Below are positions 1-64,000 of a stretch of 64,000 bases of DNA, one piece after another (the stretch's first letter is position 1; the number at the start of each line of letters is the position of its first letter). The stretch lies in contig NZ_CAESCM010000011.1 in assembly GCF_903166585.1 (NCBI RefSeq), positions 80,204 through 144,203 on the forward strand. Direction: 5' to 3'. Origin of the DNA: Pedobacter ghigonis. GTDB taxonomy: Bacteria; Bacteroidota; Bacteroidia; Sphingobacteriales; Sphingobacteriaceae. The notes beneath the pieces were generated by a model that worked only from the letters and a program-made list of their open reading frames with translations, had not been told where the DNA came from and did no database searches. The translations under genes were made by a program, and so were the position numbers.

Positions 1-395
1 ATTTGGATGGCGGAAAATCGGCCGATATGGAGTTTTACGAAGTAGCGTCTGTACATTCATCGGCAATGGAGAAACGGGCTGCAGATGCCGAAAGGGCTTC
101 GATTAAATACAAACAGGCCGAATATTTGGAAAACAATATTGGTACTGCGTACAAAGGCATTATTTCGGGCGTTACCGAATGGGGCATGTATGTAGAAATT
201 GAAGAGAATAAATGCGAAGGCATGATCCGTTTGCGCGATATATCTGACGATTTTTACGTTCTTGACGAAAAAAACTACTGTATTGTAGGCCAAAGAAAGA
301 AGAAAAAATACCAACTGGGTGATGAAGTGATGATCCGTGTAAAAAAAGTTGACCTTTCTAAGCGCCAAATCGATTTTACCCTTATTCCTGATTAA
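1..395 (+). CDS. rnr: Ribonuclease R, C-terminal part (cut by window edge)
   Basis: This is the last ~130 residues of a 3'-5' exoribonuclease of the RNase II/R family, which degrades structured RNA in the cytoplasm. What is visible is the end of the RNB domain, with the S-x-x-E-x-x-A-x-x-AER helix that normally precedes the S1 domain. A C-terminal S1 RNA-binding domain follows (about residues 45-128 of the fragment: GIISGVTEWGMYVEIEE, then GDEVMIRVKKVD). The frame is open through base 1, so the true start and catalytic Asp residues lie outside the window. There is no Lys-rich tail after S1, unlike the E. coli enzyme. The next gene follows on the same strand after a short gap, so the two may be co-transcribed. 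The family call is firm; RNase R rather than RNase II is inferred from general similarity. Confidence 0.85.
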   Translation, partial: LDGGKSADMEFYEVASVHSSAMEKRAADAERASIKYKQAEYLENNIGTAYKGIISGVTEWGMYVEIEENKCEGMIRLRDISDDFYVLDEKNYCIVGQRKKKKYQLGDEVMIRVKKVDLSKRQIDFTLIPD

Positions 396-439
396 AAAAT
401 TAAGACATTTGTGCCCGAAACACAGTGTTGAAACAAAGC

Positions 440-1414
440 ATGCATACTACAGAACAATTACAGCAGATTTTAGATACCGCAATACAAAATTTAAAGTTTC
501 CAGATCACCCGAAGCAACTTTACGATCCAATTAGTTACATCATTAACCTTGGCGGCAAAAGGGTAAGACCACTTTTAGTGCTCATGGCTACCGAATTGTT
601 TGGTGCAGATCCTAATGAATCTGTTCATGCAGCGATGGCGATTGAAGTTTTCCATAATTTTACGCTTGTACACGATGATATTATGGATAATGCGCCATTA
701 CGCAGAGGCCAGGCAACAGTGCACGAAAAATGGAGTACCAATGTAGCCATTTTAAGTGGCGATGTAATGATGGTAGAAGCCAATAAAAACCTCGCTAAAG
801 TAAATCCTGTTTTCCTAAAAGATGTACTGGATACGTTCAACGCTACTGCACAGGGTGTTTGCGAGGGGCAGCAACTGGATATGGAATTTGAAGGTCGTGA
901 TGATGTGAGTATTGAAGAGTACATCAACATGATCAGACTAAAAACGGCTGTACTATTGGGTGGTGCGCTTAAATTAGGAGCGATCATTGCCGGCGCATCT
1001 GCAAAAGATGCAAGTTTGATTGAGCAATTTGGCGAAAATATTGGTATTGCCTTTCAACTGCAGGATGATATTTTAGATGTATATGCTGATCCTGAAAAGT
1101 TTGGCAAACAGGTTGGTGGCGATATTATTGCCAATAAAAAGACTTTCCTGCTATTAAAAGCTTTTGAACTTGCTGAAGGTGATACCAAAGCTGCTTTAAA
1201 CACCTGGACAGCTTGTAAAGACTTTAACGCGCAAGAAAAAGTAGAAACAGTTAAAGCTGTTTATGATACTCTGGATATACAGCAAATCGCTAAAGAACAC
1301 ATGGACCATTACCGCGATAAAGCGCTGGCTTTTTTTGCACAAATAAATGTGAGCGATGAACGAAAAGCCAGTCTGTTAACACTCACCAACCAGTTAATGG
1401 CCAGAGAGTATTAA
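440..1414 (+). CDS. Polyprenyl diphosphate synthase (trans-isoprenyl diphosphate synthase)
   Basis: A 324-residue class I isoprenyl diphosphate synthase that condenses isopentenyl diphosphate onto an allylic diphosphate to build the chains of quinones or carotenoids. Both Mg-binding Asp-rich motifs are present: DDIMD at residues 79-83 followed by NAPLRRG, and DDILD at 208-212, plus the GGKRVRP substrate motif near 38-44. Five residues before the first motif is Phe (F-T-L-V-H-DD). In this family a bulky residue there often limits product length, so a C15-C20 product is possible, but this is inference. I chose ATG 440 over upstream GTG 425 because the protein then begins with the usual short helix. 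It lies 44 nt after the RNase R gene and may be co-transcribed with it. Confidence 0.88.
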   Translation: MHTTEQLQQILDTAIQNLKFPDHPKQLYDPISYIINLGGKRVRPLLVLMATELFGADPNESVHAAMAIEVFHNFTLVHDDIMDNAPLRRGQATVHEKWSTNVAILSGDVMMVEANKNLAKVNPVFLKDVLDTFNATAQGVCEGQQLDMEFEGRDDVSIEEYINMIRLKTAVLLGGALKLGAIIAGASAKDASLIEQFGENIGIAFQLQDDILDVYADPEKFGKQVGGDIIANKKTFLLLKAFELAEGDTKAALNTWTACKDFNAQEKVETVKAVYDTLDIQQIAKEHMDHYRDKALAFFAQINVSDERKASLLTLTNQLMAREY

Positions 1415-1443
1415 AAAAAGTGCTTAATTGCTTTATTTTTTTT

Positions 1444-1461
1444 AGGGGCCTGATCGCCCCT
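1444..1461 (+). terminator. Short GC hairpin after the polyprenyl synthase gene
   Basis: AGGGGC (1444-1449) pairs with GCCCCT (1456-1461) around a 6-nt loop, followed by the pyrimidine tract CTCTTCTT. It lies 30 nt past the stop codon and could end the rnr/polyprenyl synthase transcript. The U-tract is imperfect, so this is a moderate call. Confidence 0.45.
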
Positions 1462-1471
1462 CTCTTCTTAG

Positions 1472-1572
1472 CGTCATTTCGAGCGGAATGCAATGAAGTC
1501 GAGAAATCTACATATTACAGCTATAGATCTCTCCCGACTTAATGTCGGGACTGCGCTCCAGTCGAGATGACG
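1472..1572. repeat. GTCAT/ATGAC inverted-repeat element 1
   Basis: The ends CGTCATTTCGA and TCGAGATGACG pair with one mismatch. Inside is a second palindrome, CCCGAC-ttaat-GTCGGG. This is one of at least six similar intergenic elements in the window (see 2543, 14038, 42656, 42826 and 55295). It contains no ORF. It looks like a dispersed, non-autonomous palindromic repeat between two genes, not a terminator for either. Confidence 0.75.
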
Positions 1573-1587
1573 ACTTACCTCTAAATC

Positions 1588-2438
1588 CTACCCTTTAATC
1601 AGCTTATATTTAATCCAGAAATCGGTTGATTTAGCAGTAGATTCCATACCTCCCTGAGGTCTTTGGCCACGGCCTCCACCACCGCCCATTCCGCCACCAG
1701 ATCTTCCACCTCCCATACCGCCACGGCCGCCGCCCATGCCACCTCTCGACATACCACCGCCAGGTCTTTCGCCTCCTTCCGGTCTGCCTTCTTTATGCAT
1801 TTCAGCTTTATTTGGCTGGTTAAGCTTAATATTATAAACCAATGGCTTTTTCATGTCCAGATTGACAGCCAATTGGGCTAATGGAATACTGAGTTCATAA
1901 ATCAGGTCTTTATTGGGATGAATACTCATACCCGTTTCAATTCCGCTCTGGTTATCTGCAGGCAAATCGCCATCAGCAATGTTTTTGAAACCCGAAATGC
2001 GGATACTTTTGTTAATTACGGATGGATCGTGCATCCCGGTATCGGCATCAGGGTGCTGCCGCTGATGATCCGGCAATTTATCACCATCTTTGGGCATAGG
2101 GGGTCTTTCCATTAACGGAAAGGTTAATTTCATCCCGTCTTTCTTTTTGCCTGCGGTATTAATATTCAAGGTAATGCCCCCTCTTATTACACTAAAAGTA
2201 GTTTGTGGATCTAAAGATTCGATAATGATATACAATACAGGTTCTGGTCATCGTTAGCTAGCGCAAAGGCCAGCCGGGTGGCATCGTTATACTGATTAAG
2301 CGGTTCGTTCCATTCAGTCGGGATACCATCAGCTTTAAAAGGTTTTACCATCCTTGTATTTTCTTCAACCTCTTGTGCATACAATAAGCGACCAGAAATT
2401 AGTAGCGGAATTAATAAGGATATTTTTTTCAGATTCAT
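1588..2438 (-). pseudogene. Secreted Gly-rich protein gene, split by one frameshift
   Basis: Two overlapping minus-strand frames belong to one gene. The first (2438-2211) encodes a signal peptide (MNLKKISLLIPLLISGRLLYAQ) and the start of a domain with DGIPTEW and LAFALANDDQNLY. The second (2235-1588) continues with YIIIESLDPQTT and ends in a Gly/Arg/Met-rich tail (GGMGGGRGGMGGG) before STDFWIKYKLIKG. One missing base near 2228-2234 would join them as NLY-x-YIIIES. The N-terminal pattern recalls CBM9-like/DOMON-type beta-sandwich domains; that is a weak family call. It could be a true pseudogene or a sequencing error in a short T/A run. The function is unknown, and the product is exported if made. 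Confidence 0.7.
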
Positions 2439-2542
2439 TGGGGATTAATTTTAATATCAATACCCAAATCTACAGGCCGGAAATGTTAATTTTTGTTATT
2501 TAACAGGGTTTAACAATTAAGTCGGGAGTCCTGTTAATAAAA

Positions 2543-2660
2543 ACCGTCATTGCGAGGAACGAAGCAATCTTAATGCAGTGATAGGACTTAATTAATTACG
2601 CGTTATTGTCCTCTATAGAAGATGCTTCGCGAGCTGAAAAAGCCCGCTCGCAATGACGGT
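2543..2660. repeat. GTCAT/ATGAC inverted-repeat element 2
   Basis: Perfect 14-bp terminal arms ACCGTCATTGCGAG (2543-2556) and CTCGCAATGACGGT (2647-2660) flank about 90 bp of AT-rich DNA. The left 26 nt of the inner arm (from 2545) recur in reverse complement at the right end of the element at 55295-55359. It sits between the frameshifted gene and the rpmA terminator. Confidence 0.8.
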
Positions 2661-2672
2661 TTAATTGTAAAT

Positions 2673-2706
2673 AAAAAGGTCCTGATTTTCATCAGAACCT
2701 TTTTAT
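2673..2706 (-). terminator. rho-independent terminator of rplU-rpmA
   Basis: AAAAAGGTcCTGA pairs with TCAGaACCTTTTT around a short loop. It lies about 20 nt downstream of the rpmA stop. Read on the minus strand the stem ends in a U-rich run. It is nearly symmetric, so it could also block plus-strand transcription. Confidence 0.85.
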
Positions 2707-2724
2707 TATTTTGTTTCTTACTAA

Positions 2725-3141
2725 TTATTCTGCAGCTGCAGCTTCTTCAGTAGATTCGTCTTTTTTAGCTGCTTTTTTAGCAGGTGCTTTTTTAGCAGGT
2801 GCTGCTTCAACTTCAGCTACAACTTCTTTCTTTGCAGTTGCTTTTTTAGCAGCTGGTTTCGCGATTGCTGCTTCGATTTCAGCATCAGTGATAGGAAGAA
2901 TTGAAACGTATGATTTGTTATCTTGTTTCTTTTTGAAAACAACAGTACCATCAACTAAAGCGAATAAAGTATGGTCTTTACCAATACCAACGCCTTTATC
3001 AGGATGGTGTTTTGTACCACGTTGACGTACTAAAATGTTTCCTGCGATAGCTAACTGACCACCGAAAACTTTAATACCTAAACGCTTACTATGCGATTCA
3101 CGTCCGTTTTTCGAACTACCGGCTCCTTTTTTGTGTGCCAT
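2725..3141 (-). CDS. rpmA: 50S ribosomal protein L27 with long Ala/Lys tail
   Basis: bL27, a protein of the large ribosomal subunit near the peptidyl-transferase centre. The core (residues 1-~88) starts [20 protein letters not shown] and carries [11 protein letters not shown] and the HPGxxVGxGxDHTLFAL-like segment (here [17 protein letters not shown]), all typical. The protein then runs on to 138 residues, where L27 is usually 85-95. The extra ~50 residues are low-complexity ([23 protein letters not shown]) and end acidic ([11 protein letters not shown]). The tail is in frame with no break and looks like a disordered, histone-H1-like extension. The gene is 52 nt downstream of rplU, in the usual rplU-rpmA order, and is followed by a terminator. 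Confidence 0.97.
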
Positions 3142-3193
3142 GATTTTATATTTTGTAACCCGCCAAAAAGCGGATTATTGGGTTAACAATTAA

Positions 3194-3505
3194 TTATAAC
3201 GTGATGTCAGAGATCTGAATCTTAGTGAAAAACTGGCGGTGACCGTTTTTCTTTTTGTAACCTTTTCTACGTTTCTTGTGGAAAACGATTACTTTATCAC
3301 CTTTTAAATGAGATACGATCTTAGCTGAAACTTTAGCACCTTTAACTGCAGGAGCTCCTACAGTGATTGCACCACCGTTATCAACCAACAATACATTATC
3401 AAATTCAATACTAGCGCCTTCATCTCCTTGCAATCTGTGTACAAAAAGGTGCTGGTCTTTAGCAACTTTAAATTGCTGCCCTGCTATATTTACTATTGCG
3501 TACAT
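3194..3505 (-). CDS. rplU: 50S ribosomal protein L21
   Basis: bL21, a 23S rRNA-binding protein of the large subunit. At 103 residues it has the usual length. It starts [18 protein letters not shown], the standard L21 opening, and has the basic C-terminal segment [14 protein letters not shown] that contacts rRNA. It is the first gene of the rplU-rpmA operon on the minus strand. A Bacteroidota-type promoter lies 41-72 nt upstream (TTTG at 3577-3574, TATATTTG at 3553-3546). Nothing unusual. Confidence 0.98.
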
Positions 3506-3545
3506 TGTTTAAATATTAGTTTTTTAATTTTTATTTAACGAGGTG

Positions 3546-3577
3546 CAAATATAGAACAATTTCAATTAACACACAAA
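3546..3577 (-). promoter_or_regulatory. Promoter of rplU-rpmA
   Basis: On the minus strand, TTTG (3577-3574), a 20-nt spacer and TATATTTG (3553-3546) match the Bacteroidota -33/-7 consensus TTTG and TAnnTTTG. The expected start gives a leader of roughly 35 nt before the rplU ATG. Confidence 0.75.
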
Positions 3578-3599
3578 TAGATATCGAAAATATTTTTCG

Positions 3600-3840
3600 T
3601 TAAAACATTCTCCCGTTCATTGCCTCTGCTTCGGCATCCCTTTACCTGCCTCAACTAAATTTTTCCGAAAGGCAAAGATAAGCATTTTAGCCCCATCCTG
3701 GTTTGTAGCAATCACTTTGTTTATAAACCCGATAGGAATGGAAAGCCTCCGCTTTTTCAGCGGTGCTTGTAATGAAAAGCGGGACTACAAGCCGCCAGGT
3801 ACTGCTGCCCGCTCCTTTTCCAAAATAAAACGCCCATCTG
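3600..3840. other. Gene-free, structured intergenic segment
   Basis: This part of the 416-nt gap between rplU and the GLPGLI gene has no plausible ORF but contains nested hairpins. CCGCT (3749-3753) pairs with AGCGG (3759-3763), and GCTTGTA (3765-3771) pairs with TACAAGC (3786-3792) around a 14-nt loop. It is more GC-rich than the flanking promoter DNA. A TATCTTTG box read on the minus strand lies at 3680-3673. It may be a dispersed repeat or a structured RNA; the sequence alone does not decide. Confidence 0.4.
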
Positions 3841-3867
3841 TTAAAAAATGTTAAACACTAACCTTAT

Positions 3868-3894
3868 TACGAAAATTTCGTAGATTTACGAAAA
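3868..3894 (+). promoter_or_regulatory. Candidate BlaI-type operator before the GLPGLI gene
   Basis: TACGAAA-A-TTTCGTA (3868-3882) is a 7-bp inverted repeat. After 4 nt comes a third half-site, TACGAAAA (3887-3894). The same arrangement, TACGA-N5-TCGTA-N4-TACGAAAA, occurs right before the blaI-like gene at 9468-9494. It overlaps a TAGATTTA sequence that resembles a -7 box, as expected for a repressor site. Binding by the BlaI-like protein is inference. Confidence 0.65.
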
Positions 3895-3921
3895 TTAAAT
3901 AGACTATTAAACCCCAATACC

Positions 3922-4878
3922 ATGAAACTAATTTTAACTACCTGCATGGCTACGGCCATTTTTCTTTCGGCCAAGGCACAGGAAGCCGACAAAGCACTGG
4001 CCAGGGTGCGCTATACTTTTACACATGTGAGAGATACCACCCAAAGAGACAAACCTAAAGTGGAAAACATGTTGCTCGTAACCGGCAAAAATGCTTCGGT
4101 TTATACCAGTTACGATAAGCTGAACCAGGCGCTGAATATGCAAAAGCAGATACAGGAACAGATTAAAAACCAAACGAGCAACGGCAATATGAAAATCGAA
4201 ATAAAAAGCGAAATGAAAACCCCGCTTACCCAGGAAGATTATTTCTTTTTTGCCAGCGAACATAAAATGATTACGAAAGAGCGCCTGTTTAACAATTACC
4301 TGGTTGAAGAACCCGCAGCAGCCATCGATTGGAAAATTTTAAAAGATACGATGAGCTTTTCGGGAGTACCCTGCCAGAAAGCTACTGCACGTTTCAAAGG
4401 CCGTAACTGGATTGCCTGGTTTGCTACCGAAATTCCTTTCCAAAGCGGTCCGTGGAAATTAAATGGCCTACCCGGCTTAATTGTGGAAGCTTACGACGAT
4501 AAAAAGGAAGTGAAATTTGAGTTTGCAGGACTTGAAAATGTAAAAGATGCAGATGCTGCAGCCAACTCGGATGGTGATGTAAAAATAGCAGCTCCGAACG
4601 GCGGAGTAGGCGCAGTAAAAATTGTAGGTATAGATGTGAGTACCAGCTATCTTGGGCCAGAAATCAAATTGCCTACTGATGCGATAAAAACTACCCGCAA
4701 AGAGCTCGATAAACTTAAAGCTGCCCGGGATAAGGACCCACAAGGCTTTATGCAGGCACAAATGGCAGCAAGCGGTATGCAAGGCTCGTTCAGAACCAAC
4801 CAGGCACCTCGTCCGGCAGGTGCAGCGACAACTAAAGCAGAAGTAAACAACCCGATAGAAATTGAGGACAAAAAATGA
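3922..4878 (+). CDS. GLPGLI family secreted protein
   Basis: A 318-residue exported protein of the Bacteroidota GLPGLI family, whose function is not established. A signal peptide (MKLILTTCMATAIFLSAKA, cut near Q20) is followed by a beta-rich domain. The family signature GLPGLI is at residues 182-187, preceded by WIAWFATEIPFQSGPWKLN. The last ~50 residues are Ala/Gln/Pro-rich. The stop codon overlaps the next start (ATGA), so it is translationally coupled to the outer-membrane barrel gene, the usual partner of this family. The BlaI-type operator upstream suggests control by the repressor encoded at 9102-9464. Confidence 0.88.
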   Translation: MKLILTTCMATAIFLSAKAQEADKALARVRYTFTHVRDTTQRDKPKVENMLLVTGKNASVYTSYDKLNQALNMQKQIQEQIKNQTSNGNMKIEIKSEMKTPLTQEDYFFFASEHKMITKERLFNNYLVEEPAAAIDWKILKDTMSFSGVPCQKATARFKGRNWIAWFATEIPFQSGPWKLNGLPGLIVEAYDDKKEVKFEFAGLENVKDADAAANSDGDVKIAAPNGGVGAVKIVGIDVSTSYLGPEIKLPTDAIKTTRKELDKLKAARDKDPQGFMQAQMAASGMQGSFRTNQAPRPAGAATTKAEVNNPIEIEDKK

Positions 4879-7535
4879 GAAAGCTCGTATTAACCTGCTG
4901 GCTCATGCTGGCAGCTTTTTCGGTTTTTGCCCAGAAACCACTTAAAGGAATGGTAAAAGATGCCAGCGGCAAACCCGTCGAATCGGTTAACGTAACTTTA
5001 AAAGATGCAGAAGGCAATATCATTAACTTTGCGCGCACCAACAAAAATGGCGCTTTTAGTATTGAACTTAAAAACGACCAGATTACGGGTTACAAAATTG
5101 AAGCTTCGAGCATAGGCTTCAAAAAGCTGATTACCACAGTAACCGATGCTGCCAAAAGTTACGACCTGACTTTACAGCACAGCGAAACCACACTGGAAAC
5201 GGTTACGGTTAAAAACCGGCCATCTTTAACAGCCCGGGGCGATACCTTAAATTACCGCACTTCTGATTTTGCCGATAAGCAAGACCGAAGTATTGGCGAT
5301 GTGCTTAAAAAAATGCCTGGCGTAGAAGTTGCCGAGGATGGCAAAATCAGCTATAACGGAAAATCGATTTCGAACCTTTATGTGGATGGCGATAATTTGT
5401 TAGACGATAAATACAATATTGGCACTAAAAGTATCCCCCATGGCGCGGTTGATAAGGTACAGGTGATCCAAAACGACCAGCCCATTAAAATGATGCGCAA
5501 AAATAACATGAGTGATGATGTTGCCCTAAACCTCGTAATTAAAGACGAGGCGAAGCTCAAGGTAATGGGCGACGCTACGGTTGGCGCCGGTATGCCCAAT
5601 CGTTTTGACGAAAACCTTACGGCTATGCTGTTTAATAAAAAACTGAAGTTTATTAACAACATCAAGGGCAATAACATCGGAATTGATCCGGGTGGTGACC
5701 TTATTGCGCACAATTTCTCTGATTATTTAAAGAAACTGGATAACGACAAACCCAGCGGACTTCTTTCAACAGGTGCTGCCGGGGTACCATCGTTACCGCA
5801 AAGCAGATACCTTTTTAACAAAGCAGGACTCATCAACCTGAACAATTTATACAAGTTTAATCCCGACCTGCAGCTGAGGGCTAATATTTCGTATTTATAT
5901 GATCAGCGAAACCAGGAATACAGTAAATTTTCAGAAACTTATCTCCCCGATCAAACCATCCGTTATGCCGAAACGCAGCGCAATGCCATTAATCCCCAAA
6001 AGCTGAGGGCTCAGTTTAACTTAAACGGAAATGCCGATCAATACTACCTGAACAACAATCTGGTGGCGGAATATGCGCCTTTTAAAACCACCTCAGGTTT
6101 TGTAATTAACAATGTAGCAGCCAACCAGGTGCTTAAACAAGAAACCTTCGATTTGTCGAACGAATTTAATTACCGCAAAAAATTAAAATCGGAAGATGTG
6201 ATTAACCTCTACTCCTACCTAAACCGCACCACACAACCAGAAACATTAAACATTACACCTGGGCTTAATGCCGATATCTTAAACAATGGAAACAGCTATC
6301 TGGGTTTAACACAATACATTAAAATACCAACCTGGTACACCAACAATTATGCGTCTTTCGCTTTTGTGAAAAACAAGTTCGTACAAACCTATAAGGCAGG
6401 ATTTAATGTACAAAAACAGCAACTTAATTCAGAGCTCTACCGTACACAGAACAACCAGCAAACGGAGCCGGTTACAGGCAGTACAGTAAACGATTTGGAC
6501 TGGCTCAAAACCAAGCTCTATACCGAAGCAGGCTACGAATACACCAGCGATAAGCTAAAAGCAGGTTTAAGCTTGCCCTTAAGTTACAACCGGATCAATT
6601 ATAGCGATGCCCTAAATCAACTGGATAACAACCTGAACAAACTATTTATAAACCCGGCACTTAATATAAAATATCAAACCAGTACAGAAAACTATGTAAC
6701 AGCAAATTATAGTTTTAGAAACGACCTGGGCGGCATTAACGATGTTTATCGCGGCACCATATTAAAGAACTACCGTTCATTGTTTTCGAACGATGCACCA
6801 ATCGCTGAATCCAAAACCCATAACATTGGGGCTGGCTTTAATTTTAGAAAGGCCATGCAAATGTTGTTTACCAACTTAACGGCTAATTACAGCGACACCG
6901 AATTGAGTACCATTTCTGCCTATAACTTAAGCAACAACATCCAGCAGAAAATCGTACTGCCGCTAAATAACCATATCCGTAGCCTCTCGCTGGCCGCAAA
7001 TGCTAGCAAATACCTCTTTAGCTTAAAAAGCACGGTAAACGCAGGAGTAAGTTTTGCACAACGCCGGTACAGTCAGCTACAAAACAATGCATTGTTGCCG
7101 TTTAACACACAAACTATAGCCTATAAAGCTGGAATTGAAGCTAAACTTACAAACTTCATCAACTGGTCCTACAACGCTAATTTTGCCATTACCGATAATG
7201 AAGCGATGGTAACTAATGGAATAAAAACGAATTTTAAGCAATTGAGGCAGCAGTCGTCTTTAGCCATCACTACGATAAAAAATGTGTATTTAAATTTATC
7301 TGCAGAACACCTTTTTACCAGGCAATCTTCTCAGCCCGATTTGAAGTATCTTTTTGCCGATGCGAACATGCGCTACAAATGGTTAAAAATGAAAACTGAT
7401 ATTGAATTCGGGATAACCAACTTAACCAACATTAAAAGCTTTGATGCCATCTACCTCTCAGCAAACTCGCTGACTACCGGTACATATTACATCCCCGGAA
7501 GGGTGGCGATGCTAAAGGCTACGTTTAATTTTTAA
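4875..7535 (+). CDS. Outer-membrane beta-barrel protein with CarboxypepD_reg-like domain
   Basis: 886 residues. A signal peptide (MRKLVLTCWLMLAAFSVFA) is followed by a carboxypeptidase-regulatory-like beta-sandwich (about residues 22-110: LKGMVKDASGKPVESVNVTL). Next comes a plug-like region (LTARGDTLNYRTSDFADK, then DVLKKMPGVEV and SISNLYVDGDNLLDDKY) and a long barrel rich in alternating aromatic residues that ends in F-N-F, as barrels do. It resembles TonB-dependent transporters but lacks a clear TonB box. It is coupled to the upstream GLPGLI gene by a 4-nt overlap, so the two probably act together at the outer membrane. The substrate is unknown. Confidence 0.85.
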   Translation: MRKLVLTCWLMLAAFSVFAQKPLKGMVKDASGKPVESVNVTLKDAEGNIINFARTNKNGAFSIELKNDQITGYKIEASSIGFKKLITTVTDAAKSYDLTLQHSETTLETVTVKNRPSLTARGDTLNYRTSDFADKQDRSIGDVLKKMPGVEVAEDGKISYNGKSISNLYVDGDNLLDDKYNIGTKSIPHGAVDKVQVIQNDQPIKMMRKNNMSDDVALNLVIKDEAKLKVMGDATVGAGMPNRFDENLTAMLFNKKLKFINNIKGNNIGIDPGGDLIAHNFSDYLKKLDNDKPSGLLSTGAAGVPSLPQSRYLFNKAGLINLNNLYKFNPDLQLRANISYLYDQRNQEYSKFSETYLPDQTIRYAETQRNAINPQKLRAQFNLNGNADQYYLNNNLVAEYAPFKTTSGFVINNVAANQVLKQETFDLSNEFNYRKKLKSEDVINLYSYLNRTTQPETLNITPGLNADILNNGNSYLGLTQYIKIPTWYTNNYASFAFVKNKFVQTYKAGFNVQKQQLNSELYRTQNNQQTEPVTGSTVNDLDWLKTKLYTEAGYEYTSDKLKAGLSLPLSYNRINYSDALNQLDNNLNKLFINPALNIKYQTSTENYVTANYSFRNDLGGINDVYRGTILKNYRSLFSNDAPIAESKTHNIGAGFNFRKAMQMLFTNLTANYSDTELSTISAYNLSNNIQQKIVLPLNNHIRSLSLAANASKYLFSLKSTVNAGVSFAQRRYSQLQNNALLPFNTQTIAYKAGIEAKLTNFINWSYNANFAITDNEAMVTNGIKTNFKQLRQQSSLAITTIKNVYLNLSAEHLFTRQSSQPDLKYLFADANMRYKWLKMKTDIEFGITNLTNIKSFDAIYLSANSLTTGTYYIPGRVAMLKATFNF

Positions 7536-7548
7536 TAAATCAATTGCA

Positions 7549-7595
7549 AAAGTTGTCAACTTTCTGGCATCCTTGCTATTAAAGTTGACAACTTT
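7549..7595. terminator. Bidirectional terminator between convergent units
   Basis: AAAGTTGTCAACTTT (7549-7563) and AAAGTTGACAACTTT (7581-7595) are perfect reverse complements 17 nt apart, and each arm is itself nearly palindromic. The element lies between the barrel gene and the M56 gene, whose stop codon (7594-7596) it overlaps. It can fold on both strands. Confidence 0.75.
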
Positions 7596-9096
7596 AATTT
7601 ACCGAAGGCTTGGTATTAATCTGGATAAACTGCCCTTTTTGATCCACTTTCAGATCCATAATCATATTGGGATTCAATTTATCGAGCTCTGCTTTGCTCA
7701 CCTTATTTCCATTCAGATAATAACTCGTACTGCTAACCGACGATTCATTTGTCGCAGTTTTATCTTTTGAAATCTCGTTATTTCCTTTTGCATTGATAGT
7801 AGATTTCATAATAAAAACAGCAGTTACTTTTTTCCCTTTGGTATCAGCAGCATTTCCTAAGCCCATATTCGCCTGATCAGCCAACATAATCTGCTCAATT
7901 TTTTCGTTAGTTGGAACAGAATCGGTAAAAGTGAAATGTTTAACAAAGGTTCTTTTGCTCAGGTTGCCATCTGTTTTAAAATCGAATTTAACATGGCCAA
8001 CCATTTTTTTCATCATATCGCTTACCTGGTGTTGTGCCGAATCGCCCGCTTTATCTATCCGTTTAAAAACAAAAGTGAGTTTAGTGGCCGTATCTGTTTT
8101 TTTCATCAAAGGTAAGCCTGCTTTTCTCTTATTCCTGATCTTCGCACTGGTTTTCGCTTGCACAACAGGTTCAGCTTGCTTATGTGGAATTACGTTAACC
8201 ACCATTTTGGTTAAGGGAGCCAAACTTTTCCGGACCGCTTTCTTATCAATGGTAAAAGCCAGCGTAACGCACATTAAAACTGGCAATACCAGCATATAGC
8301 GGGTTAAATTCACCTTCGATGAGCGCTTTGCATTCATCATTTTAATTCGTTTTTTGAGATCAGAAAGGTTGAAATTATTAACAATAGCCACCGATGGCTG
8401 TAAAGTACCAACATCCAGTAAACTATATTGGTATGCCTTTTTATCAATTCCCTTTCTTAAAATGCGGGCATCGGTAATAAACTCAATATTTTCGCGCACA
8501 GCCTTTTTCATTAGCCAAACGCCGGGGTTAAACCAGTAAAAAACCACGCAAATTTCGGCCAGGATAATATCTAATGTATGCCACTGCTCTACATGTACTT
8601 TCTCGTGTGCCAGGATATTGGGCAGGTCTTCCTGCTTGTGCAGTCCCGGATTAATGTAAATGGTTTGCCAGAAACTGAAAGGACTCACCTCTTCACTCAA
8701 TATCCTTACCGGATACTGGTTTAAGCTATCGGGCGAAGAATTTTGATGCATGCGGTACAAGGAAATGAATTGCACCAGTAATCGCAGTGCCATTAAAACC
8801 ACACCTGCATAAAAAAGTATTGAAAGTATTTGCCAGATAAACGGTACAGCATTCTGTTTTACCAGCTGGCTTACCTGTTGGTTCAACTCAGGAACAAATG
8901 CAGGAACGGATTTACGGCCAGCCAAAAAACCGGTAAGGTTGATAAAAGGATATGCAGAAGAAAAAACGATACCAAACACCAGGAAAGCCCTGTTGAGCGA
9001 ATAAAACGTAAGCCTGCGCAATACCAGGTAATAGGTGGCCGAAAACAAAATCAGCACCAGGTTAATTTTCAATAAAATGAGAAAGAAATGTGGCAT
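7594..9096 (-). CDS. M56 family (BlaR1/MecR1-like) membrane metallopeptidase
   Basis: A 500-residue integral membrane zinc peptidase of the type that senses an outside signal and then cleaves or inactivates a BlaI/MecI repressor. Four N-terminal TM helices are visible (about 5-25, 36-58, 88-112, 180-196). The cytoplasmic protease motif HEKVH is at 164-168, with a downstream ENIEFITDA segment that supplies the third ligand region, and a fifth TM lies near 255-275. The ~220-residue C-terminal part is extracytoplasmic and lacks the penicillin-binding domain motifs of BlaR1, so the signal is probably not a beta-lactam. The gene starts 5 nt after the blaI-like stop and forms an operon with it. Confidence 0.88.
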   Translation of the reverse strand: MPHFFLILLKINLVLILFSATYYLVLRRLTFYSLNRAFLVFGIVFSSAYPFINLTGFLAGRKSVPAFVPELNQQVSQLVKQNAVPFIWQILSILFYAGVVLMALRLLVQFISLYRMHQNSSPDSLNQYPVRILSEEVSPFSFWQTIYINPGLHKQEDLPNILAHEKVHVEQWHTLDIILAEICVVFYWFNPGVWLMKKAVRENIEFITDARILRKGIDKKAYQYSLLDVGTLQPSVAIVNNFNLSDLKKRIKMMNAKRSSKVNLTRYMLVLPVLMCVTLAFTIDKKAVRKSLAPLTKMVVNVIPHKQAEPVVQAKTSAKIRNKRKAGLPLMKKTDTATKLTFVFKRIDKAGDSAQHQVSDMMKKMVGHVKFDFKTDGNLSKRTFVKHFTFTDSVPTNEKIEQIMLADQANMGLGNAADTKGKKVTAVFIMKSTINAKGNNEISKDKTATNESSVSSTSYYLNGNKVSKAELDKLNPNMIMDLKVDQKGQFIQINTKPSVN

Positions 9097-9101
9097 AGCC
9101 T

Positions 9102-9464
9102 TTACTTTTCAGGGTTCTCGATTAAATTTATAATCTCTTTAAGTTCTTCGGCACTGATCTTTTTATCCTTGGCAAAAAAAGCAACAAGCTCTTTATAGGA
9201 ACTTTGAAAATAATTATTAACAAAGCCACTCATAAAACGCTTTTTATATTCTACCTCTTTAACCTTTGCACTGTAACGGTTCGCATTGGCAAAACGCTCG
9301 CTTACCAGATAGCCTTTACGCTCCAGATTTTTGATTGTTGACGCCAGTGTAGTGTAAGGAGGTTTAGGTTCAGGAAGTACATCCATAAAATCTTTGATGA
9401 AGCCTTTCCCAATCTGCCACACAGCCAGCATCGCTTCTTCTTCCTGCAATGTTAATTTTTCCAT
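9102..9464 (-). CDS. BlaI/MecI/CopY-family transcriptional repressor
   Basis: A 120-residue winged-helix repressor. The N-terminal half (LTLQEEEAMLAVWQIGKGF, then PKPPYTTLASTIKNLERKGYL) matches the BlaI helix-turn-helix. The C-terminal half carries the dimer helices (FMSGFVNNYFQSSYKELVAFF) where the cognate M56 protease usually acts. I chose ATG 9464 over a start 14 codons upstream, because the longer form would run through the operator at 9468-9494 and lacks family similarity there. It is the first gene of the repressor-M56 operon and is probably autoregulated. It likely also controls the GLPGLI/barrel operon, which has the same operator. Confidence 0.9.
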   Translation of the reverse strand: MEKLTLQEEEAMLAVWQIGKGFIKDFMDVLPEPKPPYTTLASTIKNLERKGYLVSERFANANRYSAKVKEVEYKKRFMSGFVNNYFQSSYKELVAFFAKDKKISAEELKEIINLIENPEK

Positions 9465-9467
9465 ACT

Positions 9468-9494
9468 TACGAATATATCGTAAATATACGAAAA
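9468..9494 (-). promoter_or_regulatory. Candidate BlaI-type operator before the repressor gene
   Basis: TACGA-atata-TCGTA (9468-9482), then 4 nt, then TACGAAAA (9487-9494). Half-site sequence and spacing equal the site at 3868-3894. It ends 3 nt before the repressor ATG and overlaps the likely -7 region, so a bound repressor would block its own promoter. Confidence 0.65.
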
Positions 9495-9507
9495 CATCCT
9501 AAACAAA

Positions 9508-9540
9508 AAAGACCCTAATCTGCTTTGATTAAGGTCTTTC
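9508..9540 (-). terminator. Terminator after the 166-residue membrane protein gene
   Basis: AAAGACCcTAATC (from 9508) pairs with GATTAaGGTCTTT (to 9539). On the minus strand the stem is followed by TTTTTTGTTT. It separates the gene at 9564-10064 from the repressor operon promoter. Confidence 0.85.
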
Positions 9541-9563
9541 GATATGATATTAAAGCAATAATT

Positions 9564-10064
9564 TTACTTTGCGCTTCTCTTCTCGGCCTGTAGCAAGGTT
9601 TGATCAATAACTTTGCGCATTTGTACAGCAGCATCCAATAATTTGGGGTTGCCATCAAAATCGCCATACATCACAACATGCTTTGTTTTTTCTTTGTACT
9701 TAAACAATAAATCATACCGCGGCACTGCCATCGATTTTACGCTTTTTTTACCAATGGTATCGGGAAAATTCCAGAGACCAATTTCGTTGGCCTTACCGTG
9801 TATATAAAGGATATCATCGCTCTTTAAAAAGATTTTCTTCTTAATTACCGAATCGGCACCGTTAACATACTGGTACTCGCCTGTAGCTGAATTATAATGA
9901 TTTTCTAAGGTATCCTTAATCCCCCATTTATATTCCATCGATACGAAATCCTTTTTGCGGAAAGGCGCGTTCTGGATAATCGGTTTATAATAGATGTAGC
10001 AATAAATAATCATCGGAACGATGATGGTAATGGCTAAGAATATTTTTTTTCCTCTGCTTGACAC
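9564..10064 (-). CDS. Hypothetical membrane-anchored protein
   Basis: A 166-residue protein of unknown family. An N-terminal hydrophobic segment (KIFLAITIIVPMIIYCYIYY, about 7-26) acts as an uncleaved anchor or signal. The rest is a soluble, charged domain with repeated Lys/Asp and a WNFPDT segment, ending in LLQAEKRSAK. I see no catalytic motif and no lipobox. It is a single gene with its own terminator downstream and is not obviously tied to the repressor operon. It could be a small exported beta-strand protein. Confidence 0.65.
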   Translation of the reverse strand: MSSRGKKIFLAITIIVPMIIYCYIYYKPIIQNAPFRKKDFVSMEYKWGIKDTLENHYNSATGEYQYVNGADSVIKKKIFLKSDDILYIHGKANEIGLWNFPDTIGKKSVKSMAVPRYDLLFKYKEKTKHVVMYGDFDGNPKLLDAAVQMRKVIDQTLLQAEKRSAK

Positions 10065-10164
10065 TTTTTATATTAATTATTGAATGAACGAATTACTGAA
10101 TTATTTAGTGAAAGAATGACTGGTTTTTTGAATGATTGCATGTTTCTGACTCAAACCGCTCAAC

Positions 10165-11550
10165 TTAAGCCTCAGTACTCTCTTTAAGCTCTCCTTCCCA
10201 TTTACTTACTACAGCGGTTGCAATACTGTTACCTACCACATTCGTTGCCGAACGGCCCATATCCAGCAGCGGATCGATACCGATTAATAAGGCTAAACCT
10301 GCTTCGGGAATGTTGAAACTGGCAATAGTACCGGCAATAACAACCAGGGAAGCTCTAGGCACACCGGCAATACCTTTACTGGTTAACATCAGGATTAACA
10401 GCATCGAAATTTGTTGTTCAAAACCTAAATGAATACCATAAGCCTGTGCAATAAACAATGAAGCAAAGGTCATATACATCATCGAGCCATCCAGGTTAAA
10501 CGAGTAACCCAATGGCAATACAAAGCTTACAATTTTATCTTTACAACCAAAACGCTCCAATAAAAGCATGGTTTTTGGATAAGCCGCTTCGCTACTGGCC
10601 GTACTAAAAGCCAATACTGCGGGTTCTTTCATATCGTTTACCAAACGGAAAATGCGTTTTTTCAGTATCAAAAAGCCAAGGAATATCAATATACCCCAAA
10701 GAATAGCCAAACCAAAGTAAAACTCACCTATAAAAATGGCGTATGTATTTAATACACTTAAACCCTGCTTGGCAATAATCGCAGTCATGGCACCAAAAAC
10801 AGCAAGCGGAGCAAAGTTCATCACATAACCTGTCATTTTTAAGATAACGTGTGCAATGGCATCAAAAGCTTTGATCACTATCTGCCCCATATCGCCAATG
10901 GCTGCCGTAGCTACACCAAAAAACAGCGAGAATACCACAATTTGCAAAATCTCGTTGGTAGCCATTGATTCGGCAATACTTTTCGGAAATACGTGCGCGA
11001 TAAAGTCTTTAACACTCATGGCCGCTTTTTGTATTCCCGTATCTACCAAATGATCTGGAAGCGATAATTTCATGTGTTTGCCCGGCTCAAACAAATTCAC
11101 CAGGATCATACCCAAAACCAGCGACATTAACGACATGGTTAAAAACCAGCCCAGCGTTTTACCGCCAATACGGCCTACAGCCTTAATATCGCCCACTTTG
11201 GCTACCCCAACAACCAGGGTAGTAAACACCAGTGGTGCCACGATCATTTTAATCAGGCGCAGAAAAATATCACTCAACAGGGTAAAAAACTCTAGTTTTT
11301 TCTCTCTTATTCCCTCGTTTTCTTTTTTGATTTTGGCGGCAGCTTTTTTATCAGCTTTAAGTTGTGTGTAAACCGCAGTGGTTGTATCGGTCGATTTTGC
11401 AATGCTTACTTCGATACTTTTAACCTTTGCATCGGCATTCAGGATATTCTGGTTGTAAACATTGATGGAGTTTACGTTTAAAATATAGCCCAGTGCAATA
11501 CCTGCAATCAGCGCTATAAAAATAAAAAGCGTGAGTTTGTTTTTCTTCAT
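10165..11550 (-). CDS. Dicarboxylate/amino acid:cation symporter (DAACS family)
   Basis: A 461-residue inner-membrane symporter related to GltP/DctA, importing glutamate, aspartate or C4-dicarboxylates with Na+ or H+. The fold is recognisable: six N-terminal TM helices, then the hairpin/TM7 region with the Ser-rich stretch (AFSTASSEAAYPKTM), NLDGSMMYM, TSKGIAGVPRAS and the C-terminal DMGRSATNVVGN, where the conserved D and N bind substrate. A charged, Lys-rich insert (about residues 45-85) lies between TM1 and TM2 and is longer than in GltP. I took ATG 11550 (MKKNKLTLFIFIALIAG) instead of the longer frame from 11631. Exact substrate not deducible. Confidence 0.9.
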   Translation of the reverse strand: MKKNKLTLFIFIALIAGIALGYILNVNSINVYNQNILNADAKVKSIEVSIAKSTDTTTAVYTQLKADKKAAAKIKKENEGIREKKLEFFTLLSDIFLRLIKMIVAPLVFTTLVVGVAKVGDIKAVGRIGGKTLGWFLTMSLMSLVLGMILVNLFEPGKHMKLSLPDHLVDTGIQKAAMSVKDFIAHVFPKSIAESMATNEILQIVVFSLFFGVATAAIGDMGQIVIKAFDAIAHVILKMTGYVMNFAPLAVFGAMTAIIAKQGLSVLNTYAIFIGEFYFGLAILWGILIFLGFLILKKRIFRLVNDMKEPAVLAFSTASSEAAYPKTMLLLERFGCKDKIVSFVLPLGYSFNLDGSMMYMTFASLFIAQAYGIHLGFEQQISMLLILMLTSKGIAGVPRASLVVIAGTIASFNIPEAGLALLIGIDPLLDMGRSATNVVGNSIATAVVSKWEGELKESTEA

Positions 11551-11874
11551 GAATAAAAAAGTTTGTGGCACTCTTAATTCGGTAAAACTACGATATTTAC
11601 TGCTTGTAACAAATTTTGATATCGGGAGCAATCAAAAAATATATCAACGTCACTGAATTAAGCCATTCAACAAAGCAGAAATAATTTAACCACAGATAAA
11701 AAGGATGCACACAGATGTGAAAATCCGTGTTTAGCCGTGTACATCTCCGCCTGACAAGCCAGGCAGCTGTGGTTAAAACTTTTAACTCAATGACATTAAA
11801 AAATATATTATTTTCGCATTCTCGTGTAACAAAAAAAGTGCACCATCATCTAAAACGCAACTATAATCTCCTAA
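11551..11874. other. 324-nt intergenic region with an inverted-repeat element
   Basis: It separates the divergent symporter and sigma-factor genes. It holds the promoter regions of both and the 93-bp inverted repeat at 11685-11777. No ORF or RNA gene is apparent. A TTATTTTCG stretch about 60 nt before the sigma-factor ATG resembles a -7 box. Confidence 0.5.
11685..11777. repeat. TTTAACCACAG inverted-repeat element
   Basis: Perfect 11-bp arms TTTAACCACAG (11685-11695) and CTGTGGTTAAA (11767-11777). The inner part contains CACAGATG and two CCGTGT words. The left arm recurs once at 19850-19860 with different following DNA. It looks like a dispersed non-coding repeat. Confidence 0.65.
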
Positions 11875-12372
11875 ATGGAACAAAAAGACAAGTTATTTAA
11901 GCAGATCTTCGATTCGAATTCCAAAAAAATATTCCATTTATGTTATGGTTATACCGGCGATACCGACGCTGCAAATGATCTTTTACAGGAAACTTTCTTA
12001 AAGGTCTGGCAAAATCTGGATAAATTCCGCAACAAATCTCTGATTTCTACGTGGATTTATCGTATCGCAGTAAATACCTGTTTAACTTACCTGAGATCGG
12101 AAAAGAGACAGGCTAAAGACGAATTAACAGACAACATTATAGAAAATAAAGTAGAGGAATTTTCGGAGAAAAACGAACAGGTAGCCCTCCTTTATAAATG
12201 TATTTCTAAACTTGAAGAGAATGACCGTTTAATTATCACCATGGTACTTGATGAGCTTCCATACCACGAAATTGCTGATATCTCGGGAATAAGCGAAGGC
12301 AATTTAAGGGTAAAAATTCACCGTATTAAACAAAAATTAACAGAATTATATAGCCAGTATGCAAGCGTTTGA
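11875..12372 (+). CDS. RNA polymerase sigma factor, ECF subfamily
   Basis: A 165-residue sigma-70 factor with only regions 2 and 4. Region 2 (about 20-85) contains ANDLLQETFLKVWQNLDKF and STWIYRIAVNTCLTYLR. Region 4 (about 105-155) contains LDELPYHEIADISGISEGNLRVKIHRIKQ-type sequence, where the helix-turn-helix reads the -35-like element. The stop overlaps the next gene by 14 nt, so a membrane partner is co-translated, as is common for sigma/anti-sigma pairs. No target promoters can be assigned from the window. Confidence 0.93.
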   Translation: MEQKDKLFKQIFDSNSKKIFHLCYGYTGDTDAANDLLQETFLKVWQNLDKFRNKSLISTWIYRIAVNTCLTYLRSEKRQAKDELTDNIIENKVEEFSEKNEQVALLYKCISKLEENDRLIITMVLDELPYHEIADISGISEGNLRVKIHRIKQKLTELYSQYASV

Positions 12373-12958
12373 TCAAATACAGGAATTGTGGCAAAAGCAC
12401 GAGGTTGAAGTTAAGGTTTCTGCCGACGAAATGCTGCAACAAGCTAAGAAAGAGGTAAATGGCTTGAAGCTAAAATCAGCCTTAAACATTGGCGGTATGC
12501 TGCTATCTTTTATTGCCATTGCTGCCTTATGGATATTTTTCCATTTCGAATCGTGGACCACACACGTTGGCATCAGCATTACCATTATTGCCATTGGTGT
12601 TTATACTTTAATCCTTTACCGCGATTACCGTTTAATTGCAAAGAATGATTTTACTGCCCATCCCAACGAGTTTTTAAACAATTTAAAAACCTATCAGTTA
12701 AACCGTTACAAACTATACAACTCGCTTTACTGGTTTTATATGGTTGCGCTTTCGCTGGGACTTATATTTTATTTTGTAGAAATACTGGCTCACTTTAATA
12801 CCGCTCAAAAAGTAATTGCTGTAGGTTTAACTGCCTTGTGGATGATTTTCTGCTCGACCATTTTGCGCAAAGCCGTAATGAAAAGGGAAAAAGAAAGAAT
12901 TGCATTGCTGATCGAAAAATTTGAACGCATCAGCGGGCAGATTTCTACTCCCGAGTAA
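12359..12958 (+). CDS. Four-TM membrane protein, possible anti-sigma partner
   Basis: A 199-residue protein, not recognised by family. A ~38-residue cytoplasmic, charged N-terminus (QIQELWQKHEVEVKVSADEM) is followed by two TM pairs (about 40-60, 66-86, 115-138, 146-165) and a basic C-terminus. The 14-nt overlap with the ECF sigma gene and the soluble N-terminal helix fit an anti-sigma role. There is no zinc-binding HxxxCxxC motif, so it would not be a classical ZAS protein. The regulatory role is inference from position. Confidence 0.7.
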   Translation: MQAFDQIQELWQKHEVEVKVSADEMLQQAKKEVNGLKLKSALNIGGMLLSFIAIAALWIFFHFESWTTHVGISITIIAIGVYTLILYRDYRLIAKNDFTAHPNEFLNNLKTYQLNRYKLYNSLYWFYMVALSLGLIFYFVEILAHFNTAQKVIAVGLTALWMIFCSTILRKAVMKREKERIALLIEKFERISGQISTPE

Positions 12959-13066
12959 TTTTAGGCACGGTTTTTTCGTTGTAAAATTCAACACACAAAA
13001 TTGCACCGGTTTGGTTAGCCTTAAAGGCAACAAGACCTGTATACTGTTGAAACTAAATTTACAATA

Positions 13067-13633
13067 TTGAAAAAGCTGATTTTACCGATATTATTATTAC
13101 TGGCGCTGCCCTTTTCTTTTGCTTTTAAGCAGGATTTTACCCAACCGGTACAACTGAACTGGGAAACCTATTTTAAAGGCAAAGCCGATGAACGCTCGCC
13201 TTTTTTCGCTTTAACAGCGATGACCTGGGAGTACAGCTACAGCAGCACAGTGTACCGCAACCGTGTTGTAATTAAGCTTAAAAACGAGGTTAGAGTTGAC
13301 AAAACACGTTCGTGGGTGAAGTGGGATAAAATCAAAGATCCCGAAATCAGGGCCAGCTTATTACACCACGAACAAGGTCATGTTAATATTCAGTACATTT
13401 TGCTTGCTGAAGCCGAAAGGGTACTCAAAAACCGCAATTATTCGGTTAACAATTATAAAGCGCAAATATCAGAGCTGGCCAACCAGATTAGCGAGTATTT
13501 CGATACCATGCAGCGCAATTACGACGAAGAAACTGAACATGGCAGCAACCACAAAATGCAGGCCCGCTGGGACCGTATTATCGAAGATAAAATGGAAGAA
13601 TCAAGAACCGCTACGCTGGCCTTACAAAAATAA
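13067..13633 (+). CDS. DUF922-like secreted zinc protease candidate
   Basis: 188 residues with a signal peptide (MKKLILPILLLLALPFSFAF). The mature part has WETYFKGKADERSPFFALT and a zinc-site-like motif HHEQGH (HExxH, about residues 103-108) followed by a long helix, matching the DUF922 family of predicted metalloproteases. The only in-frame start that gives the whole signal peptide is TTG 13067. The 3' end overlaps the convergent diacylglycerol kinase gene by 12 nt. Activity is unproven for the family as far as I know. Confidence 0.75.
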   Translation: MKKLILPILLLLALPFSFAFKQDFTQPVQLNWETYFKGKADERSPFFALTAMTWEYSYSSTVYRNRVVIKLKNEVRVDKTRSWVKWDKIKDPEIRASLLHHEQGHVNIQYILLAEAERVLKNRNYSVNNYKAQISELANQISEYFDTMQRNYDEETEHGSNHKMQARWDRIIEDKMEESRTATLALQK

Positions 13634-13999
13634 TTTAGGGATAAATATAATCGCGCCAACGGCTACCGCTAAAAATGCCGCAACCAAAACCGCCGCTGCT
13701 GCCAGATCTTTTACTACCTTAATTTTGGGATGAAAAGCCGGAGAAACCACATCGGCCAGTTTTTCTATCGCCGAATTTAAAATCTCGGTTACTATAACCG
13801 CTGAGATAACGCCTAAAATAGCAACCCATTCTAATGGCGAAAGTTTGAGGTAAAAAGAAAGACCAATTGCAATAATTGCAGCAAAAAGATGAACCCTCCC
13901 ATTATGATCGTGGATAAAAAATAGCTTTAAGCCATGAAAAGCATATTTAAAGCTCTTGATGCGATCGATAATTGAAAACTTTTGAGGTTCTTTATTCAT
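13622..13999 (-). CDS. dgkA: Diacylglycerol kinase family protein
   Basis: A 125-residue integral membrane kinase of the DgkA/undecaprenol kinase family, which phosphorylates diacylglycerol or undecaprenol at the inner membrane. It has an N-terminal amphipathic helix (RIKSFKYAFHGLKLFF), three TM helices (about 38-55, 60-78, 102-122) and the signature EILNSAIEKLADVV with the catalytic Glu. ATG 13999 is chosen (MNKEPQKFS); a start 9 codons upstream adds nothing family-like. The 3' end overlaps the convergent DUF922 gene. Substrate (lipid head group) cannot be set from sequence; Gram-positive homologues use undecaprenol. Confidence 0.9.
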   Translation of the reverse strand: MNKEPQKFSIIDRIKSFKYAFHGLKLFFIHDHNGRVHLFAAIIAIGLSFYLKLSPLEWVAILGVISAVIVTEILNSAIEKLADVVSPAFHPKIKVVKDLAAAAVLVAAFLAVAVGAIIFIPKLFL

Positions 14000-14037
14000 T
14001 TTTAAAAATACTGATATACCAATCACTAACCCACACT

Positions 14038-14132
14038 GTCATTCCTTGAAAGCGGGAATCTTAAAGCACAATAACCACAGCTAAAGTATTACGATTCCCA
14101 TCCGATAGCTATCGGATCGAGCTGGGAATGAC
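14038..14132. repeat. GTCAT/ATGAC inverted-repeat element 3
   Basis: Arms GTCATTCC (14038-14045) and GGAATGAC (14125-14132). The right half holds a perfect 18-nt palindrome, ATCCGATAGCTATCGGAT (14100-14117). It lies between dgkA and the lipoprotein gene. Confidence 0.75.
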
Positions 14133-14152
14133 GAATACCCTTAATAAATCTC

Positions 14153-14779
14153 TTACTTCCTGGCCTTGGTATTTTCTTCGTCCGGCTTTACTTCACTGGT
14201 CGAAAAACTGTTTCCACTTAACCTGTACTGGTAAGTTTTGGTAACTGTTTTGCTGCTATCTGCGGCATCTTTTGCCGGAAATGAGCGAAAAAGATCACCA
14301 TTTTTGATAAAAAATTTATCGTTGCCGGTATAACCTTTCTTTTGGTTTTCACTTAAAGAAGGGAAACTGATTTTGTTAAAATCGCCACCTGCATATTCAA
14401 AAACATTCAGGTCGGAGACATTTTTTTTGCTCAACAACTGAATGTATAACTCCGGGTTTCCGTCGTTATCCAGATCCATGTTCCAGGCATCGGTAATGAC
14501 ACCTTTACGATCTGCCGCCGCTGAACGGTAATTGTTGCGAATAGAATCGGACATTAAAATCTGATATCCGCCAATAGAATCGACTCCTTTACCCCAGCTT
14601 ACAATTTCGAAATTTAATCCGGGTTTTACTTCAATATCTTTATAAAAGGGAAAAGGATTTTTACTGGCTATTGCCGGAGCTGTGGCAACTTCTCTGGGTT
14701 TATCTTCTGTGCATGCAAAACAAAACAGCATCCCTGTTATGCACAAAAGATGCTGTAATGTATATTTCTGTAGTTTCAT
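14153..14779 (-). CDS. Hypothetical lipoprotein
   Basis: A 208-residue predicted lipoprotein. The signal (MKLQKYTLQHLLCITGMLF) ends in a lipobox-like F-A-C at about residue 23, so the protein is probably lipidated and periplasm- or surface-facing. The body has the pattern WNMDLDNDGNPELYIQLLSKK, as in Bacteroidota proteins with an Asp-rich, FG-GAP/VCBS-like calcium loop. ATG 14779 was chosen over one 10 codons upstream because the signal peptide then begins correctly. It lies downstream of the hexosaminidase gene on the same strand; a functional link is not shown. Confidence 0.7.
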   Translation of the reverse strand: MKLQKYTLQHLLCITGMLFCFACTEDKPREVATAPAIASKNPFPFYKDIEVKPGLNFEIVSWGKGVDSIGGYQILMSDSIRNNYRSAAADRKGVITDAWNMDLDNDGNPELYIQLLSKKNVSDLNVFEYAGGDFNKISFPSLSENQKKGYTGNDKFFIKNGDLFRSFPAKDAADSSKTVTKTYQYRLSGNSFSTSEVKPDEENTKARK

Positions 14780-14843
14780 TTTAATTCGGGACATTTTTGG
14801 TTGTCCCAAATTAAGGATTTTAGCCTTTTAAAGCAATTATTTT

Positions 14844-16754
14844 TTATTTCTTGGCATCTGCTTTAACATCAGGTGCACCATTATTTAAAACCGTTTCAGT
14901 AGTTACACTTCTTTTACCGCTTGGCGTAACAACAATGGTTTTCAAAACTCTTTTCTCACCCTGTGGAACGGTAATTTTAACCGGTCCGGTGTATAAGAAA
15001 GCGTTCTCCGAAGGGCGGGATAAATCAATCGAATAATAGATTTTTCCACCAGTTACCGGCACTTTTAAATCGATAGTAAACTCACCACCAGTTAAAGTTT
15101 TATCGCTCTGGCCAATTGGTGTTGGCACCCAGTAGTTGATGTTCATTTTATCTAAACGAGCCAAATGCGCAGGTAAACGTTCTTCGCTAAAGTTTTTCAA
15201 ATCTTTACGCTCAACCGGCGACCAGGCAATTTCTGATAAAGCCAATATCCGTGGGAAAGCATGATTTTCGGCCTTTTCAGGGGTTTTAATGTACTCTGTC
15301 CACATATTTGCCTGCACACCTTTAATATACTTACGCTGATCGGCAGTTAGAACTTTCGGAATCGGATCGTAAGCATATATTTTCTGATAAGGGGCAAAAC
15401 CGCCAATGGTAACCGGCTCATCAGGAGAATTAGATTGTTTGTGATCGATATACAAACCCATCGAACCTGGTGTCATAATTACATCGTGATTTTGTTGCGC
15501 AGCAGCAATACCACCATCTTCACCTCTCCAGCTCATTACAGTAGCATTTGGTGCTAAACCACCTTCTAAAATCTCATCCCAGCCAATAATAGAACGGCCT
15601 TTACCATTTACATGTTTTTCTATGGTCTGGATAAAATAACTTTGCAACTCGTGCTCATCTTTTAAGCCTTTTTCTTTCATTAAAGCCTGGCAAAACGGCG
15701 ATTCTTTCCAATAGGTTTTTGGTGCTTCATCGCCACCAATATGGATGTATTTTGAAGGGAAAATAGCAATTACCTCGTCCAGTATATTGTTCAGAAAAGT
15801 AAAAGTGTTTTCTGAAGGCACAAAAATATCATCAAAAACACCCCAGGTTTGTTGTACCTGTTTGCCTTTTCGGTTACCTGCCCATGGCGTTTTATCACTG
15901 ATAAAAGTATCGCGATCAGGGAAACAGCTTAACTCCGGATAAGAAGCAATAGCTGCCGAAGCGTGACCAGGAAGTTCAATTTCAGGAATTACAGTGATAT
16001 ATTTAGCAGCTGCATATTTAACAATCTCTTTGGCTTCTTCCTGAGTATAAAAACCTTTAACTGGTGTAAGGTAATTTCCGTTACCCGGATAGTGCCCAAT
16101 TACGCTACCGTTACGTGATGAACCAATCTCGGTTAATTTTGGATATTTTTTAATTTCCAGTCTCCAGCCCTGATCATCCGTTAAATGCCAGTGAAAGGTA
16201 TTGATTTTGTAAAAAGCCAGTTGATCGATATACTTTTTAACAAAAGAAACCGGAAAAAAATGGCGGCTTACGTCCAACATCGCTCCACGATAAGCAAAAC
16301 GCGGATAATCTTTAACCGATACGATTGGTAAAGCGATTTTATCACCACTTTTTTCAGGCATCATCTGCATCAGCGATTCAACGGCATAAAATAAACCTGC
16401 GCCCTTACCAACCAATGTAATCTGCTTAGCTGAAATATTAATATTATAACCTTCGTTAGGCAACTTATCTGCACCTGCCGAAGTTAATACAATTGCTTTT
16501 TGACCAGCAGCAGCTGCTTTCACCTCTCTTAAAGCAAAGCCTCCCCTGCTTACAATAAATGCGTTTAAAAGATCGCCCATCTTTGCACCATCTGCATCGT
16601 TATGCACCAGTACAGTTGTTTTGTCTAATAAAAAAGTTCCGGCATTTTTGGTAATGGATACCGGGGCTGGAATAATGCCCAAATTGGAATCGTTCTGAGC
16701 AAATGCGCTTGTGCCCATTAAGACGCCAATAAAAACCGATAATGTTTTGTTCAT
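14844..16754 (-). CDS. Beta-N-acetylhexosaminidase, GH20
   Basis: 636 residues, exported (signal MNKTLSVFIGVLMGTSAFA). It removes terminal N-acetylglucosamine or N-acetylgalactosamine from chitin fragments, glycans or peptidoglycan pieces. Domain order: GH20b-like N-terminal domain (about 25-145), a TIM barrel (about 150-500) with the DVSRHFFP and FHWHLTDDQGWR signatures, the catalytic Asp-Glu pair in HIGGDE near residue 338, and a C-terminal beta domain (about 535-625) with YYSIDLSRP. The lipoprotein gene 64 nt downstream may share the transcript. No PUL-type SusC/SusD pair is adjacent, so this looks like a stand-alone enzyme. Confidence 0.95.
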   Translation of the reverse strand: MNKTLSVFIGVLMGTSAFAQNDSNLGIIPAPVSITKNAGTFLLDKTTVLVHNDADGAKMGDLLNAFIVSRGGFALREVKAAAAGQKAIVLTSAGADKLPNEGYNINISAKQITLVGKGAGLFYAVESLMQMMPEKSGDKIALPIVSVKDYPRFAYRGAMLDVSRHFFPVSFVKKYIDQLAFYKINTFHWHLTDDQGWRLEIKKYPKLTEIGSSRNGSVIGHYPGNGNYLTPVKGFYTQEEAKEIVKYAAAKYITVIPEIELPGHASAAIASYPELSCFPDRDTFISDKTPWAGNRKGKQVQQTWGVFDDIFVPSENTFTFLNNILDEVIAIFPSKYIHIGGDEAPKTYWKESPFCQALMKEKGLKDEHELQSYFIQTIEKHVNGKGRSIIGWDEILEGGLAPNATVMSWRGEDGGIAAAQQNHDVIMTPGSMGLYIDHKQSNSPDEPVTIGGFAPYQKIYAYDPIPKVLTADQRKYIKGVQANMWTEYIKTPEKAENHAFPRILALSEIAWSPVERKDLKNFSEERLPAHLARLDKMNINYWVPTPIGQSDKTLTGGEFTIDLKVPVTGGKIYYSIDLSRPSENAFLYTGPVKITVPQGEKRVLKTIVVTPSGKRSVTTETVLNNGAPDVKADAKK

Positions 16755-16935
16755 TTGTGTTTTAGTTTAAGGTTAAATTTTGTTTTAGCAAGACCAAGAT
16801 AAAGATTGTAGCAAGATTCTTAATCCCACATTCTTGTTACAATCAAGATCAAACGTTTGATTTTACTGTACTGACCGAATAAATTTTAAGTGGTAAAAGA
16901 GCCATTGTATCTGTTTTACAAAACATAAAGCCATA

Positions 16936-16968
16936 AAAAAAGAGAAACCATCATTGATTTCTCTTTTT
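16936..16968 (-). terminator. Terminator of trxB
   Basis: AAAAAGAGAAA pairs with TTTCTCTTTTT around an ~11-nt loop, about 20 nt after the trxB stop on the minus strand. Confidence 0.85.
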
Positions 16969-16986
16969 AAATACGTTAAAGCATGC

Positions 16987-17943
16987 TTATGCTTCTACCG
17001 GATGCTCTTTTGCAGCAAGATATCTTTCGGCATCTAGTGCAGCCATACAACCAGAACCCGCAGCGGTTACTGCTTGTCTGTAGTACATATCCTGCACGTC
17101 GCCACAAGCAAAAACACCTTCTATATTGGTTAAAGTAGAACCGGGTTTAGTAGTTAAATAACCAGTTTCATCCATATCTAACTGACCTTTAAAAATATCG
17201 GTATTCGGTTTATGACCAATAGCCACGAAGAAACCTTCAACGGCAATATCAGATTCTACACCTGTTTTGTTATTGATCACTTTTACTGCAGTTACATTTT
17301 TACCGTTACCCAAAATCTCCTGCGTTTCGGTATTGTAGTGTACTACAATATTTGGTGTAGCTAACACACGGCTAACCATGGCTTTAGAAGCCCTGAATTC
17401 ATCACGACGAACCAATAAATGTACGATTTTACAAAGTTTAGCTAAATAAGTAGCTTCTTCGGCAGCTGTATCGCCAGCACCTACAATGGCCACATCCTGA
17501 CCTTTGAAGAAGAAACCATCGCACACGGCACAGGCAGAAACACCAAAGCCATTGTATTGTTGCTCGCTTGGTAAACCTAACCATTTTGCAGTGGCACCAG
17601 TTGCAATAATTACGGTATCGGCAGTAATGGTTTTAATTTCATCAACTACCACTTTGTGCGGTGCTGAAGAAAAATCTACCGAGCTTACATAACCAAAACG
17701 GATATCTGTTCCAAAGCGTTCGGCTTGTTTGCGGAAATCTTCCATCATTTCTGGCCCCATAATTCCTTGTGGGTAACCCGGGAAGTTTTCTACATCAGTA
17801 GTTTGTGTTAACTGACCACCAGCTTGCATGCCAGTGTACATAATTGGTTTTAAATCTGCTCTGGCAGCATAAATTGCAGCGGTATAACCAGCGGGACCAG
17901 AACCTATAATTAAACACTGAACGTGTTCGTTTTCTTGTGACAT
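16987..17943 (-). CDS. trxB: Thioredoxin-disulfide reductase
   Basis: A 318-residue FAD/NADPH enzyme that reduces thioredoxin in the cytoplasm. It has the FAD-binding GSGPAGYTAAIYAARA near the N-terminus, the redox-active CAVC near residue 138 followed by DGFFF, the NADPH-binding GAGDTAAEEA, and the C-terminal FAD motif GVFACGDVQD. Length is normal. It is monocistronic with its own promoter (TAGATTTG at 17985-17978) and terminator. Confidence 0.97.
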   Translation of the reverse strand: MSQENEHVQCLIIGSGPAGYTAAIYAARADLKPIMYTGMQAGGQLTQTTDVENFPGYPQGIMGPEMMEDFRKQAERFGTDIRFGYVSSVDFSSAPHKVVVDEIKTITADTVIIATGATAKWLGLPSEQQYNGFGVSACAVCDGFFFKGQDVAIVGAGDTAAEEATYLAKLCKIVHLLVRRDEFRASKAMVSRVLATPNIVVHYNTETQEILGNGKNVTAVKVINNKTGVESDIAVEGFFVAIGHKPNTDIFKGQLDMDETGYLTTKPGSTLTNIEGVFACGDVQDMYYRQAVTAAGSGCMAALDAERYLAAKEHPVEA

Positions 17944-17977
17944 TATATGATGTATTTGAAATTCATTAATCGTAGCG

Positions 17978-18008
17978 CAAATCTAGTGCTTTAAATAATT
18001 GTTAACAA
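17978..18008 (-). promoter_or_regulatory. Promoter of trxB
   Basis: TTG (18008-18006), a 20-nt spacer and TAGATTTG (17985-17978) on the minus strand match the Bacteroidota -33/-7 pattern. The leader would be about 30 nt. Confidence 0.7.
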
Positions 18009-18152
18009 GCGCACATTGTCAACATAGTTTACTTATTAACAGTGGAGCGCAAAGCGCCTAGCGCCGGGCGCTAAACTCAGTTGATAATAATTCCCGTGGT
18101 GCCAGATATTTCTATCTCACGAGGAATAATTTATCTATCAGATGATAAAACA

Positions 18153-19781
18153 TCAAGTCTGTATCACCCCAACATTAAACTTTTTGGTTATCGGCGATTG
18201 GTTAGCCGCTTCAATCCCCATCGAAATTACTTTCCGGGTTTCGAGCGGATCGATAATGCCATCTACCCAAAGCCTCGATGCTGCATAATATGGTGTAGTT
18301 TGGCTATCATATTTATCGGTGATTTCTTTCAGTAATTCGGCTTCTTTTTCGGGTGTAATAACTTCGCCTTTGGCTTTTAAAGATGCTTCCTGGATCTGCA
18401 GCAGGGTTTTGGCCGCCTGAGCGCCACCCATAACCGCAATTTTTGCTGTTGGCCAGGCATAAATTAACCGCGGATCGTAAGCTTTACCGCACATGGCGTA
18501 ATTACCGGCACCGTAAGAGTTGCCCAAAACAATGGTAAATTTCGGCACTACCGAATTGGCTACGGCATTAACCATTTTAGCCCCATCTTTTATAATACCA
18601 CCATGCTCTGATCGGCTTCCAACCATAAAACCAGTCACATCCTGCAGAAAAACCAAAGGGATTTTTTTCTGGTTGCAATTCATGATAAAACGGCTTGCTT
18701 TATCGGCGCTATCTGAATAAATTACCCCACCAAACTGCATCTCCCCTTTTTTCGATTTTACTACTTTACGCTGATTGGCTACAATGCCCACAGCCCAGCC
18801 ATCTATTCGGGCCAAACCACACACAATGCTTTGTCCGTAGCCTTTTTTATATTCTTCAAATTCCGAACCATCAACCAGGCGGTTAATGATATCCATTATT
18901 TCGTAAGGTTTATCTCTGTTTTCGGGCAGGATACCGTAAAGTTCTTCTTCTTTTTCTTTGGGTTTAAAAGGTGCAATGCGGTCGAAACCTGCATTTTCAG
19001 GTGCCCCCAGCATACTCATGATGTTGCGGATAGAATCTAAACAAGCCTCATCATTGGGGTGCTTATAATCGGTAACACCCGAAATTTCGCAATGCGTAGT
19101 TGCCCCACCCAATGTCTCGTTATCTACATCTTCACCAATGGCCGATTTAACCAGGTAGGAACCCGCTAAAAATACAGAACCTGTTTTATCAACAATCATG
19201 GCTTCATCGCTCATAATCGGCAAATAAGCCCCACCGGCAACACAAGCTCCCATAATGGCCGAAATCTGTACAATTCCTTCGCCCGACATGATCGCGTTAT
19301 TTCTGAACATCCTGCCGAAATGTTCTTTATCGGGAAAAATCTCATCCTGCATGGGCAGATAAACGCCTGCACTATCTACCAGGTAAATCACTGGTAAACG
19401 GTTCTCCATGGCAATTTCCTGAGCACGGAGGTTCTTCTTGGCCGTCATCGGAAACCACGCACCTGCCTTTACCGTAGCATCGTTAGCCACAATCATACAC
19501 TGCCTGCCGCTTACGTAACCAATGCCACAAACTACTCCCGCTGCCGGACAACCGCCCTGCTCCTTATACATTCCATCGGCTGTAAAAGCGCCCACTTCTA
19601 AAAAATCAGTGCCTTTATCTATCAAATAGGCAATGCGCTCGCGGGCCAGTAACTTGCCTTTTTCTTTTTGTTTGGCAGCATTTTTTTCTCCGCCACCCAG
19701 GTATATTTTTTTGAGTCTGGTTTTCAGTTCGTACACCAACTGTTTATTTACATCCTCATTTTTATTGAATTCGATATTCAT
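18153..19781 (-). CDS. Acyl-CoA carboxylase beta subunit (methylcrotonyl-CoA type)
   Basis: A 542-residue biotin-dependent carboxyltransferase that moves CO2 from carboxybiotin to an acyl-CoA. The N-terminus has KEKGKLLARERI and the oxyanion segments GGCPAAGVVCGIGYVSG and MGACVAGGAYLP. The C-terminal half has VVANQRKVVKSKKGEMQFGG and NSYGAGNYAMCGKAYDPR. The end (RLWVDGIIDPLETRKVI, then FNVGVIQT) resembles methylcrotonyl-CoA carboxylase beta more than propionyl-CoA carboxylase, pointing to leucine breakdown. No biotin-carboxylase alpha subunit is nearby, so the partner is encoded elsewhere. Substrate assignment is inference. Confidence 0.88.
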   Translation of the reverse strand: MNIEFNKNEDVNKQLVYELKTRLKKIYLGGGEKNAAKQKEKGKLLARERIAYLIDKGTDFLEVGAFTADGMYKEQGGCPAAGVVCGIGYVSGRQCMIVANDATVKAGAWFPMTAKKNLRAQEIAMENRLPVIYLVDSAGVYLPMQDEIFPDKEHFGRMFRNNAIMSGEGIVQISAIMGACVAGGAYLPIMSDEAMIVDKTGSVFLAGSYLVKSAIGEDVDNETLGGATTHCEISGVTDYKHPNDEACLDSIRNIMSMLGAPENAGFDRIAPFKPKEKEEELYGILPENRDKPYEIMDIINRLVDGSEFEEYKKGYGQSIVCGLARIDGWAVGIVANQRKVVKSKKGEMQFGGVIYSDSADKASRFIMNCNQKKIPLVFLQDVTGFMVGSRSEHGGIIKDGAKMVNAVANSVVPKFTIVLGNSYGAGNYAMCGKAYDPRLIYAWPTAKIAVMGGAQAAKTLLQIQEASLKAKGEVITPEKEAELLKEITDKYDSQTTPYYAASRLWVDGIIDPLETRKVISMGIEAANQSPITKKFNVGVIQT

Positions 19782-19943
19782 GGAGGCAATTTAAATTTAA
19801 TTTTACAAAAACAGTATTGACCAAATTGGTTTCTGGTACAAAGCATTTTTTTAACCACAGCGCAAACAAGAGAAATTACAAAGAACACAGCAGGTTGCAG
19901 TTAATTATCCATTTAAAATGATATTTTTGGTTAAAGCCAACAA

Positions 19944-20387
19944 ATGGAACTAACCATCAATATCCCTGCATTACTTTTTCCGGCCATTAGCTTAATTATG
20001 CTGGCCTATACCAATCGCTTTCTGGCCCTTGCCAGTTTGGTAAGAAGTTTAAAATCTAAATATGAAGATGGCGATAAAAACGTGGCTCTGCACAAGCAAA
20101 TCGAAAACCTGCGTTACCGCTTAAAATTGATTAAAAATATGCAGGCTTTTGGCGTAATCAGTTTTGCCTGCTGCCTTTTTTGTATGTTTTTTATTTATTT
20201 AGAACGCAATACGCTGGCTGAAATACTCTTTGCCTTAAGCCTAATCTTTTTTATGATATCGCTAATCATTTCACTGATTGAAATCCAGATCAGTACCAGG
20301 GCTCTTGAACTCGAACTGAGTAGTCTGGAGGCACTGGATGATCCATCTATTGTAAGCAGGTTAAAGAAGAAGTTTGATAAAGATTAG
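19944..20387 (+). CDS. DUF2721 family membrane protein
   Basis: A 147-residue protein matching the DUF2721 pattern: TM1 at about 7-28 (ALLFPAISLIMLAYTNRFLALA), a basic cytoplasmic helix with LRYRLKLIKN, then TM2 and TM3 (about 68-90 and 94-118), and a C-terminal helix that starts EIQISTRALELELSSLE. Function is unknown for the family. The 3' end overlaps the convergent lipoprotein gene by 4 nt. Its start is 162 nt from the divergent carboxylase gene; the TTTAACCACAG word at 19850 lies in that gap. Confidence 0.8.
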   Translation: MELTINIPALLFPAISLIMLAYTNRFLALASLVRSLKSKYEDGDKNVALHKQIENLRYRLKLIKNMQAFGVISFACCLFCMFFIYLERNTLAEILFALSLIFFMISLIISLIEIQISTRALELELSSLEALDDPSIVSRLKKKFDKD

Positions 20388-20932
20388 TTTTGGTAAACCA
20401 CACCATTAATAATTACCTTTTTCCAGTTGCCCGGATAACCTTTACCTTTGATGTATTTTATTGAATGAGGGTGACCTTTTAAATTGGGATGATAAACGGC
20501 ATCGAACGAAAAAGTCATCTCTGTATCGCTTTTTTGAACAACCGTAACTTCATTATCATTGTAGCCCATATCTCCTGTGGTGAAGAATTTATCGCCAACA
20601 TTGGCTTTAAAATCAGCTCTCACAAAGATTTTTAACGGAGCATCGGGATAGCTCTCAACCAGCCTGTTCTGCTCATCAATCCTCAGGTAATAAACTGAGA
20701 AAGCATCGCCACCGATCAAAGAAAAAAACTTGTAGAAAAGCTTGTTGTTTATCCTAACCGTGTCTTTAATTTCGGTGTAATTTTCACCATTTGAATACCA
20801 CAGGTTACCAATTTGCATTGGCAAAAATGAATCGTTTGTAGCTGGTTCTACTTTATTTTTTTTACAAGCGCCAAGTAAAATTAAAGCGGACAGCAACATG
20901 ATCAGGCTTGCGTTTTGGTAAGTTTTTTTCAT
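20384..20932 (-). CDS. Hypothetical lipoprotein
   Basis: 182 residues with a clear lipoprotein signal (MKKTYQNASLIMLLSALILLG then A-C at about 22-23, followed by KKNK). The mature domain is beta-rich (MQIGNLWYSNGENYTEIKDTV), as in many Bacteroidota exported proteins of unknown role. No catalytic motif is seen. It converges with, and overlaps by 4 nt, the DUF2721 gene. Confidence 0.7.
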   Translation of the reverse strand: MKKTYQNASLIMLLSALILLGACKKNKVEPATNDSFLPMQIGNLWYSNGENYTEIKDTVRINNKLFYKFFSLIGGDAFSVYYLRIDEQNRLVESYPDAPLKIFVRADFKANVGDKFFTTGDMGYNDNEVTVVQKSDTEMTFSFDAVYHPNLKGHPHSIKYIKGKGYPGNWKKVIINGVVYQN

Positions 20933-20994
20933 GAGAAGAGTTTATTTCTCACTAAAACGCAAGCCTGGATAAAAACGCTACAGCAGCTAAGCGA

Positions 20995-21456
20995 TTAGTT
21001 TATAAAGTGATACAAGAAAACCACTTCTCCATTAAAAGCAGGCTTTTTCTGGTCTTCAATTTCCATTTCGATACCCATATTTACCTTGGTTACGCCACGC
21101 AGGTTAATGATTGAAGCCAGTTTGGCTTTTAACCTAACTTTACTGTTTACAGTTACCGCCTGCGCAAACCTTAAATTCTCAATACCATAATTAATTTCCA
21201 TTTTCAGGTTTTGGATATCAACAATCTGTTTCCATAAAAAAGGAATTAACGACAGGGTTAAATAACCGTGTGCAATAGTAGCTTTAAACGGACCTTCATT
21301 TTGCGCCCGCTCTTCATCAACATGAATCCACTGATGATCTAATGTAGCATCGGCAAATTTGTTAATCTGCTCTTGTGTAATGGTATGCCATGAAGAAACG
21401 CCCAATTCCTTACCCAGGTATTGCTCAAATTCTGCGTGTGAAGTAATAATTTGCAT
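20995..21456 (-). CDS. MaoC family (R)-enoyl-CoA hydratase-like protein
   Basis: A 153-residue single hot-dog-fold protein of the MaoC dehydratase family, which hydrates trans-2-enoyl-CoA to (R)-3-hydroxyacyl-CoA. The catalytic segment F-A-D-A-T-L-D-H-Q-W-I-H (about 30-41) has the expected Asp and His, and ATIAHGYLTLSL follows. Length is normal for the short form. The gene stands alone between a lipoprotein gene and a LOG-family gene on the same strand. Substrate range unknown. Confidence 0.9.
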   Translation of the reverse strand: MQIITSHAEFEQYLGKELGVSSWHTITQEQINKFADATLDHQWIHVDEERAQNEGPFKATIAHGYLTLSLIPFLWKQIVDIQNLKMEINYGIENLRFAQAVTVNSKVRLKAKLASIINLRGVTKVNMGIEMEIEDQKKPAFNGEVVFLYHFIN

Positions 21457-21531
21457 TGTTTTAGTTTTAGTTCCTTTTAATAAGGTATTTTGTAATACTT
21501 TGTTTTTCTGCCAGCTAAAGATAACTTTTGG

Positions 21532-21627
21532 TTAATGGTCTATGGTTAATGGTCGATAGTTAATGGTTGATGGTTGATAGTTAATGGGCCTATTTGTCAA
21601 TCCCACTATGAACTATCGACTATGGAC
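21532..21627. repeat. Tandem TTAATGG-type words with inverted partner
   Basis: The words GGTTAATGG, GATAGTTAATGG and GGTTGATGG recur about six times in 21532-21590, then GAACTATCGACTATGGAC (21610-21627) is nearly the reverse complement of the first part. The stretch fills the gap between the MaoC and LOG genes and could fold as a long hairpin. Confidence 0.6.
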
Positions 21628-21637
21628 TTATCCCTCT

Positions 21638-22231
21638 CTAACTCAAATTTCTATCCTTGAACCAAACCTCATCGGGTATGGCCGAAAAATGATCCATTTT
21701 ATCAATTAATATTGTAGCATCGGCTTCGTTAAAAACCAGATCACGGTTGGCCGGTTTCAGGAATTTACGCTGCACCATAATTTCCATCTGTGCAAATAAC
21801 GGATCGTAAAAACCTTCAACATTTAAAACCCCAATTGGTTTGTTGTGCAGTCCGAGCTGTAACCAGGTAAGCACTTCAAAAAACTCTTCGAGTGTACCAA
21901 AACCACCTGGCAGGATAACAAAACCATCGCTTAAATCAGCCATTTTTTGTTTCCGCTGGTGCATATTCTCGGTTACAATCATTTCGGTCACACCGGTATG
22001 CCCCACCTCTTTATCCATTAAAAATTGTGGAATTACACCAATAACCTCTCCACCGGTTTCGAGCACATCATTAGCAAGTAGCCCCATTACACCAACGCTG
22101 CCACCGCCATAAATTAACTTGATTTCTTGTTTTACAAGTGTTTCTGCCAATTGTTTAATTGCAGTGCGTAATTGTAAATCGCCATTAAAGTTCGAACCAC
22201 AATATACACAAACCGCTTTAAGCTTATTCAT
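21638..22231 (-). CDS. LOG family protein (nucleotide 5'-monophosphate phosphoribohydrolase)
   Basis: A 197-residue Rossmann-fold protein of the LOG/TIGR00730 family. Members cleave the N-glycosidic bond of cytokinin riboside 5'-monophosphates or AMP-like nucleotides. The nucleotide-binding signature PGGFGTLEEFFE is complete, preceded by the RKQKMADLSDGFVIL segment, and the N-terminus VCVYCGSNF is typical. Start ATG 22231 follows from the family. In bacteria without cytokinins a role in nucleotide salvage or stress is often proposed; here it is unknown. Confidence 0.93.
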   Translation of the reverse strand: MNKLKAVCVYCGSNFNGDLQLRTAIKQLAETLVKQEIKLIYGGGSVGVMGLLANDVLETGGEVIGVIPQFLMDKEVGHTGVTEMIVTENMHQRKQKMADLSDGFVILPGGFGTLEEFFEVLTWLQLGLHNKPIGVLNVEGFYDPLFAQMEIMVQRKFLKPANRDLVFNEADATILIDKMDHFSAIPDEVWFKDRNLS

Positions 22232-22391
22232 TTAGTCTAAAATTTCACCGAAGTTAAGGTTTTATACGGGCTCTCTAAACTTTAATTTTTCACAAAACCT
22301 AATCCGGAAGTGCCATCCTGCCCTAAAACAATGATATATAAAAAGCTTCGCTTTGCAAAATAATATGTAGCATTATAAATGCAATAAAACC

Positions 22392-22421
22392 AAAAAAGCG
22401 CCGGATAAACCGACGCCTTTA
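22392..22421 (-). terminator. Terminator of the TonB receptor gene
   Basis: On the minus strand AAAGGCGtCGG pairs with CCGgCGCTTTTTT around TTTAT. It lies about 27 nt after the stop of the receptor gene. Confidence 0.85.
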
Positions 22422-22448
22422 ACCAAATATAAGAGAGAAAAGATTTAA

Positions 22449-25028
22449 TTAGAATGCGTAACGCAAGGTTGCGCCAAAAGTTCTCGGATCGCCAAGAACA
22501 CCAGCGTATAAGCCTGAGTTACCTGCTGCAGCCTGTAACTGCTCATAGTAGTTTCTATTGCCGATATTTCTGCTCCAAACAAATAACGAAAACTTATCTG
22601 ATTTAAAACCTAACCGGGCGTTAAACAAGCCATATCCTTTTACAACTAACACGCTTGATGGTGTTGGGTTTGAAGAATAATCTGAACGGTAGCTGGCATC
22701 AGCTGCAACAAAAAATCTTCCTTCCTTTGTAGCTAAAGTACCCGGTAAGCTGAGCTCTGAACCTCCAGAGATATTCCATTTAGAAATACCTGGTAATCTA
22801 CCTCCCGATGCATCTTTAAAAGCCACCTGTGTTGCTGTACCATTGATAATTTCGGTATGACCGGTTTCTTCCAAAGGCAGTGGTGCATTGGTAAATTTCA
22901 CATACTTACCATCCAGATAAGCTACTGCTGCATTAAGGGTTAAAAATCTTTCTAACTGATAGGTACCATCAATTTCCAATCCTTTTACGTTCACTTTTTC
23001 TGCGTTGGCCAGGTATCCCCTGTTAACACCTAACTGTGGCGATTGTACGTTGGTTTGGTAATCCTTAATATCGGTATCGAAAGCAGTGATGTTTAATAAT
23101 CCACCTCTAACTGGTCTGGTTTTTAAACCCAATTCGTAATGCTGAACATATTCTGGCTTAACCACAGCAACTGATAAATCTGCCGCACCGGTTGAAGTGG
23201 TTGGCAATCCACCTACGTTAACACCTACAGGTTTGTAAGCGGTAGAGAAAGTACCATAAATGTTAAGGTTGGCATTTGGACGGTAAGAAACCGTTAAGTT
23301 ACCCGATAAATTGTTGTTATCTACATTAGTTGTAAATTGTTGGTTGCTGTATACCGCAGCTTTAAGTGCCAGTAAGGCAGCATCGTTGGTTTGTAAACCG
23401 CCATAAGTTACCCTATCGTAGTCTACATCTTTTTTATCGTAAGTATATCTCAACCCTGGTAATACGTGGAAGTGTGTTAAAAATTCCCAGTCAACCTGCG
23501 CAAAAACCGCCGCACTTAACGATTTAATGGTTGAATTGGTTTTAATACCGAAACCATCTAATAAACCAGGGGTTGAATATAAAGCCTGACTACCTGTATT
23601 GCTGGTTTGTACAAAACGCCATTGATCTTTACCAACCTCCTCGGTTTGCGCCAGGCCTTTTAGGTTTTGAGCAAGTGCAAATACACCAATTACTCCACTT
23701 AGTTTATCGGTAATATTACCCGCATATCTAACTTCCTGCGAATATTGATCGTGGCGTGAGTTACCCTGCGATTTGGTTAATGCAGCTAACTCAGAGAAAT
23801 CCCTGTCGTTTGTTGGATCCCAGTTCCAGAATCTCCATGCAGTAGTAGAAGTAAGCGTTCCGTTACCAATTTTATAATCTACGTTTAAAGATATACCACC
23901 GATCGACTGATTGTGTCTCCAGGGAGTATTGGTATTGATTTCTCTCGAAAAAGGATCAATTTTAGGTTGCTGATAACCTAAATCAGAAACGATTTTAGCA
24001 TATTGACGGTAAGCACTTCTCTCCGTAGTAGTAACACCGGCAATTACCAGCGGATAACCTGCAGGATGTTGTACACTCACATCACCACTTAATAATATCT
24101 TCAGCTTATCAGACGGCGTGTAGTATAACTGACTTTTAAAACCAAGGTTATTTTGTCCGCTGTATTTGCGTTCCTCTCTGGTATTCCAGATGGTACCATC
24201 GCGCTGTGTACCTGAAATAGAGATTTTTGCAGCCAGGTTTTTAGCTAAACCACCTGAAACAGAAGTTTTGGCTTGCAGGAAATTATAATTACCTACGCTG
24301 ATTTCTACTTTAGCACTCGGTGTTTGTGTTGGTTTAGTGGTGGTAATGTTAAATGCACCGGCAGTGGTATTTTTACCAAATAAAGTACCTTGTGGACCAC
24401 GGATTACCTCTATTTGTTCGATATCAAGAAAGTCGGTTGAAGTAGCGGCCGGGCGTGCGTGATAAACACCATCTACATAAAAACCTACCCCCGGGTCGAT
24501 ACCATCGTTGGTTAAACCAAATGTTGAACCTAAGCCGCGGATATTAAGGGTGGTATTTCTTGCATTTGAAGCATATAACTGCACCGAAGGAACAAGCTCT
24601 TTTAAACGGTTAACGTTAAAAGCACCTGAATTTTCTGCAGCCTGCCCGCCAATTACAGTAATTGGGATAGGCACATCCTGCAGTACTTCCGAGCGTCGTC
24701 TCGAGGTTACTACAATCTCATCAAGCAAAGCACTTTCAACCAGCACCAGTTCAATTGGGGTATCCTGTAATTTTATAATTTGAAAATCCTGTGGTTTATA
24801 GCCTACCGAGCTAACCTGGATGTAGAAAGGAAGTTCTTGTTTTGCGTTAATGGCAAAAGCGCCATTTTCATCGGCCACAACGGCTGTGTTTGTACCTCTT
24901 ATTTTTACTGTTGCATGTGGTATTTTGGCCCCGTTAGCTCCTTTTATAATCCCGGTTACCGGGCTTTGAGCAAAAATGGCTCCCGTTATAAGTAGTAAGA
25001 AAAAGATTATTGGTAAGCTTTTTTTCAT
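22449..25028 (-). CDS. TonB-dependent receptor
   Basis: 859 residues, an outer-membrane active transporter. Domain order: signal peptide (KKSLPIIFFLLLITGAIFA), CarboxypepD_reg-like domain (about 22-110: VTGIIKGANGAKIPHATV), plug (about 120-225: RSEVLQDVPIPITVIGG, then GSTFGLTNDGIDPGVGFYVDG and IEVIRGPQGTLFGKNTTAGAFN) and a 22-strand barrel ending in A-T-L-R-Y-A-F. No SusD-like gene follows, so it is not a SusC-type glycan importer; plug and barrel resemble siderophore or small-ligand receptors. A 16-nt palindrome sits at its likely transcription start (25156-25171). Confidence 0.93.
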   Translation of the reverse strand: MKKSLPIIFFLLLITGAIFAQSPVTGIIKGANGAKIPHATVKIRGTNTAVVADENGAFAINAKQELPFYIQVSSVGYKPQDFQIIKLQDTPIELVLVESALLDEIVVTSRRRSEVLQDVPIPITVIGGQAAENSGAFNVNRLKELVPSVQLYASNARNTTLNIRGLGSTFGLTNDGIDPGVGFYVDGVYHARPAATSTDFLDIEQIEVIRGPQGTLFGKNTTAGAFNITTTKPTQTPSAKVEISVGNYNFLQAKTSVSGGLAKNLAAKISISGTQRDGTIWNTREERKYSGQNNLGFKSQLYYTPSDKLKILLSGDVSVQHPAGYPLVIAGVTTTERSAYRQYAKIVSDLGYQQPKIDPFSREINTNTPWRHNQSIGGISLNVDYKIGNGTLTSTTAWRFWNWDPTNDRDFSELAALTKSQGNSRHDQYSQEVRYAGNITDKLSGVIGVFALAQNLKGLAQTEEVGKDQWRFVQTSNTGSQALYSTPGLLDGFGIKTNSTIKSLSAAVFAQVDWEFLTHFHVLPGLRYTYDKKDVDYDRVTYGGLQTNDAALLALKAAVYSNQQFTTNVDNNNLSGNLTVSYRPNANLNIYGTFSTAYKPVGVNVGGLPTTSTGAADLSVAVVKPEYVQHYELGLKTRPVRGGLLNITAFDTDIKDYQTNVQSPQLGVNRGYLANAEKVNVKGLEIDGTYQLERFLTLNAAVAYLDGKYVKFTNAPLPLEETGHTEIINGTATQVAFKDASGGRLPGISKWNISGGSELSLPGTLATKEGRFFVAADASYRSDYSSNPTPSSVLVVKGYGLFNARLGFKSDKFSLFVWSRNIGNRNYYEQLQAAAGNSGLYAGVLGDPRTFGATLRYAF

Positions 25029-25155
25029 GATTGGTTTATTCGTATTTGTTTAATTATTGTTGACTAGTTATGCGTTCGGCGGTATTTAGTAAATATTTGA
25101 GGATAGCTACAACAGCAGTACGACAGTGGTTTATGTTTGGTTTTCATTATTATAT

Positions 25156-25171
25156 TAAATCTATAGATTTA
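25156..25171 (-). promoter_or_regulatory. Perfect palindrome at the TonB receptor start site
   Basis: TAAATCTATAGATTTA is a perfect 16-nt palindrome placed 5 nt downstream of a TATATTTG box on the minus strand, where transcription should begin. This is the position of a repressor operator. The regulator is unknown. Confidence 0.6.
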
Positions 25172-25176
25172 GTCGA

Positions 25177-25206
25177 CAAATATATTAAAAAAAAGCAAGT
25201 GCCAAA
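25177..25206 (-). promoter_or_regulatory. Promoter of the TonB receptor gene
   Basis: TTTG (25206-25203), an 18-nt spacer and TATATTTG (25184-25177) on the minus strand fit the Bacteroidota consensus. Confidence 0.65.
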
Positions 25207-25281
25207 TTTTATTTTGTGATTTTTATTTTTTTATACCGCTCACGCCCTAAAAAAGCTGTGAGAACTGAAAATTCAGGCATA

Positions 25282-25318
25282 AAAAAACGGGGCTATCGTA
25301 ACCGATGCCCCGTTTTTT
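25282..25318 (-). terminator. Terminator of guaB
   Basis: AAAAAACGGGGC pairs perfectly with GCCCCGTTTTTT around a 13-nt loop, 17 nt after the guaB stop. It is symmetric and could act on both strands. Confidence 0.93.
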
Positions 25319-25335
25319 GCTATATATAAATTAGC

Positions 25336-26805
25336 TTACCTGGTATAATTAGGTGCTTCTTTAGTAATGGTAATATCGTGCGGGTGACTTTCGCGCATAC
25401 CTGCAGCGGTAATCTGTACAAATTGTGCTTCCTGCAATGCTTCGATATTGGCTGCTCCACAATAGCCCATACTTGCACGCAAACCACCAATATACTGGTA
25501 CATTACTTCTGCCAATGTACCTTTAAATGGCACACGACCAACAATACCTTCCGGAACCAGTTTTTTAATATCATCTTCCACATCCTGGAAATAACGGTCT
25601 TTCGATCCTTGTTCCATTGCTTCGATTGATCCCATTCCGCGGTAAGACTTAAATTTACGTCCCTCGTAGATAATGGTTTCGCCTGGTGATTCTTCTACCC
25701 CTGCGAATAACGAGCCTGCCATTACGGTACTTGCACCTGATGCAATTGCTTTGGCAATATCGCCAGTATGTTTAATACCGCCATCGGCAATAACCGGTAC
25801 ACCTGTACCTTTTAAAGCTTTTGCACACTCGTAAACTGCATATAATTGAGGTACACCTACACCGGCGATGATTCTGGTGGTACAAATAGAACCCGGGCCA
25901 ATACCTACTTTAACTGCATCGGCTCCTGCTTCTGCCAGGAATTTTGCAGCTGCACCTGTAGCAATGTTACCTACAATAACCTGCAAATCAGGATATTTGG
26001 CTTTAACTTCTTTTAATTTATCTACTACACCTTTGGTATGGCCATGGGCAGTATCGATGGTAATTACATCAACACCTGCATGCACCAGTGCATCAACCCG
26101 TTGTAATGTATCGGCAGTTACACCAACCGCAGCACCAACGCGTAAACGTCCGCGCTCATCTTTACAGGCTGCCGGATAATTTTTAACTTTCGAAATATCT
26201 TTAAAGGTAATTAAGCCGCTTAAATAACCATCTTTGCTTACTACCGGAAGTTTTTCGATTTTATGGTTCTGAAGGATTTCCTCTGCCTGAACCAGTGTAG
26301 TACCTTCTGGTGCAGTAATCAGGTTTTCTTTAGTCATTACTTCAGAAACTGGTCTTTTCATGTCTTTTTGAAAGCGCAAATCCCTGTTGGTAATGATACC
26401 TACCAATTTATTATCGCTGCTTACTACCGGAATGCCGCCAATTTTATGTTCTTTCATAATTTTGAAAGCATCGGCAACAACTGCTGATTCCAATAAAGTA
26501 ACCGGATCCTGGATCATACCACTTTCAGAGCGCTTTACTTTGCGTACTTCACTGGCTTGTCTTTCAATCGTCATGTTTTTGTGCAACATGCCTATTCCCC
26601 CATTTTGCGCAATAGCAATGGCAAGCTCGGCTTCAGTTACAGTATCCATTGCGGCAGAAATCAATGGAACATTGAGTTTAATTTTTTTCGTTAAAAAAGT
26701 GGATGTATTTACTTCACGTGGCAGAATTTCGGAATATGCGGGTACCAAAAGTACATCATCATACGTCAAACCTGTGGCAATAAATTTTGTGGAATCGAGT
26801 TGCAT
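25336..26805 (-). CDS. guaB: IMP dehydrogenase
   Basis: A 489-residue NAD-dependent enzyme that oxidises IMP to XMP, the first committed step of GMP synthesis. A TIM barrel is split by two CBS domains (about 95-205, e.g. [19 protein letters not shown]). The catalytic loop [12 protein letters not shown], with the active Cys, is near residue 300-311. The flap ([10 protein letters not shown]) and [10 protein letters not shown] follow. Length is normal. It is monocistronic, with a TATCTTTG promoter box at 26845-26838 and a strong terminator. Confidence 0.97.
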
Positions 26806-26837
26806 AGCAAATAAATTAGGATTTATTATTTGCCAGG

Positions 26838-26845
26838 CAAAGATA
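26838..26845 (-). promoter_or_regulatory. -7 box of guaB
   Basis: TATCTTTG on the minus strand, about 33 nt before the guaB ATG, matches TAnnTTTG. No convincing -33 TTG was found. Confidence 0.55.
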
Positions 26846-26950
26846 AGGAAAAACCAGGAAAATAAAAATGTAAATGCGAATTTGATTAAATATTAGGCTT
26901 TGTTGACAATTGGAATTTTCCAAGTTGCAAAGGTTATATGGTTGAGTAAA

Positions 26951-27070
26951 ATGATCTACCACATGAACGACAAGCAATACCCACCAGAGAAATATGCGGA
27001 ATATGTAGAGTTTTACAAAAAAATTTATCAGGCTGATAAGCAAAAAGCTATTTTAGCAAAAACTTTATAA
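26951..27070 (+). CDS. Hypothetical 39-residue protein
   Basis: A short ORF, ATG to TAA, encoding a Lys/Tyr-rich peptide (MIYHMNDKQYPPEKYAEYVE, then FYKKIYQADKQKAILAKTL). Codon use resembles the neighbouring genes and the ORF ends 7 nt before ppnP, on the same strand, so the two are probably co-transcribed. I do not recognise the family. It has no signal peptide or TM segment and looks like a small soluble helical protein. A start at ATG 26963 (MNDKQ) is also possible. Being so short, it could be spurious. Confidence 0.55.
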   Translation: MIYHMNDKQYPPEKYAEYVEFYKKIYQADKQKAILAKTL

Positions 27071-27077
27071 TTAGACT

Positions 27078-27359
27078 ATGATTACTGAAAACCAATATTT
27101 TGACGGTAACGTTAAATCTTTAGGGTACGAAACAACCGAAGGCAAATCAACGGTAGGTGTGATTAATCCGGGCGAATATACCTTTGGCACCGCACAGCAA
27201 GAAATTATGCACGTTGTTGAAGGCGAATTGGAAGCACTTTTACCAGGAGCTACCGAATGGGTAAGCATAACAGCCGGAAACCAATTCGAAGTACCCGCCA
27301 ATGCTTCATTTAAGGTAAAGGCAACTGTTCAAACCGCTTATCTTTGCCAATACAGATAA
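27078..27359 (+). CDS. ppnP: Pyrimidine/purine nucleoside phosphorylase (DUF1255)
   Basis: A 93-residue single-domain cupin. Members split nucleosides into base and ribose 1-phosphate with broad specificity. Family segments are visible: ENQYFDGNVKSLGYE at the start, STVGVINPGEYTFGT, then EIMHVVEGELEALLPGATEW and the C-terminal FEVPANASFKVKA. Length equals that of the E. coli protein (94). It follows the 39-codon ORF by 7 nt and is closed by a long hairpin. Confidence 0.95.
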   Translation: MITENQYFDGNVKSLGYETTEGKSTVGVINPGEYTFGTAQQEIMHVVEGELEALLPGATEWVSITAGNQFEVPANASFKVKATVQTAYLCQYR

Positions 27360-27365
27360 TCAAAA

Positions 27366-27444
27366 AAAGAAGTCAGGTTCCACCCTGCTCGTCATACTGA
27401 ACTCGTTTCAGTATCTCTTACGTTCCAGGAAAACCTGACTTCTT
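27366..27444. terminator. Long hairpin between ppnP and the M16 operon
   Basis: AAGAAGTCAGGTT at the left pairs with AACCTGACTTCTT (27432-27444) at the right. The loop contains a second hairpin, ATACTGA...TCAGTAT (within 27393-27416), flanked by CGTCAT and so similar to the GTCAT repeat family. Probably a shared bidirectional terminator built around a repeat. Confidence 0.65.
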
Positions 27445-27461
27445 AGCTTAAATACTTCGCT

Positions 27462-28733
27462 TTACTTCTTCCCGATTACCACTTCGGTAAAACTTTCGGT
27501 AGTGAAGTATTTATTGGCCAAAGCCAGCAATTCTTCGGCGGTAATGCTTTTTACCGTTTCAATGTATCTCGAATAATAATCGTAATCCAGGCCGGAGAAG
27601 TAGATGTTTTTAAACTTATCGGCGTGCGAGAAAACATTTTCTAAACTGCCCAGCATCGAGCCAAGCATATAGTTACGCACTAAATTAAGTTCATCTTCCC
27701 CTATCAGTGTCGTTTTCAATAAATCGATCTCTTTATAAATTTCTGTCAAAGCTGCTCCGCAAACATCGGCACCAACTTCTGTCGATATAAAAAGATAGCC
27801 CGCTTGCTGCAACGACGATATACCCGAACCAATGCCGTAAGTATATCCTTTATCTTCACGGATATTGGCCATCAACCGCGATCCGAAGTAACCACCCAAA
27901 ACCGTATTTAAAATCTGGAGGCCAGAAAAATCTTTATGCTTGCGGTTAATCGCCAGCTGGCCAATCCTGATGGCCGATTGCAGGGCTTCAGGTTTCTCTT
28001 TATACACAAATTGTTTATCGGTAACACTAAAGCTAAATGAGTTTTTCACCACCTCACTTTTTTCCCAATCGTATCCAAAACTACTATCCAAAAGGTTAAA
28101 ACCAGCTGTATCAAATTTTCCTGACACCACAATGGTGCAGTTGTTTGGTGCGTAGGCAGCTTTAAAGTAGGTTAAAAGATCGTCGCGCTTCAGTTCATCG
28201 TAATGCTGTGCTTTAATATCCACCCCGTAAGGTGTATCGCCAAACAAGGCATGTGCAAATTCTTTCCTCGAAACGATGTCGTTCTTTTTAAGGTTAACCT
28301 GCAGTTTTTGCTTCTGGTTCTGAATATAAATATCCAGTTCGTTTTGCGGAAACTGGCTATTTGTTAAAACATCCTTTACAATAGGCAACACCGAATGTAA
28401 ATGCTTATTCAGCGTATACAACGAAACCGATGAATGATCCTGCGTGTATTCCGTTTGGAAAAATGCACCGTAAAAATCAATTTTTTCGGCTATTTCTTTG
28501 GCCGATAACTTGTTGGTTCCGTTATTAAGTAAGGTATTTACAGCGATAGCCTGTAAGGGTTTTTCGCGTTTCCAGTTAACGTTTTCAAAAATAAATTCGA
28601 TCCGCACCAAATCTTGCTCACCCGAATAAATGGTAAAAACAGGTACACCGTTGGCTAATAACCTTTTTTCAGGCTGGATAAAATTTATAGCAGATACCTG
28701 CTTAAAATCAGGCGCTTGTTGTCTGTTAAGCAT
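27462..28733 (-). CDS. M16 family peptidase, non-catalytic type subunit
   Basis: A 423-residue two-lobe pitrilysin-fold protein. It lacks the HxxEH zinc motif in its N-terminal half, but keeps the R-E-D-K-GYTYGIGS stretch (about residues 285-296), where the Arg/Tyr pair of the partner subunit completes the active site of bacterial M16B heterodimers. It starts 8 nt inside the end of the upstream catalytic subunit gene, so the two are translationally coupled. No signal peptide is visible, suggesting a cytoplasmic complex. It processes small unfolded peptides by analogy. Confidence 0.9.
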   Translation of the reverse strand: MLNRQQAPDFKQVSAINFIQPEKRLLANGVPVFTIYSGEQDLVRIEFIFENVNWKREKPLQAIAVNTLLNNGTNKLSAKEIAEKIDFYGAFFQTEYTQDHSSVSLYTLNKHLHSVLPIVKDVLTNSQFPQNELDIYIQNQKQKLQVNLKKNDIVSRKEFAHALFGDTPYGVDIKAQHYDELKRDDLLTYFKAAYAPNNCTIVVSGKFDTAGFNLLDSSFGYDWEKSEVVKNSFSFSVTDKQFVYKEKPEALQSAIRIGQLAINRKHKDFSGLQILNTVLGGYFGSRLMANIREDKGYTYGIGSGISSLQQAGYLFISTEVGADVCGAALTEIYKEIDLLKTTLIGEDELNLVRNYMLGSMLGSLENVFSHADKFKNIYFSGLDYDYYSRYIETVKSITAEELLALANKYFTTESFTEVVIGKK

Positions 28734-29970
28734 GTTCTTCAGTTAAATAATACAAGGTTGATGATGAATTTTTGCCGAAGGTTTCGTTGGCAATCCTTTT
28801 AATGTCGGCCGATTGAACCTTTAAAAATTCGGCTGTTTCCTTATTCAGTAAGGCTGCATCGCCCAGCATTTCATAGTAAGCCAGGTTCATCGCTTTATCA
28901 AGCAGGCTCATTTCCGAAAATACAAGGATCGATTCTACCTTGTTCTTCACCTTTGTAAGCTCAGTATCCGAAACCAGCTCAGTTTTTAATTTATCCAGTT
29001 CGGCCCATATCGCTTTTTCGGCAGTTTCTATGGCTACGCCTTCTACCAATTTACCTTCAATAATAAATAAACCCGGATCTAAACTGCTCGAAATATAGGC
29101 GTTAATATCGCTAAAAAGCTGTTGTTCTTTAAGCAGGCTGTTGTATAAACGCGACGATTGTCCACGCGATAAAACGTCGGAAAGTAAATCGAAAGCATAA
29201 TAATCAGCATTCAATCTGCCTGGCATTTTAAAAGCCATATAAATGGCATTTAAGGGAACATTTGCTTTAACGGTTTCTTGCCTTGCTTCTGTTTGTGCTT
29301 CTTCCTGAACCAAATTTCTGTGGTATTTCTCTCCGGCAGGTATCGGTTCAAACCATTTCTCAGCCAGTTTTTTCACATCTTCGGTTTTCACATTTCCACC
29401 CACAACCAAAATAGCGTTCTGCGGGGTATAATGCTTCTTAAAAAATGCTTTCACATCATCCATGGTGGCATTTTCTATATGCGAAAGCTCTTTACCAATG
29501 GTTGCCCAGCGGTACGAATGTTTTTTATATGCCAGCGGACGAAGCTTTAACCAAACATCGCCATATGGCTGGTTCAGGTAACGCTGCTTAAATTCTTCAC
29601 TTACTACGTTACGCTGCGTATCCAGACTTTTTTCAGAAAAAGCAAGGCTCAGCATCCGATCGCTCTCCAGCCAAAATGCTGTTTCTATATTTTCGGCAGG
29701 CAGTGTAATGTAATAGTTGGTAATATCGTTGCTGGTAAAGGCGTTATTTTCGCCCCCAACGCGTTGTAAAGGTTCATCGTAATTGGGGATATTGATTGAT
29801 CCACCGAACATCAAATGTTCAAACAAATGCGCAAAACCTGTTTTTTCAGGGTCCTCATCACGTGCGCCCACATCATACAAAATATTCAGAACTGCCATCG
29901 GAGTAGTTGCATCTTCGTGCACCAAAACTTTTAACCCGTTAGCTAGTGTAAAACGATTAAAATCTACCAT
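28726..29970 (-). CDS. M16 family zinc peptidase, catalytic subunit
   Basis: A 414-residue pitrilysin-type peptidase. The zinc motif HLFEH (HxxEH, near residues 46-50 in AHLFEHLMFGG) is intact, and the downstream Glu in the NVVSEEFKQR region (about 117-126) is the expected third ligand. It is the first gene of a two-gene operon with the inactive-type partner. No signal sequence is seen. The promoter is probably the TATCTTTA sequence about 20 nt upstream, which differs from the -7 consensus by one base. Confidence 0.92.
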   Translation of the reverse strand: MVDFNRFTLANGLKVLVHEDATTPMAVLNILYDVGARDEDPEKTGFAHLFEHLMFGGSINIPNYDEPLQRVGGENNAFTSNDITNYYITLPAENIETAFWLESDRMLSLAFSEKSLDTQRNVVSEEFKQRYLNQPYGDVWLKLRPLAYKKHSYRWATIGKELSHIENATMDDVKAFFKKHYTPQNAILVVGGNVKTEDVKKLAEKWFEPIPAGEKYHRNLVQEEAQTEARQETVKANVPLNAIYMAFKMPGRLNADYYAFDLLSDVLSRGQSSRLYNSLLKEQQLFSDINAYISSSLDPGLFIIEGKLVEGVAIETAEKAIWAELDKLKTELVSDTELTKVKNKVESILVFSEMSLLDKAMNLAYYEMLGDAALLNKETAEFLKVQSADIKRIANETFGKNSSSTLYYLTEEHA

Positions 29971-30108
29971 TACCTAATTTTAGAGGGGTAAAGATAATTT
30001 AATAATTCATTTAGCAGAATGTGATTAATAAAGAGAATACAATTAAAAGATATTTTGGGCGCGGGCAATTCTATTTTTATTATTTTAGCAACAGATAATC
30101 AAGTAAAC

Positions 30109-30813
30109 ATGGGCGAGGAAACAGCAAAAAATTCATTTGGAATTTTAAACAGTTTAAAAAAATTAATTTTCGAAGACAGTGAAGATGCGCCAGGCACCAC
30201 ACCTGATCAGCAACCTGCCAGCAATAGCACAAAAACACCCGAACCTGTAACTAACCAGCCACAGGTTAATCTAAAAGAAAATGTTAGCGCAGTTGGCGTT
30301 ACCGATGTGAAACAAATGAAGATAAAAGTTTTGGGTATACTGGAAAAAATGAATGAGCCCGGACTTGATTTTTTTGAGGTTTGGAATGCAGCTGCAGAAA
30401 TGGGCAGCATTGATGCTTCGACCATAAAAGCGGCCTACACATCTTTAAAATATGTAGAAAAAGACTTAAATAAACAAAAACTGCTAACCACCGGCCGGAA
30501 TTATGCTACCGAATTAAAAAAAGTTATAGAACAGGAAAGCAACCAGAAACAGCAGCAAAAACAAAACTTAGAAAATAGCCTGGTTGAAGAAAAAAATAAT
30601 CTGGTAAACGAAATTAAAACCATTGAGCAAAACATTGCCGACCTCAAAGCCAAATTGCAAAATAAAGAACAGGATTTAAAGAGTCTTAATGTAAAGTATG
30701 ATCCGCAGCTGAAAGATATCGATCAGAAAATTGCTTTAGGCAATGCTGCAGTTAACGAGGTAATAGCCGATATAGAAAAAGCACTGAATATTATTGAAAC
30801 AAACATAAACTAA
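30109..30813 (+). CDS. Coiled-coil protein, first gene of a three-gene membrane operon
   Basis: A 234-residue cytoplasmic protein with no recognised family. Residues 1-25 form a short helix, 26-55 a Pro/Thr/Gln-rich linker, 65-125 a helical domain (KIKVLGILEKMNEPGLDFFE, then AAEMGSIDASTIKAAYTSL), and 130-234 a long coiled coil rich in Lys/Glu/Gln. I chose ATG 30109 over a TTG start at 30055 because the upstream codons look like promoter DNA (TATTATTTTAG). It lies 24 nt before the membrane coiled-coil gene, and the set ends at a strong terminator. A scaffold or adaptor is the simplest reading. Confidence 0.75.
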   Translation: MGEETAKNSFGILNSLKKLIFEDSEDAPGTTPDQQPASNSTKTPEPVTNQPQVNLKENVSAVGVTDVKQMKIKVLGILEKMNEPGLDFFEVWNAAAEMGSIDASTIKAAYTSLKYVEKDLNKQKLLTTGRNYATELKKVIEQESNQKQQQKQNLENSLVEEKNNLVNEIKTIEQNIADLKAKLQNKEQDLKSLNVKYDPQLKDIDQKIALGNAAVNEVIADIEKALNIIETNIN

Positions 30814-30837
30814 CGATTAAAAATTAACGAAAACGTA

Positions 30838-31947
30838 ATGGAAAACAAAAATCAGTATGTAAATATTCCAGCCGAAATTAAAAGTCAGCTGCCTATATTT
30901 CAGGTTTTAGGCGATCATCTTCCCAGCCAGATAAAAACACCTGAAGGCAAAAAGGTAATATCAAATATCTTTTTTTGGGCACTAATTTTAGGAGGTGCAT
31001 TTGCATTTTTCAAATTTCTGCCAATTATGCTGGTTTACGCAGCCAAAAGTATTTTACTGGTTATTTTTAGTATTATACTGATTGTATTGCTTTTACTTGC
31101 GCCAAAAATTATTTCTTTATTACACAGATTGGGTACCATTTTACTTTTTAAAGGCGAAAAAGCCATAATAAGAGGTAATCCGATCGAAACCCTTCAGCTT
31201 TTATCAAAAGACGCAAAGGATACTTTAAAAAGAGTAAAAGATAAAATTGCCAATGTTGACGGTGTACGGATAGACATGGTGCAAAGCGGAGAAACAGCTC
31301 AAAAAACTGCCGAAGAAAAATACACCTATGCTAAACGCTTTACTGTTGAAGCTGCAAGTTTAGATGAAAAAGCTAAACAGGAAACTGCAAACAACAACGT
31401 TGAAAAGGCAAACGATTTAAACAGGGATGCCAAAGAAACACGTACAAAAGCTTTTCTTTTAGGTAAAGAAGGCGAAGCCGAAGAGCAAAATGCCCGCAGT
31501 TATGTACAATATGCTAACCAGTTTGCCAAAGTTTTAGAAGTTTTAAAAGATAACGAAAGTGCTGCCCGCATTTATGTAAGTACCCTGGATAGCAGTATTT
31601 CGATCATTTCTAAAAAACTGGAAGCAACCCAAAAAATGAAAAATGCAACTGAAGGCCTTGCAGAAGTTTTTAACATTAAAGACGGATGGGCTTTTCAGGA
31701 AGCAATGAATGCCGCAACAGGTGCCATTAGCCAAAATATTGCATCTATCCGTTCGAACCTCGATTTCTTAGATCAAAATAATAACATTACCGTTGGTGGT
31801 GCACCTTCGCAAAGCGAACTGGAAGAATTCATCAAAAAAGTAGACGACCGCAACCTTAAAATGCTTAATGTTAGCCGAATGACCGATGCATCTTACGAGC
31901 TTAAACCTGAAGAAAAAGTAGACAAAGGCTTTTCATTATTAGACTAA
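30838..31947 (+). CDS. Two-TM coiled-coil membrane protein
   Basis: 369 residues with a soluble N-terminus (1-40), two TM helices back to back (about 43-62 and 65-90: FFWALILGGAFAFFKFLPIM, then SILLVIFSIILIVLLLLAP), and a ~270-residue, mostly helical, Ala/Lys/Glu-rich cytoplasmic region with long coiled coils (e.g. AEEKYTYAKRFTVEAASLDE). The long helices recall PspA/IM30- or ESCRT-III-like envelope proteins, but I see no signature that proves it. It is the middle gene of the operon, 24 nt after the first and 27 nt before the Ppx/GppA-like gene. Confidence 0.75.
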   Translation: MENKNQYVNIPAEIKSQLPIFQVLGDHLPSQIKTPEGKKVISNIFFWALILGGAFAFFKFLPIMLVYAAKSILLVIFSIILIVLLLLAPKIISLLHRLGTILLFKGEKAIIRGNPIETLQLLSKDAKDTLKRVKDKIANVDGVRIDMVQSGETAQKTAEEKYTYAKRFTVEAASLDEKAKQETANNNVEKANDLNRDAKETRTKAFLLGKEGEAEEQNARSYVQYANQFAKVLEVLKDNESAARIYVSTLDSSISIISKKLEATQKMKNATEGLAEVFNIKDGWAFQEAMNAATGAISQNIASIRSNLDFLDQNNNITVGGAPSQSELEEFIKKVDDRNLKMLNVSRMTDASYELKPEEKVDKGFSLLD

Positions 31948-31974
31948 TCAAACTCTTAAATTAAACATATCACA

Positions 31975-32967
31975 ATGGAAGAAAAATCGACCTGGGCAAG
32001 ATTACGCTGGCCTATAAAAGCAATTATTATCGCAATACCTATCATTGGCCTTGGTTACTGGGCCTTCGAATCAGGAAAAATTGATGCCGTAGCCAACACT
32101 GATGGAAGTAAAAAAGACAGTACCGAGCAGGTATCATCTCCTGCATCGGCCAAAAGCGATGAAAAAAGAAGCTTTAATTATACTCCTGAAAAACCTGTAA
32201 ACGGCGAATATAAAGGTGTTGTAGAAGTTGGTGCATCGGGTTTTAACTCTTTTGTAGTAAATATTGATAAAGAAAAACGCTGGGAAATTATCTCTAAAGA
32301 TTTTGGAAAATCATTTGTTTACGAAGGTTTGGCAAATACTGCTGATATCAGAACCGGTTTGAAGGATTATATCGGAGCCATGTTTGATAAAGGTGTAAAA
32401 TCTAAAAACATTCACTTTGTAATCAGTTCAGGTGCACAAAAAGAACCTAAAACAACTGCCATTGTTTCTGAATTAAAGAAAATGGGCTTTGTTGTTAACC
32501 TCGTTACTGCTGAGCAGGAAGGTAAACTGGCTTTAAAGTGTGTTTTACCTGCATCTTATTATGATAATTCTTTTGTTGTAGACATTGGTTCGGGCAACAC
32601 TAAAATTTCGTGGATGGATGGCGATATTAAATCTTTTGAAGCACCAGGTGCTAAATATTATGAGAAAAACCTGAAAGATGATGTTGTATATAACGATGTT
32701 AAATCTGTATCCTCAAAAATCCCATCTACAAAACACGAAGTTTGTTTCATTATCGGAGGTGTACCCTTTGAACTAGCCAAACAAACCCGTACAGGCGATG
32801 AAAGATTTACCGTTCTAAATGATCCTGATAAATACAACACCGATAAAATTAAAATCAAAAGTGGTGTAAACATCTACAAAGCCATTAAAGATGCTACCAA
32901 TTGCGATACTTTTGTATTTGACTGGGATGCCAACTTTACCATTGGTTTTTTATTATCGCTAAAATAA
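31975..32967 (+). CDS. Membrane-anchored Ppx/GppA-like (ASKHA fold) protein
   Basis: 330 residues. An N-terminal TM helix (about 14-30: AIIIAIPIIGLGYWAF) follows a positively charged start. After a Ser/Lys linker (32-65) comes an actin-like ATPase-fold domain: phosphate-1-like EVGASGFNSFVVNI (about 79-92), VISSGAQKEPKTTAI, the Ppx/GppA-type LVTAEQEGKLAL (about 177-188), phosphate-2-like VDIGSGNTK (about 202-210) and IIGG near 260. These match exopolyphosphatase/guanosine pentaphosphatase features in order. The phosphate-1 Asp is Glu here, so activity is uncertain. By the positive-inside rule the domain faces the periplasm, which would be odd for a nucleotide-binding fold. Last gene of the operon. 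Confidence 0.72.
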   Translation: MEEKSTWARLRWPIKAIIIAIPIIGLGYWAFESGKIDAVANTDGSKKDSTEQVSSPASAKSDEKRSFNYTPEKPVNGEYKGVVEVGASGFNSFVVNIDKEKRWEIISKDFGKSFVYEGLANTADIRTGLKDYIGAMFDKGVKSKNIHFVISSGAQKEPKTTAIVSELKKMGFVVNLVTAEQEGKLALKCVLPASYYDNSFVVDIGSGNTKISWMDGDIKSFEAPGAKYYEKNLKDDVVYNDVKSVSSKIPSTKHEVCFIIGGVPFELAKQTRTGDERFTVLNDPDKYNTDKIKIKSGVNIYKAIKDATNCDTFVFDWDANFTIGFLLSLK

Positions 32968-32982
32968 TTACCTCAAAAAAGG

Positions 32983-33018
32983 AAAAGAGCGACTGCAATT
33001 AAACAGTCGCTCTTTTTT
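32983..33018 (+). terminator. Terminator of the three-gene membrane operon
   Basis: AAAAGAGCGACTG pairs with CAGTCGCTCTTTTTTT around a short loop. A perfect 11-bp stem with a long U-tract, 16 nt after the last stop. Confidence 0.95.
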
Positions 33019-33077
33019 TATGCCAAAAATTTACTTTCCTGCCATAATAACTAAGCATTGTTGTATAAACAATTTAG

Positions 33078-33085
33078 TATTTTTG
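33078..33085 (+). promoter_or_regulatory. -7 box of mqnC, almost touching the start codon
   Basis: TATTTTTG with TTG 17 nt upstream (33058-33060). It ends only 4 nt before the ATG at 33090, so the transcript is probably leaderless or nearly so, if this box is used. Confidence 0.6.
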
Positions 33086-33089
33086 CCTT

Positions 33090-34214
33090 ATGAATACAGC
33101 CGATTTACTACAAAGGGCATTACAATTTGACTTTTTAAGCCTTGAAGAAGGTGTCCATTTATACCATAATGCCGATACCGCATCTTTGATGTTTGTGGCA
33201 AATGAACTGAGAAAAATACAGGTGCCCAGCGGCAAGGTAACCTGGCAAATAGATAGAAATGTAAACACAACAAATGTTTGCATAGCCAACTGTAAATTCT
33301 GTAATTTTTTCCGCAGGCCGGGCCACGACGAAAGTTATATTACTGATATTGAAACCTATAAAGTAAAAATTGAGGAAACTTTCCGCTTAGGTGGCGATCA
33401 GCTATTGCTACAGGGCGGCCATCACCCCGATTTAGGTCTGAGTTTTTATGCTGATCTCTTTAAAAAACTAAAAGAACTATATCCCGATTTAAAACTCCAT
33501 GCTTTAGGTCCGCCAGAAATTGCACACGTAGCAAAATTAGAAGGCATTAGCCATACCGAAGTTTTAAAAACACTAAAAGAGGCCGGCATGGATTCGTTGC
33601 CTGGAGCCGGTGCAGAAATCTTAAACGACCGTGTACGCCGCTTAATTTCTAAAGGCAAATGCGGCGGTCAGGAATGGCTTGATGTAATGCGGGCCTGCCA
33701 CCAGTTGGATATTACCACTTCGGCAACCATGATGTTTGGTCATGTAGAAACCATTGAAGAGCGTTTCGAGCACCTGGTTTGGATACGTGAGGTGCAAAGC
33801 GAAAAACCTGCTGATGCCAACGGCTTCTTAGCCTTTATACCATGGCCATTTCAGGACGATGGTACTTTATTAAAAAGATTGCGCGGCATTAGCAACACTG
33901 TAACTGCAGATGAATATATCCGCATGATTGCACTTAGCCGCATCATGTTACCCAATATTAAAAACATACAGGCGAGCTGGTTAACCGTTGGTAAAACAAC
34001 AGCACAATTGTGTTTACATGCTGGCGCTAACGATTTCGGGTCGATTATGATCGAAGAAAATGTGGTTTCGGCTGCAGGTGCACCACACCGCTTTACGGCA
34101 AAAGGTATTCAACAATCGATCAGGGCAGCTGGTTTCGAGCCACAATTGCGCGGGCAAAAATACAACTACAGAGATCTACCCGAACATTTGGAAGAACAGG
34201 TAATTACATACTAA
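33090..34214 (+). CDS. mqnC: Cyclic dehypoxanthinyl futalosine synthase (radical SAM)
   Basis: A 374-residue radical SAM enzyme of the futalosine route to menaquinone; it cyclises dehypoxanthinyl futalosine. The [4Fe-4S]/SAM motif C-I-A-N-C-K-F-C (CxxxCxxC, near residues 62-69) is followed by NFFRRPG. GGDQLLLQGGHHPDLG and TSATMMFGHVET plus FIPWPFQ are family segments that point to MqnC over its relative MqnE. No other mqn gene is in the window. It begins right after the terminator of the preceding operon and may be followed by the secreted-protein gene in one transcript (15-nt gap). Confidence 0.92.
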   Translation: MNTADLLQRALQFDFLSLEEGVHLYHNADTASLMFVANELRKIQVPSGKVTWQIDRNVNTTNVCIANCKFCNFFRRPGHDESYITDIETYKVKIEETFRLGGDQLLLQGGHHPDLGLSFYADLFKKLKELYPDLKLHALGPPEIAHVAKLEGISHTEVLKTLKEAGMDSLPGAGAEILNDRVRRLISKGKCGGQEWLDVMRACHQLDITTSATMMFGHVETIEERFEHLVWIREVQSEKPADANGFLAFIPWPFQDDGTLLKRLRGISNTVTADEYIRMIALSRIMLPNIKNIQASWLTVGKTTAQLCLHAGANDFGSIMIEENVVSAAGAPHRFTAKGIQQSIRAAGFEPQLRGQKYNYRDLPEHLEEQVITY

Positions 34215-34229
34215 ATAAAAAATGCGCTC

Positions 34230-34736
34230 ATGCTAAAAAGAACAACACTTATCCTGCTATTGGTAGTTGGAGCTGTTAAATTAAATGCACAAAACAAGTG
34301 GTTTAAACAACAAATTAACGAAAAGGCAAGCGTTAGCTTTCCCATTCAGCCAAAAAAAGTTAATGAAACCTCTTATGCCGTAAAAGATACCACTGGGATC
34401 ATTTATGTTAGTTCGAGAGTTGATTTGCTTCCGATTACACAATTAGATTTAGCAACTTTGAATGCTGAAATTGAAAATCAAAAATTTGCAGATGATTTTG
34501 TAGTGGGCATAAGTGGTTCATTTCCTAAATATAAATTTGAAAGCCCGAAGCTAATCATGGTAAGTGGCCTAAGGGCATATGCAGTAGTAGCCCGCGATGA
34601 AGTAAACAAACTTAGCCTTTTCATGAATGTTTGTTTTTTAGACGGTACTTCGTATAGTTTTTCCTGTATTGTACCCGATGGAAAGAGCATGAAACATAAA
34701 GATACATTCCTGAGCACAATATGGCTTAAGAATTAG
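34230..34736 (+). CDS. Hypothetical secreted protein
   Basis: A 168-residue exported protein. The signal is MLKRTTLILLLVVGAVKLNA, cut before QNKWFKQ. The mature part reads like a small beta-alpha domain (ASVSFPIQPKKVNETSYAV), a pattern seen in Bacteroidota exported proteins of unknown role. No catalytic motif. It starts 15 nt after mqnC and ends before a hairpin shared with the convergent ferritin-like gene. No functional link to menaquinone synthesis can be claimed. Confidence 0.7.
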   Translation: MLKRTTLILLLVVGAVKLNAQNKWFKQQINEKASVSFPIQPKKVNETSYAVKDTTGIIYVSSRVDLLPITQLDLATLNAEIENQKFADDFVVGISGSFPKYKFESPKLIMVSGLRAYAVVARDEVNKLSLFMNVCFLDGTSYSFSCIVPDGKSMKHKDTFLSTIWLKN

Positions 34737-34761
34737 CGATTCAGTTCGTATATCCACAAAA

Positions 34762-34791
34762 AAGGGAAGCAGCCCAAACGCTACTTCCCTA
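34762..34791. terminator. Bidirectional terminator between convergent genes
   Basis: AGGGAAGcAGC pairs with GCTaCTTCCCT around a short loop. It lies between the secreted-protein gene and the ferritin-like gene. Confidence 0.75.
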
Positions 34792-34829
34792 CCTTAAACT
34801 AAACATTACCTGCTCAACAATCTATTTGG

Positions 34830-35708
34830 CTACGATAATTTTTTACCTGGTAATAAAAATAAGTTAGCAATAGCAATTACACTTGCTTTATCTAAAGGCT
34901 CATCAAAACTCTCAACCGCTGCAAGTTTAGCTGCTGTTGCATTAGGTGCACCGGTAATATTTGCAATATTAACATTGGCCTGTACGGTTAAATCTTCGCC
35001 AGCATACACTGCATCTACCTGTGGTACCCCCGAATCATTTGCCTGACCTGAAGCACCAAGACTAACCCATGGTTTATAAACCGCTGTACCGGCTGCAGTA
35101 CGCATTTGGCGAATGTGCGACGCATGGCGTGCCTCTACCGAGTGAATCTGTAAAGCCGTTTGTAATACCCCCGGACTAACCAGTAAGTTTCCTGCCTGAC
35201 CTTTATATGCCCTAACACCAGTATCTTCAAAACCTTGTGCTACTGCCAGAAAAATACCATAATCATTGTACACTGTAGCAAAAGTACCTCCTGCCCTAAA
35301 ATCGGTATCGGCATAGGCAATTGGCGCACGTGCCGAACTTCCTAATGCACCCACTAACAAATCAACGTGTGCTTTTTCATGATCGCGAATGGTAGTAATC
35401 GCAGTTTTTGCTGCCGCTGTTGGATAAGTGAAAGTAACATCTGTTCCCAATAAGGCATGATTATAAAAATGATATTCCAGATATTCTAACGATAATGCAA
35501 AGTTTAACACATCAACCACCGCTGCTGGTAAAGCAGTTTGGCCATAAGCTTTCTGAAACATTGACCCCAAAGCCAAAGGCATAGCAGCCAGAGAGATTTT
35601 TTTTCCCATGTTGAAAAAGCTTTTCATTGCGGCTCTTCTCGGGTTTAAACGCTCATAGATTTCACCATCAACTTTTTCAATTTCTTCTAATATATTTACG
35701 ATATTCAT
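34830..35708 (-). CDS. Ferritin-like domain-containing protein
   Basis: A 292-residue protein with a helical ferritin-like fold. An N-terminal soluble segment (1-30) with NPRRAAMKSFFNMGKKISL leads into a hydrophobic helix (LAAMPLALGSMFQKAYG), so it may be exported, perhaps by the Tat route (RR at 24-25, though the motif is imperfect). The body has four helices with conserved E/H sites: LSLEYLEYHFYNHALL, IRDHEKAHVDLL, FEDTGVRAYKGQ and HSVEARHASHIR, as in the bacterial ferritin-like/desiccation-related family. It lies 18 nt after the second ferritin-like gene, so the two form an operon. Confidence 0.88.
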   Translation of the reverse strand: MNIVNILEEIEKVDGEIYERLNPRRAAMKSFFNMGKKISLAAMPLALGSMFQKAYGQTALPAAVVDVLNFALSLEYLEYHFYNHALLGTDVTFTYPTAAAKTAITTIRDHEKAHVDLLVGALGSSARAPIAYADTDFRAGGTFATVYNDYGIFLAVAQGFEDTGVRAYKGQAGNLLVSPGVLQTALQIHSVEARHASHIRQMRTAAGTAVYKPWVSLGASGQANDSGVPQVDAVYAGEDLTVQANVNIANITGAPNATAAKLAAVESFDEPLDKASVIAIANLFLLPGKKLS

Positions 35709-35726
35709 GATTTCTGATTTTAAAAA

Positions 35727-36449
35727 TTAAAGATTAATTACATTAATTTTGGTTTTAATATACTTGCCAGCTATTGCCAAAACCTTATCAGGTGTTAGAG
35801 CAGCATCCAGGCCTCCGGCGTTGTTAGCACCAAGTGGTGCAAGACTGTTCAGATCGGCAAATGATCCGTTTGAAATTAAATCACGTACATAAGCTGCGTG
35901 ACGGGCTTCAACCGAAACAATTTTACCTGCAAGCAATAAATAAGTGCCATTTTTAATTCGTGGTCCGGCACCATTATAAGCAGAAACCCCTAAATCTTCG
36001 AAAGCCATTGCTGTACCCAACACACTGGATGAGCTTGTAAAATCAATTGATGAGAAATCTACCTCTAAACTTCCTATTGCAGCTGTACCTAGAGCCGCCT
36101 TGAAAAACTCACGGTGTGCAATTTCGTGAAACTGAATATCCTGAAAATAGGCCTTCTGAGCAGCTGTGAAACTTGCCGGCGGTGCCGAAGCTACCTTAAC
36201 ATAAAATGCAGCTTCCAACTGTTCTAAAGCATAAGCATAATTGAGTACGCCAAAATCATCTTTAAAATCTAAAGTTGCCCCGGTTGTCATTTCCGGATAG
36301 CCACGGTCTTTTTTACAACCTGCCGCTACAAGGGCAATACCTGCAGCACTGGCTCCTGCATACTGAAGAAAAGATCTCCTCCCTACAGCTTTTTCAAATA
36401 AACTTTCATCCTGAAGTTCACTTTTCGTTACTAGTTCATTGTTTTTCAT
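35727..36449 (-). CDS. Ferritin-like domain protein with Tat lipoprotein-type signal
   Basis: 240 residues. The N-terminus has a twin-arginine motif G-R-R-S-F-L-Q (about 28-34), a hydrophobic stretch (YAGASAAGIALVAAG) and Cys at 45, so it should be a Tat-exported lipoprotein. The ferritin-like body has YALEQLEAAFY, FQDIQFHEIAHREFF, FEDLGVSAYNGAG and VSVEARHAAYVRDL, the same metal-ligand pattern as the downstream gene. It is first in the two-gene operon. It is divergent from the LytTR regulator, whose start is 123 nt away. Confidence 0.88.
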   Translation of the reverse strand: MKNNELVTKSELQDESLFEKAVGRRSFLQYAGASAAGIALVAAGCKKDRGYPEMTTGATLDFKDDFGVLNYAYALEQLEAAFYVKVASAPPASFTAAQKAYFQDIQFHEIAHREFFKAALGTAAIGSLEVDFSSIDFTSSSSVLGTAMAFEDLGVSAYNGAGPRIKNGTYLLLAGKIVSVEARHAAYVRDLISNGSFADLNSLAPLGANNAGGLDAALTPDKVLAIAGKYIKTKINVINL

Positions 36450-36572
36450 AGTGATCTATGTTAGTGGTTTTGAATACGTTTGATGATACATACGTGACAA
36501 TCGGAACACTGGTTTTTTGCGATTGTATTTTTTTTTGTTCTCCGATTTTAATACATTCACCAGCATATTGCT

Positions 36573-37358
36573 ATGACGACTTTAAAAGCCATTATTGTTG
36601 ACGATGAGGAATTTGCCCGTTCATCGTTATTTTTTTTACTGCAACAGAACTGCCCACAGGTAGAAATTACCGGTATTGCAAGGTCTGTGGCGGAGGCAAA
36701 AGACATTTTAGCCCACCACCCTATCGACCTGATTTTTTTAGATATTGCCATGCCGGGCGGTAACGGTTTTGAGTTGATCCCGGATGCGCAAAAGCAAAAT
36801 GCAGCAGTTATTTTTACTACGGCTTATGATCAGTATGCACTTAAAGCCATTAAAGCCAATGCACTGGATTATTTATTAAAACCAATTGATATTGACGAGC
36901 TTACCATAGCCGTGGAGAAGGTTTTTCAGCACATTAAGCGATTTAAGGGGCAGGAAGAAAACGACGAAAGAATCCAAAATCTGGCTTCTAGTTTAAGCTC
37001 CAGAACGGAGATTAAAAAACTAACATTACCTTACGGGCAAGGCTTTAAAATGATCGACATTGACGACATCATTTATATCGAAGCCGATAGTAATTATTCC
37101 ATTGTACACTTAAATAACCTCGATAAAATAACAGTCTCGAAAGTTTTACGCGAATTTGAAGAGCTTTTACCAACCGATCAGTTCGTTAGGATCCATAAAT
37201 CGAGTATTATAAACCTTAACCACCTAAAAGAATACAATTCTAAAAATGGTTTGCAGGTGTTCTTAAAAAATGGCGAAAGCATAAATATTTCGCGCCGCAG
37301 GGCTAGCGATTTCTTCGAAAAAATAAAACTATTTACAAAGGCAAACAGTGAGCATTAA
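36573..37358 (+). CDS. LytTR-family response regulator
   Basis: A 261-residue two-component regulator. The receiver domain (1-~120) has acidic DDEE at 10-13 and the phospho-acceptor Asp57 in DLIFLDIAMPGG. The LytTR DNA-binding domain (about 150-255) has DIIYIEADSNYSIVHL, KVLREFEELL and FVRIHKSSIINL. It overlaps the kinase gene by 11 nt and is the first gene of a regulator-kinase pair. The divergent ferritin-like operon is a natural candidate target, but no site was proven. Confidence 0.95.
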   Translation: MTTLKAIIVDDEEFARSSLFFLLQQNCPQVEITGIARSVAEAKDILAHHPIDLIFLDIAMPGGNGFELIPDAQKQNAAVIFTTAYDQYALKAIKANALDYLLKPIDIDELTIAVEKVFQHIKRFKGQEENDERIQNLASSLSSRTEIKKLTLPYGQGFKMIDIDDIIYIEADSNYSIVHLNNLDKITVSKVLREFEELLPTDQFVRIHKSSIINLNHLKEYNSKNGLQVFLKNGESINISRRRASDFFEKIKLFTKANSEH

Positions 37359-40353
37359 ATACCGCATAGCGCACAGAAAACAGGCTAAAAACGCATTGTT
37401 GAAGTTAAACCTCAGCCGAAATTTCTTTGCACTTTTTCTTTTGTTTTTAGCTTTTTTCCCGTTCAGAACACTATTTGCACAAACCACTTACCTACCCCAT
37501 TACAATGCAAAAAGTGGTTTGGCCAGCAATAACTGTTACTACATTTTACAAGATAAAAAAGGCTTTATCTGGATTGCTACCGACAACGGATTAAGCCGTT
37601 TTGATGGTACTAATTTCCAGAATTTTACCATTGAAGATGGCTTGCCCGATACACAAATCCTCCAGATGAAAGAGGATAATGATGGCCGCCTATGGTTTTT
37701 TGCACTTAATGGTCAGCTTAGTTATTTAAAAGATGGTAAATTTTATAACCGCAATAACGATCAGCTTTTAAAAAAACTGAGTTTCAATACGGTAATTGTC
37801 TCTTTTTTAATAGATAAGGCCGGCAGGATTTGGCTGGGAACTAACGCCAACCTGATCGTTTGCTGGGATGGAAAAACGATAAAAAAATACATCTCACCCA
37901 ATCCCAACGATAAGTTTATCAATGCTTTTATCCACGAAGACGAGCAGGGAAATATATTGGCCTATAGCGACCAGAGCGTTCAGCGGTTTAATGGAAAAAC
38001 CTTTTCGCTTATCAAATCGAAAGTACTGCCACTATCTTACATGGCCGCAGCCAATACTGCCGGCAAATCGATGTTTTATCTCGATAATGGTGGTTTAAAA
38101 GAATTTAAGCATGGGCACATTAACGATTTAATTGCCATTCCGCAGAACCTGATCAAAAATATGTCGGGCTATTTTTATTACGACAACAGCACCAAAGAAG
38201 TATGGCTTTCCAATGCCAATGGTGTCTTTGCCTTAAATAAAAATGGCAAAACGGTGCAATACCTTCAGGATATTCCGGTAAACCAGGTAATAAAAGATAA
38301 CAACCAGAACATGTGGTTTGCTACCACCCAGGGCATCTACATGTTACCCAATGTTAACAACCGTTTATCCATTATTGATGCCGAATCGGGTCTGAGCAGC
38401 AATGTAATTAAAAGCATTACCAAAGATGGAAAAAACAGGCTTTGGCTGGGTACCGATGATGCGGTAATTGATGTTTTAACCATTAACAACTACCAGGTTG
38501 ACGAAATTGGTTTAGACGATTTTAAAAAGTATAAAACCATTAAACAGATTACTTTCGATCCGAAAGATCAATCAATTTACTTTGCATCCGATTACGGAAT
38601 GGGTGTTTTTAAACACATTTATAACAGCACCGAAGAGGTAAGCTATTTAAAAGAATCGAACAATTCCATGTTCGTAATTAAGCACTTCAGCGTTGGCGAA
38701 AACAACAACCATTTGGCACTTGCACTTTCTTCAGGAGTAGTTTTCCTGGCGGATAGAAAAAATAAATTCGAGTTTAACGCAGCAAAATACCGCGAAAAAG
38801 AAGACTTTTTTAAAGACCGTTCTTACCATGTTTTTTATGATCGCGATGGCAATCTCTGGTTTTCCAATATCAATGGCCTTTCGCAATTGGTAAAAGGAAA
38901 GCTGATTAAACATTTTGAAAACCATCCCCTGCTTACCAAGCGTATTAACGATATCCAGCAGCTTGCCGACGGCACTTTGGTACTGGCCACCGATGGCTAC
39001 GGACTGATTTTTTATAAAGACAATAAAATCAGGACGCAGATTACCCAAAAAGACGGTTTAACTAACAATATCTGCACTAAAATTTTCGTCAAAAACAATG
39101 AGATATGGGTACTCACCAACAAAGGTGTAAATAAAATTGCCAACTACCCTTTCGAGCCCAGTGTAGCCAATTTCGATTACGGGAAAGACTTGTTAAGCGA
39201 TGACGTAAACAGTTTGTTTATTGATGATAGTACCGCTTATTTTGCAACAAACAAAGGGCTGATACTCTTTAAATATAACAATAAAAACAGTCTTAGAAGC
39301 TTGCCCAAGGTATACGTAACTTCTATTATTAAAGATAACGAACGTTTACCCGTAAACCAGGGCAATTTCACTTTCGAAACAGGTAACAATACCATTCTGT
39401 TTACCTTTAGTGCGGTTGATTTTACCACCAGCGATATTACCTACCGTTACCGTTTAAACGAAAACCTGGCATGGGTTGAAACCCGTACGCGCCGTCTCGA
39501 TTTTTCATCCCTACAGGCCGGCGATTATGTTTTTGAAGTAAGTGCCAAAAGCCAGAACGGAAACTGGGGCGAGCCTGCAAAAATTGCTTTTACCATTAAA
39601 AAACATTTCTGGCAGAGCCTGTGGTTCCTTTCCATTTTGATTTTGCTCGTAGCCTATATTTTTTATAAAGTAGCCGTTTACATTACCCGTAAACAAAAAG
39701 ATAAAGAGCAGGAACAGTTGCTGTTAAAAAACAAAGTATTGATGCTGGAGCAACAGGCCCTGCAGGCCATGATGAATCCACATTTTGTATTTAATGTGAT
39801 GAATTCCATTCAGCATTACATTAATACACAAAATACAGCTTCGGCTAACAAGGTTTTAACCGGTTTTGCGCGCCTGATCAGAAAGAACCTGGAAATTTGT
39901 ACCAAGAGTTATATTTCGCTGGAAGAGGAACTCGAATACCTCAACCTCTACCTTAAACTGGAAAAAAACCGCTTCGGCGATAAACTGGAATACATTTTCA
40001 CTATTGACGAAAATATCGATCAGGAAGAAACGTTTATCCCTTCCATGTTATTGCAGCCTTACGTAGAAAACGCTATCTGGCATGGCATTATGCCAAAAGA
40101 AACCGGTGGCCAAATCCAGATCAACATTAAACTGCAGGATGCTTTTTATTTAAACATCGAAATTATAGATGATGGTGTAGGTATTGATAACTCTTTAAAG
40201 AACAAAAAAGAAACCCATATCAGTAAAGGTATGCAACTTACCAAAGAGCGATTGCACCTTTTAGGTCAGATTGGAGCAAAACCTATACACTTAAGTGTAC
40301 GCCAAAACACTACAAATGGTACAACAGTATCTATTTCTATACCGTTAAAATAG
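37348..40353 (+). CDS. Propeller-type sensor histidine kinase (LytS-like)
   Basis: 1001 residues. A signal/TM N-terminus (about 22-48: NFFALFLLFLAFFPFRTLFA) leads to a periplasmic two-component-regulator propeller made of repeats such as GFIWIATDNGLSRFDG and GRIWLGTNANL. A Y_Y_Y-like beta domain follows (about 660-755: ITYRYRLNENLAWVE), then a TM helix (about 760-778), a coiled coil and a His_kinase domain with MNPHFVFN, where His812 is the acceptor. The ATPase part has LLQPYVENAIWHGI and DDGVGID. It starts at GTG 37348, overlapping the regulator gene. This architecture is typical of hybrid-like Bacteroidota sensors for extracellular cues. Confidence 0.92.
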   Translation: MSIKYRIAHRKQAKNALLKLNLSRNFFALFLLFLAFFPFRTLFAQTTYLPHYNAKSGLASNNCYYILQDKKGFIWIATDNGLSRFDGTNFQNFTIEDGLPDTQILQMKEDNDGRLWFFALNGQLSYLKDGKFYNRNNDQLLKKLSFNTVIVSFLIDKAGRIWLGTNANLIVCWDGKTIKKYISPNPNDKFINAFIHEDEQGNILAYSDQSVQRFNGKTFSLIKSKVLPLSYMAAANTAGKSMFYLDNGGLKEFKHGHINDLIAIPQNLIKNMSGYFYYDNSTKEVWLSNANGVFALNKNGKTVQYLQDIPVNQVIKDNNQNMWFATTQGIYMLPNVNNRLSIIDAESGLSSNVIKSITKDGKNRLWLGTDDAVIDVLTINNYQVDEIGLDDFKKYKTIKQITFDPKDQSIYFASDYGMGVFKHIYNSTEEVSYLKESNNSMFVIKHFSVGENNNHLALALSSGVVFLADRKNKFEFNAAKYREKEDFFKDRSYHVFYDRDGNLWFSNINGLSQLVKGKLIKHFENHPLLTKRINDIQQLADGTLVLATDGYGLIFYKDNKIRTQITQKDGLTNNICTKIFVKNNEIWVLTNKGVNKIANYPFEPSVANFDYGKDLLSDDVNSLFIDDSTAYFATNKGLILFKYNNKNSLRSLPKVYVTSIIKDNERLPVNQGNFTFETGNNTILFTFSAVDFTTSDITYRYRLNENLAWVETRTRRLDFSSLQAGDYVFEVSAKSQNGNWGEPAKIAFTIKKHFWQSLWFLSILILLVAYIFYKVAVYITRKQKDKEQEQLLLKNKVLMLEQQALQAMMNPHFVFNVMNSIQHYINTQNTASANKVLTGFARLIRKNLEICTKSYISLEEELEYLNLYLKLEKNRFGDKLEYIFTIDENIDQEETFIPSMLLQPYVENAIWHGIMPKETGGQIQINIKLQDAFYLNIEIIDDGVGIDNSLKNKKETHISKGMQLTKERLHLLGQIGAKPIHLSVRQNTTNGTTVSISIPLK

Positions 40354-40541
40354 AAAATTTACCGTTTACTCAATTATTAATACCACTCACTAAATAGGAG
40401 TTTCACGGAAGCCCGATTAGCCTTAAACTTGTCATAGAAATAAACGATAGTGTTTATCAAAGACGTTCTTATAGAATTGATATAGATATTTAATAACCTA
40501 ACCTAAAACTATATCTTAATTCAGGTTTCATTTGTGTGTTG

Positions 40542-40580
40542 AAAGCGGTCTTGTTTTTAGAAGCGAGACCGCTTTTTTTA
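40542..40580 (+). terminator. Terminator before scpB
   Basis: AAAGCGGTCT pairs with cGAGACCGCTTTTTTTA. It lies 190 nt after the kinase gene and 25 nt before the scpB start. The 190 nt in between hold no ORF. Confidence 0.8.
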
Positions 40581-40593
40581 TGCCCAAAAATTC

Positions 40594-40601
40594 TATTTTT
40601 G
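40594..40601 (+). promoter_or_regulatory. -7 box of scpB, adjacent to the start codon
   Basis: TATTTTTG matches TAnnTTTG exactly and ends 3 nt before the ATG at 40605. If used, the mRNA is leaderless. Confidence 0.55.
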
Positions 40602-40604
40602 CAT

Positions 40605-41171
40605 ATGCCCAATACTAACATCACCAGGCACATCGAAGCCCTGATATTCTCATCTGTTCAAAGCATCGGCGTACAGGAGATTATACTGGCCTTAAATGCC
40701 GTTTTTAATACCGAACATATCGAAACCCAGATATTCGAAAGCATCGATCAGATCAGAGATAAATACAACCAGGATGATTTCGCAATAGAGCTTGTGTTTT
40801 TAAACAATGGCTATCAGTTTCTTACCAAAAAAGATTACCACGAAACGGTTAACCAGCTCCAGCTGCACCGTTTAAAGAAAAAGCTTAGTCAGGCCGCCAT
40901 GGAAACATTGGCCATCATCGCCTACCGCCAGCCCATTACCAAACTCGAGATCGAGCAAATCAGGGGTGTAAACTCCGATTACTCTGTTCAGCGCCTGCTC
41001 GAAAAAGAACTGATCAGTATCGATGGAAAAGCAGAAACTCCCGGCAGGCCCATACTTTACAGCACCAGCCCTTTATTTATGGATTATTTCAGTTTAAACA
41101 GTTTAAACCAACTTCCGCAGCTAAAAGACATCGTAAAAGAAGAAAATACTGTGGGCGAAAATGTTGAATAA
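40605..41171 (+). CDS. scpB: Segregation and condensation protein B
   Basis: A 188-residue ScpB, the winged-helix kleisin-associated subunit that helps the SMC-ScpA complex condense and separate chromosomes. The tandem winged helices are visible: HIEALIFSSVQSIGVQEIIL, then LSQAAMETLAIIAYRQPITK and the GVNSDYSVQRLLEKELI signature. I chose ATG 40605 over a frame that opens at 40536, since the upstream part overlaps the terminator hairpin and lacks similarity. ScpA is not in the window. Confidence 0.93.
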   Translation: MPNTNITRHIEALIFSSVQSIGVQEIILALNAVFNTEHIETQIFESIDQIRDKYNQDDFAIELVFLNNGYQFLTKKDYHETVNQLQLHRLKKKLSQAAMETLAIIAYRQPITKLEIEQIRGVNSDYSVQRLLEKELISIDGKAETPGRPILYSTSPLFMDYFSLNSLNQLPQLKDIVKEENTVGENVE

Positions 41172-41246
41172 ATAATTTATTTTCTTTGCTTCCAGATTGT
41201 TATTAAAAAAAGTTTTTTTGTAATTTTAAAGTATAAAAGCAATTTT

Positions 41247-41254
41247 TATTTTTG
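41247..41254 (+). promoter_or_regulatory. -7 box of the acidic small-protein gene
   Basis: TATTTTTG ends 4 nt before the ATG at 41259. It is the third such box this close to a start codon. Confidence 0.5.
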
Positions 41255-41258
41255 TGTT

Positions 41259-41453
41259 ATGAAAGCGCCAAAGAAACTCCCAGCAAAGCCGACTACCAAG
41301 AAACAGGTAGACGAAGATGATGATCTTGAAGATGACGATATTCAAACTACGAAAAAGAAGCCTCAAGACGATGATGACGACGATGATTTTGACATGCCGT
41401 TAGATGATCTTGATACCTTCGATAATTTCGATGACGACGACGACGATTATTAA
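41259..41453 (+). CDS. Small Asp-rich protein
   Basis: A 64-residue protein whose first third is basic (MKAPKKLPAKPTTKK) and the rest very acidic, with runs DEDDDLEDDD, QDDDDDDDFDMP and FDDDDDDY. It must be largely disordered, with a positive head and a strongly negative tail. I do not recognise a family beyond low-complexity acidic proteins. It has its own promoter box and a clear terminator at 41476-41510, which argues for a real gene. Possible roles are metal or basic-protein binding, e.g. a DNA-mimic or histone-chaperone-like function; this is speculation. Confidence 0.75.
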   Translation: MKAPKKLPAKPTTKKQVDEDDDLEDDDIQTTKKKPQDDDDDDDFDMPLDDLDTFDNFDDDDDDY

Positions 41454-41475
41454 TATTTAAAAAACATATATTTGA

Positions 41476-41510
41476 AAAAGCATCCTACCGCTTGGTTGGA
41501 TGCTTTTTTA
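41476..41510 (+). terminator. Terminator of the Asp-rich protein gene
   Basis: AAAAGCATCCTACC pairs with GGTtGGATGCTTTTTTA around CTTG-type loop bases. A long stem with a U-run, 23 nt after the stop. Confidence 0.92.
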
Positions 41511-41526
41511 ATTTTAAAATCTGTTC

Positions 41527-42645
41527 ATGCAAATTATACCAGTAAGTAGCCCATCTTTAAAAAAAGACTTTCTAAATACGCCCAAATTACTTTACAAAAA
41601 CGATAAAAACTGGATCTGTCCGCTGGATAGTGAAGTTGAAAATGTATTTAATCCTGATAAGAACACTTTTTTTACCCATGGTAAATGTACGCGCTGGGTT
41701 TTAAAAGATGATGCAGGAAAACTGATTGGCCGGGTTGCCGCTTTTATTAACGAAAAAAAGGCACACAACTACGAACAACCCACGGGTGGAATGGGCTTTT
41801 TTGAATGTATTGATGATGAGAAAGCGGCATTTCTACTGTTCGATACAGCAAAGGCATGGTTAACCAAAAACGGCATGAAAGCCATGGATGGCCCGATTAA
41901 TTTTGGCGAAAACGATAGTTTCTGGGGCTTACTGGTTGAGGGCTTTACCCCTCCTTCATTTGGCATGAACTATAATTTCCCCTACTATCAAAAATTCTTT
42001 GAACAGTACGGCTTCGTTACCGAATATGAACAACTCACCAACCACATTAACCTTACCATCCCCTTTCCTGAGCGTTTTACAAAAATTGCCAATTGGGTAA
42101 GAAATAAACCAGGCTATACTTTCGAATATTTCAGCAAGGCCAATTCAGAGAAATACATTAACGACCTGATGGAAATCTACAACGATGGCTGGCAGAATTT
42201 CGAAAACTTTGTGCCCATCAAAAAAGAAACGCTCGAAGAAAGCTTTAAAAGCATGGAACCGATTATGGATGAGCACTTAATTCAGTTTGCTTATTTTAAT
42301 GGTGAACCGGCTTCTTTTGTGGTGCTTATTCCGGATGCGAACCAGATGATTAAAGGTTTTGACGGAAAACTGGGCTTATTAGAGAAATTAAAGTTTGCTT
42401 ACAGGCGCTGGGTTGGCGTAACCCGTATGCGGGCCATTGTAATGGGTACAAAGCCTAAATTCCAGAAACATGGCCTGGAGTCGGTTCTTTTTATCCGCTT
42501 AGGCGAATATGTATTACCCAAGAACCAATATAAAGAACTGGAGTTAAGTTGGGTTGGCGATTTTAACGAACAAATGATTGCGATCCACAAAGCTACAGGC
42601 GCAACCTTTGGCAAAAAACACCTTACCATGCGGAAGGTATTTTAA
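41527..42645 (+). CDS. GNAT-like acyltransferase family protein (YghO-like)
   Basis: 372 residues resembling the N-acetyltransferase-like family of E. coli YghO. The N-terminal part has KDFLNTPKLLYKNDKNWICP and GRVAAFINEKKAHNYEQ, and then GFFECIDDEKAA and GPINFGENDSFWGLL. The C-terminal part (about 290-372) has the second GNAT-type fold with FQKHGLESVLFIRL. No known substrate. It starts right after a terminator and is followed by two repeat elements, so it is probably monocistronic. Confidence 0.78.
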   Translation: MQIIPVSSPSLKKDFLNTPKLLYKNDKNWICPLDSEVENVFNPDKNTFFTHGKCTRWVLKDDAGKLIGRVAAFINEKKAHNYEQPTGGMGFFECIDDEKAAFLLFDTAKAWLTKNGMKAMDGPINFGENDSFWGLLVEGFTPPSFGMNYNFPYYQKFFEQYGFVTEYEQLTNHINLTIPFPERFTKIANWVRNKPGYTFEYFSKANSEKYINDLMEIYNDGWQNFENFVPIKKETLEESFKSMEPIMDEHLIQFAYFNGEPASFVVLIPDANQMIKGFDGKLGLLEKLKFAYRRWVGVTRMRAIVMGTKPKFQKHGLESVLFIRLGEYVLPKNQYKELELSWVGDFNEQMIAIHKATGATFGKKHLTMRKVF

Positions 42646-42655
42646 TTTTAGCTAT

Positions 42656-42764
42656 CGTCATTTCGACTGAAGCGACCGATTTTTCAGCGGTTGTGGAATG
42701 GAGAAATCTATCTCAATATATTTTATAGATTTCTCTGTTTCGTTTCACTTCAGTAGAAATGACG
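42656..42764. repeat. GTCAT/ATGAC inverted-repeat element 4
   Basis: Perfect arms CGTCATTTC (42656-42664) and GAAATGACG (42756-42764). Inside, GAGAAATCTAT and ATAGATTTCTC also pair, so the whole element can fold into one long stem. It is closest in sequence to element 1 at 1472. Confidence 0.78.
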
Positions 42765-42825
42765 ACTTAGCTTTACAACGCAGTTCGTGACGTTGCGAAC
42801 CACACCGCACGAACCTAATATAAAC

Positions 42826-42948
42826 CTGTCATTCTGAACGCAGTGAAGAATCTGCCTCATATTTGCACAGGCCTAAATATTGCATCTACCTACATTTGCG
42901 TTTGGTGTACTATCGGTTAGGGATCCTTCGCTGCGCTCAGGATGACAG
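42826..42948. repeat. GTCAT/ATGAC inverted-repeat element 5
   Basis: Arms CTGTCAT (42826-42832) and ATGACAG (42942-42948), extended by TCTGA and TCAGG. The words AACGCAGTGAAG and CTTCGCTGCGCT inside are nearly complementary. Confidence 0.72.
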
Positions 42949-42972
42949 CAAAGGAATAATTAACGCAAATGC

Positions 42973-43000
42973 AAAGGTTCGTGGCGCACGAACCTTTTTT
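42973..43000 (+). terminator. Hairpin terminator between convergent genes
   Basis: AAAGGTTCGT pairs with ACGAACCTTTTTT around GGCGC. The U-run is on the plus strand, so it best ends transcription from the GNAT-like gene. It touches the EamA stop at 42999. Confidence 0.75.
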
Positions 43001-43928
43001 ACACACTTTTATACTTCGGTAAATTAATCAAAAGTACACTTCCTAAAATAATGGCCAGACCAACCACCTGTGTCACACCAATTACTTCGTTGGTAAAGGT
43101 TAAACTCAATAAAACAGCCACTACAGGATTAACGTAAGCGTAGGTACTCACCTGAGTAGCCGGACGTACCTTTAGTAACCATACATAAGCGCTAAAGGCA
43201 GCTATAGAGCCAAATAAAATTAGATAAACAATGGATAACCATGCATCCAGTGGAATAGCTGCCCAATCAAGCGTTTTAAATTCAGATTTAATGATACTAC
43301 CGGGTAAAAAAGCAACACTTGCCATCAACATTTGCCAGCCCGTATTTACCGAAACCGAACTGCCCGTTGTTGGATTGTATTTAGAGTAAAGTGATCCACC
43401 AGCCCAGGCAACCGGCCCGAAAACCAACAGCACCATACCGATAATTTGTAAATTACTTTGTGGCTTATCCAGCGCCTGTAAAAGCTGATTACCAAAAAGT
43501 AGGACCACTCCCAAAAAGCCAATTATCAATCCCGAAACAATGTACTTATTGCTTAAATTTTCTTTCCAGTGCGATTTATCCAGAATTACAAACCAGATTG
43601 CAGCCGAAGCCACCATAATAGCCACTAAACCGCTTGGAATAAACTGCTCTACCCAGATTACAATACCATTTCCCAACCCCAACATTAAAATACCGCTCAC
43701 TGTAGCAATCTTGATGGTTTTGAGGTTAAAAATATCTTCTCCCTTAAACTTACACCAGCCCAGCATTAAAACTCCGGCAATAAAAAACCTGATTACACCC
43801 AAAACAAAAGGTGGAAAACCGGCCAATGCCTTCTGGATAAAAAAATAGGTAGAGCCCCAAACTATATATACGATGGCAAATGCCAGGTAAACCATTACCG
43901 GCGATGCTTTTTTGTTTAAATCTGTCAT
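42999..43928 (-). CDS. EamA family (DMT superfamily) transporter
   Basis: A 309-residue inner-membrane exporter with ten predicted TM helices in two EamA repeats. The first repeat has VYIVWGSTYFFIQKALAGFPP and the second AAFSAYVWLLKVRPATQVSTYAYVNPVVAVLL, both signature stretches. It lies 4 nt after the Lrp/AsnC gene, so the pair is an operon; exporters paired with Lrp regulators often export amino acids, which is the likely substrate class here. Exact substrate unknown. Confidence 0.9.
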   Translation of the reverse strand: MTDLNKKASPVMVYLAFAIVYIVWGSTYFFIQKALAGFPPFVLGVIRFFIAGVLMLGWCKFKGEDIFNLKTIKIATVSGILMLGLGNGIVIWVEQFIPSGLVAIMVASAAIWFVILDKSHWKENLSNKYIVSGLIIGFLGVVLLFGNQLLQALDKPQSNLQIIGMVLLVFGPVAWAGGSLYSKYNPTTGSSVSVNTGWQMLMASVAFLPGSIIKSEFKTLDWAAIPLDAWLSIVYLILFGSIAAFSAYVWLLKVRPATQVSTYAYVNPVVAVLLSLTFTNEVIGVTQVVGLAIILGSVLLINLPKYKSV

Positions 43929-43932
43929 GATG

Positions 43933-44412
43933 TTATTTTTCTGGGATTACTAATTTTTGCTGTTCTTTTACCGTTTCTAACACGATGGTAGTTTTAACGG
44001 AAAGAATATTGGGTACCTTGCTAAACGAGTCGCGCAGTAAAGCCATCAGTGAAGCTGAATCAGCCGTTCGCACTTTAACCAGGAAACAATCATCGCCTGC
44101 TATTACATGCACCTCCTGCACATCCGGAATTTTAGCCAGCTCGTTTGCCGTATCGCTGCAGCCTAAACTTTGCGATGATTTTAAAGAAATAAAAGCCAGT
44201 AATTTTAAACCTACTGCATCCGGATTGATCCGCGCATTGTACTGCGTAATGACATTTTTCTTTTCAAGTTTCTTTACCCGCTCCAGCACAGCTGATGGAA
44301 CCAGCTCAAGTGCCTTTGCTAAATCGACATTAGAAATACGGGCGTTATCCTGCATTAATCTGAGGATAGCGAGATCGATATGATCTAGACTAAAATTGTT
44401 TTCCGTTACCAT
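43933..44412 (-). CDS. Lrp/AsnC family transcriptional regulator
   Basis: A 159-residue amino-acid-responsive regulator. N-terminal helix-turn-helix (about 8-60: LDHIDLAILRLMQDNARISN, then DLAKALELVPSAVLERVKKL) and C-terminal RAM ligand domain (about 75-150: DVQEVHVIAGDDCFLVKVRT). It is the first gene of the operon with the EamA exporter and likely controls it. An AT-rich, near-palindromic stretch lies upstream, but no defined operator was found. Confidence 0.93.
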   Translation of the reverse strand: MVTENNFSLDHIDLAILRLMQDNARISNVDLAKALELVPSAVLERVKKLEKKNVITQYNARINPDAVGLKLLAFISLKSSQSLGCSDTANELAKIPDVQEVHVIAGDDCFLVKVRTADSASLMALLRDSFSKVPNILSVKTTIVLETVKEQQKLVIPEK

Positions 44413-44521
44413 ATCATAAAACTACAAACATTTAGAATAAAAATCATTATTAATTAATAAAAAATGAATTTTATTCAGAATAATAATTTTAATATGACAA
44501 ATAGTCGAAATAAAACAAGTT

Positions 44522-44839
44522 TTACATCCCCAGTTTATCGTATAAATCAATTACCTTTTTACGGAGTTTATTGATTTCTTCATCTTTTTCCATCAGTTCT
44601 TTTTTTAGCATAGCCAGCTCTTCTGCTGAATCAGGGGCTGCAGACAACCCAAGCAACTGAGCTACAGGAACTTTAAAAACTTTTGAAATTTGTTGTAAAC
44701 GGGAAATATTCAGGTCGGTTTGACCTGTTTCGATTTTACAAAAAGCCGGAGTAGAGATATTCAGTTTCTTAGCTGCATCGGCCTGACTTAAATTTAACGT
44801 CAGCCTGCATTGCTTAATGTTGTCTCCTACGCTTTTCAT
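44522..44839 (-). CDS. XRE-family helix-turn-helix regulator with C-terminal coiled coil
   Basis: 105 residues. The HTH_XRE domain (about 5-62) contains IKQCRLTLNLSQADAAKKLN and TPAFCKIETGQTDLNISRLQ, all family positions filled. Residues 70-100 form a coiled coil (ELAMLKKELMEKDEEINKLR), which probably mediates dimer contact. No toxin gene or partner is adjacent. A long hairpin (44903-44942) lies 64 nt upstream. Target genes unknown; such small regulators are often autoregulatory. Confidence 0.88.
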   Translation of the reverse strand: MKSVGDNIKQCRLTLNLSQADAAKKLNISTPAFCKIETGQTDLNISRLQQISKVFKVPVAQLLGLSAAPDSAEELAMLKKELMEKDEEINKLRKKVIDLYDKLGM

Positions 44840-44902
44840 GTCTTTTAGATTTGAGATATTAGATTTGAGACTGGAGAAGCTACCTGATACATAAGATAAT
44901 AT

Positions 44903-44942
44903 GAGATGTGAGAAGCAGGATCAATCTTGCATCTCACATCTC
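44903..44942. repeat. Perfect 11-bp inverted repeat
   Basis: GAGATGTGAGA (44903-44913) and TCTCACATCTC (44932-44942), with further GCA/TGC pairing in the 18-nt loop. It lies between the mpl and XRE genes and begins 5 nt after the mpl stop on the minus strand. It may end the mpl transcript, but there is no U-run. The preceding 50 nt are made of AGATTTGAGA-like words. Confidence 0.6.
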
Positions 44943-44946
44943 AAAT

Positions 44947-46299
44947 CTATTTTTCTAATGCAGCTGCCAGCTCAGGCAAATCAAAACCGGCGTAATTACC
45001 CGAACTCATCATTAATAAGTTGGTATCGGTATAATGCAGGCTCAGTAAATAGGCCTTTAATTTTGCAGCATCATTAAAAAATTTCAGTTTTGGATTTTGG
45101 AAGGCACTTTGCACATCATCTTCTGAAAATGGTACCATCTGCTTCTGCTCAAAGGATTTTATATCGATAAACACAATGGCATCATCGGCTTTATCCATAG
45201 CACCCGCATATTCTTTTAAAAAATCTTTATTCAGACTACTAAAAGTATGTAATTCGATACAGGCAACCAGTTTACGATTGGTAAATTGTGTTTTAACGGC
45301 ATCAATCGTAGCTTTTAATTTCGATGGCGAATGGGCAAAATCTTTGTACACATTGGTCGAAGCATCGGCCGAAATAACCTCCAAACGTTTTGCAGCTCCG
45401 GTAAACGAGGAAATGGCTGTATTAAATGCAGCTTCGTCTATTTCCAGTTGTGCACATACTAATCTGGCAGCGTTTAGGTTCATTAAATTATGGTCGCCAA
45501 AAACTTTTAAAGCTGTGTTTTCAGGAAGCAGGTAAGTTATCCCCTCCTTAATTTCATGCTCAGGAATGGCGTAACTGATTTTATTTACCTTAGCCTTTGA
45601 ACGACTTACAATCTCGTTTAAATCGGCATCAGCTTCACAATAAATCAAGGTACCGTTTTCTTCAATCGTATCGATAAATTTATCAAACTGCGCGGTGTAA
45701 TCGGCGTATGTAGGAAAAACATTGATATGATCCCATGCAATACCGCTAATTACCGCAACATTGGCTTTATAGAGATGAAATTTAGGTCTTCTATCAATCG
45801 GCGACGATAAATACTCATCTCCTTCAATAATCATTACCGGGGCTTCTGCTGTTACTTTCACCATCGTTTCGAAACCGGCCAGCTGCGCACCTACCAGGTA
45901 ATCGAAATCGCGGTTATAGTAATTCAACACATGTAAAATCATGCTGGTAATGGTTGTTTTACCATGACTACCGCCAATAACTACACGCAATTTATTTTTG
46001 CTCTGTTCGTAAATGTATTCAGGATATGAATAGATTTTAACACCCAGTTCCTGTGCTCTCAATAATTCAGGATTATCAATCCGGGCATGCATTCCCAAAA
46101 TAACCGCTTCCAAATCGCTGGTAATGCGGCTATCGTCCCAGCCCATTTCGGCAGGTAACAAGCCATATTTATCCAAACGGGATTTCGCAGGCTCAAAAAT
46201 CACATCATCCGAACCAGTAATCTGATAACCTTTTTTATGCAGGGCAATAGCCAGATTGTGCATCGCACTTCCACCAATTGCAATAAAATGTATACGCAT
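44947..46299 (-). CDS. mpl: UDP-N-acetylmuramate:L-Ala-gamma-D-Glu-meso-DAP ligase
   Basis: A 450-residue Mur-ligase-family enzyme that joins recycled murein tripeptide to UDP-MurNAc in the cytoplasm. The N-terminal Rossmann segment HFIAIGGSAMHNLAIALHKK, the ATP loop GGSHGKTTITSM, the AQLAGFET region and the C-terminal HSPSKLKATIDAVK fit Mpl better than MurC, which usually has a different start. Length matches. It is followed by an XRE gene and preceded by prmA on the same strand, but gaps suggest separate units. Confidence 0.92.
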   Translation of the reverse strand: MRIHFIAIGGSAMHNLAIALHKKGYQITGSDDVIFEPAKSRLDKYGLLPAEMGWDDSRITSDLEAVILGMHARIDNPELLRAQELGVKIYSYPEYIYEQSKNKLRVVIGGSHGKTTITSMILHVLNYYNRDFDYLVGAQLAGFETMVKVTAEAPVMIIEGDEYLSSPIDRRPKFHLYKANVAVISGIAWDHINVFPTYADYTAQFDKFIDTIEENGTLIYCEADADLNEIVSRSKAKVNKISYAIPEHEIKEGITYLLPENTALKVFGDHNLMNLNAARLVCAQLEIDEAAFNTAISSFTGAAKRLEVISADASTNVYKDFAHSPSKLKATIDAVKTQFTNRKLVACIELHTFSSLNKDFLKEYAGAMDKADDAIVFIDIKSFEQKQMVPFSEDDVQSAFQNPKLKFFNDAAKLKAYLLSLHYTDTNLLMMSSGNYAGFDLPELAAALEK

Positions 46300-46389
46300 A
46301 CAAATAAATTTTGAATGACAGAATTAAAGAATGAGTGGACATCAACGTTGCAACATATTCAATCCTTCACTTATTCAAAATTCAAATCA

Positions 46390-47229
46390 TTATTTTTTTT
46401 CAAACTGTGCCGCAACCCACTCACCATTTTGCTTATGGTCGATATATTTAATATCATATTTAGCGCATTCGGCAGTGATCATACTTAAATCCGGATCGAG
46501 ATAAAAACCGCTGAAGAAAATCTTACCACCTGGTTTCAATACTTCGGCGTAACGGTGAATCTGATCCAAAAGGATATTCCTGTTGATGTTGGCAAAAATA
46601 ATATCGTATGCTTCATCCGGAATCACTTCTTTACTGCCGCAGAGTGCTGTTAAATTATCTACGTGGTTAAGCGCAGCATTTTCTATCGTACTTTGATAAC
46701 AAATATCATCATAATCGATAGCCACAAGACTCTTTGCACCTAACTTAGCTGCAAGAATAGCCAAAATAGCAGTGCCACAACCCATATCTAAAACGGCTTT
46801 ATCTTTTACATCGGCTGCCAGAATGTACTGCATCACCATCGTTGTAGTTTGGTGGTGACCGGTACCGAACGACATTTTCGGATCGATTACGATTTCGTAA
46901 GGAAAAGATGGTTGTGGCTCATGAAAAGTTGCCCTAACATAACACACATCATCAATTACCAGCGGACTGAAATTTTTCTCCCATTCGGCATTCCAGTTTT
47001 CATCGGCAACATCTTCTAAAGTATAATCTGTTGTAAATTCATCACTATAATTGGCCAGCAAATCTTTCAGATTCTGCTCGTTAAAATTATCTTTTATTAC
47101 GAATGCCGTAAAACCACCCTCACTATCTTCGAAAGTATCGAAGCCTAAATCGGCAAGATCACTAATAAGTAAATCCTGCTGATAATCTTCGATACTTTTG
47201 AATGTAAATATTGCTTTTGTGTATTGCAT
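46390..47229 (-). CDS. prmA: Ribosomal protein L11 methyltransferase
   Basis: A 279-residue SAM-dependent methyltransferase that trimethylates L11. The N-terminal substrate-binding domain (1-~110) ends in ENWNAEWEKNFSPL. The Rossmann domain has IDPKMSFGTGHHQTT, the SAM motif DMGCGTAILAILAA and FANINRNILL, all typical. Its ATG overlaps the tpiA stop by one base (TAATG), so it is translationally coupled. Confidence 0.95.
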   Translation of the reverse strand: MQYTKAIFTFKSIEDYQQDLLISDLADLGFDTFEDSEGGFTAFVIKDNFNEQNLKDLLANYSDEFTTDYTLEDVADENWNAEWEKNFSPLVIDDVCYVRATFHEPQPSFPYEIVIDPKMSFGTGHHQTTTMVMQYILAADVKDKAVLDMGCGTAILAILAAKLGAKSLVAIDYDDICYQSTIENAALNHVDNLTALCGSKEVIPDEAYDIIFANINRNILLDQIHRYAEVLKPGGKIFFSGFYLDPDLSMITAECAKYDIKYIDHKQNGEWVAAQFEKK

Positions 47230-47990
47230 TAGCTGTTTAATGCTTTAATGATATCTGTAAAATCGCGCGATTTTAATGATGCACCACCAATAAGGCCACC
47301 ATCAATATCTTTTTGAGCAAATAAGCTCGCTGCGTTACCCGGGTTACAGCTTCCGCCGTACAAAATAGTTGTATCATCAGCCACGTTGAAACCATATTTT
47401 GCATGAATTTCGCTACGAATGAAAGCATGAATATCTTGCGCCTGCTCTGGTGAAGCGGTTAAACCTGTACCAATAGCCCAAACCGGCTCGTAAGCGATTA
47501 CAATTTTCTTAAAATCTTCTTCAGTTAAACCGAAAATACCTTCTACCAATTGTTTTTTTAATACTTCGTAATAACTTCCGTTGTTACGCTCATCTAAAGT
47601 TTCGCCGATACAAAAAATCGGTGTTAAGCCGTTGGCTAAAGCAACTTTAGTTTTTTCTGCCAATAAAGCATCGCTTTCAGCAAAATACTGTCTGCGCTCT
47701 GAGTGACCTAAAATAACATATTCTGCACCAACAGATTTAACCATTTTGGCAGAAGTTTCGCCTGTGTAAGCACCACTTTCTTTATCGCTGATATTCTGAG
47801 CGCCAATTTTAACATCATTACCACCCAATTTTGCCAGGCTGTTTAAATGGATAAACGGTGAACAAATGATCGCTAACTGATCGCCTTTGCGCTCATCTCT
47901 AACCATATTTACGATTTCACTGAACAACGAAACACCTTCGTTATAATCTAAGTTCATTTTCCAGTTACCGGCAACAATCTTTTTTCTCAT
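47229..47990 (-). CDS. tpiA: Triosephosphate isomerase
   Basis: A 253-residue glycolytic TIM barrel that interconverts dihydroxyacetone phosphate and glyceraldehyde 3-phosphate. Catalytic residues are in place: Lys in NWKMN (about 10-14), His in GHSERR, Glu in [11 protein letters not shown]. The phosphate loop GGSCNPGNA and GGLIGGASL follow. It is the first gene of tpiA-prmA with a one-base overlap, an arrangement common in this group. Confidence 0.98.
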
Positions 47991-48038
47991 TTTGTATTAT
48001 TTAATGGTTGGTTGATCTTTTACAGATCAGGTTTTATA

Positions 48039-49211
48039 TTAAAATCGTCTATACGATTCGGTTAATTCAAATACTTTTATCAGGATGTTTTTTTCTACCT
48101 CATTAAAGGCCACATCTTTTCTTGCAAACACCTTTTCGGTTGTTTCGAACATTTTATGCAATTTATAAGCCTCGAAACCAGCAGCACCACCCCAACTAAA
48201 ATCGGCAATGTGGTGTGGCGGAAAACCCGCACCAAAAATGTTAGCTCCTATTCCGACTACAGTGCCTGTGTTAAACATGGTATTAATGCCGCTTTTGGCA
48301 TGATCGCCCATAATTAACCCGCAAAACTGCAGGTTGGTATTGCGCAATTTTTCGCTCTCGTAATCGTAAAGCTTTACTTCGGCGTAGTTATTTTTTAAAT
48401 TAGAATTGTTGGTATCGGCACCAATGTTGCACCACTCGCCCATAACCGAATTACCCAGATAACCTTCGTGTCCTTTAGCTGAGTTACCCCAGATTACGGC
48501 GTTATTAATTTCGCCTCCGGCACGGCTGTTCGGACCAATGGTAGTACCCGAATATATTTTAGCTCCCATTTTTACCGATGAATTTTCGCAAAGGGCAAAA
48601 GAGCCTCGTATTAAACTGCCTTCCCAAACTTCGGCATTTTTACCGATATAAATGGGGCCGTAACCACTATTCAGTACGCTACACTCTACCTTAGCGCCTT
48701 CTTCCAGAAAAATATCGTTCCCCAACAACTGATTGGTACTGCTTATTTTTGCCGAAGTACGACCTTCGGTTAACAACTTAAAATCTTTTCTGATCTCGGC
48801 AGGGTTATTCCCAAAAATATGCTCGGGGTAGCTAATTCTGGTAAAACCTAATTGATAATCAACCGGTTTTAACACTTTTTGAGCCTGCTGATAAGTTAAT
48901 ACCTCGTTATTACTAAAAGCCAAAACAACATCGCCAGCCAATAATACTTCACCGCTTTTAAGCGCAGTAATGGCATCAAGCAAATCATCATCAGGGCAAA
49001 CCGATCCGTTTATAAACAAACTTGCGTTAGATTTTGGAGCGAATTTTACAGAGAGGTAATCCTGGGTTTGAAAGCCAAAGTCAGCTTTTAAGTATTTCGC
49101 CCATTTTTCGGCAATGGTTAAAATACCAATGCGCAAATCGGCCACAGGCCTGGTAAACGTAAGCGGACGTAAAGACATCCAGCTGGCATCATCAAAAAGA
49201 TTGATTGTCAT
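48039..49211 (-). CDS. GlmU-like sugar nucleotidyltransferase
   Basis: A 390-residue protein with a short nucleotidyltransferase-like N-terminal domain and a left-handed beta-helix acyl/uridyltransferase domain. The N-terminus (TINLFDDASWMSLRPLTFTR) matches a Bacteroidota GlmU-related family. Later hexapeptide repeats include GNDIFLEEGAKVECSVLN, AEVWEGSLIRGSFALCEN and GANIFGAGFPPHHI. It lacks a clear pyrophosphorylase GxGTRM signature, so it may be a divergent or degenerate enzyme. I chose ATG 49211 because the 13-codon upstream extension would run through the rpmE2 terminator. Confidence 0.8.
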   Translation of the reverse strand: MTINLFDDASWMSLRPLTFTRPVADLRIGILTIAEKWAKYLKADFGFQTQDYLSVKFAPKSNASLFINGSVCPDDDLLDAITALKSGEVLLAGDVVLAFSNNEVLTYQQAQKVLKPVDYQLGFTRISYPEHIFGNNPAEIRKDFKLLTEGRTSAKISSTNQLLGNDIFLEEGAKVECSVLNSGYGPIYIGKNAEVWEGSLIRGSFALCENSSVKMGAKIYSGTTIGPNSRAGGEINNAVIWGNSAKGHEGYLGNSVMGEWCNIGADTNNSNLKNNYAEVKLYDYESEKLRNTNLQFCGLIMGDHAKSGINTMFNTGTVVGIGANIFGAGFPPHHIADFSWGGAAGFEAYKLHKMFETTEKVFARKDVAFNEVEKNILIKVFELTESYRRF

Positions 49212-49227
49212 AAGCAACAAAAATAAA

Positions 49228-49261
49228 AAAAGTCCCGATGCTTTTGGCAAAGGGACTTTAA
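49228..49261 (-). terminator. Terminator of rpmE2
   Basis: AAAGTCCC pairs with GGGACTTT, and on the minus strand the stem ends in a U-rich run (TTTTTTTATT). It lies about 23 nt after the rpmE2 stop. Confidence 0.88.
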
Positions 49262-49283
49262 AAAATGCTTTTTGTTGCTAAAA

Positions 49284-49532
49284 TTATTTCTTAGCGTAAC
49301 GGTTTTTGAATTTGTCGATGCGTCCTGCAGTATCAACCAATTTCATTTTACCAGTATAAAAAGGGTGTGAAGTGTGAGAGATCTCTAATTTATAAAGAGG
49401 ATACTCATTACCATCTTCCCATTTAATAGTTTCTTTAGTATCTACGCAAGATTTTGTTAAGAAAGCATATTCGTTAGACATGTCTTTAAAAACAACTGGT
49501 CTGTAGCTTGTTGGGTGCAAATCTTTTTTCAT
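49284..49532 (-). CDS. rpmE2: 50S ribosomal protein L31 type B
   Basis: 82 residues. The start [17 protein letters not shown] and the segment [20 protein letters not shown] are those of type B L31, which lacks the zinc-binding CxxC of type A. The protein associates with the central protuberance of the large subunit. I took ATG 49532; the longer frame starting 22 codons upstream overlaps the leader. It is monocistronic with a strong terminator. Confidence 0.97.
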
Positions 49533-49767
49533 TTGAATATTATTTTTAGTTATTTGTGTGAAAGCATCAAGAACATTTTTGCAATTTGCTGGCAACAACG
49601 CTTATGACATTTCCTATTAGTCTTTCTACCTCTATTTTAGAGGACGCAAATATCTTAATTTTATTTTTGATTTACAAGCCTAATGCAAGAATTTTAAATC
49701 ATAAGGCTTTTCACAACGCATTCTAACCTAAAAACCTTTGAAATAAAGTCAAACAGCAGCTTTTAAC

Positions 49768-50052
49768 CTAATCTTTTTTCTGACTATATTTTTTCCAGGT
49801 TTCTATTTTGGCCTTTTGTCTGGCGATATAGGCATCAGCAATTACCTCAGCCGAGCTTGAACCTTCAACCGTTTCGAGCAATTCCTTTAATTTATACTGA
49901 TCTACATCTGCCTTATATAAAATCTGAATCAATTTCGGAAAATCATTATCAATCAGATAGGCAAACGCATCGACCATCACCTCCCGAAGTTGATTTTCGG
50001 AAAGGTTTTCGGACACATCGAAATCTTTACTGATGATACTAATTAACGACAT
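49768..50052 (-). CDS. Conserved hypothetical small helical protein
   Basis: A 94-residue mostly alpha-helical, charged protein (LSENQLREVMVDAFAYLIDN, then DQYKLKELLETVEGSSSAE) with a Lys-rich end (KKYSQKKD). It has no signal or TM. I do not recognise a named family. Codon use matches neighbours, and it stands alone between rpmE2 and the methylmalonyl-CoA epimerase gene. Confidence 0.7.
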   Translation of the reverse strand: MSLISIISKDFDVSENLSENQLREVMVDAFAYLIDNDFPKLIQILYKADVDQYKLKELLETVEGSSSAEVIADAYIARQKAKIETWKKYSQKKD

Positions 50053-50138
50053 CGAATAGAATTTTTAAGATTATTACGGCAAAGTTTTCATTAAGCGAAA
50101 AACAATAGCACAAAGTTAATAATGTTTAGATTAGCTCC

Positions 50139-50206
50139 CTCATCCATTTCACATCTTCCATCATCCATCTTACATTTTCCATCTCCCATCATCCCTCTTC
50201 CATCTT
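50139..50206. repeat. Pyrimidine-rich CATCTTCCAT-type word repeat
   Basis: CATCCATTTCACAT, CTTCCATCATCCAT, CTTACATTTTCCAT and CTCCCATCATCC follow one another over ~68 nt, all C/T-rich on the plus strand. It is a degenerate short tandem repeat just after the epimerase gene (minus strand). Strand asymmetry is marked. Confidence 0.6.
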
Positions 50207-50614
50207 TCACACCCATTTTATCTCCTGGCAAAGCTCTATTAAAACGCCGTTTGTTTGTTTAGGATGAACAAAACACACCATTTTATTATCGGCACCTTTT
50301 TTTGGTGCTTCGTTTAACAACACAAAACCACTGGCCTTTAAGCGTTCCATTTCGGTCAGAATATCATCAACGGCAAATGCAATATGATGAATCCCCTCCC
50401 CCTTTTTCTCTAGGAAGCGGGCAATTGCACTTTCTTCTGAAGTAGCTTCGAGCAACTCAACCTTGTTATCACCGGCTTTAAAAAACGCTGTATTTACCTG
50501 TTCTGAGGCTACGGTTTCGGTTTTGTAGCACGAAGTATTGAGCAAAAGCTCGTAAAGTGGAACCGACTTATTTAAACTGTTTACGGCAATTCCGATATGT
50601 TCTATCTTATTCAT
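50207..50614 (-). CDS. mce: Methylmalonyl-CoA epimerase
   Basis: A 135-residue VOC-fold enzyme that converts (S)- to (R)-methylmalonyl-CoA in propionate metabolism. It begins MNKIEHIGIAVNSLNKSVPL, with the metal-binding His, then GEGIHHIAFAVDDILTEMERL and PKKGADNKMVCFVHPKQTNGVLIELCQ, which holds the terminal Glu ligand. I chose ATG 50614, since the longer frame (to 50716) overlaps the divergent iscS promoter. The paired mutase genes are outside the window. Confidence 0.93.
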   Translation of the reverse strand: MNKIEHIGIAVNSLNKSVPLYELLLNTSCYKTETVASEQVNTAFFKAGDNKVELLEATSEESAIARFLEKKGEGIHHIAFAVDDILTEMERLKASGFVLLNEAPKKGADNKMVCFVHPKQTNGVLIELCQEIKWV

Positions 50615-50682
50615 CGATTTAAAAGGTTGGTTAAATGTAAAAATGCATGTTTTCTCTATAACCTCATAGCTATTATTTATAA

Positions 50683-50710
50683 TTGTTAGGAAACTTTTTT
50701 CGTATCTTTG
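50683..50710 (+). promoter_or_regulatory. Promoter of the isc genes
   Basis: TTG (50683-50685), a 17-nt spacer and TATCTTTG (50703-50710) fit the consensus and give a leader of about 18 nt before the iscS ATG. No IscR-like site was recognised. Confidence 0.7.
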
Positions 50711-50733
50711 TATCAATAATCAACAGAATAAAG

Positions 50734-51945
50734 ATGAAACAGCCGATATATTTAGATAATAATGCTACAACACCGTTAGATCCGAGAGTGTTGGAAGCAA
50801 TGCTACCTTACTTTACTGAGAAATTTGGGAATGCCGCAAGCCGTAATCACGCGTTTGGCTGGGTGGCTGAAGAGGGTGTAGATTATGCTCGTGAACAAGT
50901 AGCCAAATTAATCGGCTGTACTGAGAAAGAAATTATTTTTACATCAGGTGCTACCGAGGCCGATAACCTGGCCATTAAAGGTGTGTTTGAAATGTATAAA
51001 GAAAAAGGTAATCACATTATCACTGCGGTTACTGAGCATAAAGCAGTTTTAGATACCTGCAAACACTTAGAGAAAAGTGGTGCACGTGTTACCTATTTAA
51101 GTGTTAAAGAAGACGGTTTAATTGATTTAGCTGAATTAGAAGCTGCCATGACACCAGAAACAATTTTAGTTTCTATCATGTATGGTAATAACGAAATCGG
51201 TGTAGTTCAACCGGTTAAAGAAATTTCGGCGATTGCACACAAACACGGTGCTTTATTTATGACTGATGCTACGCAGGCAGTTGGTAAAATTCCGGTTGAT
51301 GTAAATGCTGATGGCATTGATTTAATGGCTTTCTCGGCACACAAAATGTACGGACCGAAAGGTGTTGGTGCACTTTATGTACGTCGTAAAGGTCCAAGAG
51401 TTAAAGTTACTGCCCAAATGGATGGTGGCGGTCACGAACGCGGTATGCGTTCAGGTACTTTAAACGTTCCGGGTATTGTAGGTTTAGGTAAAGCCTGCGA
51501 ACTTTGCCGTTTAGAAATGGAAAGCGAGGCTATTCGTTTATCAGCTTTACGTGATAAGTTAGAATCGACTTTAAACAAAATGGAAGAAAGTTATGTTAAT
51601 GGTAATACAAAACACCGTTTACCACACGTAGCCAACATTTCATTTAAATATGTTGAAGGTGAAGGTTTAATGATGGCCATGAGTGATTTAGCAGTTTCTT
51701 CGGGATCGGCTTGTACCTCTGCCTCTTTAGAACCATCATACGTTTTAAAAAGCTTAGGCTTATCTGATGACCTGGCACACTCTTCTATCCGTTTCGGTTT
51801 AGGAAGATTTACCACAGAAGCAGAGATCGACCAGGCTATTGCCGTTACCGAAAAAGCAGTTAACCACTTAAGAGAACTTTCTCCACTTTGGGAAATGTTT
51901 AAAGAAGGTGTTGACCTAAGCAAAATTGAGTGGGCAGAACACTAA
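50734..51945 (+). CDS. iscS: Cysteine desulfurase
   Basis: A 403-residue PLP enzyme that takes sulfur from cysteine for Fe-S clusters. Visible features are [20 protein letters not shown], the PLP-binding Lys in [12 protein letters not shown], the persulfide Cys in [13 protein letters not shown] and the TEHKAVLD segment. The group I IscS type is supported by length and the long Cys loop. I chose ATG 50734 (MKQPIYLD); a TTG start at 50683 would sit in the promoter. It heads iscS-iscU-iscA. Confidence 0.96.
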
Positions 51946-52060
51946 GAAGCTAAAAGACTAAAGAGCGCTAAGCTTAAAGCAAATTAATGCTTTAGACTTA
52001 AAGCTTTAAGCAAAAAATAATAAGAACTACTCTTCCTTTGGAAGAATTAAAAATAAAGAC

Positions 52061-52474
52061 ATGGCATATTCAGAAAAAGTAATTGATCATTACAACAACC
52101 CGCGTAATGTAGGTACTTTAAATAAAGAAAGTAAATTTGTAGGCACTGGGTTAGTTGGTGCACCAGAGTGTGGCGACGTAATGCGTTTACAAATAGAAGT
52201 TGGTGAAGATAACGTAATTACCGATGCTAAATTTAAAACATTTGGTTGCGGTTCGGCTATTGCTTCTTCATCTTTAGCAACCGAATGGTTAAAAGGTAAA
52301 ACAATTGACGAGGCGTTAGCTATCGATAACATGGATATCGTGGAAGAACTGGCTTTACCTCCGGTAAAAATCCACTGTTCTGTTTTGGCAGAAGATGCAA
52401 TTAAATCGGCTATTAACGATTACCGCGTTAAAAATGGTTTAGAGGCAATTGTTTTAGAAAAATCGCACCACTAA
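52061..52474 (+). CDS. iscU: Iron-sulfur cluster scaffold protein IscU
   Basis: A 137-residue Fe-S scaffold. It begins MAYSEKVIDHYNNPRNVGT, has the three cluster-ligand cysteines in PECGDVMR, FGCGSAIASSS and IHCSVLAEDA, and carries the LPPVK motif (here ALPPVKIHC) that in other species binds HscA. It follows iscS by 115 nt, a gap made of short AAGC/TTAAAG words. The HscA/HscB chaperones are not in this cluster, although the LPPVK motif suggests they exist elsewhere. Confidence 0.97.
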   Translation: MAYSEKVIDHYNNPRNVGTLNKESKFVGTGLVGAPECGDVMRLQIEVGEDNVITDAKFKTFGCGSAIASSSLATEWLKGKTIDEALAIDNMDIVEELALPPVKIHCSVLAEDAIKSAINDYRVKNGLEAIVLEKSHH

Positions 52475-52568
52475 TATCAGTAGCAAGTATTCATAGAATC
52501 AAGTTTCGAGAATTAATTCCGGCTTGATAGATGTATTGATACTTGATGCAAAACAACTTGATACTATT

Positions 52569-52895
52569 ATGATCACAATAACCGATAAAGCAAAAGACAA
52601 AATTGATCACCTGATGCAGGATTCTGCAATGGGTTCTGATTACTTTTTACGCGTTTCTGTAAAAGGCGGTGGTTGTTCTGGTTTATCATATAATTTAGAT
52701 TTCGATAACGAGGAACAAAAAGGCGATCAGTTTTTTGAAGATAAAGGAATTAAGATTGCATTAGATATGAAATCGTTCCTTTACCTGGCCGGAACTGAGC
52801 TGGATTTTACGGATGGTTTAAACGGAAAAGGTTTCAACTTTGTAAATCCGAATGCGAGCCGTACTTGCGGCTGTGGCGAGAGTTTCTCTGTTTAA
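52569..52895 (+). CDS. iscA: HesB/IscA-family iron-sulfur assembly protein
   Basis: A 108-residue A-type carrier. It has ITDKAKDKIDHLMQD, the first Cys in GGCSGLSYNL and the C-terminal C-x-C in TCGCGESF, which bind iron or a cluster. I chose ATG 52569 (MITITDKAK); the longer frame from 52524 has an unrelated N-terminus. It is the last gene of the isc cluster, closed by the terminator at 52915-52944. Naming as IscA rather than SufA or ErpA rests on location. Confidence 0.92.
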   Translation: MITITDKAKDKIDHLMQDSAMGSDYFLRVSVKGGGCSGLSYNLDFDNEEQKGDQFFEDKGIKIALDMKSFLYLAGTELDFTDGLNGKGFNFVNPNASRTCGCGESFSV

Positions 52896-52914
52896 GCAAA
52901 TTAAAATATTTAAT

Positions 52915-52944
52915 AAAAAGGTTTCATGCTTATGAAACCTTTTT
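52915..52944 (+). terminator. Terminator of the isc genes
   Basis: AAAAAGGTTTCAT pairs perfectly with ATGAAACCTTTTT around GCTT, 20 nt after the iscA stop. Confidence 0.95.
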
Positions 52945-52959
52945 GCGTTTAGCAGTTTT

Positions 52960-53250
52960 TTTTAGACAATTATCATTTGTTTCCCGCAGATTCGCTGATT
53001 TTCATGCCAACATTCAGTCTTTCATAACTATTCTAGTAAAATCCTTTTTAATCTGCGTTACTTTTCTGTTTAATCTGTGTGGAAAGAATAAATCAGTTTT
53101 TGGGCAATTACCATTTACTTCCCGCAGATTTCGCTGATTTAAATCCGCAGATTCTTATTTCAACATTTTAGATTTCGATAAGTATTCAAGTAAAAAATCC
53201 ATTTTAATCCGCGTTACTTTTCTGTTTAATCTGTGTGGAAACAATAAGTA
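52960..53250. repeat. Two tandem copies of a CCGCAGATT repeat unit
   Basis: Each copy begins with a TTxxxxAATTAYCATTTRYTTCCCGCAGATT-like stretch, continues with CGCTGATTT, and ends with GCGTTACTTTTCTG then TTTAATCTGTGTGGAAA. The second copy has an extra AATCCGCAGATT. CCGCAGATT and AATCTGCG words alternate, so the unit is both a direct repeat and a partial palindrome. Confidence 0.75.
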
Positions 53251-53356
53251 AATAATCTAATTCGCAAGCGAAACCTGTCTGGCAACATATCAATTTGTAT
53301 TTTTAAACCAAAAAGCGTTATAATTGTTAAAATAACGAACACACCAAATTACGAGC

Positions 53357-55273
53357 ATGCCATTAATTAACGAATTTTCAACCGTTCCTACTCTATTAAG
53401 GAATGTTGTAAAAAATATACATAAACCCGAAGAAACTTTCTTAATCCACAAACAAAGTAATGAGTGGCTGGAAGTGTCTTACGAAGATACCCTTAAAAGA
53501 GCCGATGCCATTTCTGCATTCTTTTTAGAAAAGGGAATCAAGAAAGGAGACCGCCTGGGTTTAATGATCGAAAACTCTCCCGAATATGTGTATTACGATC
53601 AGGGCATACAGCAAATTGGTGTAATTAATGTTTCTATTTACCCTACCCTTTCCGAGCAGGAAGTAGCCTATATCATTAACGATTCGGGCATCAAAGCCAT
53701 TTTGGTAGGCAATAACTTTCTGTATCGTAAAATATTAAAGGTAGCTGCCAATTGTAAGGAATTGAAATACATCATTCCCGCTTTTAAAGATTTCGAAAAA
53801 GTGACTATTCCGGCAGATGTAAATGTTGAAGTTATTGCTTTCTCTGATATTTTAGCCCTTAAACACCAGATTACAGCAGCTGAGCGAGCTGAAATAGATC
53901 AATGCAGAAATTTGGTTGTGCCTCAGGATGTTTCTTCGCTAATTTATACTTCAGGAACTACAGGTACACCAAAAGGTGTAATGCTTACCCATTATAATTT
54001 TGTTAAAAACGTAGAGGTTTGTTTGCAACAGATCCCGGTAATCGATCAAACTGAAACTTTCCTCTCATTTTTACCATTATCCCACGTATTTGAACGTACT
54101 GCAACCTACCATGTGTGTTGCGCGCAAGGTTGTAAAATCGCTTTTGCGCAAAGTCTGGAATTACTGGCCAAAAATATGGGAGAAGTTCGTCCGACGGTAA
54201 TGAGCTGCGTACCACGTTTACTGGAACGCATTCACGATAAAGCCATTAAATCGGGTACTGCAGGCGGTGGTACAAAAGCCAAAATATTTACCTGGGCACT
54301 GGAAACCGGCAATAAATACCGTGTAGCCAAAGAAGCTGGCAAAAACCCAGGCTTGATTCTGTCTGCCAAAAAGGGAATTGCCGAAAAACTGGTTTTCAGT
54401 AAGATTAAAGAAAAAACAGGTGGTCGTTTAAAATTTATGATTTCGGGTGGAGCAGCTTTACCTAAAAATGTGGGTGAGTTTTTTGGCGACCTGGGCATTA
54501 AAATACTGGAGGGTTTTGGCTTAACTGAAACCTCACCGGTAATGTCGGTTACGGAATACCACAGGCAGGTTTATGGTACTGTGGGTCGCATAATCCCAGG
54601 CATTGAAGTAGCCATTCAGGATGTGGAAAGCAAAGAAATGATCAGCATTCAAACCCACAATATTTTTAATGAGGAATTTGAATGTGCCGAAGGAGAAGTA
54701 ATTGTGCGTGGCCATTGTGTAATGAAAGGTTATTTTAACAAACCCGCTGAAACCGCCGAAGCGATAGATAAAGACATGTGGTTCCACACCGGCGATATTG
54801 GCCGTTTTTATAAAGGTAACCTGCAAATTACAGATCGTTTGAAAAACATGATCGTAAATGCTTACGGAAAAAATGTTTACCCTACCCCGGTAGAAAATAT
54901 TTACCTGAAAAGCCCTAAAATTGACCAGTTGTTTTTAATTGGCGATAAACGCGAATTTATCACAGCCATTATTATCCCGAACAGGGAAACTTTAGAAGAA
55001 ACCTTTAAGCTACAGCCCTCATTTTTCGAAGATGGCGATCCTTTTATCCGCAATCAGGAAATTATTGACTGGATGGAGCAGGATATCAAAAAAATATCGA
55101 ACGAACTGGCCAAATTTGAACGCATTAAAAACTTTAAAATTAAACGTAATCCTTTCAATATAGACGAAGGAGAAATTACGCCCACCATGAAAGTTAAGCG
55201 CCGTATAGTAGAAAAGAAATATGCAGAGGCCATTAATCAAATGTACGAAGAAGGCATAGAGGCAGAATCTTAG
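53357..55273 (+). CDS. Long-chain fatty-acid-CoA ligase (AMP-forming)
   Basis: A 638-residue acyl-adenylating enzyme. Motifs: P-loop YTSGTTGTPKGVMLTH (about 200-215), LEGFGLTETSPVMS (adenine binding), WFHTGDIGRF with the ATP-binding Asp, and DRLKNMIVNAYGKNVYP, which carries the hinge. The N-terminal 50 residues and the C-terminal domain with VKRRIVEKKYAEAI are normal for the ~600-residue LC-FACS subgroup. It activates fatty acids for beta-oxidation or lipid synthesis. A soluble or peripheral membrane location is likely. No fad regulator is near. Confidence 0.93.
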   Translation: MPLINEFSTVPTLLRNVVKNIHKPEETFLIHKQSNEWLEVSYEDTLKRADAISAFFLEKGIKKGDRLGLMIENSPEYVYYDQGIQQIGVINVSIYPTLSEQEVAYIINDSGIKAILVGNNFLYRKILKVAANCKELKYIIPAFKDFEKVTIPADVNVEVIAFSDILALKHQITAAERAEIDQCRNLVVPQDVSSLIYTSGTTGTPKGVMLTHYNFVKNVEVCLQQIPVIDQTETFLSFLPLSHVFERTATYHVCCAQGCKIAFAQSLELLAKNMGEVRPTVMSCVPRLLERIHDKAIKSGTAGGGTKAKIFTWALETGNKYRVAKEAGKNPGLILSAKKGIAEKLVFSKIKEKTGGRLKFMISGGAALPKNVGEFFGDLGIKILEGFGLTETSPVMSVTEYHRQVYGTVGRIIPGIEVAIQDVESKEMISIQTHNIFNEEFECAEGEVIVRGHCVMKGYFNKPAETAEAIDKDMWFHTGDIGRFYKGNLQITDRLKNMIVNAYGKNVYPTPVENIYLKSPKIDQLFLIGDKREFITAIIIPNRETLEETFKLQPSFFEDGDPFIRNQEIIDWMEQDIKKISNELAKFERIKNFKIKRNPFNIDEGEITPTMKVKRRIVEKKYAEAINQMYEEGIEAES

Positions 55274-55294
55274 CTAAAACCAGATTGTTTTCCA

Positions 55295-55359
55295 CGTCAT
55301 TATCAATTAAAAAAATCAATTTCTATTGCTTTAAGATTGCTTCGTTCCTCGCAATGACG
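55295..55359. repeat. GTCAT/ATGAC inverted-repeat element 6 (short)
   Basis: Ends CGTCATT (55295-55301) and AATGACG (55353-55359). The right 26 nt are the exact reverse complement of the left arm of element 2 (from 2545). It is only 65 nt long and looks like a deletion derivative. It lies just before the lysS promoter. Confidence 0.75.
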
Positions 55360-55370
55360 AAGTAATTCAT

Positions 55371-55378
55371 TACTTTTG
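55371..55378 (+). promoter_or_regulatory. -7 box of lysS
   Basis: TACTTTTG matches TAnnTTTG and ends 15 nt before the lysS ATG at 55394. No clear -33 TTG. Confidence 0.6.
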
Positions 55379-55393
55379 CAAAAAATACCCGAA

Positions 55394-57103
55394 ATGAGTA
55401 TAGGATTATCAGAACAAGAGCAATTACGACGTGAGTCGTTAAAACAATTACGCCAGTTAGGCATAGAACCTTATCCAGCAGAAGCTTACGAAATTAACGT
55501 AACAGCAGCCGATATTTTAGCTAACTACGAAAAGGATAAAACAGCCTATAAGACCGTTAGCCTTGCAGGCCGTATCATGAGCCGCAACATTATGGGTGCT
55601 GCTTCTTTCGCCGAATTGCAGGATTCGACTGGACGTATACAAGTATATTTAAAGAGAGATGAGCTTTGCCCTGGCGACGATAAGACTACCTACAACACGG
55701 TATTTAAAAAATTGTTGGATATTGGCGATTTTATCGGCGTTAAAGGTTATGTTTTCACCACACAAACCGGCGAAATATCTATCCATGTAACTGAATTTAA
55801 AGTTTTAGCTAAATCTTTACGCCCCCTTCCTATCGTAAAACGCGATGACGAAGGAAATGTGTACGACGGTTTCACCAATCCGGAGTTGCGTTACCGTATG
55901 CGTTATGTAGATTTAACGGTAAATCCTGATTACAAACAAATTTTCATTAAACGCAGCAAGGTAATCAATACCATGCGTAATTATTTCGATAACCAGGGCT
56001 GGATGGAAGTAGAAACCCCAATCCTGCAGCCTATTCATGGTGGTGCAGCGGCACGCCCGTTTGCAACACACCACAATACTTTAGATATGCCGCTTTATTT
56101 GCGTATTGCAAATGAGCTTTATCTAAAAAGATTAATCGTTGCCGGTTTTGACGGTGTTTATGAGTTTGGTAAAATGTTCCGTAACGAAGGAATGGACCGT
56201 ACGCATAATCCGGAATATACCTCAATGGAAATTTATGTAGCTTATAAAGATTATATCTGGATGATGGCTATGGTGGAAGAATGTTTAGAAAAAGTAGCTA
56301 TTGCAACCAACGGTTCGGCAGTGGTTAAAGTTGGCGAAAACGAAATCAATTTCGAAGGACCATACGAAAAACTGACCATGTACGAATCAATCCAAAAATA
56401 TACCGGGATTGATGTTTCGAAAATGACTGAAGAGGAACTTTTGCAAACCTGTGCGTCATTAGGCATCGAAACCGATACCACCATGGGTCGTGGCAAATTG
56501 GTAGATGAAATTTTCAGTGATAAGGTAGAAGCCAATTTAATCCAGCCTACATTTATTACGGATTACCCGATCGAAATGACACCGTTGGCTAAAAAACACC
56601 GAAGTGCAGAAGGATTGGTTGAGCGTTTTGAAATATTTGTGAATGGTAAAGAAATCGGAAATGCTTATTCAGAATTAAACGATCCGATTGATCAGAAAGA
56701 GCGTTTCGAAGATCAGTTGAAACTGGCCGATCGTGGTGATGCAGAAGCTATGGCTATGGATGATGATTTTGTACGTGCTTTAGAATATGGCATGCCGCCT
56801 ACCTCAGGTTTAGGCTTCGGTATCGATCGTATAGTTATGTTAATGACCAACCAAAGCACCATTCAGGAAGTTCTTTTCTTCCCGCAAATGCGCCCGGAGA
56901 AAAAGAAAATAGAATTAACTGCAGAAGAAACAGAATTGTATGCATTGGTAAAAGAAGATGAACAACATCTTTTAACTGATGTGAAAGCAAAATTAACCGA
57001 CTGGAGCAATAAAAAATGGGATACCACTTTAAAAGCTTTAACAGGTAAAGGCATATTAAAAGTAGCCAAAACCGACGAAGGTTTATTCTTATCGCATAAA
57101 TAG
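55394..57103 (+). CDS. lysS: Lysyl-tRNA synthetase (class II)
   Basis: 569 residues, charging tRNA-Lys. An N-terminal OB-fold anticodon-binding domain (about 50-165: VSLAGRIMSRNIMGAASFAE) is followed by the class II core: motif 1 near PILQPIHGGAAARPF, motif 2 (FGKMFRNEGMDRTHNPEYT) and motif 3 (SGLGFGIDRIVMLMT). A C-terminal extension of ~70 residues (from about 500: ELTAEETELYALVKEDEQH) is absent from the ~505-residue E. coli enzyme. I chose ATG 55394; an upstream TTG 55376 overlaps the promoter box. Confidence 0.97.
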   Translation: MSIGLSEQEQLRRESLKQLRQLGIEPYPAEAYEINVTAADILANYEKDKTAYKTVSLAGRIMSRNIMGAASFAELQDSTGRIQVYLKRDELCPGDDKTTYNTVFKKLLDIGDFIGVKGYVFTTQTGEISIHVTEFKVLAKSLRPLPIVKRDDEGNVYDGFTNPELRYRMRYVDLTVNPDYKQIFIKRSKVINTMRNYFDNQGWMEVETPILQPIHGGAAARPFATHHNTLDMPLYLRIANELYLKRLIVAGFDGVYEFGKMFRNEGMDRTHNPEYTSMEIYVAYKDYIWMMAMVEECLEKVAIATNGSAVVKVGENEINFEGPYEKLTMYESIQKYTGIDVSKMTEEELLQTCASLGIETDTTMGRGKLVDEIFSDKVEANLIQPTFITDYPIEMTPLAKKHRSAEGLVERFEIFVNGKEIGNAYSELNDPIDQKERFEDQLKLADRGDAEAMAMDDDFVRALEYGMPPTSGLGFGIDRIVMLMTNQSTIQEVLFFPQMRPEKKKIELTAEETELYALVKEDEQHLLTDVKAKLTDWSNKKWDTTLKALTGKGILKVAKTDEGLFLSHK

Positions 57104-57167
57104 TTAATTTGTTAATCTGCCGGTAAAATACTGGCTTAGATTTTAACAAAAACATAACATAAACTTA

Positions 57168-57201
57168 AAAGGCTTGCTAACAATTGTTTAGCAAGCCTTT
57201 T
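57168..57201 (+). terminator. Terminator of lysS
   Basis: AAAGGCTTGCTAA pairs perfectly with TTAGCAAGCCTTTT around a short loop, about 65 nt after the lysS stop. Confidence 0.93.
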
Positions 57202-57238
57202 CTATATTTACAGCAATCGATAAATAAAAAAGATTGTT

Positions 57239-57451
57239 ATGAATACTTCAAGTTTAGAAATCAACGAAAGAGAATACTGCATCAAATTAAGCAAAGAAGC
57301 ATTTGATTTAACGCTGGTACGTCAATTAATTAAAAGAATCCAGGCCGAAGCCTTATTCTTCTCACGTGTTCAAGCCGAAGAAGACGATATCTTAAGCAAA
57401 AGAGCACAAAGAGAAGATTTTGAAGGTTTTGATTATTTGGGCGATAAATAA
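57239..57451 (+). CDS. Conserved hypothetical 70-residue protein
   Basis: A small soluble protein (MNTSSLEINEREYCIKLSKE, then FDLTLVRQLIKRIQAEALFF and AEEDDILSKRAQREDFEGFD). It looks like a beta-hairpin plus helix with a charged, acidic end. I do not recognise a family. A TATATTTA box about 30 nt upstream and the lysS terminator before it argue for independent expression. Codon use is like that of the neighbours, so a real gene is likely. Confidence 0.7.
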   Translation: MNTSSLEINEREYCIKLSKEAFDLTLVRQLIKRIQAEALFFSRVQAEEDDILSKRAQREDFEGFDYLGDK

Positions 57452-57507
57452 CCAGTTAACAGTCAACAATTTTCAGTTGGCAATTAACCGGTTATAACAG
57501 TTAACCA

Positions 57508-58062
57508 CTAATCAATCTCCAGATTCCCTTCTACCGAATCATCCATCGTTTTCCCTGTTATTACAGAAGCTGCCATTTTTAAGAAGGCAACAGCTGTACC
57601 ATGTTTGGTATCCCAATAATACCCTTCAGATGGAATTACTTTAATTAAGGTAATATTTGGGTCGTCTTTCCCTCCCTGAAACCAGGTTTTAATAAAAGGG
57701 CTCCACAATTCATCAATTTTGGCCTGATCGCGGGTGATTTCTGCAATACCGTATATGTTTACAAAACCCGAATGTGCGCTTGCCTGGAAAAGCAGATGTG
57801 TAAAAGGATCAGTTGCTATTTCATCATTTTTATGACTGTCTTTCATACTCATAAACCAGATATTTCCTTCATCATCTACTTGTTGAATAGCCATTGGCCT
57901 AACCGATAGCGGCACCCCTGTTTTGATATTGGTACAAAAGAAACAGCTCTCGGCCTTTTCTGCTAACTCACGTAATTTCGTAATTGCACCTTTGCCGCTT
58001 AAATCTTTAATATTTTCTTCTTCCTGAGTGTTATTAGTACTCCCTTCCTGTGATGTTGCCAT
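57508..58062 (-). CDS. Pyridoxamine 5'-phosphate oxidase-like (general stress 26) protein
   Basis: A 184-residue split-barrel flavin-binding protein. The body (about 30-165) has LRELAEKAESCFFCTNIKTG, RPMAIQQVDDEGNIWFMS and HLLFQASAHSGFVNIYGIAE, typical of the GS26/PNPOx-like family. WFQGGKDDPNITLIKV and EGYYWDT close the domain. I chose ATG 58062 over a frame running to 58350 that overlaps the divergent DUF1905 gene. The substrate is unknown; members bind FMN or F420-type cofactors. Confidence 0.88.
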   Translation of the reverse strand: MATSQEGSTNNTQEEENIKDLSGKGAITKLRELAEKAESCFFCTNIKTGVPLSVRPMAIQQVDDEGNIWFMSMKDSHKNDEIATDPFTHLLFQASAHSGFVNIYGIAEITRDQAKIDELWSPFIKTWFQGGKDDPNITLIKVIPSEGYYWDTKHGTAVAFLKMAASVITGKTMDDSVEGNLEID

Positions 58063-58182
58063 AATGTAGTTTTTATATATACTACAAGAAATAAACGGAT
58101 TTGGTTTTAACAAATAGAAGTATATCCCTGCTAATTTGCGCCATAAAACAGAAAGTACTAACTTTAATTTTGTTAAATAGCG

Positions 58183-58680
58183 ATGAGTAGAACCAAGCCA
58201 AAGCCATTTGTGGCAAAAATCGATATTATCGGCATAAACCCTTTTGTATTTATACCCGAAGCATATTTGAACTATCTTTTTGTAAAAGCTCAAAAAGAAA
58301 AAGGGAAAATTCCGGTAAGGATGAAAATAGACGGGCACGAGTTTACACAAACCCTGATCAAGTATGCGGGTGAATGGCGTTTATACCTCAATACCCCCAT
58401 GCGAAAAGCGGCAGAAAAAGAAGTCGGCGATGAGGCCCTGTTTGAAATGGAATTCGATGCAGAAGAAAGAACAATTACGGCACACCCCAAACTGCTCCTT
58501 GCTTTTACTGAAAATACAGCAGCGAAGGCTATTTTTGATCAGCAACCTCCTTATCTGCAATTGGAAATTATCAGGTATATCAACAACTTAAAAACTGAAG
58601 CATCGGTTGACCGGAATGTAAAAAAAGCCATTCAGTTCCTTTTGGGTAAAGAAAGGTTTATAGGCCGGGATGGCATTTAA
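58183..58680 (+). CDS. DUF1905 / YdeI-type domain protein
   Basis: 165 residues in two parts. The DUF1905 beta domain (about 5-95: FVFIPEAYLNYLFVKAQKEK, then IPVRMKIDGHEFTQTLIKYA) is followed by a YdeI/OmpD-associated helical segment (about 100-160: LLAFTENTAAKAIFDQQPPY). This fusion is common in Bacteroidota; the role is unknown. It is divergent from the PNPOx-like gene. Confidence 0.82.
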   Translation: MSRTKPKPFVAKIDIIGINPFVFIPEAYLNYLFVKAQKEKGKIPVRMKIDGHEFTQTLIKYAGEWRLYLNTPMRKAAEKEVGDEALFEMEFDAEERTITAHPKLLLAFTENTAAKAIFDQQPPYLQLEIIRYINNLKTEASVDRNVKKAIQFLLGKERFIGRDGI

Positions 58681-58733
58681 AGAGAAGCCAGTTTTAAAAA
58701 CTTGACTTCTCCAATTAAGAAATAGATATGAGT

Positions 58734-60755
58734 TTATAACAAACCGCGTTTTTTCAACATCGGTTTAATATCGGGATTATGACCTCTGAAATTAAAAAAC
58801 ATTTTGCCCAGATCTTCGGTATTCCCTTTTGATAGAATCATATCCCGAAACCGTTGTCCGTTTGCCCTGGTTAAGCCTCCGTTCTCCTGAAACCATGAAA
58901 AAGCATCATTTTCAAGCATAGAAGTCCAGCTGTAGGCATAATAACCGGCAGCATAGCCATTACTCCAGATATGCAGGAAATAACTGGAGCGGTAGCGTGG
59001 CGGCACATATGATAAATTTAAATTGGTTTTCTTTAAAGCCTCAGCTTCAAATTTGTCGACATCCTGCAACGGTGCCCCCGAAGGGATGGTGTGCCATTGC
59101 ATATCCAGATCGGCCGCTGCCAAAGCCTCAGTAAAAATATAGCCCTGATTAAACGAGCTGGCCTTTTTAATCTTATCCAGCAAAGCCTGCGGCATTTGTA
59201 CACCTGTTTGATAGTGAAGGGCGTAATTCTTTAATATTTTCGGATCGGAAGCCCAGTGCTCGTTAAACTGCGAAGGAAATTCAACGTAATCGCGGGCTAC
59301 GTTCGCACCCGAAAGGCTGGGATATTGCTGATTGGCAAACAAACCATGTAAGCCGTGTCCAAATTCATGAAACATGGTGGTAACATCGTCAAAACTGATT
59401 AATGCTGGTTTTCCTGGTTCGGGTTTGGTAAAATTGCAGACATTATAAATCACGGGTATTGTACCAAATAGTTTAGATTGCGGTACCAGGTTATCCATCC
59501 AGGCACCACCATCTTTATTATCGCGCTTATAGTAATCGCAATAAAATAGCCCCAGCTGTTTGCCATCCTTGTCTATCACATCAAAAACACGCACATCTTC
59601 CTGGTAAACAGGTAAATCTTTACGTTCTTTAAAAGTAATGCCATACAGTTGTGTTGCCGCATAAAACACGCCGTTAATGAGTACCTTATTCAGCTCAAAA
59701 TAGGGTTTAACCTCGTTTTCATCTAAATCGTATTTTGCTTTACGCACTTGTTCAGCATAAAAGTCCCAATCCCAGGGCTCGAGTTTAAAGCCACCTTTTT
59801 GCTGGTCGATTACTGCTTGTATATCTGCCGCTTCGCTTTTTGCCTTTGCAGTAGCTGCCGGAATAACTTTGCTAAAAAAATCTTCCACTGCTTCAGGTGT
59901 TTTAGCCATCTGATTTTGCAATTTCCATGCAGCATAATTTTTAAAGCCCAGCAAGGCTGCCTGGCTGGAACGAATCTGTGCAATTCTCGAAATTATTTTA
60001 CGGGTATCGTTTGCATCGCCTTTTTCTGCCCTGTTCCACGATTTTTTAAAAAGTTCTTCTCTTTTAGAACGATCGGCCATCGACTGCAATTCGGGTTGTT
60101 GAGTAGTATTTTTTAAACCCTTACCGGCTGCCTGTAACTGCGCGGTAAACTTCGCGCTCAGCGTAGCTTCTTCTTTATTCAGTTCTTTGAGTTTATCCTT
60201 ATCGGCATCAGACAGTTTTGCTCCTGCCAGTTCAAATTTTTGATAATAATACTCCAGTAAGCGTAACGATTCGGCATCCAGTTTCAGCTGGTCTTTTTGT
60301 ATGTAAAGGGCTTCTACCCGCTTAAAAAGTTTGGTATTTAAATAAATGGCATCTGTATTTGCAGTTAATTTAGGAGCTTCCTCTTCCTTAACCTTTTGCA
60401 ATTCGGGATTGGTGTTTGCACCTGTAAGCAGGTTAAAAACCATACTGGTGCGGTTCAGCAGTTGACCGCTTTTTTCGATAGCCAAAATGGTATTTTCAAA
60501 GCCAGGTACTTCGGTCTGATCAGCAATTTTCTGGATTTCCTCCATTTGTTGCTTCATTCCTTCTTCCAGTGCCGGTTTAAAATCGCCGCTTTTTATTTTG
60601 TCGAAAGCAGGCGCCTGAAAGGCAAGTTCGCTTGATTTAAAAAAAGGATTGGCCGACGAAAAGCTTTCGCTGTTTTCTTCAGCATCTTTTTTGTTATTGC
60701 AAGCACCCAGAATGGCTAAAAAAGCCAGCAAGGGTAAATAAGATACTTTTTTCAT
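58734..60755 (-). CDS. M3 family zinc metallopeptidase (oligopeptidase/Dcp-like), lipoprotein
   Basis: 673 residues. A lipoprotein signal (MKKVSYLPLLAFLAILGAC, Cys at 19) is followed by NNKKDAEEN, so it is tethered on a membrane face of the envelope. The catalytic motif HEFGHGLHGLF (HExxH) lies near residue 460, and the following Glu in an FxExP-like segment (VEFPSQFNEHW) supplies the third zinc ligand. The helical prolyl-oligopeptidase-like lid domain precedes it. It trims short peptides, probably in the periplasm. The N-terminal half has a heptad-like helical region. Monocistronic. Confidence 0.93.
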   Translation of the reverse strand: MKKVSYLPLLAFLAILGACNNKKDAEENSESFSSANPFFKSSELAFQAPAFDKIKSGDFKPALEEGMKQQMEEIQKIADQTEVPGFENTILAIEKSGQLLNRTSMVFNLLTGANTNPELQKVKEEEAPKLTANTDAIYLNTKLFKRVEALYIQKDQLKLDAESLRLLEYYYQKFELAGAKLSDADKDKLKELNKEEATLSAKFTAQLQAAGKGLKNTTQQPELQSMADRSKREELFKKSWNRAEKGDANDTRKIISRIAQIRSSQAALLGFKNYAAWKLQNQMAKTPEAVEDFFSKVIPAATAKAKSEAADIQAVIDQQKGGFKLEPWDWDFYAEQVRKAKYDLDENEVKPYFELNKVLINGVFYAATQLYGITFKERKDLPVYQEDVRVFDVIDKDGKQLGLFYCDYYKRDNKDGGAWMDNLVPQSKLFGTIPVIYNVCNFTKPEPGKPALISFDDVTTMFHEFGHGLHGLFANQQYPSLSGANVARDYVEFPSQFNEHWASDPKILKNYALHYQTGVQMPQALLDKIKKASSFNQGYIFTEALAAADLDMQWHTIPSGAPLQDVDKFEAEALKKTNLNLSYVPPRYRSSYFLHIWSNGYAAGYYAYSWTSMLENDAFSWFQENGGLTRANGQRFRDMILSKGNTEDLGKMFFNFRGHNPDIKPMLKKRGLL

Positions 60756-60835
60756 GAATATTTAAAGTTAGGATATCCATAAAAATAGCAATTTCTACTC
60801 TGCAATTTTTAATAAACAAAACGAAGCGGAAACAA

Positions 60836-60865
60836 AAAAGCCATTCCGGTTAAGAAATGGCTTTA
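60836..60865 (-). terminator. Terminator of the membrane/TPR-like protein gene
   Basis: AAAGCCATT pairs with AATGGCTTT around an ~10-nt loop and on the minus strand runs into TTTTTTGTTTCC. It lies just after the stop at 60871. Confidence 0.85.
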
Positions 60866-60870
60866 AAATT

Positions 60871-61410
60871 TTATCTGTAACGAACTTGTTGTTGCTTATC
60901 CATCATGCCCATCTGATCTTTCATCTGTTTAATCTGATCGGCCAGTAATTTATTCTTATCGGCCTTTTTAGCTTCGGCAAGGTACATGGTTGCTTCGCGC
61001 TTGTTGCGTTTTGCCATTGCAATACCTGCTAAGCTTAATTTAGCCAGGGCAATATTATGATCCATCTGCATTCCTAAACTCAATGCAGCCTTAAAATATT
61101 TTTCCGATTTCATTGGTGCAGTTCTGCTTTCAATTAAACCGATTAATAAGTTATAATAACCATGTTGCGCTTTAATTAACTGGCTTTCGTAATTGGTTAT
61201 GCGATCTAAAAACTGTTTCGCTTTAGGCATATTATCTTTTCTTAAAAACCATTGTGCCAAAAGCATGTTTTCATTAAAGAAATAAGTTACTAATACAATT
61301 ATCCCCAACAAGATGGCAACAATGCCCCAAGGCCAGAAGCCGAAAACAAATAAAGCTATTGCACCACCCAATAAAGCAAACCCCGCAATTAATCTGATAA
61401 TATTTGGCAT
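60871..61410 (-). CDS. Hypothetical membrane protein with TPR-like helical domain
   Basis: 179 residues. Two TM helices at the start (about 5-25 and 28-46: IRLIAGFALLGGAIALFVFG, then GIVAILLGIIVLVTYFF) and a cytoplasmic helical repeat region (about 60-165) with the spacing of TPR motifs (AKQFLDRITNYESQLIKAQH, then KYFKAALSLGMQMDHNIALA, and AMAKRNKREATMYLAEAKKA). A Met/Gln-rich end. No known family; the TPR reading is inference from pattern. Single gene with its own terminator. Confidence 0.7.
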   Translation of the reverse strand: MPNIIRLIAGFALLGGAIALFVFGFWPWGIVAILLGIIVLVTYFFNENMLLAQWFLRKDNMPKAKQFLDRITNYESQLIKAQHGYYNLLIGLIESRTAPMKSEKYFKAALSLGMQMDHNIALAKLSLAGIAMAKRNKREATMYLAEAKKADKNKLLADQIKQMKDQMGMMDKQQQVRYR

Positions 61411-61524
61411 AAATTCTATTCTAATTATTTTTTTTGCAAATATCGTGTTTAAATGGCAGAATTTAGATTTTAAAACAATAATTTCATTAAAAATTTCAAC
61501 GACTTAAAAAAACTGCTCACAGCT

Positions 61525-62043
61525 ATGAAAATCCTCCTTTCCATAACACTAATTATACTTGCCATGAATGTTTCTGCACAAGAAGTCAATAAAAAAATCC
61601 ACGATGCTGTTCACAATAAAGATATCCTGATCAATGCCTGTACCCGCGAAGGCATTACTACTTTCCCGGAGTTTAAAGAAATGTACGATCCATTGTATAA
61701 AGCCTATATACCAGATGCTGCAACAATGATTGAACTGAAAAAACTCATCAAAAATGAAAAGATTAAGATTGTTTTCGGCACCTGGTGTGGCGATAGCAAA
61801 GTAAATGTACCGAACTTCTTTAAAGTACTTGATGATTTACATTTTAAACAAAAAAACGTAGAAATTATAGCTGTTGATGGCAATAAAAAGGCCGAAAACG
61901 GCATACTCGATGGTTTAGAGATTTTAAGGGTACCTACCTTTATTGTTTACGATAAAAAAGGCAAAGAGCTTGGAAGAATTATCGAAGGACCAAAAACAAC
62001 ACTGGAAGGCGATTTACTAGCCATTTATCAGAAAAAGCCATAG
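61525..62043 (+). CDS. Thioredoxin-like fold secreted protein
   Basis: 172 residues with a signal peptide (MKILLSITLIILAMNVSAQE). The thioredoxin-like fold is visible: IKIVFGTWCGDSKVNVPNFF, where the usual CxxC is WCGDS, so there is only one active-site Cys. The cis-Pro stretch LRVPTFIVYDKKGKELGRI is intact. The protein probably faces the periplasm. One Cys suggests a different chemistry from a disulfide reductase, such as a chaperone or a thiol-peroxidase-like role. It is adjacent to the ung gene but the gap is filled by word repeats. Confidence 0.78.
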   Translation: MKILLSITLIILAMNVSAQEVNKKIHDAVHNKDILINACTREGITTFPEFKEMYDPLYKAYIPDAATMIELKKLIKNEKIKIVFGTWCGDSKVNVPNFFKVLDDLHFKQKNVEIIAVDGNKKAENGILDGLEILRVPTFIVYDKKGKELGRIIEGPKTTLEGDLLAIYQKKP

Positions 62044-62167
62044 TTGATGACTTATTAGACAATAGTTAATGGCTTGATAACTTATAACTTTTGCCAAACC
62101 ATTGACTATTAACCATCAAACAATTAGCATACTTACCAATAAACATTTACCTATTACCAACAAAAAC

Positions 62168-62848
62168 ATGTCAGCAGCATTAGAACCAGGGTGGTTAGCC
62201 GTTTTAGAAGAAGAATTTGAGAAAGACTACATGATTAAGCTAAAGTCTTTTTTACAGGAAGAGAAGCAGAAAGGTGCAACTGTTTATCCTAAAGGCACTG
62301 ATATATTTAATGCCCTAAATACAACTCCGTTTGATGAGGTGAAAGTGGTGATTTTGGGTCAGGATCCTTACCATGGTACTGGCCAGGCTCACGGACTTTC
62401 TTTTTCTGTACAACGTGGCGTTGCAGTACCACCATCTTTAAAGAATATTTATAAGGAATTAGAAACGGATATAGAAGGTTTTAAAACGCCAGCTCACGGG
62501 CATTTAACCCATTGGGCAGAACAAGGAGTGTTGCTGTTAAATGCAACTTTAACTGTACGTGCATCTGAGGCAGGTTCGCATCAAAACCGTGGCTGGGAGA
62601 TCTTTACCGACGAAATTATTAAAGCTTTATCGCAAAAACGTGAGCATCTGGTCTTCCTTTTGTGGGGCAGATACGCACAGCAAAAGGCAGCTTTAATTGA
62701 TCAGAAGAAACACTATGTGCTTACCGCCGCACACCCCTCGCCTTTCTCGGCTTACAATGGCTTTTTCGGGTCGAAGCACTTTTCGAAGGCCAACCAGCTA
62801 TTGGTACAAAACAACCTTAAACCGATTGACTGGAATTTGCCGGTATAA
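62168..62848 (+). CDS. ung: Uracil-DNA glycosylase
   Basis: A 226-residue family 1 UDG that removes uracil from DNA. Key motifs are complete: [18 protein letters not shown] (catalytic Asp in GQDPYH), [38 protein letters not shown] and [22 protein letters not shown] chose ATG 62168 (MSAALEPGW) over a start 22 codons upstream that reads through repeat words. The stop overlaps the next start by one base (TAATG). Confidence 0.97.
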
Positions 62849-63507
62849 TGAATGCCTATTTTATCAGTGGTTTAGGAGCGGATAAGCGGATTTTTTCAAA
62901 GCTAAAGCTTAACGAAAAAATCAACATCATTCATATTGATTGGATAGAGCCTAAGAAAAACGAAACACTTGCAACTTATGCTTTGCGGTTGAGTGAGGTT
63001 ATAGATACCAGTCAGCCCTTTGCTTTAGTTGGTGTTTCGTTTGGTGGAATGATTGCCGTTGAAATTGCTAAAATCTTAGCACCTGTAGTAACGGTAATCA
63101 TTTCCAGTACTATGATCAGTAGCCAGTTACCTGGGCTATACCGTTTCGCTGGTAAACTTGGATTACTAAAATTCATTCCTGCCAGGCTTTTAAAATCTTC
63201 TAATAAACTTACGCAAAATTACTACTTTGGCACCCGATCGGGCAGTGAGAAAATATTATTAAGCAAGATCATAAAAGATACTGACCCGTATTTTTTGAAA
63301 TGGGCAATCGGCAGTATACTGAGCTGGAAAAATGAAACAAAACCAGAACGGACGTATCATATCCACGGCACCCATGATAAAATTTTGTATAGTAAAACAG
63401 CACAGCCCGATTTTGTAATCGATAACGGAACTCACTTTATGGTTTATCAGAATGCAAATGAGATTTCGGTAATTATTAATAAATTAGTGTTGGGTTTTAC
63501 TCCCTAA
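62848..63507 (+). CDS. Alpha/beta hydrolase
   Basis: 219 residues, a small alpha/beta-fold hydrolase of unknown substrate. It starts [16 protein letters not shown], has the nucleophile elbow G-V-S-F-G-G (about 71-76) and the likely catalytic His in DNGTHFMVY near the end. A Lys-rich lid region lies at 110-140. It is coupled to ung by a one-base overlap, but a functional link is not obvious. It carries no signal peptide. Confidence 0.82.
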   Translation: MNAYFISGLGADKRIFSKLKLNEKINIIHIDWIEPKKNETLATYALRLSEVIDTSQPFALVGVSFGGMIAVEIAKILAPVVTVIISSTMISSQLPGLYRFAGKLGLLKFIPARLLKSSNKLTQNYYFGTRSGSEKILLSKIIKDTDPYFLKWAIGSILSWKNETKPERTYHIHGTHDKILYSKTAQPDFVIDNGTHFMVYQNANEISVIINKLVLGFTP

Positions 63508-63582
63508 AGTGACTCAACATTTAGTTAGTCATCAAAAAAAATCATCTCTAATAAATATTGTTAACCAAATAGATTGATTTTT

Positions 63583-63987
63583 ATGATGAATAAAACTTTT
63601 CTCGACCATTTAGAATACAAAGTTACTGATGCATGCATAGAGGTGCATAAAATACTTGGCCCTGGATTACTCGAAAATGTCTACCAAAAATGTTTAATGA
63701 GAGAATTAAAGCTGCAGCAGATAAATTTCACAGCTGAGCACTCCATTTCACTTGCTTACAAAGATGTGCTGTTAGATACTGAGCTTAGGGCAGACTTAGT
63801 TATAGAAAACTGTATGGTATTGGAACTAAAGTCGGTTGAAAGTATACAACCCATCCACGAAGCACAAATTTTGACATATATGAAATTACTAAAAGTACCT
63901 AAGGGATTGTTAATAAACTTCAATTCTACAAACATTGTACAACATGGTAAGCGGAGTTTTGTAAGCGAGTATATGTATGACTTTTAA
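63583..63987 (+). CDS. GxxExxY family protein
   Basis: A 134-residue protein with the family signature G-L-L-E-N-V-Y (GxxExxY) within KILGPGLLENVYQKCL, followed by LRADLVIENCMVLELKSVES, which has the D-x(n)-E-x-K spacing of PD-(D/E)XK nuclease-like folds. QAQILTYMKLLKVPKGLLIN is also typical. Function is not established. I chose ATG 63583, with 63586 also possible. It is the last gene of the window and follows a ~75-nt gap after the hydrolase gene. Confidence 0.9.
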   Translation: MMNKTFLDHLEYKVTDACIEVHKILGPGLLENVYQKCLMRELKLQQINFTAEHSISLAYKDVLLDTELRADLVIENCMVLELKSVESIQPIHEAQILTYMKLLKVPKGLLINFNSTNIVQHGKRSFVSEYMYDF

Positions 63988-64000
63988 TTTATTTCAATCA

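Follow-up and report, generated by a model that had tools for sequence, protein, structure and literature searches.

Two facing operons in the 64,000-nt stretch of DNA from the soil bacterium Pedobacter analysed here (the window) raise the question of what controls them together. One consists of a GLPGLI gene followed by a gene for a barrel-type protein, and the other of blaI followed by the gene for an M56 protease (Table 1). The promoter region of each carries a site with a common layout, TACGA-N5-TCGTA-N4-TACGAAAA, at 3868-3894 (operator 1) and 9468-9494 (operator 2). The initial annotation had pointed out this shared layout and its identical spacing, and both read in the sequence as it had described them.

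Table 1. Coordinates of the genes and putative regulatory elements of the locus, as positions in the window
Feature	Position	Strand	Basis
GTTAA-N5-GTTAA direct repeat upstream of operator 1	3840..3854	+	conserved in relatives
Operator 1, GLPGLI promoter	3868..3894	+	read in sequence; kept in relatives
Operator 1 half-sites	TACGA 3868-3872, TCGTA 3878-3882, TACGA 3887-3891	+	
-7-like box TAGATTTA, GLPGLI promoter (predicted)	3881..3888	+	read in sequence; spans 4-bp linker
GLPGLI family protein, 318 aa	3922..4878	+	TIGR01200, 160.2 bits, above the cut-off of 50
Receptor/barrel-type outer-membrane protein (predicted), 886 aa	4875..7535	+	CarboxypepD_reg PF13620, 42.1 bits
M56 membrane metalloprotease (BlaR1-like), 500 aa	7594..9096	-	PF05569, 48.4 bits, above the cut-off of 31
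BlaI-type repressor, 120 aa	9102..9464	-	PF03965, E 5e-24, 85.3 bits, above the cut-off of 22.6
Operator 2, BlaI promoter	9468..9501	-	read in sequence; kept in relatives
Operator 2 half-sites (+ strand letters)	TACGA 9468-9472, TCGTA 9478-9482, TACGA 9487-9491		
-7-like box TATATTTA, BlaI promoter (predicted)	9481..9488	-	read in sequence

The 120-aa repressor resembles the solved structures of MecI (E 4e-5) and Staphylococcus aureus BlaI (E 7e-5). In the facing operon, the start of the 886-aa protein gene overlaps the stop of the GLPGLI gene. The Pfam search matched no barrel domain in the 886-aa protein, and gave a plug-like stretch (Plug E 0.0021, 19 bits) below the Pfam cut-off of 23.9; we consider this protein a putative barrel. 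With Foldseek, the model of the GLPGLI protein (pLDDT 74) best matched PNGF-II-type PNGases in their N-terminal part (E ~1e-7, TM ~0.4), with weaker matches to LolA-type lipid carriers (E 0.003 or worse); we take these likenesses of a predicted model as a hint only.

Since the two operons face each other, the operator layouts are alike on the + strand only. Relative to transcription they are mirror images, the GLPGLI promoter lacking the downstream outer half-site and the BlaI promoter the upstream one. At operator 1, the position of this fourth half-site reads AAATA, and operator 2 has a degenerate near-fourth half-site TCCTA at 9497-9501 (+ strand letters). Operator 2 starts 3 bp upstream of the blaI ATG (9462-9464), which is conserved in relatives.

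Over the 5,921,534-bp genome, only operators 1 and 2 match the 24-bp triple TACGA-N5-TCGTA-N4-TACGA perfectly, while 0.015 perfect copies would be expected per genome from base composition. When up to two mismatches were allowed, we found six matches genome-wide (operators 1 and 2, one opposite-strand overlap of operator 2 and three elsewhere) versus 10 for a reversed control, so that these weaker matches carry no signal. Inside the window, up to three mismatches gave five matches, where 100 shuffles averaged 0.94. Single dyads TACGA-N5-TCGTA were considered as further targets and rejected: they occur at four places in the genome, two of them being operators 1 and 2, and the reversed control also gave four. 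The other two single dyads and the triples with two mismatches (L004-L006) were inspected and not counted as targets. The initial annotation had also predicted a closed regulon of two operons and four genes, and had named motif copies at unrelated sites as a sign against it; no other perfect site occurs genome-wide, and a closed four-gene regulon under BlaI/M56 is probable on these sequence grounds.

Then, we compared the locus with the best 80 of 199 loci carrying a BlaI homologue (58-99% identity) in a genome contig search, mostly from Pedobacter, but also from Mucilaginibacter, Pontibacter, Sphingobacterium, Bacteroides, Barnesiella and others. Among these 80 loci, an M56 match lies 3' of blaI in all 80, a GLPGLI gene is present in 51 (truncated at a contig end in one case) and a barrel gene in 52, one of which (L083) is a distant match elsewhere in the locus. 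We scored the best 34-mer in the 150 bp upstream of blaI, counting a half-site when at least four of its five letters agreed. Four half-sites were found in 40 of these loci, three in 34, two in five and one in one; at least three half-sites in one 34-mer were thus present in 74 of the 80 regions, against 0.05 of 80 in shuffled sequences. The L117 locus has no site within 150 bp of blaI and carries one 1.6 kb upstream. Likewise, the 50 GLPGLI genes with a start have four half-sites in four cases, three in 40, two in two and one in four, and in these last four (L070, L073, L076 and L086) the site precedes the first of two to three tandem GLPGLI genes. Loss of the motif in relatives that keep the gene order would have spoken against the initial proposal; we observed instead that motif and gene order are retained together.

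We also sampled the genus, searching 60 genomes for the repressor protein and 99 for the triple, with the co-occurrence table covering the 60 genomes common to both searches. The perfect triple was found in 53 of the 99 genomes (95 matches; two in the reversed control). It was present in all 33 genomes with a BlaI orthologue, called at E 3e-34 or better and split at contig ends in one case, compared to one of the 27 without (Fisher p ~4e-16, the related genomes not being independent). Among 30 triple loci examined (L001 and L127-L155), 29 adjoin a BlaI or GLPGLI gene. The remaining one, L128 (C22 near 52240), lies in G031, the sole genome having the triple without the orthologue, and turned out to be a deletion scar: it lacks the GLPGLI-barrel-M56-blaI block, and the genes that flank this block are brought together at a single hybrid operator, whose GTTAA element and left part are GLPGLI-promoter-like and whose right part is blaI-promoter-like. 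Recombination between the two operators, which are direct repeats, probably removed the block.

The initial annotation could not place a third half-site with fixed spacing in the BlaI/MecI family. In Mucilaginibacter, Pontibacter and Bacteroidales, the operators read TACGA-N5-TCGTA-N4-TRCGA-N5-TCGTA, so that the third half-site finds its place as part of a tandem of four. This distant operator spans 34 bp and is made of two 15-bp dyads whose centres lie 19 bp from each other, with the -7 box in the 4-bp linker. Four outlying relatives (L089, L093, L095 and L096) likewise have four half-sites at their GLPGLI promoters. Over 21 distinct distant sequences, the half-sites carry 1.7-2.0 bits per base, the spacers 0.6-0.7 and the flanks 0.3-0.4. 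At both promoters of the Pedobacter set, the half-sites reach ~1.9 bits and the adjoining spacers 0.7-1.3 bits. At the blaI promoter of Pedobacter and near relatives (51 distinct sequences), the upstream outer half-site has 0.54 bits and the 5' flank 0.40. The place of the lost downstream half-site at the GLPGLI promoter (44 distinct sequences) retains 1.12 bits, but with another sequence, and because it is conserved as such, it may serve a separate function. Judged by these alignments, the Pedobacter operator is a shortened tandem-dyad operator, each promoter having lost one outer half-site by decay, and the spread of four half-sites among relatives suggests that they were the ancestral state. 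In addition, at all seven sites that are down to two half-sites (five blaI, two GLPGLI), the remaining pair is the N5 dyad, which is therefore the likely binding unit.

By searching 395 genomes of the phylum for the exact four-half-site 34-mer pattern, we found it in 16 of them, at one place each, and nowhere in the reversed control. All 16 loci were examined. Fifteen of the sites adjoin the start of a BlaI homologue (51-72% identity), the sites including lineages without a GLPGLI operon in the locus, and the remaining one (L161) precedes a gene for a barrel-type protein with CarboxypepD_reg. When three mismatches were allowed in the same 16 genomes, 14 kept a single place; G444 showed one extra match with three mismatches, a level at which control matches occur in seven of the 16 genomes. 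Together with the co-occurrence of triple and orthologue, these data support, at the level of sequence comparison, the initial proposal of an operator shared by both promoters and read by the BlaI-like repressor. Separately, G350 (C64, C65 and C66) has six operator-like matches at four separate locations, one being the site before the barrel-type gene of L161, which points to a wider regulon in that lineage.

The genome holds six PF03965 genes, the paralogues being 36-41% identical to the 120-aa repressor, and an M56 homologue adjoins three of the five paralogue loci (tblastn). We compared 40 upstream regions of such paralogues in the genus (C8, C2 and C10 types; that of L225 has only 86 bases) with those of the orthologues (best 80 of 199). 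With up to one mismatch, AACTA-N6-TAGTT was found in 35 of the 40 paralogue regions and none of the 80 orthologue regions, whereas TACGA-N5-TCGTA was found in one and 79, respectively. In 15 of 20 C8-type regions, two AACTA dyads lie exactly 20 bp apart with a 4-bp linker (up to two mismatches). Thus, the tandem plan is common to at least one paralogue group while the half-site is not, which gives the third half-site a second parallel within the family. Upstream of the C8-type paralogues (L202-L221), there are often three AACTA-N6-TAGTT dyads, two of them 20 bp apart and the third a further 33 bp away. These systems resemble the one studied here in their PF03965 repressor, in the dyads upstream and, for the C8 type, in the tandem with a 4-bp linker, but they differ by the AACTA half-site and by dyads of 16 bp; the C8-type dyads would represent a distinct operator code within the genus.

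The overlap of each site with a -7-like sequence, also part of the initial annotation, was confirmed: both boxes span the linker, and such boxes recur in relatives. The linker holds a TAnnTTT-like box. At the GLPGLI sites it reads TAGATTTAC in 29 of 46; at the blaI sites it reads TATATTTAC in 44 of the 55 from Pedobacter and its near relatives, and TAGATTTGC or TAGATTTAC in nine of the 24 distant ones. A promoter role is predicted for the boxes of the GLPGLI and BlaI promoters. The promoter consensus of Bacteroidota consists of -33 and -7 elements. A TTG lies 18-21 nt upstream of the -7 box in 14 of the 24 distant blaI sites versus 2.45 in shuffles, and these sites appear to fit a -33/-7 promoter whose spacer holds one dyad, the other covering the start. 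No excess of TTG was seen at the blaI sites of Pedobacter and near relatives (10 of 55 versus 8.44 in shuffles), and only two of 46 GLPGLI sites have it. The promoter frame is therefore clear only in the distant relatives, and for the Pedobacter promoters the TTG counts do not support a -33 element at a fixed position.

Taken together, these data make it very probable that the sites are shared BlaI operators, shortened tandem dyads placed over -7 boxes, by which the blaI-M56 and GLPGLI-barrel operons would both be repressed. A chance likeness, or two copies of a short repeat without regulatory role, can practically be dismissed: the sites are indeed direct repeats on the + strand, and G031 has lost the block between them with one hybrid site left, but hardly any perfect copy is expected in a genome of this composition, the half-sites are far better conserved than their spacers at both Pedobacter promoters, and the position of the sites is tied to a -7-like box and a start codon. 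It is also very improbable that a different regulator of these promoters reads the sites and that BlaI is linked to them by neighbourhood only. The half-site could suggest so, being TACGA and not the TACA of the described BlaI, MecI and CopY proteins; however, the presence of the site tracks the BlaI orthologue over the 60 genomes, nearly all phylum sites adjoin a BlaI homologue, also in lineages without a GLPGLI operon in the locus, and paralogous BlaI genes are preceded by a dyad with a different half-site.

Somewhat less improbable, although still unlikely, is that three half-sites represent a binding mode of their own, either as a BlaI assembly requiring exactly three half-sites or as a dimer on the central TCGTA-N4-TACGA pair together with one monomer. 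In its favour, both promoters retain three half-sites at fixed spacing across ~50 distinct sequences, and the fourth place at the Pedobacter blaI promoter is close to its background. Yet four half-sites are present in distant relatives and at four GLPGLI promoters, the sites with two half-sites have kept the N5 dyad in every case and the N4 pair in none, and most C8-type paralogue regions show tandem dyads with the same 4-bp linker.

According to the shared-operator reading, one BlaI dimer would bind the 15-bp dyad TACGA-N5-TCGTA and, on the fuller operator, dimers on both dyads would lie across spacer, -7 box and start point, thereby blocking RNA polymerase. BlaI would in this way repress the blaI-M56 operon, which encodes it, as well as the GLPGLI-barrel operon on the facing side, the motif revealing no other target in the genome. 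Once triggered from the periplasmic side, the M56 protease would cut BlaI and both operons would be induced.

The GLPGLI operon may in addition respond to a second control. In 36 of the 46 relatives, the GTTAA-N5-GTTAA direct repeat starts 28 or 29 bp before the operator, and it is found at 36 places in the genome versus four in the reversed control, with 26 of 30 examined loci lying outside ORFs of at least 100 codons. The copies are mostly intergenic and often precede genes for exported or membrane proteins. In the available part of a DAP-seq study of Riemerella PhoP (PMC9603813), the most conserved letters of the motif are TTTAACA and GLPGLI genes are among the direct targets, which makes an OmpR/PhoP-type regulator a plausible reader of this repeat.

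For the M56 protease, 46 proteins were aligned. The M56 part is conserved up to about residue 285 and the periplasmic tail is not; within the HExxH motif (residues 164-168), H164, E165 and H168 are invariant in all 46. In the Pfam search, Peptidase_M56 was the only match of the 500-aa protease at E <=0.1, with no penicillin-binding domain, Plug or TonB_C. Among the 46 relatives, a TonB-receptor Plug (PF07715) was matched in 12 at E <=0.1, not all above the cut-off: those of L097 and L098 have E <1e-12 and that of L104 is under the cut-off. Of 10 more distant M56 proteins, six have TonB_C (PF03544) and six have Plug (one weak). Tails with TonB_C and/or Plug beside blaI were seen in L113, L115 and L119-L122 (Bacteroidales-type) and in L097, L098, L111, L112 and L114. 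The last 45 residues of the 500-aa protease follow the pattern NG...NPxxI...V...IxINTK and can be aligned by eye to the L097 and L098 plug tails. In its structural model (mean pLDDT 59, residues 303-455 under 50), the tail is predicted as two strands, a short helix and two strands (pLDDT 50-77).

The relatives thus suggest a TonB- or receptor-related signal for the M56 protease. We propose only tentatively, as an idea rather less likely to hold than to fail, that a phylum-wide Bacteroidota branch of BlaI-M56 systems has TonB_C and/or plug parts in place of the beta-lactam sensor and senses the state of TonB-dependent outer-membrane transport, with its output narrowed in Pedobacter to the single GLPGLI/barrel operon behind a shortened tandem operator. 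A jammed, empty or unplugged receptor would then be sensed through regulated proteolysis of BlaI. Surveys of TonB proteins reportedly mention BlaR1-like fusions. For TonB or plug sensors in proteins of the BlaR1 type, the matches listed by our literature searches included nothing relevant, and within the collection searched no paper mentions GLPGLI together with BlaI. Two leads were discarded: in the accessible part of a Bacteroidota BAM paper (PMC12578637), "M56" stands for reagent numbers (M5625) and no BlaI regulator appears, and PMC12204202 holds no BlaR, MecR or M56, "blai" being an author name.

For a repressor branch widespread in Bacteroidota, these observations provide an operator code that can be tested, with TACGA here and AACTA in paralogues, and they link a GLPGLI/barrel operon to a BlaI-M56 pair. 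The M56 relatives also point to outer-membrane TonB functions, and not to beta-lactams, as what these proteases may sense.

The BlaI-BlaR1 and MecI-MecR1 systems of S. aureus have, like this one, adjacent genes for a PF03965 repressor and an M56 protease as well as inverted-repeat operators. Here, in contrast, the half-site is TACGA and not TACA, no penicillin-binding sensor domain was found in the protease, and the target is a GLPGLI/barrel operon. The proteins also fall below the equivalog/exception cut-offs for BlaI, MecI and BlaR1: the repressor scores 23.8 and 24.4 bits against NCBIfam BlaI_of_MRSA and MecI_of_mecA (cut-offs 250), and the protease 38.1 bits against blaR1_generic (NF000326, cut-off 400). 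In S. aureus-type signalling, BlaR1 cuts BlaI between N101 and F102 (PMC9834060, available part).

CopY/CopR of copper export operons share the repressor family and the use of two operators. As described in the accessible part of PMC7253601, two operators lie upstream in 67 of 88 CopY promoters and have been proposed for BlaI by the same reasoning, so that more than two half-sites per promoter have precedents in the family. The same source reports no markedly higher affinity of CopY with two operators, which disfavours assuming cooperativity. CopY operators are 16-base, TACANNTGTA-centred and mostly 24-39 bases apart, whereas those described here are TACGA dyads of 15 bp, spaced 19 bp centre to centre, and the TACANNTGTA core was found in one of the 80 orthologue upstream regions (best 80 of 199). 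The repressor scores 30 bits against CopY_TcrY (TIGR02698), under the cut-off of 121.95. Unlike CopY/CopR, this system has an M56 partner and its repressor has no cysteine among its 120 residues, and hence no CxC metal motif. Finally, the BlaI_1845 and BlaI_0696 repressors of Clostridium thermocellum control, according to the available part of PMC8457756, small regulons made of their own operon with a BlaR1 gene and a few other genes. Although they belong to a different phylum and are likened by regulon and not by site letters, they resemble the Pedobacter system in that a small regulon includes the repressor's own operon.
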